Part shown: positions 1 through 64,000 of the stretch, in pieces
Layout of the letters: each line of letters opens with the position of its first letter
How positions within the stretch are numbered: the stretch's first letter is position 1
NCBI GenBank assembly: GCA_030681515.1
Contig: JAUXSE010000016.1
Span: 124,001 to 188,000, forward strand
DNA length: 64,000 nucleotides
Reading direction: 5' to 3'
DNA from: Geothrix sp.
GTDB lineage: Bacteria > Acidobacteriota > Holophagae > Holophagales > Holophagaceae
Notes under the pieces: generated by a model
Seen by the model: the letters and a program-made list of their open reading frames with translations, nothing else
What the model was told of the DNA's origin: nothing
Databases searched by the model: none
Made by a program: the position numbers and the translations under genes

Positions 1-1
1 A

Positions 2-2953
2 CTGGTGCTGATCGCCCTGCCGGCGGCGGCTCAGCAGGCCGGAGCCATCGTCGGCAAGGTGGCGATGAAAGATGGCAAAGGACTGGCGGGTGTCCGCATC
101 GAGGCGACCTCCAACGTGCTGCCCCAGCCCCGGCGGGTGGTCTCGGGCGAGACGGGCGACTTCAGGATGCCCTTCCTGCCGCCCGGCGACTACGTGTTGA
201 CCTTCACCCATCCTTCCAAGGCCACCGAGAAACGCGGCGTCTCCGTGGCGCTGCAGCAGAACACCAGCGTCAATGTGGCCATGGCTGACGCGGCCATCGC
301 GGGCGCTCAGGTCGAGGTCGTGGCCCAGGCCAGCATGATGGATCCCGCCTCGGCGGAGCTCAAGACCTCCATCACCTCCGATGTCATCAACAGCCTGCCG
401 ACCGGCCAGAGTTACCGTGATCTGGTGAAGCTCATCCCGGGCGTCCAGTACTCCCAGGACACGACGCGCAGTCCGAGCGCAGGCGGCAGCGGCCAGGACA
501 ATGTCCACATGTTCGACGGCGTGAACGTGAACCTGCCGCTGTTCGGCACCATGTCGGCCGAACCCTCATCCCACGATGTGGATCAGATCGCCATCTCCAA
601 GGGCGGTGCCGATGCCACGGGCTTCAACCGCTCCGCGGGCTACTCCATCAACTCCATCAGCAAGTCCGGCACCAATGCCTTCACGGGCGAGCTCTCCTAT
701 CAATGGCTGCCCACCAGCCTGTTTGAACGGCGTGTTTCGCCCACCGCCGCGAAGTACGAGCAGGAGCAGGACTACACGGTCGCCAATGTGGGCGGCCCCA
801 TCGTGAAGGAGAGGTTGTTCTTCTTCGCGTCCTACTACCGGCCGACGGCCAGCCGGAAGAACGGCACCAACCTCTACGGGGCCGCCCCCGACTACAAGAG
901 CACCCGCGACGAGTTCTTCGGCAAGCTCACCTACGCCCCCACGACCAACCTCCTGATCCACGGGAGCTACCGCACCTCGGATAAAACAGAGACCGCATCC
1001 ACCATCCCTCTGGCCACGGTGGCCCCCACCACTCTGGCTGGCAGCAAAATCAAGATGGATATCGCCACCCTGGAGGCCTCCTGGGCCATCACGCCCTCCA
1101 GCTTCCTGAACTTCAAGGCCACCGATTTCACCCTCAAGACCCAGGACCGCCCCGACTACATCTCCAGCGCCGTCCCGGCGCTGGATGGCACCGCCACGCT
1201 CAACGTGGGCGCCCTGGCCACCCAGGGACTCTTCTTCGTTCCGGCCCCCAGGGTGGGCACCACGGCTCCCATTCTCGCCTATAACGCGTTCATCCAACCG
1301 CTCATCAACCAGTACGGCTACATCGGCCCCACGACTGGCCTCCCGACGGGGGGCGGCACCGTGGGCGGCGCCTCCCAGTTCAACAACCAGGATTTCTACC
1401 GCCAGAGCTACCAGCTCGCCTACGACGCCACCTTCGGGTCCAGCGTGACCCACGAAGTGCATGTGGGCTACCAGTGGTCCAAGGAATGGGAGGATCTGCT
1501 GCGGACCTCCAACGGCTGGGGCTCGATCACGGCCCCCTACAACGTCCCGGTTCCGGTGGGTCTTCCCAACGCCGGCGCGCCGATCATCTTCCAGGCCGCC
1601 GTGCAGCAGCAGGGCATCCTGGGGGTGCCCACCCTCCGCTCCGAATATGTTTCGCAGACCATCGAGGTCAACGACAAGATCAAGTGGCGGAACTTCACCT
1701 TCAACGTGGGCGTGATGATCAGCAACGACAAGCTCTATGGCCAGGGGCTGCGGGAGAATCCGGGCACCCTCTCCGGCTACGAGCTGGCCCCCGGGAACAA
1801 GTACCTGGAGAAGGAGATCAAGTTCTCGGAGACCCTCCAGCCCCGTCTGGGCGTCACCTGGAACTACCACGCCGAGGATACGGTGTATGCCAACTACGCC
1901 CGCTACGTGCCGGCCGTTTCCTCGCTGCCCCGGGCCGCCTCCTGGGCCCGCAACAAGGCCGCGACCGTCAATGTCTACTTCGACGCCGCCGGCAATATGC
2001 TGGCTTCGCAGGTGGAGGCCTCCTCCACGGGCAAGCTCTTCACGCCGGGCATGGATCCCCGCCATACGGACGAGGTGCTCATCGGCACCACCCGGGATCT
2101 CGGCCATGGCTGGAACGGGCGGCTCTATTCCCGGTACCGAAAAAGCGTCAATTTCTGGGAAGACACCAATAACAACGCCCGGCTTCTGTACCAGCCCCCC
2201 GCGGGGATCCCCCGGACCCTGTACATCCCGAACCTGGGCAACATGCTGTTGCCGCTGTACCCCGCGGCGAGTGCTAGTGGCGCCAACGATGGCGCATTTG
2301 TCATCGCCCAGCTGGACAACGCCTTCACCAAGTACTATGAAGTGGGCCTCGAATCCGAATGGCGGGGAACGAACGCCTATCTCCGCGCCTCCTACGTGTG
2401 GAGCCACTACTACGGCAACTTCGACCAGGACAACAGCACCACCGCCGCGGCCAATGATTTCAATATCTTCGTTGGCTCGTCCAACCTCGCGGACGATCCG
2501 GGCCGTCAGGTCTGGGACAACAAGTACGGCAACCTGACGGGCGACCGCCGCCACCAGGTGAAGGTCTTCGGCTACTACGAACTGCCCTGGGAGGGCCGGA
2601 TCGGCGCCTACTTCATCTTCCAGTCCGGCCAGCCCTGGCAGCGCACCTCCTACGAGCCCTACATTCCCATCCTCACCGCCATCGGCTCGACCAGCACCAG
2701 CGATGTCAACCGCTATGCGGAACCGGCCGGCTCCCGGGTCGGCTCCTCCCACTGGCAGCTGGACCTCAACTACACCCAGGCCTTCTGGAAGCGGAAGGCC
2801 ATGCGGCTGGATGGCATGGTGGACATCTACAACCTCTTCGACCGGCAGACCGGCTACAACCCCATCACCAGCGTGCATTCCACGCTCATGGGCGTCCCCC
2901 AGTCCTTCTACCTCCCGCGCCGGGTCCAGCTGGGGGTGAAGTTCCTGTTCTGA
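2..2953 (+). CDS. TonB-dependent receptor with carboxypeptidase-regulatory-like N-terminal domain (5' truncated)
   Basis: Outer-membrane beta-barrel receptor of the large acidobacterial TonB-dependent family. The window opens inside the signal peptide (LVLIALPAAAQQ), so the true start lies upstream. Residues about 10-90 form a CarboxypepD_reg-like beta-sandwich (GKVAMKDGKGLAGVRIEA, then PPGDYVLTFTH), followed by a plug domain (TSDVINSLPTGQSYRDLVKLIPGV) and a barrel of some 750 residues ending in the outer-membrane-type aromatic terminus KFLF. Such proteins are known to import polymers or chelates with energy from TonB/ExbBD. No linked SusD-like, glycosidase or siderophore gene is present, so the substrate cannot be named. 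No terminator follows. Confidence 0.93.
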   Translation: MVLIALPAAAQQAGAIVGKVAMKDGKGLAGVRIEATSNVLPQPRRVVSGETGDFRMPFLPPGDYVLTFTHPSKATEKRGVSVALQQNTSVNVAMADAAIAGAQVEVVAQASMMDPASAELKTSITSDVINSLPTGQSYRDLVKLIPGVQYSQDTTRSPSAGGSGQDNVHMFDGVNVNLPLFGTMSAEPSSHDVDQIAISKGGADATGFNRSAGYSINSISKSGTNAFTGELSYQWLPTSLFERRVSPTAAKYEQEQDYTVANVGGPIVKERLFFFASYYRPTASRKNGTNLYGAAPDYKSTRDEFFGKLTYAPTTNLLIHGSYRTSDKTETASTIPLATVAPTTLAGSKIKMDIATLEASWAITPSSFLNFKATDFTLKTQDRPDYISSAVPALDGTATLNVGALATQGLFFVPAPRVGTTAPILAYNAFIQPLINQYGYIGPTTGLPTGGGTVGGASQFNNQDFYRQSYQLAYDATFGSSVTHEVHVGYQWSKEWEDLLRTSNGWGSITAPYNVPVPVGLPNAGAPIIFQAAVQQQGILGVPTLRSEYVSQTIEVNDKIKWRNFTFNVGVMISNDKLYGQGLRENPGTLSGYELAPGNKYLEKEIKFSETLQPRLGVTWNYHAEDTVYANYARYVPAVSSLPRAASWARNKAATVNVYFDAAGNMLASQVEASSTGKLFTPGMDPRHTDEVLIGTTRDLGHGWNGRLYSRYRKSVNFWEDTNNNARLLYQPPAGIPRTLYIPNLGNMLLPLYPAASASGANDGAFVIAQLDNAFTKYYEVGLESEWRGTNAYLRASYVWSHYYGNFDQDNSTTAAANDFNIFVGSSNLADDPGRQVWDNKYGNLTGDRRHQVKVFGYYELPWEGRIGAYFIFQSGQPWQRTSYEPYIPILTAIGSTSTSDVNRYAEPAGSRVGSSHWQLDLNYTQAFWKRKAMRLDGMVDIYNLFDRQTGYNPITSVHSTLMGVPQSFYLPRRVQLGVKFLF

Positions 2954-3137
2954 CGCGGAACAGCGGGTTTCATTGAGTGTTAAATAAGTTTTTGTATCGT
3001 TATTTACCTAATATTGTTCATCAATTCACTTCTTTTCTTGGCGTGATGGGTCCAGGCTGGGGCACTGCTCCCCCCGGCCTGGTTCCCCTGACTGGAAATC
3101 CTGGCCACCCCCTTCCCGTTTCCTTCAGGAGGACGCC
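2954..3137. promoter_or_regulatory. AT-rich intergenic region, probable promoter of the 57-residue peptide gene
   Basis: After the receptor stop the composition drops sharply in GC for about 70 bases (2975-3045) with TTAAATAA and TAATATTGTTC blocks. The 11-mer TAATATTGTTC recurs in the AT-rich region upstream of the gene at 14191, also following a TTAAATAA block. This suggests a promoter, but no clean -35/-10 pair at 17 bp spacing can be picked. Confidence 0.35.
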
Positions 3138-3311
3138 ATGTCCATCAAGCCGGTCAACCCACAATCCGAAGACCTGTTGCTGGAAGCCTTGGATCAGCCC
3201 ATCGGCGAGGCCACGGGTGACACCTCACTCACGACCGGAAAAGCCGCCACCAAGGCCCCCGGCGCCACGCAAAGCGTGACGGGCACCGGAAGCATCAAGG
3301 TCAACGGCTGA
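3138..3311 (+). CDS. small uncharacterised 57-residue protein
   Basis: An ATG with a strong Shine-Dalgarno sequence (TCAGGAGGACGCC, AGGAGG six bases before ATG) opens a 57-codon frame ending in TGA. The product starts MSIKPVNPQSEDLLLEALDQ and ends in a low-complexity Gly/Thr/Ser tail (GATQSVTGTGSIKVNG). It has no Cys, no signal peptide and no membrane segment. An AT-rich likely promoter region precedes it and a 14-bp inverted repeat follows. I do not recognise the family. A leader-plus-Gly/Ser/Thr-rich tail recalls ribosomal-peptide precursors, but no maturation enzyme is adjacent, so no function is assigned. Confidence 0.6.
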   Translation: MSIKPVNPQSEDLLLEALDQPIGEATGDTSLTTGKAATKAPGATQSVTGTGSIKVNG

Positions 3312-3319
3312 GCCCGCCG

Positions 3320-3370
3320 GGCCCAGCGATGGGAGGCCCTCAAGGCGCCGCCGTTCCCCATCGCTGGGCC
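3320..3370. terminator. 14-bp perfect inverted repeat downstream of the peptide gene
   Basis: GGCCCAGCGATGGG (3320-3333) is exactly complementary to CCCATCGCTGGGCC (3357-3370), with a 23-base spacer. It starts nine bases after the stop of the 57-residue gene and overlaps the end of the minus-strand remnant. There is no T-run, so a transcript-stabilising or weak bidirectional terminator hairpin is an inference. Confidence 0.45.
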
Positions 3371-3677
3371 TGATCGGCCCGAGCTTTCCACGCCCCGATC
3401 AGATTGCGGTTGAGGCGGAAGGCTTCATTCAAGGCCTGAAGGGCTTCCATGGCCTTCGGGCCTTTCAGGTTCGGAGAAAGGCCCTGGGCTCCCGCGAGGC
3501 TTAGAGCGCCCCGCAGGGCGAGGGCTTCCCCACATCGAGGGCGGACCTCCAGGATGCGTTCAAGGAAGGCGCCCCCCAGGGTGAGGCTGGCCGCAGGGTC
3601 CTGCCCCGTGACCCCCTCCCACTCGGCACGGGCAAGATGCAGGGAAACGAGGGCCAGGAGCGTACCTGGACACCGAA
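3340..3677 (-). pseudogene. C-terminal remnant of a TPR-like helical-repeat protein
   Basis: On the minus strand an open frame with clearly protein-like, helical-repeat sequence (AEWEGVTGQDPAASL, FLERILEVRPRCGEALALRG, ALQALNEAFRLNRNLIGAWK) runs to a TGA at 3340-3342. It has no start codon with a ribosome site. Its upstream end coincides with the 3' end of the DUF4143 ATPase gene (stop at 3678). The pattern alternates short helices as in TPR regions at the ends of acidobacterial kinases or secretory proteins. I read it as the 3' end of a gene whose front was lost when the ATPase gene arrived. Alternative: a short intact gene with a non-standard start. Confidence 0.45.
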
Positions 3678-4877
3678 TCAGAGCAACTGGCTCAACAGCG
3701 TCAGAGCCGGAACCACCACGGGCTTCTTGGCGATGAAGCAGTCGACATCCTCGAAGGGCAGGCCAAGGACAGCCTGGAATGCGTGGGGGGCCGAAGTCTG
3801 ATCCTGAAAATAAGCCAGAGACGAGGACAGGTGCGTATCGCTCTTCTTGACCTCCACCAGGAACCAGGGCTTCTGGTTCTTGACCACTAGGAAGTCCACC
3901 TCACGCTTCTGCTTGTCACGAAGGTAGCGAAGCTCGAATTCGCCGAAGCCCAGGTCGGTCCAGCCTTCCACGGCCTTCAGCAGATGGCACGCCACCAGCG
4001 TCTCGGCCCGGGCCCCTTCGTCGGTGATGCCACTCCAGTCGCGGAGGAACCATTTGGGTTCCTTGCGCAGGGACTTGGCAACATTGGTGAACCAAGGGCG
4101 AACCAGGAAGCCGTAGTGAAGGCGGCCCAGGAGGTCCACCCAGCGCCGCACCGTGTCCACGGCCACGCCCAATTCCGTGGCCAGATTGGCGTAGATGAGT
4201 TGCTGTCCGCTGCGCTCGGCCAGGATGCGCATCAGCGTTTCCATGGTCCCCAGTTCCTGGACACGGGTGACTTCACGCAGGTCTTCCCGGGCAAGCTGAT
4301 CCATGCGCAGGGAGTGCCACCGGCGTGTGAAGCGGATGTCCCGGCGGATGAAGGGCTCGGGGAAGCCTCCATGCGTCCAGAGCGCCTCCCAGTCCTCCGC
4401 CTGGATGGCCACTGGGAGCCGGACCTCCTGCTCCGGGAGGTCCACCCGGCTGCACTCGGCCACCGACCAGGGATGCATGCGGTAGAGCAGGTAGCGGCCC
4501 ATGAGGCTGTCGCCCCCGCGTCGGAACACATCCAGGCGGGAACTTCCCGTCACCAGCACATGGGCCTGGTCGTTGTAGGTGTCGAAGAACCCCTTCAAAA
4601 ACCCCTTCCACTTGGCGTACTTGTGAAGCTCATCCAACACCACCCGAACCGGCTCGGCCCGCAGTCGATCCAGTTCAAGGCGTTCCGCCAGCGCCCCGGG
4701 GCCCTTCAGCAACATGCGCCGGTCGTCCTGGTTGTCCCAGTTGAGGTAGACGCTACCTACGGCTCGGCAGGCTGTCGTTTTCCCCACCTGTCGCGGCCCG
4801 CTGACCAGGGCCATCTGTCGGTTTCGCCGGAAGTGGTCCTCCAGCAAGGTGCCGTAGAAACGGGGGCGGTTGCTCAT
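3678..4877 (-). CDS. AAA-type ATPase with DUF4143 / PD-(D/E)XK-like C-terminus
   Basis: P-loop ATPase of the archaeal-ATPase/DUF4143 family, about 399 residues, the usual length. Visible are Walker A GPRQVGKTT (about residue 25), Walker B-like RVVLDELHKY, a sensor region VLVTGSSRLDVFRRGGDS, a winged-helix stretch (YANLATELGVAVDTVRRWVDLL) and a C-terminal nuclease-like fold with EVDFLVVKN...FLVEVKKS, matching the D...ExK pattern of restriction-like nucleases. Start chosen at MSNRPRFYG; an in-frame ATG at 4895 is possible. These ATPases are patchily distributed; the biological role is unknown. It is a lone gene that appears to have displaced the front of the neighbouring TPR-like gene. Confidence 0.88.
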   Translation of the reverse strand: MSNRPRFYGTLLEDHFRRNRQMALVSGPRQVGKTTACRAVGSVYLNWDNQDDRRMLLKGPGALAERLELDRLRAEPVRVVLDELHKYAKWKGFLKGFFDTYNDQAHVLVTGSSRLDVFRRGGDSLMGRYLLYRMHPWSVAECSRVDLPEQEVRLPVAIQAEDWEALWTHGGFPEPFIRRDIRFTRRWHSLRMDQLAREDLREVTRVQELGTMETLMRILAERSGQQLIYANLATELGVAVDTVRRWVDLLGRLHYGFLVRPWFTNVAKSLRKEPKWFLRDWSGITDEGARAETLVACHLLKAVEGWTDLGFGEFELRYLRDKQKREVDFLVVKNQKPWFLVEVKKSDTHLSSSLAYFQDQTSAPHAFQAVLGLPFEDVDCFIAKKPVVVPALTLLSQLL

Positions 4878-4978
4878 GGGACGATTATCGTGCATATCGT
4901 AATTTGGTCCAGCCCGTTCTACGACTATCGCGAATTCGTGCCCTGATAGGCCAACCGCCTCTTTCAACTGAAATGCTG

Positions 4979-5003
4979 ACGCCCGGCTTGGTGCCGGGCG
5001 TCC
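4979..5003. terminator. GC-rich hairpin
   Basis: GACGCCCGGC (4979-4988), five-base loop, GCCGGGCGTC (4994-5003): a perfect 10-bp stem between the minus-strand ATPase and the small frame ending at 5023. It has no U-tract on either strand, so termination activity is uncertain. Confidence 0.5.
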
Positions 5004-5022
5004 TCTTCAAGAAATCGTTGGA

Positions 5023-5109
5023 TCAAGCGGCCTTTGACCGCCGTTTCGGCTTGGGTTCAGCCTCCTCGGCCTTCAGGTAGGGCTTCATCACTTCGCTGGG
5101 GGATTGCAT
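5023..5109 (-). pseudogene. possible short reading frame or 3' gene remnant (28 codons)
   Basis: A minus-strand frame reads MQSPSEVMKPYLKAEEAEPKPKRRSKAA and stops 20 bases before the hairpin at 4979-5003. The Lys/Arg-rich tail looks like the end of a DNA- or RNA-binding protein, and the frame stays open further upstream into non-coding DNA and the tRNA. No good ribosome site precedes the ATG. I read it tentatively as the leftover 3' end of a lost gene beside the tRNA. It may simply be chance. Confidence 0.2.
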
Positions 5110-5204
5110 GGCGATTCCGAGTCTGACACCGGTTATCCTGGCCCGCAGTTTTTTACCTATTGCCCTTGAACTCTGGCCGATTGCCTCCGAGGGGCCCGGC
5201 GGGC

Positions 5205-5238
5205 AAAGAAAAGCCACTCCTCGGAGTGGCTTTTCTTT
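5205..5238. terminator. bidirectional rho-independent terminator of tRNA-Pro
   Basis: Nearly perfect palindrome: AAAGAAAAGCCACTCC (5205-5220), then GGAGTGGCTTTTCTTT (5223-5238), giving a GC core with A/T tails, so either strand ends in a U-rich tract. It lies about 80 bases past the 3' end of the minus-strand tRNA-Pro gene. Confidence 0.8.
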
Positions 5239-5318
5239 GAACTTGGCCCAGAGTGTGTCTTTTTTGTGTCCCCGCTCTGTGGGGTTGTTGCCAAGTGCTT
5301 GTATTTCTTGTTGTTGTT

Positions 5319-5395
<77 letters not shown>

Positions 5396-5430
5396 TGAAC
5401 CTTTGACTCTAGAACGGGTGGGGCCCGGGG

Positions 5431-5832
5431 TCAAGGTTTGGGTTCGGAACAGAGCCGTTCGTAGAGGGCCCGCACGGACTTGAGGACGGGCTGGAGATCC
5501 GTGCTGGTGCGGAGGAGCCGGGGGAAGGCGGCCTTGGGTTTCTGGGCCGGGGCGGCGGGGAGTTCGTCGGCATCGAGACCCAGATCGAGGCGTTGCACCA
5601 AGTGGCCGTGGGCGAGCAGCTCGGCGCAGTCGGCCACGGTGAGGCCCTCGGCCAGCCAGGCCTTGATGCGCCTCAGGCGCGGCAGTTCGTCCACATGGTA
5701 GTAGCGGAGATTGCCCTTGCTCCGCCGGGGCTTGATGTCGGGGATGACGTCTTCCCAGTAGCGCAGATCCTTGGGGCCGACGCCGATGAGGGCGGCGGCT
5801 TCACCAATCTTGAACCACTTCTTGTCGCTCAC
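5431..5832 (-). CDS. MerR-family transcriptional regulator
   Basis: A 133-residue protein with an N-terminal MerR winged helix: [22 protein letters not shown] (helix-turn-helix), then [35 protein letters not shown]. The rest is a short Pro/Lys linker ([15 protein letters not shown]) and a C-terminal helix with no metal-binding Cys pair, so it is not a classic metal sensor. It starts inside the stop codon of the NtrC-type activator (ATGA, 5829-5832), so the two are translationally coupled. The short HspR/MlrA-like architecture suggests a DNA-binding helper for the same regulon; the target is unknown. Confidence 0.85.
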
Positions 5833-7214
5833 GGCTGGCTCTCCCGGGGCTCGATGCCCAGGGCCTTGAGGCGTTTGTACAGATTGGATCGGTCCATGCC
5901 CACGCGCTCGGCGACGCGGGTCATGTTGCCGTTCTGGAGGCGCATCTCGCGCTGGAGGTACTGGGCCTCGAACCAGTCCTTGGCTTCCTTGACGCTGGCG
6001 AACTCGGGGAAGGAGAAGGGATCCTGTCCGGCGAGGTGGCGGGCGGCCAGGGGGCCCAGATCGCGGGGGCCGATCTCGCTGCCGCGGCCCAGGATGACGG
6101 CGCGCTCCATGAGGTTCTTCAGCTCGCGCACATTGCCGGGCCAGTCGTGGCGCAGCAGCGTGTCCTTGGCCTCGGGGCCCAGGTGCCGGGGCGGGCGGCC
6201 GTACTGCCGGCCGATGCGGGAGATGAAGGCCTCGGCCAGGGGCAGGATGTCCTCGGGGCGTTCCCGCAGGGAGGGAATGCGGAGGGGCACCACGGCCAGG
6301 CGGAAATAGAGATCCTCGCGGAAGCGGCCGCGGGTGATCTCGCCGGCCAGATCCTTGTTGGTGGCGGCGATCACGCGGACATCCACGCCCACGGCGCCGC
6401 CCCCGCCCACGGGTTCCACGCGGCCTTCCTGGAGGGCCCGCAGCACCTTGGCCTGGGTCTTGATGGACATGTCGCCCACCTCGTCCAGGAAGAGGGTGCC
6501 GCCGTCGGCCTCGCGGAACTTGCCCTTCTGGTCGCGGACGGCACCGGTGAAGGCGCCCTTCTGGTGGCCGAACAGCTCGCTTTCGATGAGCTCCTCGGGG
6601 ATGGCCGCGCAGTTCACCTCGACGAAGGGGGCGTCCTTGCGGGAGCTCTGCAGGTGGATGAGCCGGGCCACCTCCTCCTTGCCGCTGCCGTTCTCGCCCG
6701 TGAGCAGCACCCGGCCTTCCGTGGGCGCCACCAGCGCCACATCGGCCATGAGCCGCCGCATGGCGGGGCTATCCGCCAGGAAGAAGCGGCCGCTTTCCAC
6801 CTTGGCCAGGAGCCGCTGATTCTCCTGCTCCAGCCTGGACTGGCGCAGGGCGTTGCCGGTCACCAGGAGCAGGCGGTCCAGGTCAATGGGCTTCTCAAGG
6901 AAGTCGAAGGCGCCGAGCTTGGTGGCCTGCAGCGCGGTGTCTATGCTGGCGTGGCCCGAGATCATCACCACGGGCAGGTCGGGCCGGATCTGCTTGGCCT
7001 GCTTCAGGGTCTCCAGGCCGTCCTGCCCCGGCAGCCAGACGTCCAGCAGCACGAGCTGGATGCCCTCGCCGTCCGGGTTGTGCAGCAGGTCAATGGCCTG
7101 CTCGCCCCGCTCGGCCTTCACCACGTGGTAGCCCTCATCCTTCAGGGCTTCGCCGAGGGACCGCCGGATGCCTGGCTCGTCATCCACCAGGAGGATGGTC
7201 GTGGGGGCGCGCAT
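5829..7214 (-). CDS. NtrC/NtrX-family sigma-54-dependent response regulator
   Basis: About 461 residues from MRAPTTILLVDDEP. Receiver domain 1-125 with phospho-acceptor in LLDVWLPG and Lys in FLEKPID; AAA+ domain about 145-385 with Walker A GENGSGKE, the sigma-54 contact motif GAFTGA, Walker B GGTLFLDEVGD; C-terminal Fis-type helix-turn-helix MTRVAERVGMDRSNLYKRLKALGI, closest in style to NtrX. It should activate sigma-54 promoters after phosphorylation. No cognate kinase is adjacent. It lies immediately after the molybdoenzyme chaperone gene, so the respiratory operon is a likely target, but I could not find a clear -24/-12 site upstream of 13902. Confidence 0.93.
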   Translation of the reverse strand: MRAPTTILLVDDEPGIRRSLGEALKDEGYHVVKAERGEQAIDLLHNPDGEGIQLVLLDVWLPGQDGLETLKQAKQIRPDLPVVMISGHASIDTALQATKLGAFDFLEKPIDLDRLLLVTGNALRQSRLEQENQRLLAKVESGRFFLADSPAMRRLMADVALVAPTEGRVLLTGENGSGKEEVARLIHLQSSRKDAPFVEVNCAAIPEELIESELFGHQKGAFTGAVRDQKGKFREADGGTLFLDEVGDMSIKTQAKVLRALQEGRVEPVGGGGAVGVDVRVIAATNKDLAGEITRGRFREDLYFRLAVVPLRIPSLRERPEDILPLAEAFISRIGRQYGRPPRHLGPEAKDTLLRHDWPGNVRELKNLMERAVILGRGSEIGPRDLGPLAARHLAGQDPFSFPEFASVKEAKDWFEAQYLQREMRLQNGNMTRVAERVGMDRSNLYKRLKALGIEPRESQP

Positions 7215-7261
7215 GACCCCATGCTGGACGCGAGGCAAGCCTTTGTCCAGCAGACGATTGC

Positions 7262-7849
7262 CTACAATTCTGCGAGCGCCTTCTCGGTTTCCGGCAGCAG
7301 GGCCGAGGCCAGGTCCGAGGCCGCCTGGTAGTAGGGGTGGGCTGATACCTGGGGCAGCTGTCCGGCCACGGCGCTCGCGAGGGGCCGGAGATGCTCCCGG
7401 AGCAGGCGCTGGGCCAGTTCCACGAACCGGGGCCGTTCGGCCAGTCCGCCTTCGATCACCTGGCCCAGGAGGTAGCTCAGGCAGGCGAATTCCAGACCCA
7501 GGTGATCCGGGGGGATGCCCAGGTCTTCCTGAAGGTGGATGTCGGCGGCATCGTAGATGGCCTGGAGGGGGGCGATGACCATCGGCGCCATGTGATGCCC
7601 CCGGGCCTGGACGGATTCGAACAGATGGATGGCATCCGTGTCCTTGGCGTGCAGGAACAGGCGGGTGTACTCCACGGACTGGGCCGTGGGTTCGAGGGCG
7701 TTCCGCGCCATCCGGCCCAGGGGATCTTCCAGGGAGGGACCGGGGCCGCTGTCCAGCAGCTGCCCCAGATCCTCCCGCAGGTCGGCGCCGGGTTCGAGGA
7801 AGACTTCGGCGAGGATCTGGGCGAGGTCCGCCTTGAGCGCGAGCGTCAT
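7262..7849 (-). CDS. TorD/DmsD-like molecular chaperone for the molybdoenzyme
   Basis: A 195-residue all-helical protein starting MTLALKADLAQILAEVF; AGGAGGAA precedes this ATG, which is why the start was placed here. The features YTRLFLHAKD, PPDHLGLEFACLSYLLGQVIEGG and FVELAQRLLREHLRPLASAVAGQL match the TorD/NarJ family, which binds Tat signal peptides and keeps the apo-enzyme open for cofactor insertion. The PPDHLGLEF motif is characteristic. It lies directly after the NrfD subunit gene, and its client is almost certainly the Tat-dependent catalytic subunit encoded at 9531-11717. Confidence 0.85.
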   Translation of the reverse strand: MTLALKADLAQILAEVFLEPGADLREDLGQLLDSGPGPSLEDPLGRMARNALEPTAQSVEYTRLFLHAKDTDAIHLFESVQARGHHMAPMVIAPLQAIYDAADIHLQEDLGIPPDHLGLEFACLSYLLGQVIEGGLAERPRFVELAQRLLREHLRPLASAVAGQLPQVSAHPYYQAASDLASALLPETEKALAEL

Positions 7850-7897
7850 CTGGGGTTCCTCCTGAAGATCACGCAGCACCCAACTTTGAACGGGCCC

Positions 7898-7953
7898 CTT
7901 CGTGGACTTCTCGCGCCCGTAGGGCGTCTTCGTGGACTTCGTGGTGATCAGTT
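7898..7953. repeat. short degenerate nonamer repeat between nrfD and the chaperone gene
   Basis: TTCGTGGAC occurs twice (near 7902 and 7931) and is followed by TTCGTGGTGA; a small GCGCCCGTAGGGCGT palindrome lies between. It resembles a decayed copy of the short-period repeat arrays found elsewhere in this window (14823-14860, 21020-21178). No gene is present. Confidence 0.4.
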
Positions 7954-7976
7954 GACCTTCGCTCCCTGGACCCGGA

Positions 7977-8957
7977 TCAGTGGAGCAATCCCATCTTGTG
8001 GAAGCTGCTGGCCTGGCCAGCGTAGACGAAGATGTAGCGCAGCAGGAACCCGCCGAAGAGGACCAGGCTCGTGGCGGCCAGGGCCAGGTTGCGGTCGCCG
8101 TGGAAGGGCTTGCCCTTGAGCAGGCTGGGGGCCAGTTCGTAGACCTCGATGGCCAGGGGCACCAGGAGCCCGAGGCCCATGAAGAAGACCCAGAACACCA
8201 GGGTGTAGGGGCCGCCCAGGATGAGCCAGAGGGCCTGCTTCACCGCCAGGACGGACAGCGTCCCGTGGATGAGGTAGGGCAGGATGATGAAGAGCTCCAG
8301 CACGATGAACACGATGTCCAGGGTGATGAGGAACTTGGTCTCGTGGGTCTCGATGGGTTCGCGCTTGTTGAGCACCATGGCCAGCAGCAGCGCGGCCGCG
8401 CCGCTGGAGAGGGCCGAGAACAGGAACATCTGGGCCACCAGGTTGGTGTTCCAGAAGGGGCGGGCGGATACGGCGCCCAGCAGCACGCCGGTGTAGATGC
8501 CCACGCCGATGGAGAAGGGGAAGCCCACCATGGCGATGGTCTTGCGGTGGGCGGAGATGTCCACGTTCAGGCGGTGGACCAGCTTCCAGGTGGCCGGCAC
8601 CTTGCCGAACAGCGACCGCCGCCAGTCCTCGGGCAGCCAGGAGAAGGCATAGACGAAGGCGATGAGCGTGAACACCGTCAGCAGGTAGGTCCCGATGGAC
8701 ATGGGGCTTTCCCACCGGAAATGGGTGAAGAGCTTGTAGAAGCGCAGCATGTTGCCCAGGTCGAGGATGAGCAGGGCGGAGCCGATGGCCACGGGCCAGG
8801 GCGCCAGCAGGGCACCCATGCGGGCGATGCGCGGGTAGGCGGGCTGGCCGTCCACTTCCAGGTAGTTGGCGAGGCCCGCGGCGAAGAAGAGTCCGGCGGA
8901 CAGGCCGCCCAGGAACAGGTAGACGACGATGAGGAGACCCCAGTTGAGCTCATGCAT
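7977..8957 (-). CDS. NrfD/PsrC-type polytopic quinone-interacting membrane subunit
   Basis: A 326-residue integral membrane protein with about eight hydrophobic helices, starting MHELNWGLLIVVYLFLGGLSAGLFFAAGL. The N-terminal ELNWG and the GGLSAG helix are typical of NrfD/PsrC. AGGAGG lies just before the ATG, nine bases after the ferredoxin subunit stop. In known complexes this subunit carries no haem; it binds menaquinol and passes electrons to the FeS subunit. It anchors the periplasmic Mo-enzyme to the cytoplasmic membrane. Confidence 0.92.
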   Translation of the reverse strand: MHELNWGLLIVVYLFLGGLSAGLFFAAGLANYLEVDGQPAYPRIARMGALLAPWPVAIGSALLILDLGNMLRFYKLFTHFRWESPMSIGTYLLTVFTLIAFVYAFSWLPEDWRRSLFGKVPATWKLVHRLNVDISAHRKTIAMVGFPFSIGVGIYTGVLLGAVSARPFWNTNLVAQMFLFSALSSGAAALLLAMVLNKREPIETHETKFLITLDIVFIVLELFIILPYLIHGTLSVLAVKQALWLILGGPYTLVFWVFFMGLGLLVPLAIEVYELAPSLLKGKPFHGDRNLALAATSLVLFGGFLLRYIFVYAGQASSFHKMGLLH

Positions 8958-8966
8958 GGCTTCCTC

Positions 8967-9518
8967 CTAGAGCAGGTAATAGAGTTGAGGGCCGTTGCCC
9001 GTTTGGGGTTCTTTCACGCGGTAGCGGCGCGTGGCGAGCAGTTCGTGGATCCGGCTGGCGGGATCCTCCAGGTCGCCGAAGATCCGCACCTTGGAGGGGC
9101 AGGTCTCCACGCAGGCCGGCACATCGCCGCGATCCACGCGGTGGCTGCACAGGGTGCACTTGTCCACCACGCCCGTCTCCTCGACAAAGTAGCGGGCGTC
9201 GTAGGGGCAGGCGATCATGCAGTAGCGGCAGCCGATGCACTCGTCGTAGTTGACCAGCACGATGCCGTCCTTGCGCTGCCAGGAGGCCCCGGTGGGGCAC
9301 ACGCGGACGCAGGAGGGGCTTTCGCAGTGGTGGCACTGCTCCGGCTCGAAGTCCATGCGGAGCTTGGGGTACTCGCCCTGGCGGTCCTCGTTGATCCAGT
9401 CGCGGAAGTTGCCGACGGCCACGCCGTTCTCAGCCTTGCAGGCGACGACACAGGCCTTGCAGTTGATGCATTTCCTGGAGTCTATGACGAGGGCGTAGCG
9501 CCTCTTCTTCATGGCCAT
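8967..9518 (-). CDS. four-cluster ferredoxin-type electron-transfer subunit (PsrB/DmsB/NrfC-like)
   Basis: A 183-residue protein with four Cys clusters in the usual order: CINCKACVVAC, CHHCESPSCVRVCP, CIGCRYCMIACP and CTLCSHRVDRGDVPACVETCP. These coordinate four [4Fe-4S] centres that wire the NrfD subunit to the molybdenum centre. It lacks its own Tat signal, as is usual for subunits co-exported with the catalytic partner. The gene sits 12 bases after the catalytic subunit stop and 9 before nrfD. Confidence 0.95.
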   Translation of the reverse strand: MAMKKRRYALVIDSRKCINCKACVVACKAENGVAVGNFRDWINEDRQGEYPKLRMDFEPEQCHHCESPSCVRVCPTGASWQRKDGIVLVNYDECIGCRYCMIACPYDARYFVEETGVVDKCTLCSHRVDRGDVPACVETCPSKVRIFGDLEDPASRIHELLATRRYRVKEPQTGNGPQLYYLL

Positions 9519-9530
9519 GGTTCACCCCCC

Positions 9531-11717
9531 CTATGCGTTCGCGACTTTGACGAAGGTTTCGTGGAAGGCCGCGTTGCCGGAGACCTTGTCCCAGGCGGTC
9601 TCGAGGATCACCGCGTCGCTGGCGCCCACGTTGTAGACCAGGCTCTGCATCTTGGATTTCTTGCCGAAACCGTGGAGCATGAACACGCAGTCGGGACGGA
9701 TCTCCTCGGTGACGCGGACCTTGAGCTTCACGCTGCCCACGCTGCTGGTGACGGTCACATAGGTCCCGTTCTTGATGCCCAGCCGTTCCGCGGGCTTCGG
9801 GTTGATCCAGAGGTCGTTCTCCTTCATGAACTCGTTCAGCCAGATGTTGTTCGACTGGTTGGCGTGGGTGAAGTAGCCCACCCGGCCGAGAATCAGCCGG
9901 AAGCGGTCGCTGGGCGGCGGGACGGGCGCGGTGTAGACCGGCAGCCCGTCGTACCCGGCCTCCTGGAGGCGCTCGGAGAACAGCTCGATCTTGCCGGACT
10001 TGGTGACGAAGCGATGGTCGGGGTTCAGGGTCTTGCCGAAGCTGGGCTGGCCGCTGGCGGCCCATACGCCGTGCTTCTTCATGTGCTCGGCGGCCATGGG
10101 GATCGGCAGTTCCTTGAATTCGGCCTCCACCCACTGCTCGATGGTGAAGTCGAAGTAGTCGGACAAGCCAAGGCGCTTGGCCAGCCCCTGCACGATCTCC
10201 AGGTTCGGTTTCGTATCGTGTATGGGCTTCACCACCTGCTGGCGGTAGACCACGGCGGGCCAGATGCCCGGCATCACTTCGACGGGATCCGTGCGCTCCA
10301 GGTAGGTGCTCTCCGGGAAGACCACGTCGGCATACCAGGCCATGTCGCTCATGTGGACATCAATCACGGCGATGAAATCCATCTGCTCGATCATCTTCAG
10401 CGTCTTGGCCTGGTCGGGCATGGCGTTCATGGGATCCTGCTTGTAGACCATCCAGGCCTTGACCGGGTAGGGCTTTCCGCTGAGCACGTTCTCGCGCAGC
10501 TTCAGGTAGACGCCATCGCCCTTGGCGGCGAGCGGGAAGTGCTTCTCGATCTCGTCCACGCGGGCGGCCTTGGGCTCGTCCCAGGGCATGAAGAGGAACT
10601 CGCCCTTGGGCAGCTTGGCGTTGGGCACCATGCCGCCGGGCTGGTCCCAGTTGCCGATGATGGCGTTGAGGATGGCCTGGGCGCGGCGCATCTGGAAATC
10701 GTTCTGGTACCAGGAGGAGCGGCGGCCGGCGTAGTACAGGGCGCGGGGCGCGGCATCGGAGAATTCGCGGGCGATGCGGATGATGTCGGCCGCCGGAATC
10801 TCCGTCTCCTTCTCGGCCCACTCGGGGGTGTACTGCTTCACATGCTCGGCCAGCTGATCGAAGCCGGTGGTGTAGGCGGCGACGAAGTCCTTGCTGTGGC
10901 GGTTCTCCTTGATGATCACGTGGATCATGGCGAGGATGAACGCCAGGTCGGTGCCGGGCTTGACGGGGTACCACTCGTCGGCCTTGGCGGCGGTGACCGT
11001 GAACCGGGGATCGAGGTAGACGAGCTTGGCCTTGCGCTCCATCACGCTGCCGATGAGGTCCATGGTGTCGGGCGTGATGATGCTTTCGAAGCGGTTCGCG
11101 CCGGACATGATGACGAACTTGCTGTTGAGCAGGTCGAAACTCGGGACCGTTCCGAACGTCGCGCTGTAGGCCAGGTTCACCGAGGCCAGGCACAGCGTCG
11201 GATGCCGCACGAGGTTGGGCGAACCGAAGGCGAGGCCGAGGTTCTTGAAGAAGACCTCCTGGAAGCCCTCGGTGGAGGACCAGAGCGAGGCCTCGGGGCC
11301 ATGCTTCGCCTTCACCTCGGCGAGCTTCGTGGCGGCGAAGTCGAAGGCCTCGTCCCAGCTGACGGGTTTCCACTTGCCTTCGCCCCGGGCCCCCACGCGG
11401 ATCATGGGCTGCTTGAGGCGGTCGGGATCGTAGACCTGCTTGATGGCCGCGTTACCGCGCGCGCAGAGCATGTCACGGGATTTCGGATTCTCGGGATTGG
11501 GGTTCAGCTTCTTGACGAAACCGCCCTCGACCACGGCGATGGCGGAGCACTTGTTGGGGCACAACTCGCAGGTCGTGGGGACTTCCCGGTTGTCGGCGGC
11601 GGCGCTCCGGCCCTTCTTGAAATAACTGAGGCATCCCACCTGAACGGTGGCGACGGCTCCGGCGGTGACGCCCGCGGCCTGGAGGAACAGGCGGCGATCC
11701 ATGAGCTTGGTTCCCAT
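9531..11717 (-). CDS. molybdopterin (bis-MGD) oxidoreductase catalytic subunit, PsrA/PhsA-like
   Basis: A 728-residue DMSO-reductase-family enzyme. Tat signal MDRRLFLQAAGVTAGAVA; N-terminal cluster CELCPNKC...MLCARG for one [4Fe-4S]; the active-site region HPTLCLAS offers Cys as likely Mo ligand (as in PhsA/PsrA/NapA), not Ser, Asp or Sec; C-terminal MGD-binding domain with YFTHANQSNNIWLNE and ERLGIKNGTYVTV. AGGAGA precedes ATG. Family members reduce polysulfide, thiosulfate, tetrathionate, arsenate or similar; substrate cannot be fixed from sequence alone. Acts in the periplasm with the ferredoxin and NrfD subunits. MobA at 14869-15480 would supply its cofactor. Confidence 0.93.
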   Translation of the reverse strand: MGTKLMDRRLFLQAAGVTAGAVATVQVGCLSYFKKGRSAAADNREVPTTCELCPNKCSAIAVVEGGFVKKLNPNPENPKSRDMLCARGNAAIKQVYDPDRLKQPMIRVGARGEGKWKPVSWDEAFDFAATKLAEVKAKHGPEASLWSSTEGFQEVFFKNLGLAFGSPNLVRHPTLCLASVNLAYSATFGTVPSFDLLNSKFVIMSGANRFESIITPDTMDLIGSVMERKAKLVYLDPRFTVTAAKADEWYPVKPGTDLAFILAMIHVIIKENRHSKDFVAAYTTGFDQLAEHVKQYTPEWAEKETEIPAADIIRIAREFSDAAPRALYYAGRRSSWYQNDFQMRRAQAILNAIIGNWDQPGGMVPNAKLPKGEFLFMPWDEPKAARVDEIEKHFPLAAKGDGVYLKLRENVLSGKPYPVKAWMVYKQDPMNAMPDQAKTLKMIEQMDFIAVIDVHMSDMAWYADVVFPESTYLERTDPVEVMPGIWPAVVYRQQVVKPIHDTKPNLEIVQGLAKRLGLSDYFDFTIEQWVEAEFKELPIPMAAEHMKKHGVWAASGQPSFGKTLNPDHRFVTKSGKIELFSERLQEAGYDGLPVYTAPVPPPSDRFRLILGRVGYFTHANQSNNIWLNEFMKENDLWINPKPAERLGIKNGTYVTVTSSVGSVKLKVRVTEEIRPDCVFMLHGFGKKSKMQSLVYNVGASDAVILETAWDKVSGNAAFHETFVKVANA

Positions 11718-11739
11718 TCTGATCTCCTTGCCAGCGCGG

Positions 11740-11770
11740 AAAATGCCGGAGGGAAATCCTCCGGCATTTT
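11740..11770. terminator. hairpin between porin and catalytic-subunit genes
   Basis: AAAATGCCGGAGG (11740-11752), loop of five, CCTCCGGCATTTT (11758-11770): a 13-bp perfect stem with A/T ends, typical of a rho-independent terminator. It follows the minus-strand porin stop by 11 bases and precedes the Mo-enzyme ribosome site, so it may act as an attenuator giving different expression of the cytochrome/porin part and the enzyme part. Confidence 0.8.
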
Positions 11771-11781
11771 TCGCGTCGTGG

Positions 11782-13512
11782 TTAAAACTTCACTTCGATC
11801 GAGGCGTAGGTGGTCTTCACCGTGGCGGGGAAGCCGTACTGCAGCATCGGGTTCTTGCTCAGGTCGTAGGCGTCTTCCCAGCTCTGGCCGGGCATCGCGG
11901 GGCCAGGGGAGATGTGCCAGCCGCTGAAGGCGTGGCTGTACTTGTAGTCCAGGACGCCGATGCGGAAGGCGGCGTTCTTGGCGAACTGCCAGTGGATGTA
12001 GCCCTCCCAGACGTCGCCGCGGGTGCCGAGCTTTTCCGTGGCCTCGCCGGTGGCGGGGCTGTAGGTGAACCAGCGGGGGGAACCATGGTTGAACTCGGCG
12101 CCGAAGCCGAGCTTCTCGGTGGCATCCCAGCGCATGCCCACGTAGTAGGCGCTGGCGGTCTGGCTCTTGACGGCGTCACCCAGCAGACCGCCGAAGCCGG
12201 CGAGCTGGACCGTGGTGGAGGGATCCGCCGGATTCATGGTCCAGTAGGCCCCGTACTGGCTCATCTTGCCGTTGGGGTTGCTCTTGATGTAGCCATAGCT
12301 GGCGAAGTAGGTGAAGGTGTCGCCGATCTTGTGCTTCCAGGTGGCGGTCCACTGATCCATGTCGCCCAGGTTGTTTGTGGCGGTCACGTACTGGATGGAA
12401 GGCATGCCGCCCATGCCGGGCATGGCGGGCACGGGGAAGTTGTTCGTGCTGCCGAAGGGGATGTCCGTCATGTTCCCGAAGCGGTTGTAGCCCAGGTAGA
12501 AGTTCGCGCTCTGGACGCTTTCGCCGACCTGGAAGAGCAGGGGCAGGTCGAACATGGCGCCGAGGACCGTGGTGTCTTTGAGGGGGCCGATGGGGTTCAC
12601 CTGCAGGGTGGCCGCCGCGGCGTTGGGGCCCTGGGGCGTCCAGTTCACGTTGGTGAAGTTGAAGCCCACGGGTGCCGCGCTGGACTTGACGCTGCCGCCG
12701 CCGCCGAAGCCGGACTCGTAGCCCACGCCGTAGCAGATGCCGAACAGGGTGCCTTCGGGCATCCCGATCTTTTCGAGCTCGAACTTCAAGCCGATGCCGT
12801 CAATGCTGGCGTTCACGGCCAGGGCCTGGGGGGTCGCCTGGCGCTCGCCGCCCTCGCGGACCTCGAAGGGAGGGCCGTCCGTGGTGTTCTGGCGGCCGAT
12901 GGACAGGATGCCCACGGGGAGGTGGTAGACTAGGCTGGCCCGGTCCACGTGGAGGACATCGGTGCCGGGGATCTTGCCGGAGTTGAAGGAGTTCGACACG
13001 GTGTTGGGCGAGCCGTTGAAGGTCGGGACATCGGCGCCGCCGTGGACCTTGTACATCGTCAGGCGGCCCATGATCTTGGCGTTCTCGTTGATGGTGATGC
13101 CCATCTTGAGGCGCAGGCGGGTGGACCACTGGACGGAGTTGCTCCAGTCCTGGGCCGCCACGGGCTGGGTGAGGGCCATGAAGGGGTACGGGTAGCCCGG
13201 GGGCAGCGAGCCGGCGGGGGCGCCGGCGCTCTGGGCGAAGCCCATGAACTGCGTGTAGGGCTTGAAGCCCCACTCGCTGCTTTCGAAGCGGGTGCGGAGA
13301 TCGCCGCCCCACTGGATGTTGTCGCCGGCGATCTTGGTCTCGACCTTGACGAGGCGCGTGTCAACTTCCTGCGCCGCGGTGGCCTTTTCTTCGACGGCCT
13401 TCAGCTGGACCTTCAGCTGTTCGATCTGCTTCTGCAGATCCTCGTTGGATTGGGCACTCAGGGCCGCGGGTGCCAGCATGGCGACGAGGGCGAGCGTGAT
13501 GCGGGAGTTCAT
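11782..13512 (-). CDS. DUF3373-type outer-membrane porin
   Basis: A 576-residue protein with signal peptide MNSRITLALVAMLAPAALSAQ, a coiled coil (NEDLQKQIEQLKVQLKAVEEKATA), then a beta-barrel beginning IQWGGDLRTRFES and ending ASIEVKF with a terminal Phe. This layout matches the DUF3373/Geobacter-type porins, several of which are tied to metal or sulfur respiration. GGAGAA precedes ATG. Located between the cytochrome c and the Mo-enzyme genes, it could provide the outer-membrane path for the substrate or take part in a porin-cytochrome conduit; only one monohaem cytochrome is linked, so the former is more likely. Confidence 0.85.
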   Translation of the reverse strand: MNSRITLALVAMLAPAALSAQSNEDLQKQIEQLKVQLKAVEEKATAAQEVDTRLVKVETKIAGDNIQWGGDLRTRFESSEWGFKPYTQFMGFAQSAGAPAGSLPPGYPYPFMALTQPVAAQDWSNSVQWSTRLRLKMGITINENAKIMGRLTMYKVHGGADVPTFNGSPNTVSNSFNSGKIPGTDVLHVDRASLVYHLPVGILSIGRQNTTDGPPFEVREGGERQATPQALAVNASIDGIGLKFELEKIGMPEGTLFGICYGVGYESGFGGGGSVKSSAAPVGFNFTNVNWTPQGPNAAAATLQVNPIGPLKDTTVLGAMFDLPLLFQVGESVQSANFYLGYNRFGNMTDIPFGSTNNFPVPAMPGMGGMPSIQYVTATNNLGDMDQWTATWKHKIGDTFTYFASYGYIKSNPNGKMSQYGAYWTMNPADPSTTVQLAGFGGLLGDAVKSQTASAYYVGMRWDATEKLGFGAEFNHGSPRWFTYSPATGEATEKLGTRGDVWEGYIHWQFAKNAAFRIGVLDYKYSHAFSGWHISPGPAMPGQSWEDAYDLSKNPMLQYGFPATVKTTYASIEVKF

Positions 13513-13566
13513 GGGGTGTTCTCCGGGGTGGGGTTCAGGGGTGGGTTCAGGGGTAGGGGGTGGGGG
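13513..13566. repeat. G-rich low-complexity tract with G-quadruplex potential
   Basis: On the plus strand this spacer between porin and cytochrome genes is a run of G-blocks (GGGGTGGGGTTCAGGGG and similar), with the unit GGGTTCAGGGGT repeated. Many runs of four or five G separated by one to four bases satisfy the usual quadruplex rule. The genes are on the minus strand, so the G-rich strand is the template. Confidence 0.6.
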
Positions 13567-13581
13567 TAAGGGGACGAACGA

Positions 13582-13902
13582 TCAGCCGCCGCAGGTTTCG
13601 GGCTGCGGGGAATCCGAGGCGTGGTTGACCAGGAAGGTCTGCACGTCCTTGACCTGCTCGGGCTTCAGGACGGTGGTGATCGCCTCCTTGCCCTTGTTGT
13701 GCTTGCCGGCGGCGAAGTAGGCCTTCCACTGGGCCTGGGTCTTGGAGAGCGGGGTGACTTCCTTGGCCGATCCACCCGTCGCGTGGCAGGACTTGCAGGT
13801 CTTTTTGAAGAAGAACTTGCCCTTGGTATCACTGCCGCCCTGGGCGGAGAGAGGCACCGCGAGCGCGGCGACGACGGCGAGGAGCTTCAGGGTGTTCCGC
13901 AT
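13582..13902 (-). CDS. periplasmic monohaem cytochrome c
   Basis: A 106-residue protein: signal peptide MRNTLKLLAVVAALAVPLSAQ, one haem-binding CKSCH motif (KKTCKSCHATGG), and a downstream Met-poor tail rich in Lys (KGKEAITTVLKPEQVKDVQTFL). AGGAAG precedes ATG. It is the first gene of the molybdoenzyme operon, 70 bases ahead of the porin. It probably shuttles electrons in the periplasm. The distal axial ligand is not obvious: no Met is seen in the expected C-terminal position, so His or a solvent ligand is possible. Confidence 0.88.
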   Translation of the reverse strand: MRNTLKLLAVVAALAVPLSAQGGSDTKGKFFFKKTCKSCHATGGSAKEVTPLSKTQAQWKAYFAAGKHNKGKEAITTVLKPEQVKDVQTFLVNHASDSPQPETCGG

Positions 13903-14190
13903 GGAGCACTTCCTTTCTTGGGGGTTGAGGGACTTGGGCGCCGCGGTGATGCAGGTGCGGACGGCCCTGCTGAGGGGTGAATCGGACTGCTGATCGCGGC
14001 CTTGAATCCAGCGCCGCTAAATAGAGGATGAAAGGGTGTGAAACGGGGTCAAGTCGTTCGTGATCGTCATCACCATTGATTAAATAACTACCAAGTAATA
14101 TTGTTCCAACCGGCCCATTCGGGGCGAGTTCCCCTTCGGGTGCGAGGGTTGGAAGCCCCTGGTATCTTAGGAGTTTCCAGGAGCCGGTCC
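13903..14190. promoter_or_regulatory. divergent promoter region between cytochrome c operon and [2Fe-2S] gene
   Basis: A 288-base divergent spacer with an AT-rich core at about 14070-14105 (TTGATTAAATAACTACC, TAATATTGTTC). Both the molybdoenzyme operon (minus) and the ferredoxin-like gene (plus) must be read from here. I looked for a TGGCAC-N5-TTGC type sigma-54 element for the operon and did not find one. TTGAT...ACCAA is a weak dyad only. Confidence 0.4.
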
Positions 14191-14568
14191 ATGGATGCCC
14201 CCCGTACGACCCCCAGTCCCGAGCAGGACGCCGCCCTGGCGCCGGTGATCGGCCACGAGCTGGTGCGGCAGGTGCTGGTCTGCACCTCGAAAAGCTGTGC
14301 GGCGAACGGCTCCGAGGCGGTACTGGAGGCCTTCAGGGCCCGCCTGATCGAGGAGAAGCTGCTGTTCTACAAGGGCAACCAGGCCGGGGAGGTGCAGTGC
14401 ATCAACTGTGGTTCGGTGGGCTTCTGCGCCATCGGCCCAGCCGTGCTCGTGTATCCCGAAGGCATCTGGTACGCCCATGTCACGCCGGCGGACGTGCCCG
14501 AGATCATCGAAAGCCACCTGAAGGGGGGCATGCCCGTGGAGCGGCTGGTCCGGAAGCGGCTGGGCTGA
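14191..14568 (+). CDS. thioredoxin-like [2Fe-2S] ferredoxin domain protein
   Basis: A 125-residue protein with the thioredoxin-like ferredoxin fold of NuoE C-termini and clostridial-type 2Fe-2S ferredoxins: VLVCTSKSCAANGS near the front and CINCGSVGFCAIGPAVLVYPEG later, supplying the four Cys for a [2Fe-2S] cluster. The tail YAHVTPADVPEIIESHLKGGMPVERLV is the usual ending of this group. AGGAG precedes ATG at 14191. It may be an electron carrier for the neighbouring redox genes; the partner is unknown. Confidence 0.85.
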   Translation: MDAPRTTPSPEQDAALAPVIGHELVRQVLVCTSKSCAANGSEAVLEAFRARLIEEKLLFYKGNQAGEVQCINCGSVGFCAIGPAVLVYPEGIWYAHVTPADVPEIIESHLKGGMPVERLVRKRLG

Positions 14569-14605
14569 TCCCGGTACGCTCCTGGATTCCTGGAAGAGCT
14601 TTTTG

Positions 14606-14868
14606 CCGGTGATGAACAGTGATGGACGGTGGTAAGGCAGGGTTGCTTCCCGCATGGGCCCGCCTTCGGCGGCTTCCGGCTGGGCCGGAAGTCACCCAGG
14701 GGCACCACCACCGCGTTCCCCTGAAGGCGCGGTGGCGGCGCCCCTGGGCAGAGCCCATGCCGCGTACCGAACGGCCCAATCACCGTGAATCACCGTTCCT
14801 CACCGGCTGAAATCAGTTCTGCCTTTCCTCTGCGCTCTCTGTGTCCTCTGCGGTGAAACTTTCTTCTC
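14606..14868. repeat. palindromic intergenic element with inverted period-10 repeats
   Basis: The 300 bases after the ferredoxin gene hold no gene. Left arm 14606-14631 (CCGGTGATGAACAGTGATGG...) and right arm 14781-14806 (CACCGTGAATCACCGTTCC...) are inverted copies matching at 22 of 26 positions, each built of roughly ten-base units around TCACCGT. The 150-base core has GC-rich hairpins (CCGCATGGGCCCGCC, GCCGGAAG). A further short-period tract (CCTCTGCGCTCTCTGTGTCCTCTGCGG) lies at 14823-14860 just before mobA. It resembles the element at 21020-21178. Confidence 0.6.
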
Positions 14869-15480
14869 TCAGATTCCGGACGGACCTTGGTTCTCGAACG
14901 CATCACGCTCCTCCGGCGTATCCACGTCCGCCCATTCGGGGCCCTCGCGGGGCAGGGCCAGGTGGGGCAGGGAGGCCGCCAGGGCCATCAGGGAGCGCGC
15001 CGAGGACGCGGCCAGGGCCGGGCGCAGGGCCTCCGGAATCCATCCCCCCAGGGGCTGCAGATGGCCGCCGTGGAGGGCCATGACCCATCGCGCGGCGGCA
15101 GGATCCGCTGCCTCGGAGATCGCGGCCCAGCGGGCGAGACGCCCGGGGGTCCAGCGCACCTGATCGCAGGCCACGACCCACCAGCGGCCGGCTGGCGGCG
15201 CGGCGGCCATGGCCCAGGTCCGCAGGGCCACCGCCGGCCCTTCGCGGGGATCGTCGAGCCGGGGGAGTTCGGGATGGTCGGGCAGGGGATCGCCCAGCAC
15301 CAGGACCGGCGCGCCGGGGAACACGGACCCGAACACGCGCACCAGGTGGCCGCCCCAGGACCCGCCCGCGGGGTGGTCCAGCGCGTGCTTCGGCGCCCCC
15401 ATGCGGCTGCCGGCGCCGCCGCTCAGCAGCAGCATGCCGGGCTGCTGGCTCTCAGGCGGAAGGGGGAAGAGGGAGGACAC
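14869..15480 (-). CDS. mobA: molybdenum cofactor guanylyltransferase MobA-like
   Basis: A 203-residue NTP-transferase. The nucleotide-binding signature is LLLSGGAGSRMGAPKHAL near residue 17, followed by VLVLGDPLP, REGPAVALRTWAMAA and a metal-site-like WWVVACDQV. Family members add GMP to molybdopterin to give MGD in the cytoplasm, the form needed by the bis-MGD enzyme at 9531-11717. GTG start at 15480 is preceded by GGAG; an internal ATG at 15435 is also possible. The protein is slightly divergent from E. coli MobA (CDQ in place of the usual CDxP), but the context supports the assignment. Confidence 0.8.
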   Translation of the reverse strand: MSSLFPLPPESQQPGMLLLSGGAGSRMGAPKHALDHPAGGSWGGHLVRVFGSVFPGAPVLVLGDPLPDHPELPRLDDPREGPAVALRTWAMAAAPPAGRWWVVACDQVRWTPGRLARWAAISEAADPAAARWVMALHGGHLQPLGGWIPEALRPALAASSARSLMALAASLPHLALPREGPEWADVDTPEERDAFENQGPSGI

Positions 15481-15628
15481 GGCGGCTCCAGACGCTCAAG
15501 GATGCAGGCAAGGCCAGATCCCGGCCGGGGATCGTGCCCGGGGTCACAGCGAGAGCTGCCGAGGTGTCTCCGCAAACGGCCGGGGCCAGGTTCTCGGCGT
15601 GCGCCGGGGTTCATGGGATCATGGAACC

Positions 15629-16408
15629 ATGCTTGTGGACGCGCACTGCCATCTCACCGGTTCCCATCTGGCCGCGGACCAGGTGGAAACCACGCTCGCC
15701 CGGGCCCGGGCCCAGGGTGTGACGGGCTTCATCGCCGTGGGCACGGATCTGGACGATTCCCGGGCGGTGCTGGACCTCGCCACCCGGATTCCGGGCGTCC
15801 AGGCCAGCCTGGGGGTGCATCCCCACGAGGCGAAGACCTGGTCGCCGGAGGTGGCGGCGGAGCTGGGCGGAATGCTATCCGATCCCTCGGTGCGCTTCGT
15901 GGGCGAAACAGGCCTGGACTGGCACTACGGCCTGAGCCCGAGGGACGCGCAGGAAAGGGCCTTCCGCGCCCAGATCCGGCTGGCGAAGGCCCTGGGGAAG
16001 CCGCTGATGATCCACACGCGGTCGGCGCCGGAAGCCACCCTCCAGATCCTGGAAGAGGAGGGCGCCGATGCGGTGCGCGGCATCATCCACTGCTTCAGCG
16101 AGGATCGCGCCTTCGCCATCCGCGCGCTGGACCTGGGGTTCTATCTGAGCTTCTCCGGCATCGCCACCTTCAAGAAGGCCGAGGCCGTCCGGGATGTGGC
16201 GGCCTGGGCCCCCGCGGACCGCATCCTGGTGGAGACCGACGCCCCGTTCCTCGCGCCGGTCCCCTACCGTGGAAAGACCAACGAGCCCGGCTTCGTGCGG
16301 TTCACGGCCGAAGCCGTGGCTGAATTGCGGGGCATCCCCTCGCTGAAACTCGCGGAACTGACCACGCGGAACCTGGAGGCCCTGTGCGGCTGGGCGCCCT
16401 CCTCCTGA
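15629..16408 (+). CDS. tatD: TatD-family metal-dependent hydrolase/DNase
   Basis: A 259-residue TIM-barrel hydrolase from ATG 15629. Metal ligands are visible: DAHCHL at the start, GETGLDWHYG, QIRLAKALGKPLMIHTRSA, GIIHCFSED, and ILVETDAPFLAPVPYRGKTNEP at the end. TatD proteins act as 3'-5' exonucleases or deacylases in DNA or tRNA quality control. The sequence upstream of 15629 in this frame is non-coding shadow of mobA. The 3' end overlaps the next gene by 25 bases. Confidence 0.93.
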   Translation: MLVDAHCHLTGSHLAADQVETTLARARAQGVTGFIAVGTDLDDSRAVLDLATRIPGVQASLGVHPHEAKTWSPEVAAELGGMLSDPSVRFVGETGLDWHYGLSPRDAQERAFRAQIRLAKALGKPLMIHTRSAPEATLQILEEEGADAVRGIIHCFSEDRAFAIRALDLGFYLSFSGIATFKKAEAVRDVAAWAPADRILVETDAPFLAPVPYRGKTNEPGFVRFTAEAVAELRGIPSLKLAELTTRNLEALCGWAPSS

Positions 16409-17055
16409 CCGGCGCGGCGCTGACCGCGCCGAGCCTCGTGGCCCAGGGCCGCCCGTTCCTCCCCTGGGAGCGGATGTCGCCCCTGGATTGGCAGGCGGGA
16501 GCCGAAGCGGCCCTAGGCGGAACCCACTGGACCCCTGAACCTTCCACGGGGCCGGTGGCGGCCTGGATCACCGGGGACGGCACCCTGCAGATCCGGGATG
16601 CGCGGGGAATCATCCGTCTTCAGACGGGACTCCCGGGGCGGCCGCTCAAGGCCTGGCGGGATGGCGGTCTGCCCCTTCCGGTGGCCGCCGGCACTTGGAT
16701 GTTTCCCGTGGACGCGCCCATGAGCCTGGGCCTGGGGGGGCTCCGGTGGTGCGCGGAGGACTTCCGGCCCTTTCTGAGGGGCCTGCTCTGGATCCTCGAG
16801 GATGGAGAAGGATTCCTTTCCGTGGTGCATCCCGCCACGGCGCGGGTGATCCATCTGCCCCTGCCTCCGGGCCGGGACTTCCAACTGCGCTTCCTGGCGG
16901 ATCGCCTGGAGGTGGCTGCCGGGGAGGTGGACAAGGGGGCGCCCCGGCGATGGTCCATTCCCTGGATGGGGCTCCTGCCTCGTTTGGCCGCCCTGGGACC
17001 GCATCCCGAGCCCGCCAAGGTGGGCACGGCCCTCGCCCCCTTTCCCAAGGACTGA
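16384..17055 (+). CDS. predicted secreted protein of unknown function
   Basis: A 223-residue protein starting at a GTG with GGAGG upstream and overlapping tatD by 25 bases, so probably co-translated. It begins with a signal peptide (MRLGALLLTGAALTAPSLVAQG) and continues as a soluble domain with alternating beta segments (LQIRDARGIIRLQTG, GFLSVVHPATARVIHLPLPPG, FQLRFLADRLEVAAGEV). No Cys pair, membrane helix or catalytic motif is recognisable. I do not recognise the family. Confidence 0.7.
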   Translation: MRLGALLLTGAALTAPSLVAQGRPFLPWERMSPLDWQAGAEAALGGTHWTPEPSTGPVAAWITGDGTLQIRDARGIIRLQTGLPGRPLKAWRDGGLPLPVAAGTWMFPVDAPMSLGLGGLRWCAEDFRPFLRGLLWILEDGEGFLSVVHPATARVIHLPLPPGRDFQLRFLADRLEVAAGEVDKGAPRRWSIPWMGLLPRLAALGPHPEPAKVGTALAPFPKD

Positions 17056-17147
17056 AGACCGAAGACTGCACTATTGGCACGACCCTGGCAGCCTGATCAT
17101 CGGGAACCGACCCTTAGGGGATCGGCATCCAACTCAACGGAGGGCTC

Positions 17148-19067
17148 ATGAACGCGACCTTCACCCCATACCGGATCGCCGCGCTGCTGCTTCCCGCGGC
17201 CATCCTGGCGGCTGCTCCGCAGACGCAGGCCCCCTCCGACGATGAGACCTACCAGGGAGAGGCAGCCGAGCGATACGCCATGGTCCGGGCCCTGGAAGGC
17301 GATGTCCGCGTCCGCAAGGGCGATCTGGATGAGCCCCTCACGCGCGGGACACCCATCGCCGAAGGCGATGTCGTGGAAAGCCGCGGCCGTGGCGTTCTGC
17401 AACTGGGAGATGGCACCCGCATCGCCTTCGGCGGCGCCACCCGGTTCACCGTCGCCGCCCTTTTCACGGATCGCAAGGGCGAGAAGCAGGTGCTCCTCCG
17501 CCTGGACTACGGCCGTCTGCGCGTGCTGATGGGCGGGCAGTCCGACGCCCGCCTCCGGGTGGATACCCCCTCGGGCACGGCCACCTGCTTCGACAAGGGT
17601 TCCTTCACCGTGGAAGCGGAGCGCGACAAGGTGGTCCGCCTGAAGGTCCACAGCGGACGCGTGGCCTTCGCCAACGAGCGGGACGAGGCCCGCATTCCCG
17701 CCGGTGATCGCCTGACGGTGTACAGCCCCCAGGATGGTCTCGACCGCATCCGCGGTTTCAACACCTACGACGGCGATGACTTCGACCGCTGGAGCGAGCG
17801 CGCCGTGGTGATCAAGCGGGGCGAAAGCTGGGACCGCGTGCCGTCCGAGATCCGCTACTACGCCGATGAGCTCGACGATCACGGCCGCTGGGTCAACTCC
17901 GGCGAGTACGGATGGGTATGGCAGCCCAGTGGCGTCGCCGAGGACTGGCGCCCCTACTACCGCGGGCGCTGGGCCCCCTATTCGAGTGGCATGACCTGGG
18001 TTTCCGACGAGCCCTGGGCCTACGTCGCCTACCACCACGGCCGCTGGCACTGGAGCCTGGGCGTGGGCTGGTTCTGGATCCCCGGCATCAACTACAGCCC
18101 CGCCTGGGTGGCTTGGAACCACACGCCCGGATACTACGGGTGGGCCCCGCTCGGCTACTACAATACGCCCGCCCACTGGGGCTACGGCGCCTGGGGCGGC
18201 GGCTACGCCTGGAACGTGGTGTCCATCAATTTCATCAACGTGAGGAACGTGAATACCCGGATCTACTCGGACGCCAACGTGCTCCGCAGCTTCGGCGGCG
18301 GCACCGGCAGCACCACCTGGACCGGTGGCGGCCGTGATCTCCGGGCCCCCTGGCAGCGATCTCCGCTGATCGTGTCCCACACCGAGTTCCGCGATCCCGG
18401 ACAGATCCGGACCGCCTTCCAGCGGGATGTGAACCGGGACCGGCTGGGCGCCTACGAGCGCCAGGCCCAGGCCACCACGGGCCGCACCATCCTCCGCCGG
18501 GAGATCCGCCCCGCGGGCCCCGCCGATGCGCGGCCCGGATCGCCCGCGACCGGCCCATCCCGCGTTCCCTTCGAGGACCGCAGCCGCCTCCAGCCCGCCG
18601 AGCGCATCCAACCGCGGGAGCGGGTCATGGAGAACCGCCCCGTGGATCGGGGCCGGGAGGCCGTGCCGGACCGCAGGGTGGATCCCGCCCCCCGGGAGCG
18701 CATGCCGGAACCCCGGCAAAGGATCGAGGAACGCCGCCCGGATCCGGCGCCCCGCGAACGGACCGTGGAACCCCGGCCCCGCGTGGAAGAGCGCAGGGTG
18801 GATCCCGCCCCCCGGGAACGCGGGTTCGAGCCCCGGCCTGAGCGGCGGATCGAAGCCCCTGCTCCCCGGGAGCGCCAGATGGAATCCCGACCCCGGGTCG
18901 AACGGGAAGAACGGCGTCCGGAGCCTCCGCCCCGGGCCGTCGAGCGGGAATCGCGTCCTGCGCCGCGGGTCGAGGCCCCCCGGGAAGAGCGCCGCGAATC
19001 GGCACCCGCACCCTCCCGTCCCTCCGGCGGTGAATCCCGGGGTGGCAGCCGCGAGATCCGCCGCTGA
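17148..19067 (+). CDS. FecR-domain / DUF6600 secreted protein with Arg/Pro-rich repeat tail
   Basis: A 639-residue exported protein. Signal peptide (PYRIAALLLPAAILAAAPQ); FecR-like domain about 45-150 (DVRVRKGDLDEPLTRGTPIAEGDVV, GVLQLGDGTRIAFGG); a Trp/Tyr-rich DUF6600 domain about 200-370 with repeated short modules such as GEYGWVWQPSG, WRPYYRGRWAPY and YGWAPLGYYN; then about 170 residues of Arg/Pro-rich repeats (PAPRERxxExRPRVEERR). There is no anti-sigma transmembrane layout. Such proteins are common in Acidobacteria and presumed to sit in the envelope; function is unknown. The basic tail could bind polyanions such as peptidoglycan or nucleic acid. Confidence 0.85.
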   Translation: MNATFTPYRIAALLLPAAILAAAPQTQAPSDDETYQGEAAERYAMVRALEGDVRVRKGDLDEPLTRGTPIAEGDVVESRGRGVLQLGDGTRIAFGGATRFTVAALFTDRKGEKQVLLRLDYGRLRVLMGGQSDARLRVDTPSGTATCFDKGSFTVEAERDKVVRLKVHSGRVAFANERDEARIPAGDRLTVYSPQDGLDRIRGFNTYDGDDFDRWSERAVVIKRGESWDRVPSEIRYYADELDDHGRWVNSGEYGWVWQPSGVAEDWRPYYRGRWAPYSSGMTWVSDEPWAYVAYHHGRWHWSLGVGWFWIPGINYSPAWVAWNHTPGYYGWAPLGYYNTPAHWGYGAWGGGYAWNVVSINFINVRNVNTRIYSDANVLRSFGGGTGSTTWTGGGRDLRAPWQRSPLIVSHTEFRDPGQIRTAFQRDVNRDRLGAYERQAQATTGRTILRREIRPAGPADARPGSPATGPSRVPFEDRSRLQPAERIQPRERVMENRPVDRGREAVPDRRVDPAPRERMPEPRQRIEERRPDPAPRERTVEPRPRVEERRVDPAPRERGFEPRPERRIEAPAPRERQMESRPRVEREERRPEPPPRAVERESRPAPRVEAPREERRESAPAPSRPSGGESRGGSREIRR

Positions 19068-19081
19068 ACCGTCCAGATAGG

Positions 19082-19109
19082 CGAGAGGGCCCCAACCGGG
19101 GCCCTCTCG
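19082..19109. terminator. bidirectional terminator between convergent genes
   Basis: CGAGAGGGCCCC (19082-19093), loop AACC, GGGGCCCTCTCG (19098-19109), then TTATT. The perfect 12-bp stem sits between the ends of the FecR/DUF6600 gene and the acyl-CoA dehydrogenase gene. Confidence 0.85.
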
Positions 19110-19137
19110 TTATTCCTGCCGAGCGGTGGCGCTGGAG

Positions 19138-20922
19138 CTACGCCACTTCGATCGGATAGATGCCCTTCTGGATCAGTTCCGACGCGATGCGTCCCCGCAG
19201 GCGGCCGCTGCTGGTGGGGTGGAACTCGGTGAAGGCCTTCACGCCGGCCAGGGCGTGACGCAGGGCCTCGCCTTCGACCACATCGGCGCACAGCATCCTC
19301 GCGTCGCCGTGGACCTTGTGCCAGCTTTCGTTGACATAGAGTTCGGTCATGTCCCGGGCGATCTGGGCCCAGCGGTGACCGGACTCCACCATGCGCTCGG
19401 CGCGCACCACGGCGCTTTCCATGGCGTAGATCTCCATGAGCATGTTGCTCATGCGGGCCATGACCTCCTGGTTGTCCACCAGCTTCTGGCCCAGCACCTG
19501 GACGGCCAGGCCGGCCGCGAGCATGCACTGGCGCTTGCTCAACTCCACGCCGTGCTTCAGGCGGGCGAGGGGGCCGGTGAAGCTTTCAGCCTTGATCGGG
19601 TTCGAGATCTCCTTGGCCACCTGCTGGCCGAACTGCATGAGGGGGAGTTCGCCCTTCATGGCGCGCTTGAGCAGGGTGCCGGCGATGAGCAGGCGGTTGA
19701 TTTCGTTGGTGCCTTCGAAGATGCGGTTGATGCGGCAGTCGCGCAGGGCCTTTTCGGGCGGGTACTCGGCGCTGTAGCCGTAGCCGCCAAAGGCCTGCAC
19801 GGCCTCGTCCGCCACGAAGAAGAGGGCCTCGCTTCCCCAGACCTTGGAGATGCTGCACTCGATGGCGAACTCGTCAATGGCGGCCATCTTGTCGGCCCCG
19901 GCGGTGGGGCTGTCCCAGCTGGTCGCGTGAAGGGATTCGTCAATGTAGCCGATGGTCCGGAAGTTCAGGGCTTCGCAGACGAAGATCTTGGTGGCCATGT
20001 CCGCGAGCTTCTGCTGGATGAGGCCGAAGGCGTTGATGGGCTTCCCGAACTGCTGGCGCTCCGAGGTGTAGCGGATGGCGTATTCGAGGATCCGCTTCAT
20101 GCCGCCCTGGCTGCCCAGGCCCAGCTTGAACCGGCCGATGTTGAGGATGCCGAAGGCGATCTTGTGGCCCTTGCCCATCTCGCCCAGGAGACGGTCCTTG
20201 GGGATGCGGCAGTTCTCCAGGATCACCGTGCGGGTGGAGCTGCCCTTGATGCCGAGCTTCTTCTCCTCCAGGCCGGTGCTGATGCCGGGATCGGTCTTCT
20301 CGACGATGAAGGTGCTGAAGTGCTGGCCATCCACCTTGGCGAAGATGATGAAGACATCGGCGAAACCCGCGTTGGTGATCCACATCTTGGTGCCGTTCAG
20401 CACCCAGGTGTCGCCATCGAGCACGGCGGTGGCCTTGGCACTGAGGGCGTCCGAGCCGCTGCCGGCCTCGGTGAGGGCGTAGGCGGCCAGCCATTCGCCG
20501 GTGGCCAGCTTGGGCAGGTAGGCCTGCTTCTGGGCCTCGGTGCCGAAGTAGACGATGGGCAGGGTGCCGATGCCGGTATTGGCGCTGTAGCTCACGGCGA
20601 AGCTGCCCTGCTTGCTCATCTCCTCCAGCACGAGCATGGCGGTGCGCTTGTCCACGTCCATGCCGTCGTAGGCTTCGGGAATCTCCAGGCCCAGCAGGCC
20701 CAACTCTCCAGCCTTCTTCATGAGCTCCACGGTGAGGGGGATGTTCAGCTTGTCAATCTCCTCGTCCCGGGGCAGCACCTCGCCCTGGATGAAGTCCTTG
20801 GCGGCCCGGGCGAATTCCTTGGCGTCATCGCCGAACTCCTCAGGGGTGAACTGGGGCATGACCCCGATGGGGGTCATCAGGAAACTGCCCCCCTTGACCT
20901 GCTCGACGGTGGTGGTGTTCAT
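19138..20922 (-). CDS. acyl-CoA dehydrogenase (paralogue 1)
   Basis: A 594-residue FAD enzyme with the acyl-CoA dehydrogenase core and an extra C-terminal helical domain of about 170 residues. Core signs: YALTEAGSGSDA, WVLNGTKMWITNAGFADVF, GIKGSSTRTVILENCRIPKD, RQQFGKPINAFGLIQQKLADMA, and FGGYGYSAEYPPEKALRDCRINRIFEGTNEINRLLIAG. The catalytic Glu is probably in FEGTNE. GGAGG precedes ATG. It oxidises an acyl-CoA to the enoyl-CoA, passing electrons to ETF. The chain-length range is not readable. A close paralogue lies at 23980-25731. Confidence 0.92.
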   Translation of the reverse strand: MNTTTVEQVKGGSFLMTPIGVMPQFTPEEFGDDAKEFARAAKDFIQGEVLPRDEEIDKLNIPLTVELMKKAGELGLLGLEIPEAYDGMDVDKRTAMLVLEEMSKQGSFAVSYSANTGIGTLPIVYFGTEAQKQAYLPKLATGEWLAAYALTEAGSGSDALSAKATAVLDGDTWVLNGTKMWITNAGFADVFIIFAKVDGQHFSTFIVEKTDPGISTGLEEKKLGIKGSSTRTVILENCRIPKDRLLGEMGKGHKIAFGILNIGRFKLGLGSQGGMKRILEYAIRYTSERQQFGKPINAFGLIQQKLADMATKIFVCEALNFRTIGYIDESLHATSWDSPTAGADKMAAIDEFAIECSISKVWGSEALFFVADEAVQAFGGYGYSAEYPPEKALRDCRINRIFEGTNEINRLLIAGTLLKRAMKGELPLMQFGQQVAKEISNPIKAESFTGPLARLKHGVELSKRQCMLAAGLAVQVLGQKLVDNQEVMARMSNMLMEIYAMESAVVRAERMVESGHRWAQIARDMTELYVNESWHKVHGDARMLCADVVEGEALRHALAGVKAFTEFHPTSSGRLRGRIASELIQKGIYPIEVA

Positions 20923-21254
20923 CTCTGGCCTCCAGATTGGGTAGGGATCAAGATGGGCGCCGCCGCGACTCTTGCCTAGCCTCTACCTTCGGTCAACGCC
21001 TCCTGGCCTGAAAGGCTTTGCTGGTCACGGAAGACACGGAAGCTCACAGAGGACACGGAAGGGGCCGTGGTCCTCGCCGCACGGGCCCGCCATAGCCGGG
21101 ATCGAGCCCGAGCTTCGAGCGGACGACCATGCCGTTTTCCGTGTCTTCCTGCTTTTTTCCGTGTCTTCCGTGACCAGCGCTTTTTCTTGGAGACCGCTGT
21201 GGTGCCCAAAAAGGGGCATGGGGTCTGTTTCAATGGAAGATCCCAGGAGGTTGG
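20923..21254. repeat. palindromic intergenic element with 22-bp perfect inverted repeat
   Basis: No gene lies in these 332 bases. Arms 21020-21041 and 21157-21178 are exact 22-bp inverted copies (GCTGGTCACGGAAGACACGG...), built from CACGGAAGA/CACGGAAGCT units of 9-10 bases. Inner, less perfect copies (ACAGAGGACACGGAAGG and GTTTTCCGTGTCTTCCTGC) extend each arm. The core contains CCGCACGGGCCCGCC, matching 14 of 15 bases of the core of the element at 14606-14868. The ubiE ribosome site (AGGAGG) lies at the far end. Confidence 0.65.
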
Positions 21255-21947
21255 ATGCCGGAAGGCAGGCAAGTGCAGCAGATGTTTTCGGCCATCGCCG
21301 GGAAGTACGATGTCTTGAACCATGTGCTTTCAGGCGGCGCGGACTTCTGGTGGTGGTGGCGCATGGCCCGGGCGAGCGGTGCCGCCCCCGGGAAGCGCTT
21401 CCTGGATGTGGCGGCGGGCACCGGGGATTCCAGCCTGGCACTGGCGCGACGCGGCGCTGAAGTGATCAGCACGGACTTCACCCACGCCATGCTGCGCCTG
21501 GGACCGCCCAAGTTCGCGCGGAAGGGGTACTCCGGCCGGATCTGGGCCTCCAGCGATGCGGACGCCCAGCGGCTGCCCTTCCGCAACGCCAGTTTCAATG
21601 GCCTCACCATCTGTTACGGCATCCGCAACGTGGAGGACCGCGCCATGGCCTACGCCGAGTTCCTGCGGGTGCTCAAGCCCGGCGGCCAGCTCACCATCCT
21701 GGAATTCAGCACGCCCGTGCTGCCGGGCCTGAAGGCCTTCTACGACTGGTACAGCCTGCGGGTGCTGCCCCGCATCGGGGCCTGGATCAGTGGGGATGCA
21801 TCCGCCTACACCTACCTGCCGGAGAGCATCCGATCCTTTCCGGATCAGCGGTCCCTGGCGGCGGAACTGGAAGCCGCGGGCTTCCGCGAGGTCCGGTGGA
21901 CGAACCTCACGGGGGGCATCGTGGCCCTACACGTCGGGGTGAAGTAG
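21255..21947 (+). CDS. ubiE: demethylmenaquinone methyltransferase (UbiE/MenG)
   Basis: A 230-residue SAM-dependent methyltransferase: VQQMFSAIAGKYDVLNHVLSGG at the front, SAM site FLDVAAGTGDSSLALARRGAEV, the post-motif RLPFRNASFNGLTICYGIRNVEDR, and the tail LTGGIVALHVGVK. It performs the last C-methylation of menaquinone, the quinone expected to feed the NrfD module encoded earlier in the window. CAGGAGG precedes ATG. It is a single gene, convergent with the chemoreceptor gene only six bases away. Confidence 0.93.
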   Translation: MPEGRQVQQMFSAIAGKYDVLNHVLSGGADFWWWWRMARASGAAPGKRFLDVAAGTGDSSLALARRGAEVISTDFTHAMLRLGPPKFARKGYSGRIWASSDADAQRLPFRNASFNGLTICYGIRNVEDRAMAYAEFLRVLKPGGQLTILEFSTPVLPGLKAFYDWYSLRVLPRIGAWISGDASAYTYLPESIRSFPDQRSLAAELEAAGFREVRWTNLTGGIVALHVGVK

Positions 21948-21953
21948 CTGGTA

Positions 21954-23411
21954 TCAGAGCGCTCGATGCCGTTCCTCCACCATGCGGTCGAGGACCTGGA
22001 TCACTTCTTCGCTGGCCCGTTCGGCCGCCTCGAAATGGCCATAGATGCGGTTCTGGGTCTCCGGGTCCTTCTCCCAGTGGCCGCTCAGCAGGTCCACGGC
22101 CTCGTGGATGTTCTGGTGGACCCCCGCGTGCGGCTCTTCCAGGCGATTGAAGGAGGGCGCCTGGGAGTACAACGATGCGCCCTGGCCGGTGTAGTACCAG
22201 TGGCCCAGGCGACAGGCTCGATGGCCGGTCCTCGCCGCCAGGGCCTCCTGGGAGGCGGTCCCCTGGTGTAGGACCCGGTAGCTGTTCTGCATGTACAGGA
22301 AGTGATCCACCTTCACCAGGGCGGTGAAGCTGAAGTCCTGCATCTTGTTGATCTGGGTGCGCGAGGTCTTGGCGGAGTCGGCGAACTTCAGGATCCGGGA
22401 TCGGAACTCCGTGACGGCGTTCCGGCTGCCCTCTGCGAGCGCCTTCACCAGCTCGGAGTCCCCGATCATCCGGGTGGTGGCCTGGCCGAAGGCTTCGATG
22501 GTGGCCGCGATGCTGGCGGCGGCGTCCTTGGTGTTTTCCGACAAGGTCCGCACCTCCTCGGCCACCACAGCGAAACCCTTGCCCACTTCCCCGGCATGGG
22601 CCGCCTCGATGGCCGCGTTCAGGGCCAGCAGGTTCGTGCGGTCCGCCACATCCGTGATGACCTGGACGATCTGATGGATCTCATCGCTCTTCTCATGGAG
22701 GAGCGTGATCTGCGCATTCGTCTCGGCCACCATGCGGGCCACCTGGTTCAGATTGGCCACCAGGTCCTCGATGGTGGCCCGGCTTCCCTCCGCATCCTGG
22801 GCCGTCTCCTCCGAGAGCTGTCCCACGATGTCGAGCTCCTGGGTGATGTTCATCTGGAATTCCTGGATGGACTTCAGATTCCCGATGAGCCGGCCGGAGT
22901 TGAGATCCGTGATCCGGGAGATCAGTTTTTCCTTCAGGGCCATCTGCTGGACCTGGCCGAGGCTTTCCACGGAGATGTTGACGCGCTGCATCGCCTCCTT
23001 GAATGCGCCGTGCAGCCCCTGGTCCATGGCGGGGCGGAAAGTCTGGCCACGGGTGGCGTGGTCGAAGGCGGCGAGGACCTCGCGGAAATAAGCTTCCTGT
23101 TGATCGAGCAGGTCGTTGAGCGCCCAGGCCAGGTTTCCGGTGGCGCACCCCTTCTTGATGCGGGTAATGCGCTGGTCGAGGTTGCCCTGGGCTGCTTCAT
23201 GGAGGTGCCCGGTCAGTGTCGCCAGCGCCCCCAGGATGCGGTGGACGGTGGAGAGGCAGAGCCCGAGGAGGATGGCCGTCAAGCTGAAGGCCACCCAGGC
23301 CAGGGTGGAAAGCCGGCCCGTCCCGGCGGCCAGGTAGCCGAAGACCAGGAACAGACCCAGGGTGGCGGCGACCAGGTGGTGGACCCTAGAGCCCAAAGAC
23401 AAATTCTTCAT
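21954..23411 (-). CDS. methyl-accepting chemotaxis protein with C-terminal CZB domain
   Basis: A 485-residue chemoreceptor. Two adjacent N-terminal transmembrane helices (about 10-52) with almost no periplasmic loop, a HAMP-like region, the signalling hairpin with [23 protein letters not shown], and a C-terminal zinc-binding CZB domain ([16 protein letters not shown], with later HAGVHQNIH). CZB domains sense zinc or hypochlorous acid in known receptors. The minimal periplasmic part implies cytoplasmic sensing. Its start overlaps the upstream PAS gene by 26 bases, suggesting the PAS protein supplies a second sensory input. Confidence 0.9.
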
Positions 23412-23907
23412 AGCTCACGCCCTTCTGTTCGAGTGCCTGGTGGAGGATCGCCGTGGAGGCCTTCATGCCCGCCTGGCCGTCGCCGGCTTTGCGCTCGGCC
23501 GCGAGCATGGCCTGATAGAGGGAACCCACGGCCTGGATGGCTTCGGGCCGGGGTTTCCTCCGCACCGAGTAGTAGCCGATGGGATTTCCCGCCGCGTCCA
23601 GGGAGGGGGTGACGTTGGCGAAGACCCAGTAGAAGCTGCCGTCCTTGGCCAGGTTCTTCACGTAGGCGTTGATCTCCTTGCGGGCCTGGATGGAATCCCA
23701 CAGCAGCTTGAACACGGCCCGGGGCATGTCCGGGTGCCGGAGAATGCTGTGCGGGGCGCCCAGCAGCTCCGGCTCGGTGTAGCCCGAGATCTCGATGAAG
23801 ATCCGGTTCCCGTAGGTGATGATGCCCTTCAGGTCCGTCTTCGAGACGATGAAGTCGTCTTCTCCCAGGACCTTTTCGTGCTGTGTGGGTATGGGACGGA
23901 TGCTCAT
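23386..23907 (-). CDS. PAS-domain sensory protein (Aer-like)
   Basis: A 173-residue soluble protein from [22 protein letters not shown] fold covers about 10-125: [43 protein letters not shown] and [32 protein letters not shown]. This is the Aer-type PAS seen at the front of aerotaxis receptors, including the Trp-containing SFYWV strand. No output domain follows; the gene overlaps the CZB chemoreceptor start by 26 bases, so the two resemble a split receptor. FAD or haem binding is possible but not shown. Confidence 0.87.
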
Positions 23908-23979
23908 GGGCGGGATCTCCACCCGACTGGTATCGGTCCAACCGGCCCCAGGAGCTGAGTTTTGTGGGTTACCCGCCAC

Positions 23980-25731
23980 CTACAGGGCGGATATGGGGTA
24001 CCGCCCCTGGTCCACCAGGGTCTGGGCGATGCGCTGGCGCAGGGTGGACAGGGCCGCGGGGGCCGGGGCGTGCATGGCGAGCAGTTCGGCCACCAGGGTG
24101 TCGAGCACCCCATCGGAGGCCAGTTCCGCCGCCAGCATCCGCGCATCGGCTTGAACCCGGTTCCAGGCCTCCTGGGCATGGACTTCGGCCAGGTCCCGGG
24201 CCAGGCCCGCCCAGCGATGCCCTGCAGCGGTCATCTTCCGGGCCCGGACCACCGCGGACTCCATGGCGTACAGCTCGATCAGGAGGTTGCTGATGCGCGC
24301 GGCGGCCTCCTGGTTGTCGAGGATCCTCGGCCCGCGATCGGACTGGGCCAGGGCGATCACCCTGAGAGCCCGGGCCTTGGCCAGTGCGACCAGGCGCAGC
24401 AGGTCGTCCTCGGGAAGATTCAGCGGCGCGGCCACGGCTGCGGCCAGCGGAAGCCCGTCCGTTCCGCCACAGCGCTTCAGGAAGGTGCCGGCGATGAGCA
24501 GGCGGTTGATCTCGTTGGTGCCCTCGAAGATGCGGTTGATGCGGCAGTCGCGGTAGATCTTTTCCGCCGGGTACTCGGCGCTGAACCCCGCGCCGCCGAA
24601 GGTCTGCACGGCGTCATCGGCGGTGGCGAAGAGGGCCTCGCTGCCCCAGACCTTGGACATGGAGGCCTCCACCGCGTACTCATCAATGGCCTTCATCTTG
24701 TCGGCGCCGCCGGTGTCGCTGTCCCAGCTGGTGCGGGCCAGGGCCTCGTCCAGGTAGCCGATGGTGCGGAAGCTCATGCTTTCGCCCACGAAGATCCGCA
24801 CAGCCATGTTCGCCAGTTTCTGCTGGACGAGGCCGAAGGCGGTGAGGGGCTTGCCGAACTGGGTGCGCTCTCCGGCGTACTTCAGGGTGTACTCCAGCAC
24901 CCGCTTGCCGGCCCCCACCGAGCTGGCGCCCAGCTTGAAGCGGCCCACGTTGAGGATGCCCAGGGCGATGCGGGCGCCCTTGCCCTTGCCGCCCAGCAAC
25001 CGGTTTTCGGGAATGCGGCAGTTCTCCAGGATCACGGCGCGGGTGGAGCTGCCCTTGATGCCCATCTTTTTTTCCTCGGACCCGGTGCTGATGCCGGGAT
25101 CCGTCTTCTCGACGATGAAGGCGCTGAGGTGGCTGCCGTTGATCTTCGCGAAGATCACGAAGACATCGGCGAAACCGGCGTTGGTGATCCAGGCCTTGGT
25201 GCCGTTCAGCACCCAGTGGCCATCCTCCAGCACGGCGCTGGCCTTGGCCCCCAGGGCATCGGAACCGCTGCCCGCTTCAGTCAGCGCGTAGGCCGCGCAC
25301 CATTCCCCGGAAGCCAGCTTGGGCAGATACTTGGTCTTCTGCTCGTGGTTTCCGAAGTAGACGATGGGCAGGGTGCCGATGCTGGTGTGCGCGGTGTAGC
25401 TGGTGGAGAAGCTGGCCTGCTTCGCCATCTCCTCCAGCACCAGCAGGGCCGTCTTCTTGTCGAGATCCAGGCCCCCGTAGGCCTCGGGAATCTCGATGCC
25501 CAGGATGCCCAGCTCGCCGGCCTTGGCCAGCAGGTCGCGGGTGAGCTCCAGATCGAGGTGGTCAATGGCCTCGTCCCGGGGCAGGATCTCGCCATTCACG
25601 AAATCGCGGGCGGCCTCGGCGATGGCCAGGGCCTCCTCGCCGCTCTCCTCGGGCGTGAACTGGGGCAGCGTGCCCGCGGGGTGGAACATGAAACTGCCAC
25701 CCCGTACCAGCTGAGTCTCGTCCAGGGCCAT
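23980..25731 (-). CDS. acyl-CoA dehydrogenase (paralogue 2)
   Basis: About 583 residues from MALDETQLVRGG, the ATG with GGAGG five bases upstream. It is collinear with the enzyme at 19138-20922 over its whole length: YALTEAGSGSDA, WVLNGTKAWITNAGFADVF, GIKGSSTRAVILENCRIPEN, FGGAGFSAEYPAEKIYRDCRINRIFEGTNEINRLLIAG. The C-terminal extension is more divergent (MTAAGHRWAGLARDLAEVHAQEAWNR). Likely another acyl-CoA specificity in beta-oxidation or branched-chain degradation. No thiolase, hydratase or ETF gene is adjacent. Confidence 0.92.
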   Translation of the reverse strand: MALDETQLVRGGSFMFHPAGTLPQFTPEESGEEALAIAEAARDFVNGEILPRDEAIDHLDLELTRDLLAKAGELGILGIEIPEAYGGLDLDKKTALLVLEEMAKQASFSTSYTAHTSIGTLPIVYFGNHEQKTKYLPKLASGEWCAAYALTEAGSGSDALGAKASAVLEDGHWVLNGTKAWITNAGFADVFVIFAKINGSHLSAFIVEKTDPGISTGSEEKKMGIKGSSTRAVILENCRIPENRLLGGKGKGARIALGILNVGRFKLGASSVGAGKRVLEYTLKYAGERTQFGKPLTAFGLVQQKLANMAVRIFVGESMSFRTIGYLDEALARTSWDSDTGGADKMKAIDEYAVEASMSKVWGSEALFATADDAVQTFGGAGFSAEYPAEKIYRDCRINRIFEGTNEINRLLIAGTFLKRCGGTDGLPLAAAVAAPLNLPEDDLLRLVALAKARALRVIALAQSDRGPRILDNQEAAARISNLLIELYAMESAVVRARKMTAAGHRWAGLARDLAEVHAQEAWNRVQADARMLAAELASDGVLDTLVAELLAMHAPAPAALSTLRQRIAQTLVDQGRYPISAL

Positions 25732-25834
25732 GGAAGCCTCCATTCCCAGCATCATCTACCCGGAGTAAGGACTCCTCCAGTCCTTTTGAGGAGCACTGGG
25801 TCACAAAAGATGGCGGGGCGGGGCCGAAGCCCGC

Positions 25835-27412
25835 TCAGACCCGGAACATCGCCACCTCGGCGCGGATGCTTTCGGCGATGTGGGATAGCTCCGTGGCCGT
25901 GCTGGCCACCTCGGAAACGGTGGCCGAAAGCTGGTGGCTGGCGGAGGCGTTGCGGGCCACGTCCCCGGAGACCCGCTCCACCAGGGTGTCTACTTCATGG
26001 GTGATCCTCACCTGCTCGCCGGCGGCGTTCCCGATCCGCGTGGCCGTCTGGACCGTTTCACCCATATGGGTATGGATCTGCTGGAGGGCCCTGGTGGTGG
26101 CCTCGACCGTGATGGTGCCCTTGCCCAGAGCCTCGTCCGTGGCGGCGATGAGCTGGTTGATCTGGTGGGTGGCCTGGGCGCTGCGCTCGGCCAGCTTCCG
26201 GACCTCCTCGGCCACCACGGCGAAGCCCTTGCCCATCTGGCCCGCCTTGGCGGCCTCGATGGCGGCGTTCAGCGAAAGCAGGTTGGTCTGCCGGGCGATG
26301 TCCTGGATGACGGACACGGCCTTGATCATCTGGGACGTGGCCTGGCTGATGTCCTCCATGGCCCGGGCGGTGTCCTGGCCCGTGGTGATGCCGTGCTGGA
26401 TGGCCTGCTCGGAGGCGGCGGAATGGGACCGGGACCGCTCGGCCAGGGCCATGACTTCGGATAGCGAGGACGACAGGGTCTTCATGGCCTCGGCCATGGT
26501 CTGGGCATTGCCCTGGGTGGATTGGGTGTGGCGGTCCAGCTGGGAGGCGGTGTCGGAAAGCGATTCGGCGGTGGCGGACAATTCCGTGGAGCCGCTCGCC
26601 ACACCCTGGGAGTGGAGTCCCAGGCGCTGGAAGAAGCGCTGGTAGAACTCGGTGAGCTGGTTGGCCTTGGCCGCGATGTCGCAGATTTCGTCGTGGCCCT
26701 CGATGGGAAGCCGGCGGGTGAGGTCGCCCTTGCCGCTGGCCAGGTAGCCCATGGCGCGCCCCAGGTCGCCCAGGCGCCGCTGGAGGTTCCGGATGGCCAG
26801 CAGGAGCAGGGCCATGCCGGTGACCCCCGCCAGGATGCCCACGGCGATGGCGAGGTTCATGGCCCGGTTGAGGTTCCGGACGGATTCGGCCTTGGCCTCG
26901 GCCATGGTCTTTTCCTGCTGTTTCATGAGGTCGAGGAGCTGGGTCCGCAGTTCCCGCCACAGGGGGGTGACATCCTTCTTCATGAGGGCGGCTGCGGTGG
27001 CCGCGTCCATGGTTCCCGCCTTGATGGGGGACTGGAGGGCCTGGAGCCGGTCCCACTTGTCCTGGATCTCGGCCAGGGCCTTGAGGGCGGCGGGGCGGTC
27101 CCCCACGATCCTCGGGGTGGCCTTGATGGTTTCAGTGAACTCCTTCACCGCGTCGTCGTAGTTCTGGTAGGCCTTGGGATTGGAAGGATCGAGGATGATG
27201 TTGCGCACGGCCTGGCCGGTCTGGAGGCCGTGGGCGTAGAGCTGGGTGTACGCCAGCAGTTCCGGGGCCTGGTGATCGGCATAGGAAAGGTAGGTCTCCC
27301 GGCCGGTCCGGAGGCCGAGGAGGGCCACCACCAGCGCCCCGGCGAAAAGGAGCCCGGATAGACCCGTGGCGATGAACAGGCGGGTTCCGATGGAGCGGGC
27401 GTTCTTGAGCAT
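25835..27412 (-). CDS. methyl-accepting chemotaxis protein with four-helix periplasmic domain
   Basis: About 525 residues from [17 protein letters not shown]. One transmembrane helix at the front, a periplasmic four-helix bundle of 4HB_MCP type (about 35-180, [24 protein letters not shown]), a second membrane helix, HAMP, and the signalling tip region [40 protein letters not shown]. The start was placed here because the upstream in-frame ATGs lack a ribosome site while GGGGGAG precedes this one. It likely binds small ligands in the periplasm. No C-terminal CheR-tether pentapeptide is seen. Confidence 0.9.
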
Positions 27413-27498
27413 GGTCTCCCCCAGGGACGGGCGAACGGTGTCTGGAATCACCATCGGCAGGGAAGGCGGAACCTTCAATTCTGGAGCCCCCCGGGCAG

Positions 27499-28047
27499 TC
27501 ACCAGAGCCGCTTCTGGCCCTTGGGGTGGTTCAGCACCACCTGCTTGACCCGCTCGATCCAGGTGTTCCGGGCGCCGGGTTCCAGACGCTCATGGGGCAG
27601 GGCGCGTTCCTCCAGCAGCTGGTCCACCAGCTTGTCCACGGCCTCGGCGAAGCAGGCATCGGTGTCCCGCACGCCATCGGCGGCGAGCTGGCCACTGAAG
27701 GGCACCTTGAAGAGCAGGTCATAGCTCTTCATCCAGTGCCGCATGAACCGCTCGATGGGCAGCTGGCGGCCGAAGGCCAGCATCATGTAGGCGTAGTTGT
27801 CCAGCACGCTGCGGTCGCAGACCACCACATCGTGCTGGCTGCCGGAGCGGATCTCCTCGGCCATCTGGGTCAGGAAGATCCAGGTCTGGGCTTCCAGCGA
27901 GGTCTTCTGATTGATGGGCAGCGGCGACAACCGCGCCACCTCCTTCACGATGTCCACATGGATGCCCTCCCGCTTGAGGGCCGCGGCCAGCTCGTAGCAG
28001 AGGGTCGTCTTGCCCACCCCGTGGGTGCCGATGAAGGCGATCTTCAC
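27499..28047 (-). CDS. P-loop nucleoside-kinase-like ATPase (AAA_28 type)
   Basis: A 182-residue protein from a GTG start with AGGAGGTGCCGA upstream. [28 protein letters not shown] gives a clean Walker [31 protein letters not shown] and [17 protein letters not shown] resemble nucleoside/NMN kinases of the NadR and AAA_28 families. It presumably phosphorylates or binds a small nucleotide-like substrate, but specificity cannot be read. Its ribosome site lies inside the first copy of the 53-bp repeat that starts at 28048. Confidence 0.8.
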
Positions 28048-28985
28048 TCGGCACCTCCTGTGCCTCGCCCTGCGGGCTTCGCCTTCGGCAAAGTGGCCCT
28101 TCGCTCCTGCTTCGGGCTCATTCGGCACCTCCTGTGCCTCGCCCTGCGGGCTTCGCCTTCGGCAAAGTGGCCCTCCATCTATCGGGCGCGGTGCGCCCTC
28201 CTGCTCGCGGATGCTCGCAGAGATGGAGCCTCCGCTCCTGCTTCGGGCTCACTCGGCACCTCCACCTGACGCACGCGGTGCGTGCTCCGGCGCGCTGCGC
28301 TTGCCGAGGCGGAGCCTCCCTGCGCCCCACCCCTGCGGGGCCGCGCTTTGCGCGGTGGCCCTCCATGTATCGGACAGCGCACTGCGCTGTCCTCCCGCTC
28401 GCAGGGGCTCGCGGACATGGAGCCTCCGCTCCTGCTGCGGGCTCACTCGGCGCCTCCACCTATCGAAAGCAGCCAACCGGCCCCGCTTGCACCGAGGCGC
28501 TGAGCGGAGACGGGGAAGCAGGAAGGTGAGAGCGAGCGGAAGGCAATGCAGGCGGGGTCCGAGGTGAGCGGGAGGTTAGGCACAGCGATCTACTTTGAAT
28601 TGGAGAGCATTTTGAAAGCTGCCAGAACGCCAAACGAGGAGGCCCAAATAGCGCAGACAAGGTAAGACAAAAAAGTCACCCAGTACCAGACGGGCTCGTG
28701 GTCTCGATGGTAGATTCGTACACTGAATCCCCATCCACGGCCCTTGATTTCTTGCGAGGAAAATGCGTTGAGAACCATCCAGAAGAGCAGTATTCCAATG
28801 GCCAAAAAAAAGGTCGCAATCATGGTTTACGCCTGAAAATGAATGCGATCAAATGTTAACAGAATTGGTGGTAACCCCAGGCGAAGGGACAACGCGTCTC
28901 TTGGTGAGGTCTAACGCACGCAGTGCGCCCTCGTGCTCGCGGGTGCTTGCAGAGACTAGGCCTCTGCTTCTGCTTCGTGCTCATG
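28048..28985. repeat. repeat-rich intergenic patch
   Basis: A 53-bp sequence (TCGGCACCTCCTGTGCCTCG...) occurs twice without mismatch at 28048-28100 and 28122-28174. A second unit of about 70-85 bp (GGCCCTCCAT, a small palindrome such as GCGCGGTGCGCC, then CTCGC...GGAGCCTCCGCTCCTGC) occurs at 28168-28252 and 28358-28446, with a more diverged copy at 28916-28983. Each unit carries a short hairpin. Apart from the AT-rich gene at 28590-28823 no coding sequence is seen. Confidence 0.75.
28590..28823 (-). CDS. small two-helix membrane protein in low-GC DNA
   Basis: A 77-residue protein starting MIATFFLAIGILLFWMVLNAF (first membrane helix), a central polar stretch (SSQEIKGRGWGFSVRIYHRDHEP) and a second helix (VTFLSYLVCAIWASSFGVLAAF). 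The codons are clearly lower in GC (roughly half) than the neighbours, implying recent acquisition. It is flanked by GTTAGGC (28575-28581) and GTCTAAC (28909-28915), sequences matching integron core-site consensus in the orientation of a minus-strand cassette. I do not recognise the family. Confidence 0.6.
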   Translation of the reverse strand: MIATFFLAIGILLFWMVLNAFSSQEIKGRGWGFSVRIYHRDHEPVWYWVTFLSYLVCAIWASSFGVLAAFKMLSNSK

Positions 28986-28995
28986 GTTGCCCCGA

Positions 28996-30519
28996 TCAGA
29001 GGAGGCTGCGGCCGTCCATGGAGCCGGGCTGGGGCAGGCCGAACAGTTTCAGGAGGGTGGGCGCCACGTCGCTGAGGGCACCGCCGCCGTGGAGCTGGCG
29101 GGCTTCGAAGCCTGCGGCCACCAGCACGGCGGGGACGAGGTTCAGGGTGTGGGCGGTGTGGGGGTTGCCGTCTTCGTCCCGCATGCACTCGCAGTTGCCG
29201 TGATCGGCGGTGATGAAGAGGGCGCCGCCCTTCTCCAGCGTGGCGTCCGCGATGCGGCCCACGGCGGCATCCACGGCCTCGCAGGCGGTGACGGCGGCGG
29301 CCAGGTCGCCCGTGTGGCCGAGCATGTCGGGGTTGGCCAGGTTGCAGACCAGCAGGCGGTAGTGGCCCGACCCGATGGCCGCCTCCAGGCCATGGCTCAC
29401 GTCCGCCAGGCTCATCTCGGGTTGCAGATCATAGGTGGCCACCTTGGGCGAGGGCACCAGGCGGCGGACTTCGCCTTCGAAGGGAACCTCCCGCCCGCCG
29501 TTGAAGAAGTAGGTGACATGGGCGTACTTTTCGGTTTCGGCGGTGCGGAACTGCTTCCAGCCCTTCGCGCTGATGAGCTCGCCCAGGATGTGGTCGAGGC
29601 TCTGGGGTGGGTAGGCCACGGACAGGTAGGGATCCAGTTCCGCGTCGTAGGCCGTGAAAGTGAGCAGTTTCACTCTGGGTTTGTCTTTCTGGATGAAGCC
29701 AGCGAAGGCCGGATTCACCAGGGCGTGGGACAGCTGGCGGGCCCGGTCCGCCCGGAAATTGAAGAACAACACCCCGTCGCCATCCGCGATGGGATGGAAG
29801 GCGTCGAGCCGGGTGGGGGCCACGAACTCATCCGTTTCGCCGCGACCATAGGCGGCGGCGATGGCGGCCAGGGCGTCCGGCGCCTGCTGGGGGGCCTCGC
29901 CGTCCACATAGAGCCTCCAGGCCTGCTCCGTGCGTTCCCAGCGCTTGTCCCGGTCCATGGCCGTGTAGCGGCCACAGACGGATCCGATGGTCACCAGCGG
30001 GCAGGTCCGCAGCTGGAAGGTGAGCCACTGGAGGTAGCCGTCGGCGCTCTTCTGGCCCGTGTCCCGGCCATCGGTGATGGCATGGATGGTGGTGGGGATG
30101 CCTTCCACCTGGGCCCACTGGGCCAGGGCGGCCAGGTGGTTCTGATGGCTGTGGACGCCGCCGTCGCCCACCAGTCCCAGCAGGTGCAGGCGTTGTCCCG
30201 AGGTCTTGAGGCCGGCCAGGAGGGCGCCGATGGGGCCGTTCTCGCGGAAGGTGCCCCGCCGGATGGCCGCGTCAATGCGGGTGAGCTCCTGCCAGACCAC
30301 GCGCCCGGCGCCGAGGTTCATGTGGCCCACTTCGGAATTGCCGAACTGGCCCTCCGGCAACCCCACGGCCTCGCCGCTGGTGAGCAGCTGCGTCGTGGCG
30401 TAGGCCTTCCGCAGCGCGTTGAAGCGCGGCATGGACGCCACGAAGGTCGCGTCGAAGGCATTCCTCGGGCCGTCGCCGAAACCGTCGAGGATGAGGAGGG
30501 TTATGGGACCTTGGATCAT
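28996..30519 (-). CDS. gpmI: 2,3-bisphosphoglycerate-independent phosphoglycerate mutase
   Basis: A 507-residue alkaline-phosphatase-superfamily enzyme interconverting 3- and 2-phosphoglycerate. TLLILDGFG at the front with metal Asp, GNSEVGHMNLGAGRVV with the phosphorylated Ser, GLVGDGGVHSHQNHL, HAITDGRDT, FNFRADRARQLSHAL, LVCNLANPDMLGHTGDL and ITADHGNCE provide the two Mn sites. Length is as expected. It is the last gene of the pyrR-pyrB-ORF6N cluster and overlaps the preceding ORF6N-like gene by four bases. Confidence 0.96.
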   Translation of the reverse strand: MIQGPITLLILDGFGDGPRNAFDATFVASMPRFNALRKAYATTQLLTSGEAVGLPEGQFGNSEVGHMNLGAGRVVWQELTRIDAAIRRGTFRENGPIGALLAGLKTSGQRLHLLGLVGDGGVHSHQNHLAALAQWAQVEGIPTTIHAITDGRDTGQKSADGYLQWLTFQLRTCPLVTIGSVCGRYTAMDRDKRWERTEQAWRLYVDGEAPQQAPDALAAIAAAYGRGETDEFVAPTRLDAFHPIADGDGVLFFNFRADRARQLSHALVNPAFAGFIQKDKPRVKLLTFTAYDAELDPYLSVAYPPQSLDHILGELISAKGWKQFRTAETEKYAHVTYFFNGGREVPFEGEVRRLVPSPKVATYDLQPEMSLADVSHGLEAAIGSGHYRLLVCNLANPDMLGHTGDLAAAVTACEAVDAAVGRIADATLEKGGALFITADHGNCECMRDEDGNPHTAHTLNLVPAVLVAAGFEARQLHGGGALSDVAPTLLKLFGLPQPGSMDGRSLL

Positions 30520-31022
30520 GGGCGGGGTAATCCCTTTTTCGCGCTGCGCTGGTTGGCCTTCAGCCCCTTGGGCAGGTCTTCCGCAGGGATGAATCCGATG
30601 GGCCGGTCGGGCAGGGGGCCCCCCTCCACCTCACCCTGGAGCGTCCTGAGGGCCAGATCCAGCTTCTGCTCCAGGTCCTGTACCCGGGCCGCCAGATTGG
30701 CGTGGGCCGCGAGGACGTGGCGGGCCTCGGCGAAGGCCGGGAGCAGGGCGAGCAGGGCGGCCTCCTTCTCCGCCAGGAGGCCCGTCAGCAGGGCGGTGCC
30801 GGCTTCCGTGAAGGCCATGATGGGTGCCCCAGGGATCTTCTGGCGCTCCTCCGCCGTCAGGTGGAACACCAGCGCCTCGGAAAAGCGTTCCGGGTGGAAT
30901 TCCACGAGGGCGGCCAGAGCCTTGGGTTCGAGCCCCAGCTGATCGGCCACGACCGCATCCGGCAGGGCCGCGGCATCGCGGATCCAAAGCAGGCGGGAGA
31001 GAATCTCGACGGGGGCGGCCAT
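30516..31022 (-). CDS. ORF6N/KilA-N-like domain protein (divergent)
   Basis: A 168-residue protein. Its first half matches the ORF6N plan: an N-terminal helix region (ILSRLLWIRDAAALPDAVVADQLGLE), LAALVEFHPERFSEALVFHLTAEE, then MAFTEAGTALLTGLL. The second half is a coiled coil (LAARVQDLEQKLDLALRTLQ) and a tail KPIGF-like (RPIGFIPAEDLPKG). The adjacent upstream gene has the same plan and tail, so the two are diverged tandem copies. ORF6N domains are DNA-binding modules known from phage antirepressors. Overlaps gpmI by four bases (ATGA). Confidence 0.7.
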   Translation of the reverse strand: MAAPVEILSRLLWIRDAAALPDAVVADQLGLEPKALAALVEFHPERFSEALVFHLTAEERQKIPGAPIMAFTEAGTALLTGLLAEKEAALLALLPAFAEARHVLAAHANLAARVQDLEQKLDLALRTLQGEVEGGPLPDRPIGFIPAEDLPKGLKANQRSAKKGLPRP

Positions 31023-31024
31023 GG

Positions 31025-31532
31025 TTACTTCTTCGGATGGAAGCCGATGGGCTTCTTGGCTGGGGCTGGGGGTGTCATCAGATCCCGGATCGCCTCGAAG
31101 ACCACTCGGAACTGGCCATCATATTTGCGTTCCAGGGATTCCACCTTGCGGGCGAGGTCTGCGTGGGCAGCCAGCATCCCTCTGAGCTGGGTGAAGGCTC
31201 TCATTATTGAGATGTTCGCTTGGATGGCCCCGTTCGCTGTTGAGGACGCTCGAGAGCATGGCCACGCCCAGTTCGGTGAAGGCGTAAGGTGCGGTCCGGC
31301 GGCCGCCCCAGGAACTTGAGATCACAGATTGTGATTTCAAGCCGGTCCACTCCTGATCCGAGAGCTGGAACATGAAATCTTCTGGAAAACGATCAAGGTT
31401 CCGCTTCACGGCCTGGACCAGTACCCGCGTCTCGACCTCATAAAGGGCGGCCAAGTCGGCATCCAACAACACCCGCTCGCCCCTCAGGACATGGATGGAA
31501 TGGAGAATGCGCTCAGCTGGGAAGGCCATCAC
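31025..31532 (-). pseudogene. ORF6N-domain protein gene with a frameshift
   Basis: Translation from ATG 31532 gives a good ORF6N domain ([60 protein letters not shown]) and then nonsense to a stop at 31119. If one base is removed from the C-run at 31228-31231, the other frame continues naturally: [34 protein letters not shown] ... KPIGFHPKK to the TAA at 31025-31027. So a single-base insertion splits the gene. It overlaps pyrB by four bases and ends two bases before the next gene. Confidence 0.8.
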
Positions 31533-32491
31533 GGCACCTGCTCCCCATGCGGATGCGACAGGAGATACAGGACAGCCATGCGCACGGGGACGCCATTGGT
31601 GACCTGATCGAGGATCAGGCTGCGGGGACCGTCGGCCACGTCGCTGGTGATCTCCAGGCCGCGGTTGATGGGGCCGGGGTGCAGCACCACCGCGTCCTTC
31701 TTCGCGAGCTTCATGCGGGCCGGATTGAGCTGGAAGAAGCGGCTGTACTCGCCCTGGCCGGGGATGTAGGCGCCGGTGCCGCGCTCGAACTGGGCGCGCA
31801 GCATCATGATGGCGTCCTGATCGGGGATCACGGCATCGAAGTCGTGGCTGATCCTGATGCCGGGCCAGGTGGCCTGCATCTCCTGGGGGACGAGGGTCGG
31901 GGGGCCCACCAGCGTGACCCTGGCGCCCATGCGGGTGAGCAGCCAGAGGTTGGAGCGCACCACGCGGCTGTTGCGGATATCGCCCACGATGGCGACCCGC
32001 AGACCCTCCAGGCGGCCGAACTTCTTGCGCAGCGTGTAGGCGTCCAGCAGGGCCTGGGTGGGGTGCTCATGGGAACCATCCCCGGCGTTCACGATGCTGG
32101 CCTTCATGTGGCGGGCCAGGAGGGCGTGGGCCCCGGGGGCGCTGTGGCGCATGACGATCAGGTCCGGGTGCATGGCCTGCAGGTTCATGGCCGTGTCAAT
32201 GAGCGTCTCGCCCTTGTTCAGGCTGCTGGTGTCGGCGTCGAAATTGATGATCTCGGCGGAGAGCCGCTTCTCGGCGATCTCGAAGCTGTTGCGGGTGCGG
32301 GTGCTGTTCTCGAAGAAGAGGTTCACCACCAGCTTCTTGCGCAGGGCCGGGACGATCTTGATGTTGGGGCGCTCGCAGACCTCCTCGAACGCCTGGGCCT
32401 GGTCCAGGAGGGCGGTGATATCCCGGGCGCTGAGCGGCTGGATGCCCAGCAGGTGCTTGTGGGGGAAGACGTAGCGCTCGGAGACCATCAA
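31529..32491 (-). CDS. pyrB: aspartate carbamoyltransferase catalytic chain
   Basis: A 320-residue enzyme joining carbamoyl phosphate and aspartate in pyrimidine synthesis. Carbamoyl-phosphate site [19 protein letters not shown], then [51 protein letters not shown], and the aspartate-binding [11 protein letters not shown]. Start overlaps the pyrR stop (ATGA). No pyrI or pyrC follows; instead two ORF6N genes and gpmI. Confidence 0.96.
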
Positions 32492-33045
32492 CAGGCCTCC
32501 ACGGTGACGCCGTCTTCGCCGTCAATCTCCTTCACCCGGACGGCCACCCGGTGGCCGGGGGGGATCTCCACCCGCAGGCCCGCCAGGTCGGCCTGGATGG
32601 GCAGTTCCCGTCCGCTGCGGTCGGCCAGCACCAGGAGCATCACCCGGCGGGGTCGCCCGTGGTCCAGCAGGGCGTCCAGGGCCGCGCGGACGGTCCGGCC
32701 GGTATAGAGGACATCATCCACCAGGACCACGGTGCGCTCTTTCAGGGTGAAGGGGATCTCGGTGGGCCGGACGATGGGGCTGCCCACCATCTCGGTGAGA
32801 TCGTCCCGGTAGAGGGTGATGTCCAGGGCGCCCACGGGAACCTGGGCCCCGGTGGTGGTCCGCAGGAGGGTGGCCAGACGCTCGGCCAGGGGGAGGCCCC
32901 GGGATCGGATGCCCAGGAGGACGACCTCCTCCTCGGGCTTCACCCGGGCCACCAGTTCGGCGGCCAGGCGCCGGAGGGTGGCCTCCATCTGGCCGGGGTC
33001 CATGGGGCAGGGGTCCACGGGGCAGGGGCCTGGGGCAGCGGGCAT
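32488..33045 (-). CDS. pyrR: PyrR bifunctional pyrimidine regulator / uracil phosphoribosyltransferase
   Basis: About 185 residues from ATG 33045, which has GGAGGTTCC just upstream. PRPP-binding loop VVLVDDVLYTGRTVRAALDALLDHGRP and LGIRSRGLPLAERLATLL identify the family; RVEIPPGHRVAVRVKEIDGEDGV is the usual ending. In Bacillus, PyrR binds pyr mRNA in response to UMP and has weak UPRT activity. Here it heads the operon with pyrB. An N-terminal Pro/Met-rich stretch precedes the core, so MEATLRRLAAEL could be the true start. Confidence 0.93.
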   Translation of the reverse strand: MPAAPGPCPVDPCPMDPGQMEATLRRLAAELVARVKPEEEVVLLGIRSRGLPLAERLATLLRTTTGAQVPVGALDITLYRDDLTEMVGSPIVRPTEIPFTLKERTVVLVDDVLYTGRTVRAALDALLDHGRPRRVMLLVLADRSGRELPIQADLAGLRVEIPPGHRVAVRVKEIDGEDGVTVEAC

Positions 33046-33048
33046 GGA

Positions 33049-33076
33049 ACCTCCGGGGTGCGCCCCGGCGGGGCGC
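33049..33076 (-). promoter_or_regulatory. pyrR leader hairpin next to the ribosome site
   Basis: GCGCCCC (33060-33066) pairs with GGGGCGC (33070-33076) over a three-base loop directly before the pyrR Shine-Dalgarno sequence (33049-33054). Further upstream GGATTCAAGTC occurs twice (about 33082 and 33140). A stem this close could limit pyrR translation; PyrR autoregulation through it is conjecture. Confidence 0.3.
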
Positions 33077-33187
33077 GCGCGCGGATTCAAGTCTAGCCGA
33101 GGCCGGGTCCAGGCTGGGAGCCCGCGGCAGGATTCGCAGGATTCAAGTCCGGATCCTCCACCTCCGATGCCCCCTGTGAGGAAGCCC

Positions 33188-33583
33188 ATGAGTCAGGAAC
33201 GGCGACAGTACCAACGGATCCCGCTGGAAGCCACGCTGAGCTTCCAGGAGCTCAGCTTCCACAAAGGGGAGGCCCCGGCCACGAGCAGCTACCGGGACGT
33301 GTCCGCCGGCGGCCTCCTGGTGGATTCCCCCCGGGCCTATCCCCTGGGCACCCTGCTCAAGCTGGAGCTGCGCGTTCCGGGCTGGGGCCGTTTCCAGAAC
33401 CATTTCGGCCCGGTGCAGGACGCCGATGTCCGTCCCCTGGTGGCCCTGGGCATGGTCGTCCGCGTCGAGCAATTGGACGGGAGTGGGTATGAGCTGGGCG
33501 TCAAGTTCCAGAACGTCTACCCCGATGACCTTGAAGCCCTCGGGAAGTTCCTGGAGGCCGCCGCGCCTCCGCCCTCTCTCTGA
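33188..33583 (+). CDS. PilZ-domain protein (c-di-GMP receptor)
   Basis: A 131-residue single-domain PilZ protein. RRQYQR near residue 5 and DVSAGGLLVDSP near residue 37 are the two signature motifs for binding cyclic-di-GMP; the barrel ends in YELGVKFQNVYPDDLEALGKFL. GAGGAAG precedes ATG. It is the first gene of the chemotaxis operon, 32 bases before cheY, suggesting c-di-GMP input into motility or pilus control. Divergent from pyrR. Confidence 0.9.
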   Translation: MSQERRQYQRIPLEATLSFQELSFHKGEAPATSSYRDVSAGGLLVDSPRAYPLGTLLKLELRVPGWGRFQNHFGPVQDADVRPLVALGMVVRVEQLDGSGYELGVKFQNVYPDDLEALGKFLEAAAPPPSL

Positions 33584-33615
33584 CCCCGATTTCCCCACCT
33601 TTCCAGGAGGCCCCC

Positions 33616-33972
33616 GTGAAGATCCTCATCGTGGACGATTCCTCGACGATGCGGCGCATCATCATCAACACCCTGTCCCGCATCGGATACGCCGACGTGG
33701 TCGAGGGTGAGAACGGCAAGAGCGGGCTCGAGAAGCTCGGCCAGGGCGGGGTGGAAATGATCATCACCGACTGGAACATGCCGGAGATGGATGGCCTCGA
33801 GTTCGTGAAGACCGTGCGGGGCCAGAATCCGGCCATCCCGATCCTCATGGTGACCACCAACGCCGCCAAGGAGGACATCGTGGAAGCCCTCCAGGCCGGC
33901 GTGAACAACTACGTGGTGAAGCCGTTCACCCCGGAGACCCTCAAGGAAAAGATCGAATCCCTCCTCGGGTAG
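33616..33972 (+). CDS. cheY: CheY-type single-domain response regulator
   Basis: A 118-residue receiver domain: KILIVDDSSTMRRIIINTL with the acidic pair, phospho-acceptor Asp in MIITDWNMPEMDGLEF, VTTNAAKEDIV with the switch Thr, and Lys in NNYVVKPFTPETLKEKI. Overall it is very close to flagellar CheY. Ten bases separate it from the CheZ-like gene. Phosphorylated by the CheA encoded downstream, it would bind a motor or pilus effector. Confidence 0.95.
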   Translation: MKILIVDDSSTMRRIIINTLSRIGYADVVEGENGKSGLEKLGQGGVEMIITDWNMPEMDGLEFVKTVRGQNPAIPILMVTTNAAKEDIVEALQAGVNNYVVKPFTPETLKEKIESLLG

Positions 33973-33982
33973 GGAGCAGACC

Positions 33983-34561
33983 ATGGATCAGACCGAAATA
34001 GACGCCCTCCTCGCTGGCGGCGGCAAGTCCCCCAGGAAGCCCAAGGCGGCTGTCCCGGCGGCGCCCCCGGTACCCGCGCCGCAGGGTGAACCCCACAAAG
34101 ACGGCAGCGGCCATGTCATCTCCGAGCTGGACACCGTCACCGCCGTGACGGAGCGGGAATCCAACAAGGTCATGGATCAGCTGGACCAGATCAGCCGTCT
34201 GGTGTCGCGCCAGCAGGAGCTGATCACCGGGATCATGCGCCATGAAGGCGCCCAGTCGCCTGGGGTCCAGAAGGCCATCCACGAGGTCATGAGCGCCGGC
34301 AAGGAGATCCAGGACAAGGTCTTCGAGGCCATGGACCTCATGCAGTTCCAGGACATCACCCGCCAGAAGCTGGAGCGCATCGTCCACCACCTGCGCCAGA
34401 TCCACGACTACATCGTGGATCTCCTGGGCACCGGCCTGAAGAGCGACGCCGAACGCCCCTCCATCAGCCACACCATTGCCCAGACCGGCACCACCCCCGA
34501 TGAGAACAAGGCCCACGCGGACGCCGTGATCGAGGCCTACAAGTCCCAGAAGAAGGGGTGA
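33983..34561 (+). CDS. cheZ: CheZ-like CheY-P phosphatase with FliM-like N-terminal peptide
   Basis: A 192-residue helical protein. The first residues DQTEIDALLAGG copy the CheY-P-binding N-terminus of FliM (EIDALL). A Pro/Ala linker follows (AAVPAAPPVPAP), then a long helical hairpin with DLMQFQDITRQKLERIVHHL, where Asp and Gln of FQDxxxQ correspond to the catalytic pair of CheZ. The C-terminus (ADAVIEAYKSQKKG) is short and lacks the canonical CheY-binding helix of E. coli CheZ. Thus CheY recruitment may have moved to the N-terminus. Confidence 0.8.
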   Translation: MDQTEIDALLAGGGKSPRKPKAAVPAAPPVPAPQGEPHKDGSGHVISELDTVTAVTERESNKVMDQLDQISRLVSRQQELITGIMRHEGAQSPGVQKAIHEVMSAGKEIQDKVFEAMDLMQFQDITRQKLERIVHHLRQIHDYIVDLLGTGLKSDAERPSISHTIAQTGTTPDENKAHADAVIEAYKSQKKG

Positions 34562-34564
34562 ACC

Positions 34565-36094
34565 ATGGCCGCCGAGTCCACCCAGGCCCTTCCCGCCACG
34601 GAGCTGGTGCCCTCGGGCCAGCTGGTGACCTTCACCCTGGATGGCGTGGAGTTCGGCCTGGACATTGACCGGGTGCAGGAGATCACCCGCCGGAGCGAGG
34701 TCACGCCCGTGCCCGGCAGCCCCAGCTTCATCCTGGGCGTCATCAACCTCCGCGGCCTCATCATCCCCGTCATGGACAGCCGGGTCCGGTTCCACCTGGC
34801 GCCCCAGGAGCCCACCTCGAAGACCCGCATCATCGTGCTGCGCCTGGCCGGGGGCCCCACGGGGCTCCAGGTGGATTCCGTGGCCGAAGTGGTGCGTCTG
34901 GAGAATCACGCCGTCCGGGAGACCCCCCCGCTGGTGGCGGGAGTCCGCGCCGAGTACCTGGCCGGCATGGTCACGGTGGGCACCCGCCTGATCACCCTGA
35001 TCCACCTGGAGAAGCTGCTGGACAGCTCCGAACTGACCCGCCGCGCCGAGCTCGAGGATCTCGGCCTGGCCCGGATCCTCGGCGGATCCGGGGATACCGA
35101 AGGGGAACCCGAGGAGGACGGCCGCCCCTTCGTCACCTTCCGGATCGGGGTCGAATCCTTCGGCATCGCCCTTCACGAGGTGGAGGAGATCGTCGAGCTG
35201 CCTCCCGTGACCAAGGTGCCGGACGCCCCGGACTACGTGCTGGGGGTCATCTGCCTGCGGGACCAGGTCATGCCCCTCATTGACCTGTCGGAGATCCTGT
35301 CCATCCGGCAGGGCCAGGCCGAGCGCAAGCGCGGCATGGTGGTGCTGCTTTCCTTCGGCGCCGCCAGGATCGGCGTGGTGGTGGACGAGATCGAGGAGAT
35401 CCTGCGGGTGGGGGAGGGCCAGGTCCTGCCGCCGCCCCAGACCCTGTCCGAGTCCGAGCGCGAACACCTGGAGGGCATCCTCCTTCTGCCGGGCCGCATG
35501 GTCAGCCTCATCAACGTGCTGAAGATCATCACCGGCGACGACCAGGAGAAGATCGCCGCCATGGGCCGGGGCCTTGGCCTGCCGGAGGACCGGGCCCAGG
35601 AGATGGTGCCCAGCATCGAACTGGTCGTGTTCCGCCTCGGCCCCGAAAGCTACGGGCTGCGCCTGCGCGAGGTCCGCGAGATCATCATGGTGGGCCAGAT
35701 CACGCCGGTGCCCCGGGCGCCCCACTTCGTGGACGGCGTGCTGAACCTGCGGGGCGAGGTGATGCCCGTCGTGGACCTCCGCACCCGGTTCGGCCTGGAG
35801 CGCGTCGAGGCGACCTCCATCTCGCGCATCCTCATCACGAGCATCGGTGGGGTGTTCACGGGGCTCGTGGTGGACGCCGTGGAGGAGGTCCGCCCGGTGG
35901 ATGCGCACCGCTTCGGACCCCCGCCCGCCGTCACCGCCGTGGGCGCCAACCGCTACATCGAGAAGGTGGCCCGCCTCGACGACGGCATGATCTTCCTGCT
36001 CGAACTCAAGCAGCTTCTGACCGAGGCGGAGACCGGGCAGCTCCAGGGCCTCCAGGGGCGGCGGGGCGCGGCCAACAGGACGGGTGAGCCATGA
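34565..36094 (+). CDS. triple CheW-domain coupling protein
   Basis: A 509-residue protein made of three CheW domains in tandem: about 18-160 (QLVTFTLDGVEFGLDIDRVQEI, FILGVINLRGLIIPVMD), about 180-325 (FVTFRIGVESFGIALHEVEEI, YVLGVICLRDQVMPLID) and about 350-490 (LVVFRLGPESYGLRLREVREI, FVDGVLNLRGEVMPVVD). No receiver domain is attached, so it is not CheV. It would couple receptors with CheA, possibly bridging several receptors in an array. ATG follows the cheZ-like stop by three bases; the end overlaps cheA (ATGA). Confidence 0.93.
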   Translation: MAAESTQALPATELVPSGQLVTFTLDGVEFGLDIDRVQEITRRSEVTPVPGSPSFILGVINLRGLIIPVMDSRVRFHLAPQEPTSKTRIIVLRLAGGPTGLQVDSVAEVVRLENHAVRETPPLVAGVRAEYLAGMVTVGTRLITLIHLEKLLDSSELTRRAELEDLGLARILGGSGDTEGEPEEDGRPFVTFRIGVESFGIALHEVEEIVELPPVTKVPDAPDYVLGVICLRDQVMPLIDLSEILSIRQGQAERKRGMVVLLSFGAARIGVVVDEIEEILRVGEGQVLPPPQTLSESEREHLEGILLLPGRMVSLINVLKIITGDDQEKIAAMGRGLGLPEDRAQEMVPSIELVVFRLGPESYGLRLREVREIIMVGQITPVPRAPHFVDGVLNLRGEVMPVVDLRTRFGLERVEATSISRILITSIGGVFTGLVVDAVEEVRPVDAHRFGPPPAVTAVGANRYIEKVARLDDGMIFLLELKQLLTEAETGQLQGLQGRRGAANRTGEP

Positions 36095-38184
36095 GCGATT
36101 TCGCCCTCGACGATCCCAGCTTCTACGAGGACTTCCTCATCGAGGCGCAGGAGCATTTCGAGCAGATCGAGACCAACTTCCTGGCCCTCGAGGAAGCCCC
36201 CGGCGATCTGGATCTGCTGAACGCGATCTTCCGGAGCGTCCACACCATCAAGGGCGCGGCCGGATTCCTCGGTCTCCAGAAAGTCCTGGCGGTGGCCCAC
36301 ATGGGCGAGAACGTGCTGGATGATCTCCGCAAATCCCGCATGGAGCTCAGCGACCGGGTCATGGAACTGCTCTTCGAGACCGTGGACATGCTGAAGGTCC
36401 TGGTCGAGGACGTGCGCGTCCAGGTGAGGAAGCAGGGCGAAGCCGAGGATCCCGATCCCAGCGAACTGATCCGGAACCTCGAATCCCTCAAGAAGGGCGT
36501 TGCCGCGCCAACGGCCCTCCAGGCCATGGCTTCCACGGGGAAACTTTCCCTGCCGGCCGCCCTGGCCGGCGTGGATGAGGCGGGACGGAAGGCCGCCGAG
36601 GCGGCCCTGGCCCAGGGGAAGACCGTGCTCGGCATCCGGGTCGAGCTGGCCGGCGCCATCTACGGCACGGCCTTCAATCCCTTCTCCCTGTTCCAGGTGG
36701 TGGAACTGGTGGGCCGGATGCTGCACCGGCAGATGGTTCCGCGCGAGCCCCTCGTGGAACTCGACAGCTTCGATCCCCGGGCCTTCCACCTGGATCTGGT
36801 GATGCTCATCGAGGCCACTGAGCCCATGGAGGAGATCCGGAAGGTCTTCGGGGCCGTATCGGGCGCCAGCATCTCCTTCCATCCGCTGACCCTCGGGCCC
36901 CCTGCGGGCGAGGGCGCCCCCGCGCCCGAAGACCGCCGGAAAAGCGGACGCAGGAATTCCGACGACAAGGCCGCCTCCGACACCATCCGCGTGAGCCAGG
37001 CCAAGCTTGAGCAGTTCATGAACATCGTGGCGGAGCTGATCATCAGCAAGACCATGATCAGCCATCTCGTCGAGCGGCTCGCGCCCCAGGTCCAGGGCCA
37101 TCCCGCGGCGGCCGTGGCGAAGGAGCTGGCCCACGCGTCGGTGCATCTCGATCACGTGAGCAAGGAAATCCAGGCTTCGGTGCTGGGCATCCGCATGGTG
37201 CCCGTGAAGACCGTCTTCTCCAAGTTCCCGCGCATGTTGCGGGACCTGGCGAAGGCCAGCGGCAAGAAGATAGATCTCCAGGTGATGGGCGAGGACACCG
37301 AGATTGACAAGAGCATCATCGAGGAACTGGGCGACCCCATGGTCCACCTCATCCGGAACAGCGCGGACCACGGCATCGAGCTGCCCGACGTCCGCGTGAG
37401 GTCGGGCAAGTCCGAGGTGGGGACCGTGATCCTGCGGGCCCGTCACGAGGGCGATAGCGTGATCGTGGAGATCGAGGATGACGGCAAGGGCATTGATCCA
37501 GCCATCATCCGCGCCAAGGCCGTGGAGAAGGGGGTGCTCTCCCAGGAGCGGGCCGATGCCATGCCGGACGATGAGGTGATCGAGCTCATCTTCGCGCCCG
37601 GGTTCAGTACCGCCGCGGTGGTGACAGACATCTCCGGCCGGGGCGTGGGCATGGACGTGGTGCGCTCCAACGTGCGCAAGCTCAACGGCCGCGTGGGCGT
37701 ACGATCCACCGTGGGCAAGGGCTCCATCTTCACCATCAAGCTGCCGCTGACGCTGGCCATCATTGACGCCCTGCTGGTGAAGAGCGGCGGGCAGGTCTTC
37801 GCCCTCCCCGGCACGGCCGTGGAGGAGACCCTGATCGTGCCGCCGGAGAGCGTCTCCCACCTCACCAGCCGCCAGGCCATCAATCTGCGGGGGGAAGTCC
37901 TGGGCGTGTGCCGGCTCAAGCACCTCCTGAAATCGGCGGCCCCCGTGAACGCGGCCGATGAGGTGGATGGCCTTTCCGTGGTGGTGGTGTCCGCCGCCGG
38001 ACGGCGCATGGGCATCATCGTGGACGCCTTCGTCCGCCGCCAGGAAGTGGTCATCAAGCCCCTGGCGCCCTACCTCGCCAGCCTGCCCGGCATCAGCGGC
38101 GCATCCATCATGGGAGACGGCGGCGTCGTGTTGATCCTGGATCCCGCCGAGCTGCTGCAGCTCGCCGTCCAGGAGGCCGTGTGA
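36091..38184 (+). CDS. cheA: chemotaxis histidine kinase CheA
   Basis: A 697-residue kinase. P1 domain with phosphorylatable His51 in SVHTIKGAAGF; a P2-like middle region about 180-285 (FHLDLVMLIEATEPMEEIRKVFG); P3 dimerisation (SDTIRVSQAKLEQFMNIVAELII); P4 ATPase with HLIRNSADHGIE, DDGKGIDP and GFSTAAVVTDISGRGVGMDVV; C-terminal P5 CheW-like domain (LLVKSGGQVFALPGTAV ... GVVLILDPAELLQLA). All catalytic motifs are intact. Overlaps its neighbours by four bases on both sides, so the signalling genes are tightly coupled. Confidence 0.96.
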   Translation: MSDFALDDPSFYEDFLIEAQEHFEQIETNFLALEEAPGDLDLLNAIFRSVHTIKGAAGFLGLQKVLAVAHMGENVLDDLRKSRMELSDRVMELLFETVDMLKVLVEDVRVQVRKQGEAEDPDPSELIRNLESLKKGVAAPTALQAMASTGKLSLPAALAGVDEAGRKAAEAALAQGKTVLGIRVELAGAIYGTAFNPFSLFQVVELVGRMLHRQMVPREPLVELDSFDPRAFHLDLVMLIEATEPMEEIRKVFGAVSGASISFHPLTLGPPAGEGAPAPEDRRKSGRRNSDDKAASDTIRVSQAKLEQFMNIVAELIISKTMISHLVERLAPQVQGHPAAAVAKELAHASVHLDHVSKEIQASVLGIRMVPVKTVFSKFPRMLRDLAKASGKKIDLQVMGEDTEIDKSIIEELGDPMVHLIRNSADHGIELPDVRVRSGKSEVGTVILRARHEGDSVIVEIEDDGKGIDPAIIRAKAVEKGVLSQERADAMPDDEVIELIFAPGFSTAAVVTDISGRGVGMDVVRSNVRKLNGRVGVRSTVGKGSIFTIKLPLTLAIIDALLVKSGGQVFALPGTAVEETLIVPPESVSHLTSRQAINLRGEVLGVCRLKHLLKSAAPVNAADEVDGLSVVVVSAAGRRMGIIVDAFVRRQEVVIKPLAPYLASLPGISGASIMGDGGVVLILDPAELLQLAVQEAV

Positions 38185-39122
38185 GCCTTGGGACCGCGCC
38201 CACGCCCTCAACCCAGGCGCGGGACCGCGCCGCGGGCCGGGAGTCCGTCCAGCACCGGTTCATGACCTTCTTCCTGGACGGACGGCCCTATGGGCTTCCG
38301 CTCCGCCATGTGGCGGAAATCACGCCGCTCCGGGAACTGAACCGGCTGCCCCACATGCCCCGGGCGGTGGAGGGCGTCCTGGATCTCCGGGGCCGCGTGG
38401 TCCCCGTGGTGAACCTGCGGGCGCGCATGTCCCTGCCTCCCCTGGAGGGGGCCGTGAAGGGCACCATCCTGGTCCTGGATCTGGCGGGGACGGCCACGGG
38501 TCTCCTGGTGGACGCGGTGGACGCGGTCCTGAGCGTTCCAGAGGAGAACCTGGTCCCCGCCAGCCCCTTGCTGGCGGGCCTGGATGGCGCCTGGGTCGAA
38601 GGCTTCATCGTCCAGGGCGAGCGGGTGATCACCCTGCTGGACGCCGCCCTGGTGGCCAGTCCCGGGGGACGGCGCACCCAGGGCAAGGCCATCCTGGCGA
38701 ACCTCAGCCTGGAGGAGCGCCTCGACGACGGCCTGCGCCGGCTCATAGACATGGCGCCCCCCAAGCGGCAGGGGGAACACCGGGTGATGCCCCAGATCGA
38801 ATCCTCCATTTCGTATACCGAGCGGGAGATGGGCAAGGTGCTGGAGCGGGTGGAAGCCATGCTGGCGAGTGCCGACAGGGCCTTCCAGGGCCTCGGGTAC
38901 CTCAAGCAGGAGGCCGGGCTCGGCAAGCTCAAGGGCCACGAGCGCGATATCGCGGATCTGGAGCGCATGAACCAGGAGATGCAGGACACGGTCTTCGCCC
39001 TCATCCAGCAGATGCAGTTCCAGGACATCGCCAGGCAGAAGCTGGAGCGGGTGCTGGCCCATCTCCGGGGCATGCAAGTGGCCATCAGCGGCAAGCTGCG
39101 GACGGAGCGGAAGACCGACTAG
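38181..39122 (+). CDS. CheW domain fused to a CheZ-like helical phosphatase domain
   Basis: A 313-residue protein from GTG overlapping the cheA stop. Residues about 28-165 are a CheW domain (FMTFFLDGRPYGLPLRHVAEI, VLDLRGRVVPVVNLRARM, GLLVDAVDAVLSVPEENL). Residues about 205-305 form a long helical hairpin with TVFALIQQMQFQDIARQKLERVLAHL, almost identical to the FQDxxxQ catalytic region of the CheZ-like protein three genes upstream. The fusion would place a CheY-P phosphatase directly at the receptor-kinase array, as the short CheA isoform does for CheZ in enterics. Whether it is active is not shown. Confidence 0.85.
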   Translation: MSLGTAPTPSTQARDRAAGRESVQHRFMTFFLDGRPYGLPLRHVAEITPLRELNRLPHMPRAVEGVLDLRGRVVPVVNLRARMSLPPLEGAVKGTILVLDLAGTATGLLVDAVDAVLSVPEENLVPASPLLAGLDGAWVEGFIVQGERVITLLDAALVASPGGRRTQGKAILANLSLEERLDDGLRRLIDMAPPKRQGEHRVMPQIESSISYTEREMGKVLERVEAMLASADRAFQGLGYLKQEAGLGKLKGHERDIADLERMNQEMQDTVFALIQQMQFQDIARQKLERVLAHLRGMQVAISGKLRTERKTD

Positions 39123-39179
39123 CCCCTGGAGCCGACCTCGATCAGCGGGCACAATGGGGGATTCGGCCCAGGAGCCCCC

Positions 39180-40481
39180 GTGATCAGCCAGCCATTCACC
39201 GAAGTCCGATTCCTCGCCGGCCAGGTCGGCGGGACCGTCCGGCTGCGGGGCTGGGTCCGCAATGCGCGCACCAGCAAGACCCGCTTCATCGAGCTGCGGG
39301 ACGGCTCGGGCTTCGTCCAGTGCGTGGTGGGCGCCGCCGAGGCCGATCCTGCGAGCTATGAGCTGGCCGGGAAGCTTACTCAGGAAGCCGCCATCTCGGT
39401 GCTGGGGATCGTGCAGCAGCACCCCAAGACCGGCGAGCCGGAACTGCTGGTGAAGTCCCTGGAGCTCATCGGCGGTAGTACGGACTTCCCCATCACGCCC
39501 AAGGAGCACGGCACCGAGTTTCTCATGGAGAACCGCCATCTGTGGCTGCGCAGCAAGCGCCAGTGGGCCATCCTGCGCATCCGCCACACCCTGGTGAAGG
39601 GCATCCGCGACTTCTTCGACGAGGACGGCTTCACCCTGCTGGATGCCCCCATCCTCACCCCTAGCGCCTGCGAAGGCACCAGCACGCTGTTCAGCACGGA
39701 CTACTTCCACGAAGGCACGGCCTTCCTCAGCCAATCCGGCCAGCTCTACCAGGAGCCGGGCATCGCGGCCTTCGGCAAGGTCTACTGCTTCGGTCCCACC
39801 TTCCGCGCCGAGAAGAGCAAGACCCGCCGCCACCTCACGGAGTTCTGGATGGTGGAGCCGGAAGTGGCCTTCGCCCACCTGGACGATGTGATGATCCTGG
39901 GCGAACGCATGACCAAGTTCCTCATCCAGCGGGTGCTCGAAGGCCGCCAGGAGGAGCTGAAGATCCTCGAGCGCGATACCGCGCCCCTGGAAACCGCCCT
40001 GAACACCACCTTCGACCGCATGACCTACACCGAGGCCGTGGAGAAGCTGAAGACCCTGGGCAGCGACATCCAGTGGGGCGAGGACTTCGGCAACGATGAC
40101 GAAACCATCCTCATGAACGCCACGGACCGCCCCCTCTGGGTGCACCGCTTCCCCAAGGCCTTCAAGGCCTTCTACATGGAACCGGACCCCGTGGATTCAC
40201 GCCTGGCCCTGGGCGCCGACCTGCTGGCCCCCGAAGGCTACGGCGAAGTCATCGGCGGCGGCGAGCGCGCCAGCGACCTGCAGTACCTCCTCGACCAGAT
40301 CCAGCACCACCAGCTCACCCGCGCCGACTACGAGTGGTACCTGGACGTCCGCAAGTACGGCAGCGTCCCCCACGCCGGCTTCGGCATGGGCCTAGAGCGA
40401 GCCGTGGCGTGGATCTGCAGGCTGCCGCATGTACGGGAGACCATCCCGTATCCGCGGATGATGGGGACATTACGGCCCTGA
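39180..40481 (+). CDS. asnS: asparaginyl-tRNA synthetase
   Basis: A 433-residue class II synthetase: OB-fold [28 protein letters not shown] at the front; motif 2 region [28 protein letters not shown]; motif 3 [28 protein letters not shown]. The absence of the long AspRS insertion and the GPTFRAE...HLTEFWMVE pattern identify AsnRS. GTG start with AGGAG upstream. The gene directly precedes the low-GC cassette. Confidence 0.95.
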
Positions 40482-40608
40482 CCAGCCTGGTTCCAATGCG
40501 CGCGAGCTGCGCCCGCGCGATAGCGAAAATCGCGATCATCGCCTCGTTTTTCTCTGCGAACGCTAGCCTCCTCTTGGAAATGGTCAGAACTGGGAGCATT
40601 CTTTCTGC

Positions 40609-41058
40609 ATGTCCTCCCCACTCACTCAAATTGAGGCCGATGGCCTGATCCAGCTCTCCAAGATCCCAGCCAACTCGAGGGCTGAGATGTATCCCAGCGG
40701 AGGGGACAGCCTACGGGTGATCCTTCATTCCATGAACCGGAAAGAGGCATTCCTAGTCGAGATCACCAGAGGGCGGATAGACATGGCCAAAGTGAATCAC
40801 CAACTTGTCGGCCGCCAGATCGTGCCTCTACTGAGGCTAGATATTGGTGTGACAGCCAAACACAAGAACCCTGATGACGTTTGGATTATTGGCCCTCACT
40901 TGCATGAATACCGTGAAGGCTACGAACTGAAGTGGGCCACCACGTTACCATTCGCTGGTTTTGACCCTGGTGATGATCTGATCACTCACCTCAACAAATT
41001 TTTCGCCTTTTGCAACGTGACTCCGTTGCCACCTGTATCTATGGGACTCTTCTCATGA
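40609..41058 (+). CDS. uncharacterised cassette protein, partner of DUF1828 protein
   Basis: A 149-residue soluble protein, MSSPLTQIEADGLIQLSKI..., with central KEAFLVEITRGRIDMAKVNHQLVGRQIVPLLRLDIG and a C-terminal half carrying WIIGPHLHEYREGYELKWATTLP. The pattern ITRGRIDxxKVxxQ and PHxHxYREG fits the small DUF6978-like proteins that accompany DUF1828 genes in phage-related and accessory regions; I am not certain of that name. Its stop overlaps the next start (ATGA), so the pair works as a unit. Function is unknown. Confidence 0.7.
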   Translation: MSSPLTQIEADGLIQLSKIPANSRAEMYPSGGDSLRVILHSMNRKEAFLVEITRGRIDMAKVNHQLVGRQIVPLLRLDIGVTAKHKNPDDVWIIGPHLHEYREGYELKWATTLPFAGFDPGDDLITHLNKFFAFCNVTPLPPVSMGLFS

Positions 41059-41822
41059 TGCAAGAAATGCAAGCCCTGCTGGATCGTTATTGGGTTTGGC
41101 TTCGAGATCAGACTTCTCTCCGTCAACTCGATGGAGAGTGGATTGAGATCAATACCCCATTTCTCGATCGGCACAACGACGGACTTCAAATCTATGCCCG
41201 GCATGAGGGCGATGACCTACTCATGACGGATGATGGGTACATTCTCCGCGACCTTGAGGCCAGTGGATGCAAACTCGATTTACCCCGTCGGCAAGCTCTC
41301 ATTCAACTCACCCTCCGGGGGTTCGGTGTTCAGCTTGCCGAAGATCGCCTTGAGATCCGAGCGAGACCTGAGAACTTCGCCCAAAGAAAACACAATCTGA
41401 TTCAGGCAATGCTGGGTGTGAATGATCTTTTCTATCTCAGCAAAGCGAGTATCCGTGGTCTTTTCCTTGAAGATGTTCAGGCTTGGATGGACCAGAATGA
41501 TGTTCGGTATTCACCGAATGTGCAACTCCTCGGAAAGAGTGGGTTATCACACTCCTTCCATTTTCTGATCAATAAATCAAGGCAACAACCGGAGCGTATT
41601 ATCCGAGCAATCAATGCGCCCGATAGAAGCAGTGCGGAATCATTTGCCTTTGCCTGGATCGATACCCGGGAAGCAAGGGCCCAAGAGGCCAAAGCCTTCG
41701 CCGTCGTGAATGATCTCGACCATTCTGTTCCTAGCGCATTCCTCGATACCTTGAGGAGTTATGAAATCGAGCCCCTACTCTGGGGGCAACGTGATTCATT
41801 CAGGGACAGGTTGGCATCTTAG
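41055..41822 (+). CDS. DUF1828/DUF1829 domain protein
   Basis: A 255-residue protein starting MMQEMQALLDRYWVWLRD. The N-terminal DUF1828 part has EINTPFLDRHNDGLQIYARHEGDDLLMTDDGYILRDLEASGC; the C-terminal DUF1829 part contains FHFLINKSRQQPERIIRAIN and FAFAWIDTREARAQEAKAFAVVNDLD. The start was chosen at the ATG overlapping the upstream TGA. Such genes occur sporadically in prophage, ICE and defence-rich regions, and their biochemical role is unproven. Codon usage is AT-richer than the surroundings. Confidence 0.82.
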   Translation: MMQEMQALLDRYWVWLRDQTSLRQLDGEWIEINTPFLDRHNDGLQIYARHEGDDLLMTDDGYILRDLEASGCKLDLPRRQALIQLTLRGFGVQLAEDRLEIRARPENFAQRKHNLIQAMLGVNDLFYLSKASIRGLFLEDVQAWMDQNDVRYSPNVQLLGKSGLSHSFHFLINKSRQQPERIIRAINAPDRSSAESFAFAWIDTREARAQEAKAFAVVNDLDHSVPSAFLDTLRSYEIEPLLWGQRDSFRDRLAS

Positions 41823-41909
41823 CTCTGATTCCTTCTCCTCTGCATCCTTCCATAACGTTCCGCGCGGGCGGCGCCCGCGCCAACGAAAATCGCGCAGCGA
41901 TTTTCGCCC

Positions 41910-42182
41910 TCACAACTGCATGACCACGCCCGGCAGCTTCTGGATGGCCTCCCGCAGCGGGGTCTCGGCCTGGGCGTGGGGCAGGGTGATCCAGAAGGTG
42001 TAGCTGATGAAGCTGCCTTTGCAGTTGGACTGGTGCCGCTCGTCGCCTTCGGGTTGGGGTCCCAGGTGGGCGAGGATCAGTTCCATCACCATATCGGGGC
42101 GCAGTTCCTCCTGGCGCCCGATGATCTTCATGGGGACGCGGGTGGGATAGGTGATCTCGGGCCGACGGCAGGCTTCTTCCAT
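41910..42182 (-). CDS. DUF493 (YbeD-like) protein
   Basis: A 90-residue alpha/beta protein, EITYPTRVPMKIIGRQEELRPDMVMELILAHLG..., ending SNCKGSFISYTFWITLPHAQAETPLREAIQKLPGVVMQL. The spacing KxIG...SxxKGxxxSxTxxI...VxMxL matches the DUF493/YbeD family, of ACT-like regulatory fold and uncertain role. It lies 13 bases past the right repeat of the low-GC cassette, convergent with it. Confidence 0.8.
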   Translation of the reverse strand: MEEACRRPEITYPTRVPMKIIGRQEELRPDMVMELILAHLGPQPEGDERHQSNCKGSFISYTFWITLPHAQAETPLREAIQKLPGVVMQL

Positions 42183-42234
42183 GACGCCATTGTCCCTTGC
42201 TTTTCCCTATCGCTCAATGCGCCAGCATTGAGAG

Positions 42235-42510
42235 CTACTTGACCTCGATCTCCCGCAGATCCTTCCCCGGCTTGAAGCGGATGCTCTTGCCCTTGGGGAT
42301 CTGGACGCTGGCGCCGGTCTTGATGTTCCGGCCCATGCCGCGCTTGCGGGGGCGGGGCTCGAAGACGCCGAAGCCGCGGATCTCGATGCGGTGGCCATTG
42401 AGGAGGGCATCCTTCAGCCGCTCCGTGAGCAGATCCACCACCTGGAGGGCGGTGGCCCGGGAGCAGGGATGCACTTTCATCAACGAATTGGCGATGTCTA
42501 TCTTGATCAT
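42235..42510 (-). CDS. HU/IHF-family DNA-binding protein
   Basis: A 91-residue histone-like protein: MIKIDIANSLMKVHPCSRATALQVVDLLTERLKDALLNGHRIEIRGFGVFEPRPRKRGMGRNIKTGASVQIPKG...IRFKPGKDLR. RIEIRGFGVF and GRNIKTG are the family signatures, including the beta-arm that bends DNA. The RGFG and RNIKTG variants recall IHF-alpha/beta types more than classic HU. It packages DNA and may assist recombination or regulation. Confidence 0.93.
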   Translation of the reverse strand: MIKIDIANSLMKVHPCSRATALQVVDLLTERLKDALLNGHRIEIRGFGVFEPRPRKRGMGRNIKTGASVQIPKGKSIRFKPGKDLREIEVK

Positions 42511-42559
42511 CGGCGACCTCGGGCCATGGGGTGGGAGAGCCAGAATAGGGGAAGGGGGT

Positions 42560-43801
42560 TCAGCGTGCCAGGGTGATTTTCACATCCGTGGCCGGGGGCA
42601 TGGCCATGGGCATGCCGGGGGCCTGGGGCAGGATGGGCGGGGGGGCCTGCCCGGCGGACTCCCGGCCGCCGCCGCCCTGGGCGATGGACATGCCGCGCTC
42701 CATGTTGGCCTTGGCCATGTCGGCCGTGGCCATGACGCCTTCGAGGCGGAGCTTGAATTCGCCCACGTTGGTGGCCCGGAGGAGGGCCTCCTCTTCGGTG
42801 ATGAGATTCTGGCGCAGCAGGAAGTAGAGGCTCTGGTCGAAGGTCTGCATGCCGTACTGGGCCGTGCCCGAGGCGATGACATCCTTCAGCATCTTGGTCT
42901 TGTCCTTGTCCTCGATGCAGCTGCGCACGGTCTCTGTGGCCACCATGACCTCCACGGCGGGCACGCGGCCATGGCCATCGGCCCGGGGCACCAGGCGCTG
43001 GGAGATGACGCCCTTGAGTACGGAGGCGATCTGGAGGCGGATCTGCTTCTGGTGGTGGGGCGGGAAGACGGAGATCACGCGGTTGATGGTCTCCGTGGCG
43101 TCCAGGGTGTGCAGGGTGCTGAAGACCAGGTGGCCGGTCTCGGCCGCGTGAAGGGCGGTCTCGATGGTCTCCAGGTCGCGCATCTCGCCCACGAGGATCA
43201 CGTCGGGATCCTGGCGGAGGGCGGCCCGGAGGGCCGAGGAGAAGCTCCGGCAGTCGGCCTCCACCTCGCGCTGGTTCACGATGCTGAGGTTGTCCCGGTG
43301 CAGGTACTCGATGGGATCCTCGATGGTGAGGATGTGCTCGGTGCGGGTGGCGTTGATGAGATCAATCATCGCCGCCAAGGTGGTGGATTTCCCCGAGCCG
43401 GTGGTGCCCGTCACCAGCACCAGGCCGCGCTGTTCCTGGCAGATGGTCTTGAGCACTTTCGGCAGCATCAGGTCGTCAATGGTGTAGATCTTCCGCGGGA
43501 TCACGCGGAGCACCAGGCCCACGGTGCCGCGCTGATTGAAGATGTTGCAGCGGAAGCGGCCCAGGCTCGGCACCGAGTAGGCGATGTCAATGTCGAAGTT
43601 CTCCTTGAACTTCCCCTTCTGCTTGTCGCTGGCCATGATCGCGTAGGCCATGGCGATGGTGTCCTCCTGCACCAGCCGCTTGAACTGGGTCATGGGGGTG
43701 AGCTTGCCCCGGATGCGGGCGATGGGGTGGTTGCCGACCTTGAGGTGGAGGTCGCTGGCACCCTGCTCGCACACGACCGTGAGCAGTTCGTTGATGTGCA
43801 T
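42560..43801 (-). CDS. pilT: type IV pilus retraction ATPase PilT-like
   Basis: About 413 residues from MHINELLTVVCEQGASDLHLKVGN, with GGGAGAA before ATG. Walker A GTTGSGKSTTL, Asp box ILTIEDPIEYLH, Walker B RQDPDVILVGEMRDLETI, and His box GHLVFSTLHTLDA mark a hexameric PilT/PilU-type motor. The C-terminal tail is longer than in E. coli or Pseudomonas PilT and Gly/Pro-rich (GGGGRESAGQAPPPILPQAPGM). Powers pilus retraction in twitching; the linked PilZ/Che genes elsewhere in the window could act on pili. Confidence 0.93.
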   Translation of the reverse strand: MHINELLTVVCEQGASDLHLKVGNHPIARIRGKLTPMTQFKRLVQEDTIAMAYAIMASDKQKGKFKENFDIDIAYSVPSLGRFRCNIFNQRGTVGLVLRVIPRKIYTIDDLMLPKVLKTICQEQRGLVLVTGTTGSGKSTTLAAMIDLINATRTEHILTIEDPIEYLHRDNLSIVNQREVEADCRSFSSALRAALRQDPDVILVGEMRDLETIETALHAAETGHLVFSTLHTLDATETINRVISVFPPHHQKQIRLQIASVLKGVISQRLVPRADGHGRVPAVEVMVATETVRSCIEDKDKTKMLKDVIASGTAQYGMQTFDQSLYFLLRQNLITEEEALLRATNVGEFKLRLEGVMATADMAKANMERGMSIAQGGGGRESAGQAPPPILPQAPGMPMAMPPATDVKITLAR

Positions 43802-43945
43802 GAGGTTCTCCCGAGGTGGGTGCTTCATCTTAGACCCCTGCCGCGACAATGGAAGGGGGTGCGATTAGATCTCGGGAATGGCCGTGGTCTCTGGTAAAAT
43901 CGAGGGTTCTGCCCGGCGTTTGCATGGGCCTATCCAGGAAGCCTG

Positions 43946-45769
43946 ATGACCCCCCTCGAAAAGATCCGCAATCTTGCCATCATCGCCCACGTTGATCACG
44001 GGAAGACCACCCTCGTGGACGCCCTGTTCAAGGGCGCCCACATGTTCCGGGACAACCAGCGCGTGCAGGAACGCGCCATGGACAGCAACGACCAGGAGCG
44101 CGAGCGCGGCATCACCATCCTGGCCAAGACGACCTCCCTGCACTGGGGGGGGTACCGCTTCAACATCGTGGACACCCCGGGCCACGCCGATTTCGGCGGC
44201 GAGGTGGAGCGCGTGCTGAGCATGGTGGATTCCGTGCTGCTGGTGGTGGACGCCTTCGACGGCCCCATGCCCCAGACCAAGTTCGTCACCCGCAAGGCCC
44301 TGGCCCTGGGCCTGAGGCCCATCGTGGTCATCAACAAGGTGGACCGCCCCGGCGCCCGCCCCGTATGGACCCAGGATCAGGTCTTCGATCTGCTCATCGA
44401 GCTGGGCGCCACCGAGGAGCAGCTGGACTTCCCCTGCGTCTTCGCCAGCGCCAAGCTGGGCTACGCCATGCTGGACATGAACGATGCCAGCGAGACACTG
44501 GATCCGCTCTTCGACACCATCGTCAAGCACTGCCCCCACCCCACTGGCAGTCCCGATGCGCCCCTGCAGATGCTCGTCACCCTCATGGACTGGAGCGACT
44601 TCGTCGGCCAGATCGGCATCGGCCGCATCGTGAATGGCCGCATTCATGTCGGCGACAGCGTGAGCCTCATCAAGCGCGATGGCACCGTGCAGCCGCAGAA
44701 GATCACCCAGCTCTACGGATTCGAGGGCCTCACCCGCATCCAGCTCCAGGAGGGCAGCGCCGGCGAGATCGTCGCCATCGCCGGCATCGAGGACATCCGC
44801 GTGGGCGAGACCATCGCGGACGCATCCAATCCCATGGCCCTGGAGTACGTGGACATTGACGAGCCGACCATCTCCATGATGTTCATGGTGAACGCCGGGC
44901 CCTTCGCCGGCCAGGACGGCAAGTACATCCAGAGCCGGCGCATCCGCGAGCGCCTCCAGAAGGAGCTTCAGCACAACGTGGCCCTGCGGGTGGAAGACAC
45001 CGACAGCCCCGATTCCTTCAAGGTGAGCGGCCGCGGCGAGCTGCACCTCTCCGTGCTCATCGAGTCCATGCGCCGCGAGGGCTTCGAACTGTGCGTGAGC
45101 CGTCCCGAAGTCATCCTCCACATCAATGAGCAGGGCGAGAAGCTCGAACCCTATGAGGATGTGACCATTGACATCCCCGAGGCCTACATGGGCGTGACCA
45201 TGGAACACATGGGCAACCGCAAGGCCGAGATGCAGGACATGGGCAACGAATCCGGCCGCATGCGCCTGCACTTCAAGATCCCCAGCCGCGGCCTCATCGG
45301 CTTCCGCAACGAGTTCATGACCGATACCCGCGGCGAAGGCCTCATCCACAGCCTCTTCAGCCACTACGGCCCCCACAAGGGCGAGTTGACCAGCCGCAAG
45401 AACGGCGTGCTCATCAGCATGGAGACCTGCGAGTCCGTGGGCTTCGCCCTCATGAACCTGGAGGAGCGCGGCGTCATCTTCATCCAGCCCGGCACCAAGT
45501 GCTACGAGGGCATGATCGTGGGCGAGCACGCCCGCGAGAACGACCTGGTGGTGAACGTGGCCAAGGCCAAGAAGCTGTCGAACATGCGCTCCAGCGGCAG
45601 CGACGATGCCACCCGCATCACGCCGCCCCGGGAGCACACCCTGGAGCAGGCCCTGGAGTACATCGAGACCGATGAACTGGTGGAAGTGACCCCCAACTTC
45701 ATCCGCATGCGCAAGCGGGTGCTGGACTCCAACGAGCGCAAGAAGTCCGAAAAGCGTTCGGACGCCTGA
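43946..45769 (+). CDS. typA: translational GTPase TypA/BipA
   Basis: A 607-residue ribosome-associated GTPase: G1 [13 protein letters not shown], switch [11 protein letters not shown]3 [18 protein letters not shown]4 [10 protein letters not shown], then elongation-factor-like domains and the TypA-specific C-terminus ([52 protein letters not shown]-like). Known to act in ribosome assembly at low temperature or stress. A TAAAAT hexamer about 50 bases upstream may be the -10. Confidence 0.96.
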
Positions 45770-45773
45770 TTCT

Positions 45774-45967
45774 AGGCTCCAGGCCTCAGGCTTCAGTAAC
45801 AGCTTCCTGATGCGCCGCTGCGCGGCGCGATGATGGTTCAGTTTGGCGCCGGCCCAATTGAGCGGCCCAGAAAAATACACTGGCGTGGGCCGCAGGCCCG
45901 CATCAAAGATCATTTCCTGAAGCCTGAAGCCTGAAGCCTGAAGCCTGAAGCCTGAAGCCTGAAGCCT
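45774..45967. repeat. heptamer-ended palindromic element, no gene
   Basis: Left end: three heptamers AGGCTCC AGGCCTC AGGCTTC (45774-45794). Right end: seven exact copies of GAAGCCT (45919-45967), which is the reverse complement of AGGCTTC. The roughly 125-base interior has strong hairpins (GCGCCGCTGCGCGGCGC; GGGCCGCAGGCCC) and no reading frame. It starts two bases after the typA stop. Same end design as the four-helix-bundle element at 62943-63482. Confidence 0.75.
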
Positions 45968-46005
45968 GTCCCCCCAAGCCCGGTCCATTCGCCTACCCTG
46001 ATCCC

Positions 46006-46701
46006 ATGCCCCAGCCCTACCACGCCCCGCCCCGTGCTGGCTTCCATCAGAAGCTCGGCCCGGGCGGGGCGGCTTCCTTGAGCCTGGCGGTCGTGACGGT
46101 CCTGGGGTTGCTGGGACTTCCGTGGGTGTTCCGGTTCCGGCAGGTCCTCCGGGGCGTCCACGGGGATGAATCCGGATCCGTGGACGCGATTCTCGTGCTG
46201 GGCCGGCGGCTGGAGGGGGACTGGCTGACGCCGGTCTTCGAGGCCCGCCTGGCCCATGCGGAGGCGCTGTGGCGGCAGGGGTTCGCGCCGCGCATCTTCG
46301 TGGCCGGGGGCACCACGGGGACGGCGGCGCGCAGCGAGGCCGAGGCGGGGCGGGACTGGCTGCTGGCCCGGGGCGTCCCCGATGCGGCCATCCTGCTGGA
46401 GGACCGCAGCCAGCACACCCTGGAGAACCTCTTCAACGTGCGGGTCCACATGCGCGCCGAAGGCTGGCGGACCCTGCTGGTGGTTTCGGATCCCCTGCAT
46501 CTCGCCCGGGCCATGGCCACGGCCCGGGGCCTGGATCTGGAGGCGCGGTGCAGCCCGGCGCCGGATGCTCCGCCGAGCCCCGGCACCCTCGCCTGGTGGC
46601 GACGGGCGGCCCTGGAGGCCTTCCTGCTGCACTGGTACCACACCGGAATGTCGTACAGCCGGTTGATCCGGAGCGAACGGCAGCTCGAACGGGTCACCTG
46701 A
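46006..46701 (+). CDS. YdcF/ElyC-like DUF218 membrane-anchored protein
   Basis: A 231-residue protein with one N-terminal membrane helix (AASLSLAVVTVLGLLGLPWVF) and a DUF218 domain: SVDAILVLGRRLEGDWLTPVFEARLAHAEALW, IFVAGGTTGTAARSEAEAGRDWLLARG, ILLEDRSQHTLENLFNVR, LLVVSDPLHLARAM. The last matches the VTSxxHxxRA signature. Relatives (SanA, ElyC, YdcF) affect envelope or vancomycin resistance and lipid-carrier use. The ribosome site is weak. It lies just after the heptamer element. Confidence 0.85.
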   Translation: MPQPYHAPPRAGFHQKLGPGGAASLSLAVVTVLGLLGLPWVFRFRQVLRGVHGDESGSVDAILVLGRRLEGDWLTPVFEARLAHAEALWRQGFAPRIFVAGGTTGTAARSEAEAGRDWLLARGVPDAAILLEDRSQHTLENLFNVRVHMRAEGWRTLLVVSDPLHLARAMATARGLDLEARCSPAPDAPPSPGTLAWWRRAALEAFLLHWYHTGMSYSRLIRSERQLERVT

Positions 46702-46723
46702 TGGCTGCCAGACTGGACGGATC

Positions 46724-47575
46724 ATGACCGGCCACCTCATCCTCGTCCCCACCCCCATTGGAAACCTCGGCGACCTCACGGACCGCGCGAAGGAGGCGTT
46801 GGCCCAGGCCGATCTGGTGGCCTGCGAGGACACCCGCCGCACCGGGGGCCTGCTCAAGCACCTCGGGATTGATAAACCCCTGCTCCGCTTCGACGATCAC
46901 GCGGGCGCCGCGGCCTTCGAGCGGCTGGGCCTGGAACTGGCTTCGGGCCGCACGGTGGCCTACTGCAGCGATGCGGGGATGCCCGGCATCAACGATCCCG
47001 GCTTCGAAATCGCCCGGGCCGCCCGGGCCGCCGGCGCGAAGGTCACCGTGCTGCCCGGGGCCTCGGCCGTGCTGCTGGCGGTGGTGGCCTCGGGCCTGCC
47101 CAGCCACGCCTTCAGTTTCCGGGGCTACCTGCCGAGCCGCGGCGAACCCCGTCGGGCCATGCTCCAGAAGCTCGGCACCGAGGCGGAAACGGTGGTCGTT
47201 TTCGAAACGCCCCACCGCATCCACGACACGCTGGCGGATCTGGAGGAATTGCTGCCGGACCGCGAGATCGCCCTGGGCCGGGAGCTGACGAAGCTGCACG
47301 AAACCTGGTACCGCGGCACCCCCGCTCAGGTGAAGGCCCAACTCGGCGGCGAGGACCGGGGCGAGATGGTGCTGGTACTGGCGGGGGCATCCGCCAAGCG
47401 CCTGGTCACGGAGGCGGCCGCGGAATTCGATGGCAAGGATCTGCCGGAGTGGGCCCGGACCTACCTCGCCGCCGCGCGGGAGGGCGGCATGACCCTCCGC
47501 GAGGCCGTGAAGCCCCTGGCCAAGCACCTGGGGGTGTCCGCCTCGGAACTGTACCGGCTGGCCTCCGTCCTCTGA
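46724..47575 (+). CDS. rsmI: 16S rRNA (cytidine-1402-2'-O)-methyltransferase RsmI
   Basis: A 283-residue tetrapyrrole-methylase-fold enzyme: LILVPTPIGNLGDLTDRAKEAL, VACEDTRRTGGLLKHLGI, CSDAGMPGINDPGFEIARAAR, VLPGASAVLLAVVASGLPSHAF and FVFETPHRI-like VVVFETPHRIHDTL. It methylates ribose at C1402 of 16S rRNA for accurate decoding. 22 bases follow the DUF218 gene. Confidence 0.95.
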   Translation: MTGHLILVPTPIGNLGDLTDRAKEALAQADLVACEDTRRTGGLLKHLGIDKPLLRFDDHAGAAAFERLGLELASGRTVAYCSDAGMPGINDPGFEIARAARAAGAKVTVLPGASAVLLAVVASGLPSHAFSFRGYLPSRGEPRRAMLQKLGTEAETVVVFETPHRIHDTLADLEELLPDREIALGRELTKLHETWYRGTPAQVKAQLGGEDRGEMVLVLAGASAKRLVTEAAAEFDGKDLPEWARTYLAAAREGGMTLREAVKPLAKHLGVSASELYRLASVL

Positions 47576-47605
47576 TTGAACCTCGTCGGGATGATTTGTG
47601 GGCAT

Positions 47606-47640
47606 CGGTCACAACAGGAGCGTACTCCCGTTGTATCGGC
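47606..47640 (+). promoter_or_regulatory. hairpin in the spacer upstream of the hydrogenase operon
   Basis: CACAAC-AGGAG-CGTA-CTCCC-GTTGTA folds as a ten-pair stem with one mismatch in the 187-base spacer between rsmI and hoxF. It could end rsmI transcription (no U-run) or be an operator. No clear sigma-54 or FNR-like site was seen. Confidence 0.3.
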
Positions 47641-47762
47641 TGGAGCCCCGGCGTAGATTCATGATGTTCGAGTCGTCTTTAATGTGAAACACCGGGTGCG
47701 CCAGATCCACTCGGTGGACACGGGCCGGGAACAGGCTCCCGGCCAGACCCAGGGAGATGCCC

Positions 47763-49637
47763 ATGTCCCTCGCCCATACGGCCGACCCCCAGGAAGCGGT
47801 TTCCCGGATCCTGCAGCGGCATGGCCGGGATCCGGGGGAGCTGCTGCAGATCCTCGTGGAGGTGCAGCACGCCTTCCATCACATCCCCGAGGAGGTGATG
47901 GCCCTGCTGTCGGAGCGGCTGGGGGTGCCGCTCGTGCGCGTGAGGGGCGTGGTGTCCTTCTACAGTTTCCTCAGCCCGGTGCCCCAGGGCGAGGTGGTGA
48001 TCCACTTCAGTGACAACATCACCGACCGCATGGGGGGCAATGCCGAGCTGGCGTCCCTTCTGTGCGAGCGGCTGGGGGTGGCCCTCGGGGAAACCCGCCG
48101 GGATGGCCGGGTGAGCGTGCACATGACCTCATGCACGGGCATGTCGGACCAGGGCCCCGCGGCCCTGGTGGACTACCTGCCCCTGACCCGGCTGGATACC
48201 GCGCGCATCCGCCAGATCGCCGACCTGGTGAACGCGGGCGTCCCGGTATCGGGCTGGCCCAGGGATTTCTTCACGGTGGAGACCCAGATCCGAAGGTCCG
48301 ACGTGGTCTTCCGGACGCCCCTCGAACCGGGGGCCGGGCTGCGGGCCAGCCTGGAGCGCGGAGGCGAGATCCTGCCAGCCTGGGCCGAGGACATGGCGCC
48401 CGGCGATGCCACCCGCCACCACCTGGAACGGGGCGGCGCCGAGACCCTCAAGGAGATCTACCGCTCCGAGCTGCGGGGCCGGGGCGGGGCCGGTTTCAAG
48501 ACCGCCATCAAGTGGGAATCCGTGCGCAACGGCAAGATGGGCGGGCGCTACGTGCTCTGCAACGCGGACGAGGGCGAACCGGGCACCTTCAAGGATCGCG
48601 CGCTGCTCACGGATCATGCGGACACGGTCTTCGAGGGCATGACCATCTGCGGCCAGGTGGTGGGATCCAAGAAGGGGATCCTCTATATCCGGCAGGAATA
48701 CTGGTATCTCAAGGAGCACCTGGAAGGCGTGCTGAACCGGCGCCGCGAGGCTGGCCTCCTGGGCCGCGGCATCCTGGGCACGGGCCTGGAATTCGACATC
48801 CAGATCCACTGGGGCGCCGGCGCCTACATCTGCGGCATGGAAAGCGCCATGATCAAGAGCATCGAGGGCCGCCGGGGCATTCCACGGCGCCGATGGCCGC
48901 TGCCCGTGCACATGGGCTACATGAAGAAGCCCACGGTGGTGAACAACGTGGAGACCTTCGCCGCGGCCGCGCTCATCAGCGCCCGAGGCGGCGCGTGGTT
49001 CGCCTACAACGGCACGTCCCAGTCCAGCGGCACCAAGCTCTTCTGCGTGTCCGGGGATTGCGCGAGGCCCGGCGTCTATGAATATCCCTTCGGCGTGACC
49101 CTTCGCGAGGTGCTCCGCGATTGCGGCGGGGAGGAGGCCCAGGGCGCGCAGGTGGGTGGGCCCAGCGGGACCATGGTGAACCAGGGCGAGTTCGACCGCC
49201 GCATCTGCTTCGAGGACCTGGGCAGCACGGGCACCCTCATGATCTTCGGCCCCGGCCGGGACATGTTCGACGCCGTGAAGAATTTCGCGGGCTTCTTCCA
49301 GCATGAAAGCTGCGGACTGTGCGCCCCCTGCCGCGTGGGCACCACGCTCCTGGCCAACTATGTCAGGAAGTTCGACCGCGGGTGGGGCTCCCCGCTGGAT
49401 ATCGCCGAGATCGAGCACATCGCCCAGGTCATGAAGACCATGGCCCACTGCGGGCTGGGCCAGTCCGCCAGCCTGCACATCACCGACAGCATCCGGAAAT
49501 TCCCGGACCTGTGGAATGGCCGGATGCAGACCCGGGAGTTCATCCCCGCGTTCGACCTCGACGACGCGCTGGCAGAGGCCCGGAGCCTGACCGGACGCAA
49601 GGATCCCGCCGCCCATCTGACCCGCGAGGAGGCCTGA
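47763..49637 (+). CDS. hoxF: NAD-reducing [NiFe] hydrogenase diaphorase subunit HoxF (NuoE-NuoF fusion)
   Basis: About 624 residues. The N-terminal part (1-160) is NuoE-like (LLQILVEVQHAFHHIPEEVMALLSERL, GVVSFYSFL) with Cys in SCTGMSDQGPA; the rest is NuoF-like: NAD site RGRGGAGFKTAIKWE, FMN site CNADEGEPGTFKDR, and the [4Fe-4S] motif CGLCAPCRVGTTL. It exchanges electrons with NAD(H) via FMN. ATG 47763 was preferred to 47757 because GGGAG directly abuts the latter. Confidence 0.94.
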   Translation: MSLAHTADPQEAVSRILQRHGRDPGELLQILVEVQHAFHHIPEEVMALLSERLGVPLVRVRGVVSFYSFLSPVPQGEVVIHFSDNITDRMGGNAELASLLCERLGVALGETRRDGRVSVHMTSCTGMSDQGPAALVDYLPLTRLDTARIRQIADLVNAGVPVSGWPRDFFTVETQIRRSDVVFRTPLEPGAGLRASLERGGEILPAWAEDMAPGDATRHHLERGGAETLKEIYRSELRGRGGAGFKTAIKWESVRNGKMGGRYVLCNADEGEPGTFKDRALLTDHADTVFEGMTICGQVVGSKKGILYIRQEYWYLKEHLEGVLNRRREAGLLGRGILGTGLEFDIQIHWGAGAYICGMESAMIKSIEGRRGIPRRRWPLPVHMGYMKKPTVVNNVETFAAAALISARGGAWFAYNGTSQSSGTKLFCVSGDCARPGVYEYPFGVTLREVLRDCGGEEAQGAQVGGPSGTMVNQGEFDRRICFEDLGSTGTLMIFGPGRDMFDAVKNFAGFFQHESCGLCAPCRVGTTLLANYVRKFDRGWGSPLDIAEIEHIAQVMKTMAHCGLGQSASLHITDSIRKFPDLWNGRMQTREFIPAFDLDDALAEARSLTGRKDPAAHLTREEA

Positions 49638-49640
49638 GCC

Positions 49641-50366
49641 ATGACCGACACATTCCTTCTGGACGGCAAGGAGATCCCCTTCCGCGAGGGCCAGACGGTC
49701 CTGCAGGCCGCGCTGTCCGCCGGGCATTTCATCCCCCACCTGTGCTGGCGGCCGCAGCTGGAGCCCCACAGCTCCTGCCGCCTCTGCACGGTCATCATCA
49801 AGGGCCGGCCCTTCTCCTCCTGCACCCAGCCCGCCATGAAGGATCAGGAGGTGGCGTGCGACACGCCCGAGCTGCTGGCCCTGCGCCGGGCCGTGATCCA
49901 GATGATCTTCGTGGAGGGCAACCACTACTGCCCATCCTGCGAGGAGAGCGGCCATTGCCGCCTGCAGGCCACCGCCTACCACCTGGGCCTCCAGGATAAC
50001 CATTTCCCGCAGCAGTTCCCCATCCGCGAGCGGGACAGCAGCCATCCGGAGGTGAACATGGACCGGGACCGCTGCATCCGCTGCGAAACCTGCGTGCGGG
50101 CCAGCCGGGATCTGGACCGGAAGAACATCTTCGGCATCCACGGCCGGGGCATCAAGTCGAAGCTGGCCGTGAACGCGCCCTCGGGGTTGCTGAAGGACAC
50201 GGACCTGGCCGCCGGGGACCAGGCCGTGGCGCTCTGCCCCACCGGGTGCCTGACCGTGAAGGGGGTGGGATTCAAGGTGCCCATCGGCGAGCGCGTCTAC
50301 GACAAGGAATCCATCAGTGCCGTGGCCCTGAGGGAATTCCAGGCACAGGAGGCCCTCCGTGGCTGA
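49641..50366 (+). CDS. hoxU: hydrogenase diaphorase small FeS subunit HoxU
   Basis: A 241-residue NuoG-like electron-transfer protein. [2Fe-2S] cluster: HLCWRPQLEPHSSCRLCTV with SSCTQPA; His/Cys [4Fe-4S] set YCPSCEESGHCRLQ; ferredoxin-type CIRCETCVRASRDLD with late CPTGCLTVKG. Links HoxF to the hydrogenase HoxYH. Starts three bases after hoxF and overlaps hoxY by eight bases. Confidence 0.94.
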   Translation: MTDTFLLDGKEIPFREGQTVLQAALSAGHFIPHLCWRPQLEPHSSCRLCTVIIKGRPFSSCTQPAMKDQEVACDTPELLALRRAVIQMIFVEGNHYCPSCEESGHCRLQATAYHLGLQDNHFPQQFPIRERDSSHPEVNMDRDRCIRCETCVRASRDLDRKNIFGIHGRGIKSKLAVNAPSGLLKDTDLAAGDQAVALCPTGCLTVKGVGFKVPIGERVYDKESISAVALREFQAQEALRG

Positions 50367-50901
50367 GAAACTCAAAGTCGCCACCTGTTCGCTGGCCGGC
50401 TGCTTCGGCTGCCACATGTCCCTGCTGGACATAGACGAGCGTTTCCTCGACCTCCTGGAAGTGGTGGAATTCGACCGGAGCCCCATTGACGACATCAAGC
50501 ACATCAGCCAGCCCGTGGACCTCGGCCTGATCGAAGGCGGCGTCTGCAACGCGGAGAACGTCCACGTCCTCCACGAGTTCCGCAGCATGTGCAAGGTGCT
50601 GGTCGCCGTGGGCGAGTGCGGCATCACCGGCGGCATCCCTTCCATGCGCAACAGCTTCACCCTGAAGCAGTGCCTGGAGGAGTCGTACATCCGCGGCGCC
50701 GGCGTGGAGTTCGCCCAGGTGCCGGATGATCCGGAACTGCCTCTGCTGCTCGACAAGGTGCGGCCTCTGCATCACATCGTGAAGATTGACTACTTCCTTC
50801 CGGGATGCCCGCCGTCGGCCGATGCCTTCTGGCATTTCCTCACCGAGCTGATCGCCGGCCGCGACCCCAGCCTTCCTCCGGCCCTCATCCGCTTCGATTG
50901 A
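50359..50901 (+). CDS. hoxY: [NiFe] hydrogenase small subunit HoxY
   Basis: A 180-residue short small subunit typical of group 3d. Cys ligands to the single proximal [4Fe-4S] cluster: CSLAGCFGCHMSLLD, EGGVCNAEN, VGECGITGGIP, LPGCPPSAD. Lacks a Tat signal and the C-terminal clusters of uptake enzymes, so it is cytoplasmic. GTG start with AGGAGG upstream. Confidence 0.94.
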   Translation: MAEKLKVATCSLAGCFGCHMSLLDIDERFLDLLEVVEFDRSPIDDIKHISQPVDLGLIEGGVCNAENVHVLHEFRSMCKVLVAVGECGITGGIPSMRNSFTLKQCLEESYIRGAGVEFAQVPDDPELPLLLDKVRPLHHIVKIDYFLPGCPPSADAFWHFLTELIAGRDPSLPPALIRFD

Positions 50902-50925
50902 ACGCCCCGCATCAGAGGAACCGCC

Positions 50926-52431
50926 ATGAGCCCCACCGCCAACCTTCAGCTCGAATCCGCCGCCCACCCGGAAGGGCTCACCCGCACCGTGATCGAGCCC
51001 ATCACCCGGGTGGAAGGCCATGGAAAGGTCACCCTTCTCATGGATGACCAGGACCGCGTGCAACAGGCCCGCCTCCACATCGTGGAATTCCGCGGCTTCG
51101 AGAAGTTCATCCAGGGCCGGCCCTACTGGGAGGCGCCGGTCATGGTGCAGCGGCTCTGCGGCATCTGTCCCGTGAGCCACCATCTGGCGGCGGCCAAGGC
51201 CATTGACATGTTCGTGGGCGCGCGCCAGCTCACGCCCACCGCCGAGAAACTGCGGCGCCTGATGCACTACGGCCAGACCCTCCAGAGCCACGCCCTCCAT
51301 TTTTTCCATCTGGCCAGTCCGGACCTGCTCTTCGGCTTCGGTGCCGACGTGGCGACCCGCAACATCATCGGCGTGATCCAGGCGCACCCGGCGATCGCCC
51401 TGCAGGGCGTGAAGCTGCGGAAGTACGGGCAGGAGGTCATCCGGGTGCTTTCGGGGAAGCGCGTGCACGGGGTGTTCGCCATTCCGGGCGGGGTGAACAA
51501 GGCGCTGAGCGTCCAGGATCGCGACTACCTGCGAAAGGACATTGACCAGATCGTGGCCTGGTCAAGGGAGGCCGTGGCCATCGCCCGCCGGGTCTACCTC
51601 GACAATCTCGAGGAGCATCAGGCTTTCGGATCCTTCCGCTCCAACTTCCTGTCCCTCACCACGCCGGGCGGCGACTTCGAACTCTATGACGGCGGCCTCC
51701 GCGCCCGCGATGACAAGGGCCAGGACATCTTCGACCACGTGGACTGCGCCCACTACCTGCGCTACCTCCACGAGGAGGTGAAATCCTGGTCGTACATGAA
51801 ATTCCCCTTCATCGTCTCCCTGGGCAACGATGAGGGCTGGTACCGGGTGGGGCCGCTGGCGCGCGTCAACAACGCCCGGGCCATGGGCATGCCGATGGCC
51901 GAGGAGGCGCGCAGGGATTTCATGTCCATGGGCAAGGGCGAACCGGTCCATGCCACCCTCGCCTACCACTGGGCGCGCATGATCGAGCTGCTCTATTCCG
52001 CCGAGGCCATCCAGGCGCTGCTGGGCGATCCCGACCTCCTCGGCACCGATCTGCTGACCCGGGGCGAACGGGCCACGGAGGGCGTGGGCGTCATCGAGGC
52101 GCCCCGCGGAACGCTCATCCACCACTACAAGATTGATGACCAGGACACCATCGTGAAGGCCAACCTCATCGTGTCCACCACCCACAACAACACGGCCATG
52201 AACAGCGCCGTGCGCCAGGTGGCGGCCCGCTACCTGGACGGGAAGAAGCTCACCGAGGGCCTGCTCAACCACATCGAGGTGGCCATCCGCGCCTACGATC
52301 CCTGCCTGTCCTGCGCCACCCACGCCCTGGGGAGGATGCCGCTCCAGGTGGAGCTGCTGGACGCCGAAGGCCAGCTGGTGGACCGCCTCGTGAAGCACGC
52401 CGACGGATCGCTGGCCTGCGGGGCCCTGTGA
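50926..52431 (+). CDS. hoxH: [NiFe] hydrogenase large subunit HoxH
   Basis: A 501-residue catalytic subunit. Nickel ligands: RLCGICPVSHHLAAAKAID near residue 63 and DPCLSCATHALGRMPL near the C-terminus. Beyond the last CxxCxxH the protein continues for about 30 residues, a longer tail to be trimmed after Ni insertion by the protease encoded next. FAIPGGVNKALS and RVEGHGKVTLL are family motifs. Together with HoxFUY it forms the bidirectional NAD-coupled hydrogenase. Confidence 0.95.
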   Translation: MSPTANLQLESAAHPEGLTRTVIEPITRVEGHGKVTLLMDDQDRVQQARLHIVEFRGFEKFIQGRPYWEAPVMVQRLCGICPVSHHLAAAKAIDMFVGARQLTPTAEKLRRLMHYGQTLQSHALHFFHLASPDLLFGFGADVATRNIIGVIQAHPAIALQGVKLRKYGQEVIRVLSGKRVHGVFAIPGGVNKALSVQDRDYLRKDIDQIVAWSREAVAIARRVYLDNLEEHQAFGSFRSNFLSLTTPGGDFELYDGGLRARDDKGQDIFDHVDCAHYLRYLHEEVKSWSYMKFPFIVSLGNDEGWYRVGPLARVNNARAMGMPMAEEARRDFMSMGKGEPVHATLAYHWARMIELLYSAEAIQALLGDPDLLGTDLLTRGERATEGVGVIEAPRGTLIHHYKIDDQDTIVKANLIVSTTHNNTAMNSAVRQVAARYLDGKKLTEGLLNHIEVAIRAYDPCLSCATHALGRMPLQVELLDAEGQLVDRLVKHADGSLACGAL

Positions 52432-52922
52432 ACGGCATCGCCCCGGGCCCCGTGCTCTTCGGCTACGGCAATCCCAGCCGGGGGGACGATGCCCTGGGGC
52501 CCCTCCTGCTCGACCGCGCGGAGATCTGGGCGAAGGCGCATCCCGGGGCGGATCTCGGGCTGGTGGCCGACTTCCAGCTCCAGATCGAGCACGCGGTGGA
52601 TCTCCACGGGCGGGGCGTGGCGCTCTTCCTGGATGCGGATGCCTCCTGCCCCCCGCCCTTCCGGTTCCGCCGCATCGCTCCCGCCAGGGATGAAAGCTAC
52701 ACCACCCACGAGCTCAGCCCCGAATCCGTCCTCCATGTCTTCAGCACCATCTCGGGTCAGGCGCCGCCCCCGGCCTTCGTGCTCAGCGTGCGGGGCGAAT
52801 GCTTCGAGCTGGGCGCGCCCCTCAGTCCTGAAGCCGAGGTCCACGCGGAGGCGGCCTGGGGCCTGCTCCAGGAGCTGATGGCGGATCCCCGCCCCGAAAG
52901 CTGGGCCGGGCGGGTAACCTGA
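52428..52922 (+). CDS. hoxW: hydrogenase maturation protease HoxW-like
   Basis: A 164-residue HycI/HoxW-type endopeptidase: FGYGNPSRGDDALGPLLLDRAE at the front and DFQLQIEHAVDLHGRGVALFLDAD, with Asp/Glu and His positions that bind nickel in the family. CTTHELSPESVL-like TTHELSPESVLHVF is typical. GTG overlaps the hoxH stop. It cleaves the HoxH tail after metal insertion. Confidence 0.88.
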   Translation: MNGIAPGPVLFGYGNPSRGDDALGPLLLDRAEIWAKAHPGADLGLVADFQLQIEHAVDLHGRGVALFLDADASCPPPFRFRRIAPARDESYTTHELSPESVLHVFSTISGQAPPPAFVLSVRGECFELGAPLSPEAEVHAEAAWGLLQELMADPRPESWAGRVT

Positions 52923-52927
52923 CCCCC

Positions 52928-53278
52928 ATGCACGAGCTTTCCTTGCTTGAAGGGATGATCCAGGGCCTTGAGGAGGAGGCCCGGGAGCGGGGATTCAGCC
53001 GCGTGGCGCAGATCCGCCTCGAAGTAGGGCGGCTCGCGGGCGCCGAGGTGGAGGCCCTGCGCTTCGCCTTCGGGCCCGCCACCCAGGACACGCTGGCGGA
53101 TGGCGCGACGCTGGAGATCATCGAGATTCCGGGCGTGGGAATCTGCCGGACCTGCGGGCGGGAGGTGGAGATCGAGGCGCGCTTCGACCCCTGTCCTGCC
53201 TGTGGGGAGGGCTTCGTGGACGTGACCGGCGGCGCCAGTCTCCGGATCCTGGACATTGACGTGGAAGGAGGGCCCTGA
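52928..53278 (+). CDS. hypA: hydrogenase nickel-incorporation protein HypA
   Basis: A 116-residue protein. N-terminal [12 protein letters not shown] with the nickel-binding His2, and a zinc site [21 protein letters not shown]. Delivers nickel together with HypB. Two bases separate it from hypB. Confidence 0.95.
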
Positions 53279-53280
53279 TC

Positions 53281-54024
53281 ATGTGCACCACCTGCGGCTG
53301 CGGCGGAAGCGGGGCCACCCTGGAAGGCCAGGCGCATGTCCATCCCCCGGCGCGTCCCGGCCGGAGGCGCATCAGCCTCGAACAAAGCCTGCTCGCCAAG
53401 AACGATGCCCTGGCGGCCGGGAACCGGCGGGCCTTCGCCCAGCGCGGCATCCTGGCCCTGAACCTCGTGAGCAGCCCCGGCTCAGGCAAGACCACCCTGC
53501 TCGAACAGACCATCCTCCGCCTTCGGGACCGGGTGCCCCTGGCCGTCATCGAGGGCGATCAGCAGACCAGCGCGGACGCGGATCGCATCCGGGCCGCCGG
53601 AGCGCCCGCGGTCCAGATCAACACGGGGAAGGGCTGCCACCTGGACGCCCACATGATCGGCCACGCCTTCGCGGCCCTCGCGCCCCCCGAGGGCGGCGTC
53701 CTGATGATCGAGAACGTGGGGAACCTCGTCTGCCCCGCGGCCTTTGACCTGGGCGAGGCCCACAAGGTGGTGATCCTTTCCGTCACCGAGGGCGAGGACA
53801 AGCCGCTGAAGTATCCCGACATGTTCGCCGCCGCGGATCTGATGGTGCTGAACAAGGTGGACCTGCTGCCCCATGTGCGCTTCGACGTGGAGCGCTGCAT
53901 CGGGTACGCCCGCCGCGTGAACCCGGATATCGAGGTGCTGCGCGTCTCCGCCCAGAGCGGCGAAGGGCTGGATGGGTGGATCCACTGGATCGAGGCCCGC
54001 CGGCCGGGCCCCCCGAAGCCCTGA
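53281..54024 (+). CDS. hypB: hydrogenase nickel-incorporation GTPase HypB
   Basis: A 247-residue GTPase. High-affinity N-terminal metal site CTTCGCGG; Walker [28 protein letters not shown]; metal-binding [39 protein letters not shown]. No polyhistidine tract, only a short HVHPP stretch. Overlaps hypF by one base (TGATG). Confidence 0.96.
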
Positions 54025-56270
54025 TGCCGCGGCTCCGCATCCAGGTCCGGGGCGTCGTCCAGGGCGTGGGCTTCCGCCCCGCGGTCTACCGCCTGGCCCT
54101 GGCCCGGGGCCTGAGCGGGACCGTATGGAACCACGCGGAAGGCGTGACCATCGAGGTGCAGGGAGGCGCGGAGGGGCTGTCGGACTTCGAGCGGGCTCTG
54201 CGGGACGAGATCCCGCCTCCGGCCCGGGTGCGTTCCCTCGCATCCGAATCCGTGGCCGAGATTCCGGGCGAATCCGGTTTCCGGATCCGGGCCAGCGGCG
54301 CCGGTTCAGAGATCCGCCCCGTCGTCCCGCCGGATCTGGCGGTGTGCGGGGCCTGTGCGGCGGAGATGGACACTCCCGGCGAGCGGCGCCATCGCTACCC
54401 CTTCACCAACTGCACCCGCTGCGGACCCCGCTACACCATCATCGAAAGCCTGCCCTACGACCGGCCCCGGACCGCCATGAAGGCCTTCCCGCTCTGCCCG
54501 GATTGCGGGCGCGAATACCGCGACCCCATGGACCGCCGCTTCCACGCCCAGCCCGTGGCCTGCCCGGCCTGCGGCCCCCGGCTCACCCTGCGGCGCCCCG
54601 GCGCCTCGGCCATGGCGGAAGGCGAAGCCGCGCTCCAGGCCGCTTCCACAGCCCTGCGCGCGGGCGAGATACTCGCCCTCAAGGGCCTGGGCGGCTATCA
54701 GCTGCTGGTGGATGCGACCTCCGCCGAGGCGGTGCGCCGCCTGCGGGACCGCAAGCGGCGAGAGGAAAAGCCCTTTGCCGTGATGTTCCCGGATCTGGCC
54801 CGGCTGCTTCAGGCGTGCGAGGCGGGCGAAGAGGAAACCGCCTGGCTCACCGCCCCCGAAGCGCCGATCCTGCTGCTGCGCCGGAGCGGGGCAGGGCCGG
54901 TGGTGGAAGCCGTCGCGCCCGGGAATCCGAGACTCGGCGCCTTTCTGCCCTACACGCCGCTGCACCGCCTCCTGCTGGCGGCCGTGGACCGGCCCCTGGT
55001 CTGCACCTCGGGCAACCTCGGCGACGAGCCCATGGCCTTCGAGGATGACGAGGCCCTGCGACGCCTGGGCGGACTCGCGGATCTTTTCCTCACCCACGAC
55101 CGGCCCATCCTGCGGCCCGTGGACGATTCCGTGCTGCGGGTGGACGGGGATGGTCCGACCCTGCTCCGCCGGGCCCGGGGCTTCGCGCCCCTGGCGGTGC
55201 CGCTGGCCATGAAAGGCCCATGTGTGCTGGCTTTCGGGGCGCACCAGAAGAACACCATCGCCCTGCTGAAAGGGGGCGAACTGATCATGAGCCAGCACCT
55301 GGGCGATCTCACGAGCCCGGAAGGGGCCGACCTCCTGGCGCGCACCGTGGCGGATCTGCGGGCCTTCTTCGGCGCCCGGCCGGAGCTTCTCGCGTGCGAT
55401 CTGCATCCCGACTACGCCAGCACGCGCCTCGCCGAGCGGCTGGCGGCCGAGTGGGACACGCCGCTGGTGCGCGTCCAGCATCACCACGCCCACGGCGCGG
55501 CCTGTGCCGCCGAGCATGGACTGAAGGGCCCGGTGACGGCCCTGACCTGGGATGGCACGGGGCTGGGCAGCGACGGCACCCTGTGGGGCGGCGAAGCCCT
55601 GCGCATCGAGGGACCGGCCTTTGTCCGGGTCGGCCACCTCAGGCCCTTCCCGTTGCCTGGGGGCGAAGCCGCGGCGCGAGAACCACGCCGCAGCGCCTGT
55701 GGCCTGCTGTGGGCCACGCGGGGGGCCTCGGCCCCGCCTCCGGGACTGGCGGGCGCCTTCGACGGGCCCGACTGGGAGCTGCTCCAGACCATGCTCGCCA
55801 AGGATCTCCACAGCCCGGTCACGTCCAGCATCGGCCGTCTCTTCGACGCGGTGGCCGCCCTGGCGGGCCTCCCTGCGCGGCGGGGTTTCGAAGGCCAGGC
55901 GGCCATGGCCCTGGAGTTCGCCGCGGGGGACCGCGCGGAACCGCCCTATCCCTGGGATCTGAAGGAGGGTGCCGCCGATCCGGCGCCCCTGGTGGAGGCG
56001 GTCCTGTCGGATCTCGCCGCGGGGCGGGATGCCACCTTCGTCGCGGCCCGCTTCCACGCGGCCCTGGCGGATCTGGCCCTGGCCTGGGCGCGGCTCGGCG
56101 GGCTGGCGGACGTGGTGCTGTCCGGCGGCTGCTTCCAGAACGCACGGCTCACGGGCCTCGTGCAGGAAAGGCTGGCGCGCGCGGGTTTCCGCGTCCACCG
56201 CCACCGGCACTTCCCCCCCAACGATGGGTGCATCTCCCTCGGCCAGGCCGTCGTGGCGGCGTTCCGGTAG
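54024..56270 (+). CDS. hypF: carbamoyltransferase HypF
   Basis: A 748-residue enzyme making the cyanide ligands of the NiFe site from carbamoyl phosphate. N-terminal acylphosphatase (RIQVRGVVQGVGFRPAVYRLAL), two zinc fingers (CGACAAEMD, CTRCGPRYT, CPDCGREYRD, CPACGPRL), YrdC-like domain (ILALKGLGGYQLLVDATS, KRREEKPFAVMFPD) and a Kae1-like domain with HHHAHGAACAAEHG and VLSGGCFQNARL. Full length. Start chosen at the TGATG overlap. Confidence 0.95.
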   Translation: MPRLRIQVRGVVQGVGFRPAVYRLALARGLSGTVWNHAEGVTIEVQGGAEGLSDFERALRDEIPPPARVRSLASESVAEIPGESGFRIRASGAGSEIRPVVPPDLAVCGACAAEMDTPGERRHRYPFTNCTRCGPRYTIIESLPYDRPRTAMKAFPLCPDCGREYRDPMDRRFHAQPVACPACGPRLTLRRPGASAMAEGEAALQAASTALRAGEILALKGLGGYQLLVDATSAEAVRRLRDRKRREEKPFAVMFPDLARLLQACEAGEEETAWLTAPEAPILLLRRSGAGPVVEAVAPGNPRLGAFLPYTPLHRLLLAAVDRPLVCTSGNLGDEPMAFEDDEALRRLGGLADLFLTHDRPILRPVDDSVLRVDGDGPTLLRRARGFAPLAVPLAMKGPCVLAFGAHQKNTIALLKGGELIMSQHLGDLTSPEGADLLARTVADLRAFFGARPELLACDLHPDYASTRLAERLAAEWDTPLVRVQHHHAHGAACAAEHGLKGPVTALTWDGTGLGSDGTLWGGEALRIEGPAFVRVGHLRPFPLPGGEAAAREPRRSACGLLWATRGASAPPPGLAGAFDGPDWELLQTMLAKDLHSPVTSSIGRLFDAVAALAGLPARRGFEGQAAMALEFAAGDRAEPPYPWDLKEGAADPAPLVEAVLSDLAAGRDATFVAARFHAALADLALAWARLGGLADVVLSGGCFQNARLTGLVQERLARAGFRVHRHRHFPPNDGCISLGQAVVAAFR

Positions 56271-56274
56271 CCTA

Positions 56275-56310
56275 AGAGGGCGTGGTCGTATAATTCGGCC
56301 ACACCCTCTA
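56275..56310 (+). promoter_or_regulatory. intra-operon hairpin between hypF and hypC
   Basis: AGAGGGCGTGG (from 56275) pairs with CCACACCCTCT across a 14-base AT-containing loop, with one G-U. It sits in the only sizeable gap (105 bases) of the hyp operon. No U-run, so it is more likely an mRNA-processing or stability element than a terminator. Confidence 0.45.
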
Positions 56311-56375
56311 AAGGCACTTGTGATTCCGGGCCGCCCCTTCCGGCCTACCCTGGGCATGGTTGACCTGGAGTCCCC

Positions 56376-56612
56376 ATGTGCCTCGGCGTGCCCGGCCAGA
56401 TCCTCGATGTGGATGATTCGCCCCTTCGCATGGGGCGCGTGGCCTTCGGCTCCGCGATCAAAGAGGTGAGCCTGGCCTGCGTGCCCGAGGCCGGTCCCGG
56501 CGCCTGGGTGGTGGTCCATGCGGGGCTGGCCCTCGATGAGCTGGATGAGGCCGAGGCCCAGGCCATGATCCAAAGCCTCGCTGAGCTGGATGCCGACGGA
56601 GAGGGTGCATGA
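56376..56612 (+). CDS. hypC: hydrogenase assembly chaperone HypC
   Basis: A 78-residue OB-fold chaperone: [14 protein letters not shown] with essential Cys2, then [43 protein letters not shown]. Works with HypD in building Fe(CN)2CO. Overlaps hypD by four bases. Confidence 0.95.
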
Positions 56613-57712
56613 GGTTCGTGGACGAGTTCCGCGATGGGATGGCGGCCCGCTCCCTGGCCGGGGCGATCCGGCGCACGGTGACCCGGCCCTGGGCCCTCAT
56701 GGAGGTCTGCGGCGGCCAGACCCACGCCATCGTGCGCTTCGGCCTGGACGAGCTGCTGCCGCCGGAGATCAGCCTCATCCACGGTCCCGGCTGCCCGGTG
56801 TGCGTCACGCCCGTGGCCCTCATTGATCAGGCCCTGGCCATCGCCGCCCGGCCCGGGGTGATCTTCTGCTCCTTCGGCGACATGCTGCGGGTGCCCGGCA
56901 GCGCCGAGGATCTCCTCTCCGTGAAGAGCCGGGGCGCCGATGTGCGCGTGGTGTATTCGCCCCTGGATGCCCTGGCCCTGGCGCGGCAGCGGCCTGATCG
57001 CGAGGTGGTCTTCTTCGCCGTGGGTTTCGAGACCACCGCCCCGGCCAACGCCCTGGCCGTGGCCCAGGCGGAGCGGGAAGGCCTGCGGAACTTCTCGATC
57101 CTGGTCTCCCACGTGCGGGTGCCGCCGGCCCTGGAGGCGATCCTGGCCTCGCCCCGGCGGCGGGTGGACGCCTTCCTGGCCGCCGGCCATGTCTGCGCGG
57201 TGATGGGCACGCAGGAGTACCTCCCCCTGGCGGCGAAGCACCACGTCCCCATCGTGGTGACGGGCTTCGAGCCCCTGGACCTGCTTCAAGGGATCCTCAT
57301 GGCCGTGCGCCAGCTGGAGGAGGGCCGCGCCGAGGTGGAGAACCAGTATGCGCGGCTGGTGAAGGCGGGCGGCAACCGTCCCGCCCAGGCCCTGATCACG
57401 CGGGTCTTCCAGGTGGAGGACCGAGACTGGCGCGGCATCGGGGCCATCCCCTCCAGTGGCTTCGGCCTGCGGGAGGCCTACGCGGGCTTCGACGCCGGGC
57501 GCCGCTTCGGCGTGCGGGAGATCGGGGGCCGCGAGTCGCCGGACTGCCAGAGCGGGTTGGTGCTCCAGGGCCTGCTGAAGCCCCGGGAATGTCCGGCCTT
57601 CGGCACCACCTGCACGCCGGACCAGCCCCTGGGCGCGACCATGGTCTCGTCGGAGGGCGCCTGCGCGGCCTACTACCGCTACCGGCGCTTCGAACCCGCG
57701 GAGGCCCCTTGA
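56609..57712 (+). CDS. hypD: hydrogenase maturation protein HypD
   Basis: A 367-residue FeS protein: [71 protein letters not shown] and C-terminal cluster Cys in [34 protein letters not shown]. Holds the Fe(CN)2CO unit with HypC. Confidence 0.96.
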
Positions 57713-58755
57713 GCGCCGATCCCCTCACCCTCGCCTGCCCGCGCCCCCTGCGCCACGGCACCGTCCAGATGGCCCACGGCGGCGGCGGGCGGCTCATGAA
57801 GGATCTCATCGAGGGCCTCTTCCTGCCGGCCCTGGGCGCGGATCCCGCAAACCAGCACGACAGCGCGGTGATCGAGGCGGGCGGGGCTCGCCTGGCCTTC
57901 ACCACGGATGGTTTCGTCGTGCATCCCCGGGTCTTTCCGGGGGGCGATCTGGGCGAACTGGCGGTCTACGGCACGGTGAACGATCTGGCCATGGCGGGGG
58001 CCGCGCCCCTGGCCCTGTCCACGGCCTTCATCCTGGAGGAGGGTCTGCCTTTCGAGGAGCTGGCCGCGCTGGTGGCCTCCATGAAATCCGCGGCGGACCG
58101 CTGCGGCGTGCGGCTCGTCACGGGCGATACCAAGGTGGTGGATCGGGGCAAGGCCGATGGCGTCTTCATCACGACCGCGGGCATCGGACTGGTTCCGGCG
58201 GGCGTGGAGATCCATCCCCGCCGGGTGCGGCCGGGCGATGCGGTGATCGTTTCCGGGGATCTGGGCCGCCACGGCATCGCGGTGATGTCGGTGCGCGAGG
58301 GCCTGGCCTTCGAGTCGCCGGTCATCAGCGACTGCGGTCCGGTCCATCACCTCGCCGCGGCCCTGCTGGATGCTGGACTGGACATCCACTGTCTCAGGGA
58401 CCCCACCCGCGGCGGGCTGGCCTCGGTGCTCAACGAGATCGCCACCGCGGCCGGCGTGGCCATCGAGGCCGAGGAGGCTGCGGTGCCCGTGGACGAGGCC
58501 GTGGCCGCGGCCTGCGAGATCCTGGGCCTGGATCCGCTCTACGTGGCCTGCGAGGGGCGCCTGGTGGCCTTCCTGCCGGAGGTCCAGGCGGAGCGCGCCC
58601 TGGCGGTGCTCCGGGCCATTCCCGAAGGGGCCGGCGCCGCGCGGATCGGCCGCGTGACGAAGGGCCCCGCCGGGCGCGTCACCCTGAGGACCCCCCTCGG
58701 CACCTCGCGCCTGCTGGATCTCCTCAGCGGCGAGCAGTTGCCGAGGATCTGCTGA
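57709..58755 (+). CDS. hypE: hydrogenase maturation protein HypE
   Basis: About 348 residues from a TTG overlapping the hypD stop (GGAGG five bases upstream); an internal ATG at 57769 is less likely because [14 protein letters not shown] before it is family sequence. [60 protein letters not shown] and the C-terminal PRIC, whose Cys carries the thiocyanate. It dehydrates the carbamoyl group supplied by HypF. Confidence 0.95.
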
Positions 58756-58817
58756 TGCGGATGATCCACAAGGGCGTGAGCCGGAACTGGGTCCTGTCGC
58801 TGCGGTGGGACCTGGGC

Positions 58818-59588
58818 TCAGAATAGGGCGCGCCAGCCCGTGAACCGGACCGGTTTTTCCAGGGCGACCAGGGCCCAGCATTCGGCGCCGGGATCGGCGG
58901 TGGGGCCGTGCTGGTGGCCGGGACCGTGGGTGATCCAGTCGCCGGCGCGCAGGTGGGCGGGCCCGTCCTGGAGGGCGCCGCTGAGGATCAGCGCGCATTC
59001 GCGGCCTTCGTGATCGTGGAAGGGGGTGCTGCGGCCCCCGGGGAGGCAGGCCAGACTCAGGCTGGCGCCGGTGGCGGCATCCTCGACGAGCTTCGCCACC
59101 CGCCCCCCCCCCGGGCCCTTGCGGCTCCAGCGCCATTGGGCTTCGGGAGGAAGCATGGCCTTCAGGGAATCGGGCAGCGGGCCTGCCGCGAGATCCAGGG
59201 CCTGGTCCGAGCCCTGGATCTCGCGGCAGGCGGGACAGTGGCCGAGGTGGATGCGCAGAAGGAGGGCGGTGAGCGGATCGCCGCCGGGGGCCAGCGCGTG
59301 CCAGGCCTCGGGTTCGGGGTGATGCTGGGGGCCGCGGGGGGCGCGGCCCTCCCGCAGGGCGGCCAGGGCGCTGGCCAGGGCCAGCTCGGCCAGGGCGGTG
59401 GGTGCATCGTCCAGGACCTGGCGCAGCCGGGCGGGGGTGCGCTCGAAGGCGCCCAGGAAGGTCTGGCAAGGGGGGCACAGGGCCAGGTGGAGTTTCAGGC
59501 CGAGCCAATCGAGGAGCCCCAGGGCGCCCTCCTCGTAGGCGGTCAGCAGGGTCGTGACGCGTTCGCAGGTGGGGATGAGGAGCGTCAT
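58818..59588 (-). CDS. ChrR-type anti-sigma factor with cupin domain
   Basis: A 256-residue protein. N-terminal anti-sigma zinc-finger-like helices (CERVTTLLTAYEEGALGLLDWLGLKLHLALCPPCQTFLGAF), a second HxxxCxxC motif (HLGHCPACREI), then a cupin barrel (AKLVEDAATGASLSLACLPGGRSTPFHDHEGRECALILSGALQDG, GPGHQHGPTADPG) with His ligands for a metal. In Rhodobacter, ChrR releases its ECF sigma under singlet oxygen. It overlaps the sigma gene by four bases. Confidence 0.85.
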   Translation of the reverse strand: MTLLIPTCERVTTLLTAYEEGALGLLDWLGLKLHLALCPPCQTFLGAFERTPARLRQVLDDAPTALAELALASALAALREGRAPRGPQHHPEPEAWHALAPGGDPLTALLLRIHLGHCPACREIQGSDQALDLAAGPLPDSLKAMLPPEAQWRWSRKGPGGGRVAKLVEDAATGASLSLACLPGGRSTPFHDHEGRECALILSGALQDGPAHLRAGDWITHGPGHQHGPTADPGAECWALVALEKPVRFTGWRALF

Positions 59589-60211
59589 CGGCCCTCCGGG
59601 ACGCGAGGGGTGAATTCCGGCAGCAGGGCCCGGAGGGCCAGCCGGGCCCGGTGCACGCGCTGGCGGACCAGCTCCCGGGTGAGGCCCAGGTGGCGGGCGA
59701 TCTCCTCGGTGTTCCAGCCTTCCAGGTCGCGCAGGACGAAGACGGCCCGCTGATCGTCGGACAGCCGGTCGAGGCCCGCCCGGACCCTGGCCTTCAGCTC
59801 GTCATGCTCAACCTTCATCAGCGCCTCCGCATCCTCGCTCCAGTCGAGACTGGTGTCCTCGTTCATGTGATGCCCGTCGTCCCCGAAACGTGGCATCAGG
59901 TCCTCGATGGCGTCCTCCCGGCGGCGGACCCGCTTCCGGCGGGCCATGAGGGCCTGGTTCACGCAGATGCGGTAGGCCCAGGTGCTGAACTTGCTGGCGC
60001 CGTGGAAGCCCGGGAGCTCCCGGTGGAGGGTGAGCAGCGCGTCCTGGAGGGCATCCTGGCTTTCGGCCTCGTTCCCCAGGATCCGCTCGATGACCCGGAA
60101 CAGCATGCCGAGGTGGGGGCGCACCAGGGCCTCGAAAGCCGCGGGGTCTCCCCCGGCAGCCGCCTGCACCAGCGCGGCTTCAGGGCGGTTCGGAAGGGTC
60201 GGCTCAGGCAT
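59585..60211 (-). CDS. ECF-type sigma-70 factor
   Basis: A 208-residue sigma factor from MPEPTLPNRPEAALVQAAAGG. Region 2: FRVIERILGNEAESQDALQDALLTLHRELPGFHGASKFSTWAYRICVNQALMARRKR; region 4: LDRLSDDQRAVFVLRDLEGWNTEEIARHLGLTRELVRQRVHRARLALRALL. Lacks regions 1 and 3. The start overlaps the upstream kinase by eight bases. Expected to be held by the downstream ChrR-like protein. Confidence 0.93.
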   Translation of the reverse strand: MPEPTLPNRPEAALVQAAAGGDPAAFEALVRPHLGMLFRVIERILGNEAESQDALQDALLTLHRELPGFHGASKFSTWAYRICVNQALMARRKRVRRREDAIEDLMPRFGDDGHHMNEDTSLDWSEDAEALMKVEHDELKARVRAGLDRLSDDQRAVFVLRDLEGWNTEEIARHLGLTRELVRQRVHRARLALRALLPEFTPRVPEGR

Positions 60212-61433
60212 CCGCAGGCCTGGGGAGGCGAGGCAGCCGGATGGTGAAGGCGGAGCCGAGGCCGGTGCCGCGGCTGGCGGCCCGCACATCGCCTCCATGG
60301 CGGGTCACGATCTCCTTCGCGAGGAAGAGCCCCAGGCCCGTGCCGGCCACCTGGCGGGTCATCTCGTCCCCCACCCGGAAGAAGCGGTGGAAGACCCGCT
60401 GGAGATCCTTGGCCGATAGGCCATGACCCAGATCGCTGACCACGATCAGGACATCGTCGCCATCGCCGTCCAGGGTCACCGTGGTCTGCCGGGGTTCCGC
60501 GGCGTACTTGGAGGCGTTGGACAGCAGGTTCTCGACGACGGTGCCCAGGGCCTTGGGGTCGGCGTGGGTCCAGAGGGGTTCGGAAGCGAATTCCAGCCTG
60601 AGGCCGAGGGTGCCGGAGCCCAGCCGCTGGTCCATGGCTTCGCAGATGCCGCGGAGCCAGGGCGCGAGTTCGAGCGGGGCCAGGTGCAGCACCAGGCTGC
60701 CGGATTCCGCCCGGGCCACGTCGAGGAGGTTGCCCACCAGTTCGTTGAGCCGGTCGAGATCCTGCTCCATGAGGCCGCGGATCCGGAGCTTCTGCTCCTC
60801 CGGGAGGGTGCGGGTGAACAGGGTCTCGGTCCAGACCCGCAGCGAGGCGATGGGCGTCTTCAATTCATGGGTGACGGCCGAAGCGAAGTTGCGCTGCCGG
60901 AGCTTGAGGTCCAGCTCCTCCGCCAGCTTCCGGTAGAGGAGCACGAAGCCCGATAGCACCGCCACCACCATGAAGGCGCCTTCGGAGGCCGCCCGGAAGA
61001 CCGCATGCCAGCGCTGGTTCTGCAGCTCGATCATGGGCTCGGGCCGGAGGGTGAGGAAGGCGGCGCCGTCCAGCAGCGCGGGATCGCCGTGGGTGAGCGG
61101 CAGGGATACCACGGCCACGTGGGGGAATACCCGGTGGATGGCCTGGCGGCGCTGTTCCAGGCTGGGCAGGGCGGCGAAACGGCCCTCCACGGAGCCGCTG
61201 CCGGTGCGGGAGGAGGGGTCCGGACGGGCGTGGATGTGGGCGAGGACGCTGAGGCTGTCCATCTGCCAGGCCTCGGCGCGGCTGGCGTTGAGGGCCTGGG
61301 CGCGGGCCTCGAGGAGGCGCCCCGATTCGCGGATCTGGACATTGATCCACCACCCGACCTGGACGCACAGCACCAGGGAGACGGCCAGGAAGACGACCCG
61401 CTGGAGCGGGAAGGTGGGGGGGCGGTTCGCCAT
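60204..61433 (-). CDS. membrane sensor histidine kinase
   Basis: About 409 residues from MANRPPTFPLQRVVFLAVSL. Membrane helices at about 12-32 and 158-180 enclose a periplasmic sensor of some 125 residues. HisKA FASAVTHELKTPIASLRVWTETL with the phosphorylated His; HATPase ENLLSNASKYAAEPRQ, VSDLGHGLSAKDLQRVFHRFFRVGDEMTRQVAGTGLGLFLAKEIV. No receiver or response regulator is adjacent; the gene overlaps the ECF sigma gene. It may act on an unlinked regulator or tie kinase signalling to the sigma/anti-sigma pair. Confidence 0.92.
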   Translation of the reverse strand: MANRPPTFPLQRVVFLAVSLVLCVQVGWWINVQIRESGRLLEARAQALNASRAEAWQMDSLSVLAHIHARPDPSSRTGSGSVEGRFAALPSLEQRRQAIHRVFPHVAVVSLPLTHGDPALLDGAAFLTLRPEPMIELQNQRWHAVFRAASEGAFMVVAVLSGFVLLYRKLAEELDLKLRQRNFASAVTHELKTPIASLRVWTETLFTRTLPEEQKLRIRGLMEQDLDRLNELVGNLLDVARAESGSLVLHLAPLELAPWLRGICEAMDQRLGSGTLGLRLEFASEPLWTHADPKALGTVVENLLSNASKYAAEPRQTTVTLDGDGDDVLIVVSDLGHGLSAKDLQRVFHRFFRVGDEMTRQVAGTGLGLFLAKEIVTRHGGDVRAASRGTGLGSAFTIRLPRLPRPADA

Positions 61434-61498
61434 GTCCCCATCTTGGGGCAAACCGCGCCCCTTGGCAGCACCCCTCCGGGGCGGCATCCTGGACATCC

Positions 61499-62941
61499 AT
61501 GACCAGCTCGAACCAGTCCTCGGGTCCCAAGCCGATCCCCCCGCCCATCAAGGCCAGCTCCGGCCCCAAGCAGGTGCCTGCGGTGCCATCGCCCCGGCCC
61601 CAGGGCGCGGAGCTGCTGGCGGAGCTGATGCAGACCCAGCGCCAGCTCACCCAGGCCATGCACGAAACCCGGGATCTGCGCGCCAAGCTGGGACGGCGTT
61701 CCCACCAGATGCAGGTGCTCCAGCACGTATCCGAGATCCTGGCCGCCACCTCCAAGGGTGGACAGGTGGTCAGCGTGGTGTTGGACGTCCTGGCCCAGGA
61801 ATTCCATTGCCAGCGGGCCGTGGTGTGGGCGCTGGAGGACGGCGGCTCGGGCTATGTGCCCCGGGAGGGGACCGGGCTCCCCCGCGCCGAGTGGTCCGCC
61901 CTTCGGCTGCCGGCCCCGAATCCCTTTCCGGAGACGCCCCTGGTGCTCTTCCAGAGCCAATGGCTGGATCCGGCCTGCGGCGGCGAAACCCTCCAGGCCC
62001 TGCGGGACGGGGAGGGCCAGCAGCTCTATTTCGTCCCCTTCGAGCATCAGCTGCTGCTCCTGGGTTTCGCCATCCTGGCCATGCCGGGTGATCGCCGCCT
62101 GGAGGAGGAGGATCTCGATTCCATCGGCATCCTCCAGCGGCAGACCGCCATCTCCCTGTACAACGCCTGGCTGTTCCGGGATCTTTCCGAGCAGCGCGAC
62201 GCCCTTCAGCGCCAGGCCCTGGAACTGGAGCGCGTCAACGATGCCCTGCGGGAGGCCGATCAGCTGAAGAGCGAATTCCTGGCCCTCACCAGCCATGAGT
62301 TGCGCACGCCGCTGACGGGCATCCTCGGATTCACGCGCCTGGTCATGGATGGGCTCTACGATGACGCGGAAGAGATGCGGTCCATGCTCCAGGACAGCTA
62401 CACCTCCGGGCAGCACCTGCTGGGCCTGCTGAACGATATCCTCGACCTGGCCAAGATCGAATCCGGAAAGCTGGAAGTCCATCCGGAGCCCTTCAGCCTC
62501 GCCATCCTTCTGGAGGAAGTGAAACCCATCGCCGAAGCCTATCCCCGCCGGGCGGACGTGGAACTGTTCTGGCCGGACATGGAGGGCATCCCCGAGGTGG
62601 TGGTGGACCCCAGCCGTCTGAAACAGGTGCTTCTCAACCTGCTATCCAACGCCCTCAAGTTCACCAAGGAGGGCACCGTCGCCGTCCAGGTGGAGCGGCA
62701 TCCCGGCAGCATCACCCTGCTCGTCGTGGACACGGGCATCGGCGTGAGCCACGAGGCCCAGACGCGGCTCTTCCAGAAGTTCGCCCAGGCCGAAGGCGGC
62801 CACAGCCGCGAGTTCGGCGGCACGGGCCTCGGTCTCGTCATTTCCAAACACATGATGGAGATGATGGGCGGCACCATCAGCCTCACCAGCGAAGGGCTCG
62901 GGAAGGGCAGCACCCTGCGGATCACGATGCCGATCGCCTAG
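61499..62941 (+). CDS. soluble GAF-domain histidine kinase
   Basis: A 480-residue cytoplasmic kinase. A Pro-rich start, coiled coil (LMQTQRQLTQAMHETRDLRAKLGRR), GAF domain about 75-235 (VLQHVSEILAATSKGGQVVSVVLDVLAQEFHCQRAVVWALEDG), second coiled coil, HisKA FLALTSHELRTPLTGILGFTRLVMDG, and HATPase NLLSNALKFTKEG, DTGIGVSHEAQTRLFQKFAQAEGGHSREFGGTGLGLVISKHMMEMMGG. Divergent from the membrane kinase 65 bases away. No receiver domain linked. The gene ends two bases before the heptamer array. Confidence 0.92.
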   Translation: MTSSNQSSGPKPIPPPIKASSGPKQVPAVPSPRPQGAELLAELMQTQRQLTQAMHETRDLRAKLGRRSHQMQVLQHVSEILAATSKGGQVVSVVLDVLAQEFHCQRAVVWALEDGGSGYVPREGTGLPRAEWSALRLPAPNPFPETPLVLFQSQWLDPACGGETLQALRDGEGQQLYFVPFEHQLLLLGFAILAMPGDRRLEEEDLDSIGILQRQTAISLYNAWLFRDLSEQRDALQRQALELERVNDALREADQLKSEFLALTSHELRTPLTGILGFTRLVMDGLYDDAEEMRSMLQDSYTSGQHLLGLLNDILDLAKIESGKLEVHPEPFSLAILLEEVKPIAEAYPRRADVELFWPDMEGIPEVVVDPSRLKQVLLNLLSNALKFTKEGTVAVQVERHPGSITLLVVDTGIGVSHEAQTRLFQKFAQAEGGHSREFGGTGLGLVISKHMMEMMGGTISLTSEGLGKGSTLRITMPIA

Positions 62942-62942
62942 T

Positions 62943-63482
62943 AGCTATCGGCTATCAGCTATCAGCTATCGGTGGGTGGTCGCTCTGGTTTGGAATTTCG
63001 GGCGCGGGCGGTTGGTTTGGTTGATAACTTACCCACCAAGGAGGAGGTCATTTTCTTGATGGTCTGGACCTGCTCCACTAGTGATTTCGCCGAGGCCGAT
63101 GGGAGGTGGCCGAGATCGGATGCCAGGAGCAGTTGATACTCCAGCTCGGAGGCGGAGCCTAGGGCCATCTGGAGGAAACGGGCGAAGTCCGCATCCGATC
63201 CTCGTCCGCAACCTTCTGCGATGTTGGTAGGTATGGAGGTCGCCGCCCGCCGCATCTGATTGGTCAGGCCGAATTGTTCGGTCGCCGGGAAGCGCGAGGT
63301 TTCTTTGTAAATCGCGAGAGCGAGCTCGTGGGCATTTCGCCAGACGGAGAGATTCCGGAAGTCCTGCATCATCGGCCCTGGGGTAGCACTTAGTCTATCC
63401 TGGAACGGGGGCTGGATCCCGTCTGGCCCTAGCTGACAGCTGATAGCTGATAGCTGATAGCTGATAGCTGATAGCTATCAGC
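62943..63482. mobile_element. four-helix-bundle gene enclosed by inverted heptamer arrays
   Basis: Left array 62943-62970: four heptamers AGCTATC/GGCTATC. Right array 63431-63482: AGCTGAC then five AGCTGAT units and a closing AGCTATCAGCC. AGCTGAT in shifted register (GATAGCT) is the reverse complement of AGCTATC, so the arrays are inverted copies. They enclose one gene (62962-63372). The element begins two bases after the kinase stop and ends twelve before the next ATG, with almost no residual spacer. Confidence 0.7.
62962..63372 (-). CDS. four helix bundle protein (23S rRNA intervening-sequence-protein family)
   Basis: A 136-residue protein of the S23/four-helix-bundle family: FRNLSVWRNAHELALAIYKETSRFPATEQFGLTNQMRRAATSIPTNIAEGCGRG, FARFLQMALGSASELEYQLLLASDLGHL. 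Length and spacing are canonical, except for a basic, low-complexity tail (KPTARARNSKPERPPTDS). The TGA stop (62964-62962) lies inside the left heptamer array, which also encodes the last residues. Relatives lie inside 23S rRNA of Leptospira and elsewhere as scattered multicopy genes; biochemical function is unknown. They form pentamers like the Avd protein of retroelements. Confidence 0.92.
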   Translation of the reverse strand: MMQDFRNLSVWRNAHELALAIYKETSRFPATEQFGLTNQMRRAATSIPTNIAEGCGRGSDADFARFLQMALGSASELEYQLLLASDLGHLPSASAKSLVEQVQTIKKMTSSLVGKLSTKPTARARNSKPERPPTDS

Positions 63483-63494
63483 CACGGAGCCTTC

Positions 63495-64000
63495 ATGCCC
63501 TACACCCGCCGCCCCGACTTCCTGCCCTTCACCCGGCCCATGGTGGGGGAGGAGGAGATCGCGGAGATCATTGACACGATCCACAGCGGGTGGCTCACCA
63601 CGGGGCCTAAATCCGCCAAGTTCGAAGAGGCGCTGCAGGCCTACAACGGCGTGCCTCACTGCCTGGCCATGAACAGCGCCACCACCGCCCAGGAGATCAC
63701 GATGCAGGTGCTGGGGCTCCAGCCCGGCGACGAGGTGATCACGACCTCGCTGACCTGGGTGAGCACCCTCAGCACCGTGGTGTTGCAGGGGGGCGTGCCG
63801 GTGCTGGTGGACATTGATCCCGTCACCCTCAACCTCGATCCCGCGAAGCTCGAAGCCGCCATCACGCCCCGCACGAAAGGCATCATCCCCGTCCACCTCA
63901 CGGGCCTGCCCTGTCCCATGGACGCGATCTGGCGCATCGCGGAAAAGCACGGCCTCTGGGTCATCGAGGACGCGGCCCAGGCCATGGGCGCCCGCTACAA
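63495..64000 (+). CDS. DegT/DnrJ/EryC1/StrS-family PLP aminotransferase (3' truncated)
   Basis: ATG 63495 with GGAG upstream opens a frame that runs off the window. It reads FTRPMVGEEEIAEIIDTIHSGWLTTGPKSAKFEEALQAYNGV, LAMNSATTAQEITMQVLGLQPGDEVITTSLTWVSTLSTVVLQGGVPVLVDID, and VIEDAAQAMGARY where the Asp binds the PLP ring nitrogen. The family aminates nucleotide-linked keto-sugars for lipopolysaccharide or O-antigen. The catalytic Lys lies beyond the window. Its ribosome site directly follows the right heptamer array. Confidence 0.9.
   Translation, partial: MPYTRRPDFLPFTRPMVGEEEIAEIIDTIHSGWLTTGPKSAKFEEALQAYNGVPHCLAMNSATTAQEITMQVLGLQPGDEVITTSLTWVSTLSTVVLQGGVPVLVDIDPVTLNLDPAKLEAAITPRTKGIIPVHLTGLPCPMDAIWRIAEKHGLWVIEDAAQAMGARY

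Follow-up and report, generated by a model that had tools for sequence, protein, structure and literature searches.

A four-helix-bundle gene bracketed by inverted heptamer arrays in Geothrix points to an unrecognised self-spreading repeat system

Genes for four-helix-bundle (FHB) proteins and the tandem heptamer arrays that bracket them point to an unrecognised self-spreading system, which could account for several orphan heptamer repeats. The explanation that we prefer, with modest confidence, is a two-part self-spreading repeat system of FHB gene and heptamer arrays that works like RAYT/REPIN. The window, that is, the whole stretch of 64,000 nucleotides of Geothrix sp. DNA that was analysed, contains the following features.

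62943..62970, plus strand: left heptamer array, four units of the AGCTATC type, containing the FHB stop codon
63430..63482, plus strand: right heptamer array, six AGCTGAT-type units running opposite to those of the left array, with a short palindrome at its end
62962..63372, minus strand: FHB gene (S23/23S-IVP family), 136 aa, with PF05635 and TIGR02436 profile matches
63390..63404, plus strand: DegT-promoter-like segment TTAGTCTATCCTGGA, resembling the region before DegT in the FHB-free species G024, G026 and G032
61499..62941, plus strand: sensor histidine kinase gene, flanking and outside the element (open reading frame and profile match)
63495..64000, plus strand: DegT/DnrJ/EryC1 aminotransferase gene, flanking and outside the element, truncated at the window end
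45916..45968, plus strand: dispersed AAGCCTG array, seven units, of the heptamer type that brackets the second FHB copy (contig C60)
17048..17066, plus strand: short dispersed array of the AAGACTG type, found by array detection

The initial annotation described a single FHB gene between inverted heptamer arrays, with its stop codon and last codons inside the left array, and this arrangement is confirmed at 62943-62970 and 63430-63482. One base separates the histidine-kinase stop codon, TAG at 62939-62941, from the left array, whose units are, in order, AGCTATC, GGCTATC, AGCTATC and AGCTATC. The right array comprises AGCTGAC and five AGCTGAT units, with the terminal letters AGCTATCAGCC, and the ATG of the DegT gene follows at 63495, 12 bases beyond its end. 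The arms of the two arrays are inverted, 29-nt arms being 97% complementary and 20-nt arms 100%. The FHB stop TGA (minus strand, 62962-62964) and the last codons fall inside the left array, and the start codon may be the second Met at 63369, an alternative to 63372. The kinase-DegT gap (62942-63494) is made up of the left array, the FHB gene and the right array, with no further gene between the arrays. The bracket also encloses the segment TTAGTCTATCCTGGA, which separates the FHB gene from the right array and presumably serves as a promoter for DegT. Allowing up to two mismatches, the 14-mer AGCTATCAGCTATC has eight matches in the window, every one at the FHB locus, compared with 0.07 in shuffles. 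The minus-strand RNA of the gap has a folding z of -4.1, with the two arrays pairing.

Membership of the FHB family required a score above the curated cut-off across the full domain, and profile searches gave 132.6 bits (E 8e-39; cut-off 33.8 bits) for PF05635 and 130 bits (cut-off 24 bits) for TIGR02436, 'four helix bundle protein'. PF05635 is the only domain found in the protein, which contains no nuclease, transposase or reverse transcriptase motif.

The other FHB copies, which the initial annotation had suggested checking for inverted period-7 arrays, do have them, each locus with its own heptamer. The second copy in this genome lies between dnaK and dnaJ, and the inverted arrays around it consist of another heptamer, GGCTTCT/AAGCCTG. 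Within the genus, the orthologous dnaK-dnaJ gene carries three heptamer types, AAGCCTG (G000, G042, G029), AAGACTG (G025, G047, G007, G019) and GAGGACT (G031), both arms switching jointly where both are readable. G. rubra (G014) has its FHB gene at a different location, with a bracket of GGCAGTN. Within six genomes, the match of an arm to its own other arm averaged 19.8, compared with 8.3 for the arm of the other FHB locus. The dnaK-dnaJ gene appears broken in G042 (L048) and G019 (L050), by an early stop and a frame shift, with the arrays still there; at these loci the gene seems to have decayed before the arrays. One member of the Holophagaceae, G052 (L059, L060), has about 12 FHB-like genes, two of which adjoin hexamer rather than heptamer arrays (TCGTGC type).

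Array bracketing of FHB genes is a feature of many phyla and not a local oddity. When 84,980 species genomes were scanned, FHB loci turned up in Bacteroidota, Planctomycetota, Poribacteria, Chloroflexi, Verrucomicrobia, Spirochaetes and others, and the best 80 loci were examined. Strong period-7 arrays occurred on 30 of 153 near sides of these loci, compared with 2 of 141 far sides, while periods 3-6 and 10-12 gave no strong arrays at the same flanks. When upstream flanks were compared with downstream ones, the best inverted match had a mean of 13.9 in matched and 8.2 in mismatched pairs (p = 1.5e-21 for the difference, in a test that ignores phylogeny); far flanks gave 8.4. An inverted score of at least 14 was reached by 41% of 71 loci, compared with 0.8% of mismatched pairs, leaving about six in ten cross-phylum loci below that score. 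One polarity, with TNAG upstream, prevailed at 31 of the 33 loci that were informative. Loci from viral contigs, an independent set of 33, behaved similarly, with matched flanks averaging 17.2 and mismatched flanks 8.1 (p = 1.5e-15, again ignoring phylogeny) and a score of at least 14 in 61% of the loci compared with 1.5% of mismatched pairs. A phage vehicle for the gene was rejected: FHB genes were found in none of 50,697 phage records and at 33 loci in 2.9 million viral contigs, so this is not a typical phage gene. Several of the 11 cyanobacterial plasmid loci examined have clear inverted heptamers, e.g. AGGGAGT, GGGAAAA and TTAGCTT. On four such plasmids (L301, L304, L305, L307) FHB genes lie within the pairs cas6-cas4, cas10-cmr3 and nrdB-nrdA, positions that look like insertions into operons.

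The heptamers are also dispersed through the host genome, where they were called with simple patterns throughout. With up to two mismatches, a 21-mer of the left array has 70 genome-wide matches compared with 0 for the reversed control, spread over more than 20 places, mostly FHB-free. A sample of 852 kb showed a clear excess for period 7 and its multiples only, and included the further heptamers AAGCCTG and AAGACTG. The proposal that the arrays are the repeat ends of an element is therefore retained in part: inverted arrays do bracket the gene, but they are not private ends, being dispersed genome-wide and mostly gene-free. When three patterns were used to call arrays in the 852-kb sample, brackets of gene size appeared at the two FHB loci and nowhere else. 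A scripted bracket search over 3,450 open reading frames recovered the window FHB gene alone, missing the second because its reading frame continues through its array.

Dispersed arrays follow stop codons, occupy 5' untranslated regions or flank terminators. Several start exactly at the TAG that ends the gene before them, since the repeat unit reads T-AGCTATC. Classification of array positions from open reading frames was set aside as unreliable, since spurious frames arise in this GC-rich genome. Gene-less inverted doublets, with arms 8-130 bases apart, share the polarity of the FHB brackets in 11 of 11 cases. At one site (L108:6877-6977) a terminator hairpin lies between the arms, and the same hairpin is already present in the array-free orthologues of G011 and G035. 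One orthologous place has AAGCCTG units in G000 and GAGGACT units in G012. The gaps in G012 and G035 orthologous to the 45916-45968 site contain no AAGCCTG array; in the window, an inverted and degenerate partner lies about 150 bases upstream of that array. AAGACTG is the third heptamer type of this genome, in which no FHB gene of the AAGACTG type was found. No arrays were found by the detector used in 200-kb samples of the relatives G035 and G011, and G011 has five GARGACY matches elsewhere, outside its sample.

The heptamer type of the bracket tends to recur across the genome that carries it. Among 47 Geothrix genomes, each taken as independent with kinship ignored, YAGCYGA triplets number 40-256 in the six with a TAGCTGA-flanked FHB gene and have a median of 0 in the others; AGCCWGR counts are 10-106 where the bracket matches and 0 elsewhere, and GARGACY counts 6-76 and 0, respectively. 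The GGCAGTN type occurs in one of 77 Holophagaceae genomes, namely G014, whose FHB gene has the GGCAGTN bracket. Most array-free genomes also have no FHB gene. Exceptions exist, as 10 of the 41 Geothrix genomes without a TAGCTGA-bracketed FHB gene have at least five YAGCYGA triplets. Profile search found no FHB gene in these ten, three of which have a completeness below 90%. Five of the ten (G017, G039, G040, G043, G048) fall in the clade of holders, and loss of the gene is therefore likely there. A mismatch is seen in G031, where the gene is flanked by GAGGACT and the genome is rich in AGCCTGA arrays. Farther afield, the L163 and L188 genomes and the L301 plasmid abound in TTAGCTN arrays, as does the genome of L213, although the FHB gene examined there has other flanks. 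CAGTTNN arrays are abundant in Poribacteria, Niabella (L227) and Gramella (L201); the FHB arms of Niabella include TAACTGA units, and Gramella has long TAACTGA arrays.

Evidence on movement comes from the kinase-DegT site, which is filled in six species (G000, G007, G012, G038, G041, G045). Among 25 other relatives, 17 have kinase and DegT as neighbours, separated by 44-307 bases that contain no FHB gene, and so provide the empty sites that the initial annotation had proposed to look for; kinase beside DegT was not found in the other eight. Several of the 17 are array-rich, and by profile search these have no FHB gene anywhere. The empty gaps contain no array, array-rich species included. In a tree of the single gene DegT, holders are scattered among non-holders: G000 neighbours the empty G034, G041 the empty G040 and G048, and G038 with G045 the empty G043. 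Most FHB copies at this site differ at synonymous positions by 0.49-0.72, compared with 0.22-0.41 in DegT. The pair G038 and G045 departs from this, with 0.012 in the FHB gene and 0.219 in DegT. Their between-array block has 3 differences in about 460 positions, compared with 104 in 1480 for the kinase (Fisher p = 1.4e-9), so that the block is 99.3% identical while the genes just outside are about 93% identical and differences in DegT resume from codon 4. Since the block is near-identical and the flanking genes have diverged, this one case supports a recent exchange of the array-bounded block between the two species, by transposition or recombination. At the left arm of the FHB block in G038, contigs (L068:1-90, L312:1-130) break within a long run of TTAGCTG units, a one-letter variant of the heptamer that has expanded strongly at this place.

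Mobility, as originally suggested, thus gains from the empty sites in sister species, but the Geothrix gene occupies mostly two fixed sites and is under purifying selection, with dN/dS of 0.07-0.30 between well-separated orthologues. The further suggestion of a transposition or homing unit survives as one movement of an array-bounded block (G038/G045), and not as a classical small transposon. The expected target duplication did not materialise: none is visible when filled and empty kinase-DegT sites are compared, the entire intergenic region having been replaced. A plain IS or MITE was likewise ruled out, there being neither transposase nor target duplication.

The preferred two-part system draws on direct observations, namely bracketing, locus-specific co-variation of the arms, matching dispersed heptamers, fixed polarity, one interspecies exchange and arrays in FHB-free genomes. 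The mostly single-copy gene would have inverted arrays of a heptamer of its own on both sides. Copies of this heptamer, as single arrays or fixed-polarity doublets, would populate host intergenic regions, often right after stop codons or around terminator hairpins, and the whole array-bounded block would occasionally be transferred between species. As to how the arrays are made, we infer that a ring of the FHB protein, a homologue of the pentameric XCC0516 and of the Avd of diversity-generating retroelements, would bind the hairpin of its heptamer in single-stranded form, be it DNA or RNA. Host enzymes, whether of replication or repair or a reverse transcriptase, would copy the heptamer or insert it at intergenic hairpins. 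Slippage would then alter unit numbers, and gene loss would leave arrays behind. A broader and more tentative proposition, which falls slightly short of probable, is that PF05635 FHB proteins drive a pan-bacterial class of selfish tandem-heptamer DNA, each lineage recognising and propagating its own heptamer; on this view XCC0516 of Xanthomonas is predicted to lie between GGGAATC arrays. The orphan heptamers of cyanobacteria, Beggiatoaceae, Bacteroidetes and Xanthomonas would be its populations, and an Avd-like ring would recruit host replication, repair or reverse transcription with no known nuclease or transposase.

Other explanations invert or dissolve the link between gene and repeat. The arrays or hairpins might arise independently, an FHB cassette then homing in on them, as intervening sequences (IVS) replace rRNA helix loops, so that the gene merely displays the local heptamer. 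Arrays do occur without the gene, FHB-free genomes included, interspecies block exchange stops at the arrays, and IVS elements, which have inverted repeats at their ends, are found at helices of rRNA (PMC4990558); the polarity shared by brackets and doublets also makes a doublet a plausible landing site. Independent origin would, however, predict GGCAGTN arrays equally often in FHB-free genomes, whereas they occur only in the genome whose FHB gene has that bracket, and the absence of the gene from most array-free genomes and of arrays from empty kinase-DegT sites, even in array-rich species, makes this order of events unlikely. Still less likely is an RNA-level regulator, in which the FHB protein would bind arrays in 5' or 3' untranslated regions or near terminators, the bracket would serve autoregulation and the arrays would spread as useful sites. 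The array positions described above suit such a role, as do the post-transcriptional function proposed for TAACTGA by MacGregor 2015 (PMC4679880) and the finding that most Xanthomonas GGGAATC repeats are transcribed (PMC4692102). Array places nevertheless differ among related species and the heptamer type is swapped wholesale, unlike a conserved regulon, while many close relatives have no gene and the gene moves as a block.

A complete lack of connection, with slippage repeats and FHB genes both merely tolerated between genes and the G038/G045 exchange being ordinary homologous recombination, is very improbable. Variation in unit number fits slippage, no target duplication is seen and a recombination tract could finish near conserved gene ends; against this stand the matched-arm statistics in two independent sets, locus specificity inside single genomes, fixed polarity, the bracketing of FHB loci alone in the 852-kb sample and the match of heptamer type to gene. 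A chance microsatellite beside the gene was ruled out by the matched and mismatched arm tests. For a very common family of proteins that has no assigned function, the two-part system proposed here suggests a role that can be tested, and for orphan heptamer repeats it supplies a candidate driver gene. If true, propagation of repeats by an Avd-like bundle with no known nuclease would be a new selfish-DNA lifestyle in bacteria, bearing on 23S rRNA intervening sequences and on the role of Avd in diversity-generating retroelements.

Published systems resemble the present one in different parts. A search of the open-access journal literature brought up no paper that connects FHB genes with heptamer repeats. 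Orphan heptamers, namely the cyanobacterial STRR, TAACTGA of Beggiatoaceae, Cyanobacteria and Bacteroidetes (MacGregor 2015, PMC4679880) and GGGAATC of Xanthomonas (Rehm et al., PMC4692102), likewise form intergenic period-7 arrays of variable unit number near stop codons, and such arrays run across intergenic DNA here as well. The Xanthomonas repeat forms 70-75 convergent inverted pairs, mostly intergenic and near stop codons (PMC4692102). The accounts cited here name no linked gene, and for the spread of heptamers 'no mechanism is evident' (PMC4679880), whereas the present arrays bracket and match FHB genes. The 23S rRNA IVS with S23p, such as those of Coxiella and Leptospira, also enclose a PF05635 reading frame in inverted repeats (PMC4990558). 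IVS lie in an rRNA helix, unlike the present element, which has an S23-family reading frame with terminal inverted repeats in a gap between protein genes and no 23S helix insertion; it terminates in heptamer arrays of a kind that is dispersed as well.

Diversity-generating retroelements offer a structural parallel, as Avd (4DWL), which is essential for their retrohoming, is reported to be homologous to the PF05635 structure 2GSC, and XCC0516, a reported Avd homologue, is a ring of five four-helix bundles (PMC10053308); the solved homologue structures 2gsc and 2rld have five chains each. They differ in that no reverse transcriptase or template/variable repeat adjoins the FHB gene, whose neighbours are a kinase and an aminotransferase. 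REPIN/RAYT systems share with the present one a mostly single-copy gene in an inverted-repeat bracket, bracket repeats that also occur scattered over intergenic DNA, alone or in inverted doublets, and a repeat sequence that tracks the gene lineage (PMC8266576, PMC8049555). Here, too, the gene is bracketed by the matching repeat type and the dispersed doublets keep a fixed polarity. RAYT, however, is an HUH (Y1) transposase and REPs are single palindromes, whereas the FHB protein contains PF05635 alone, with no HUH domain, and the repeats are tandem heptamer arrays. Because protein and repeat architecture are unrelated, the FHB system is not a member of REPIN/RAYT though it appears to work alike.
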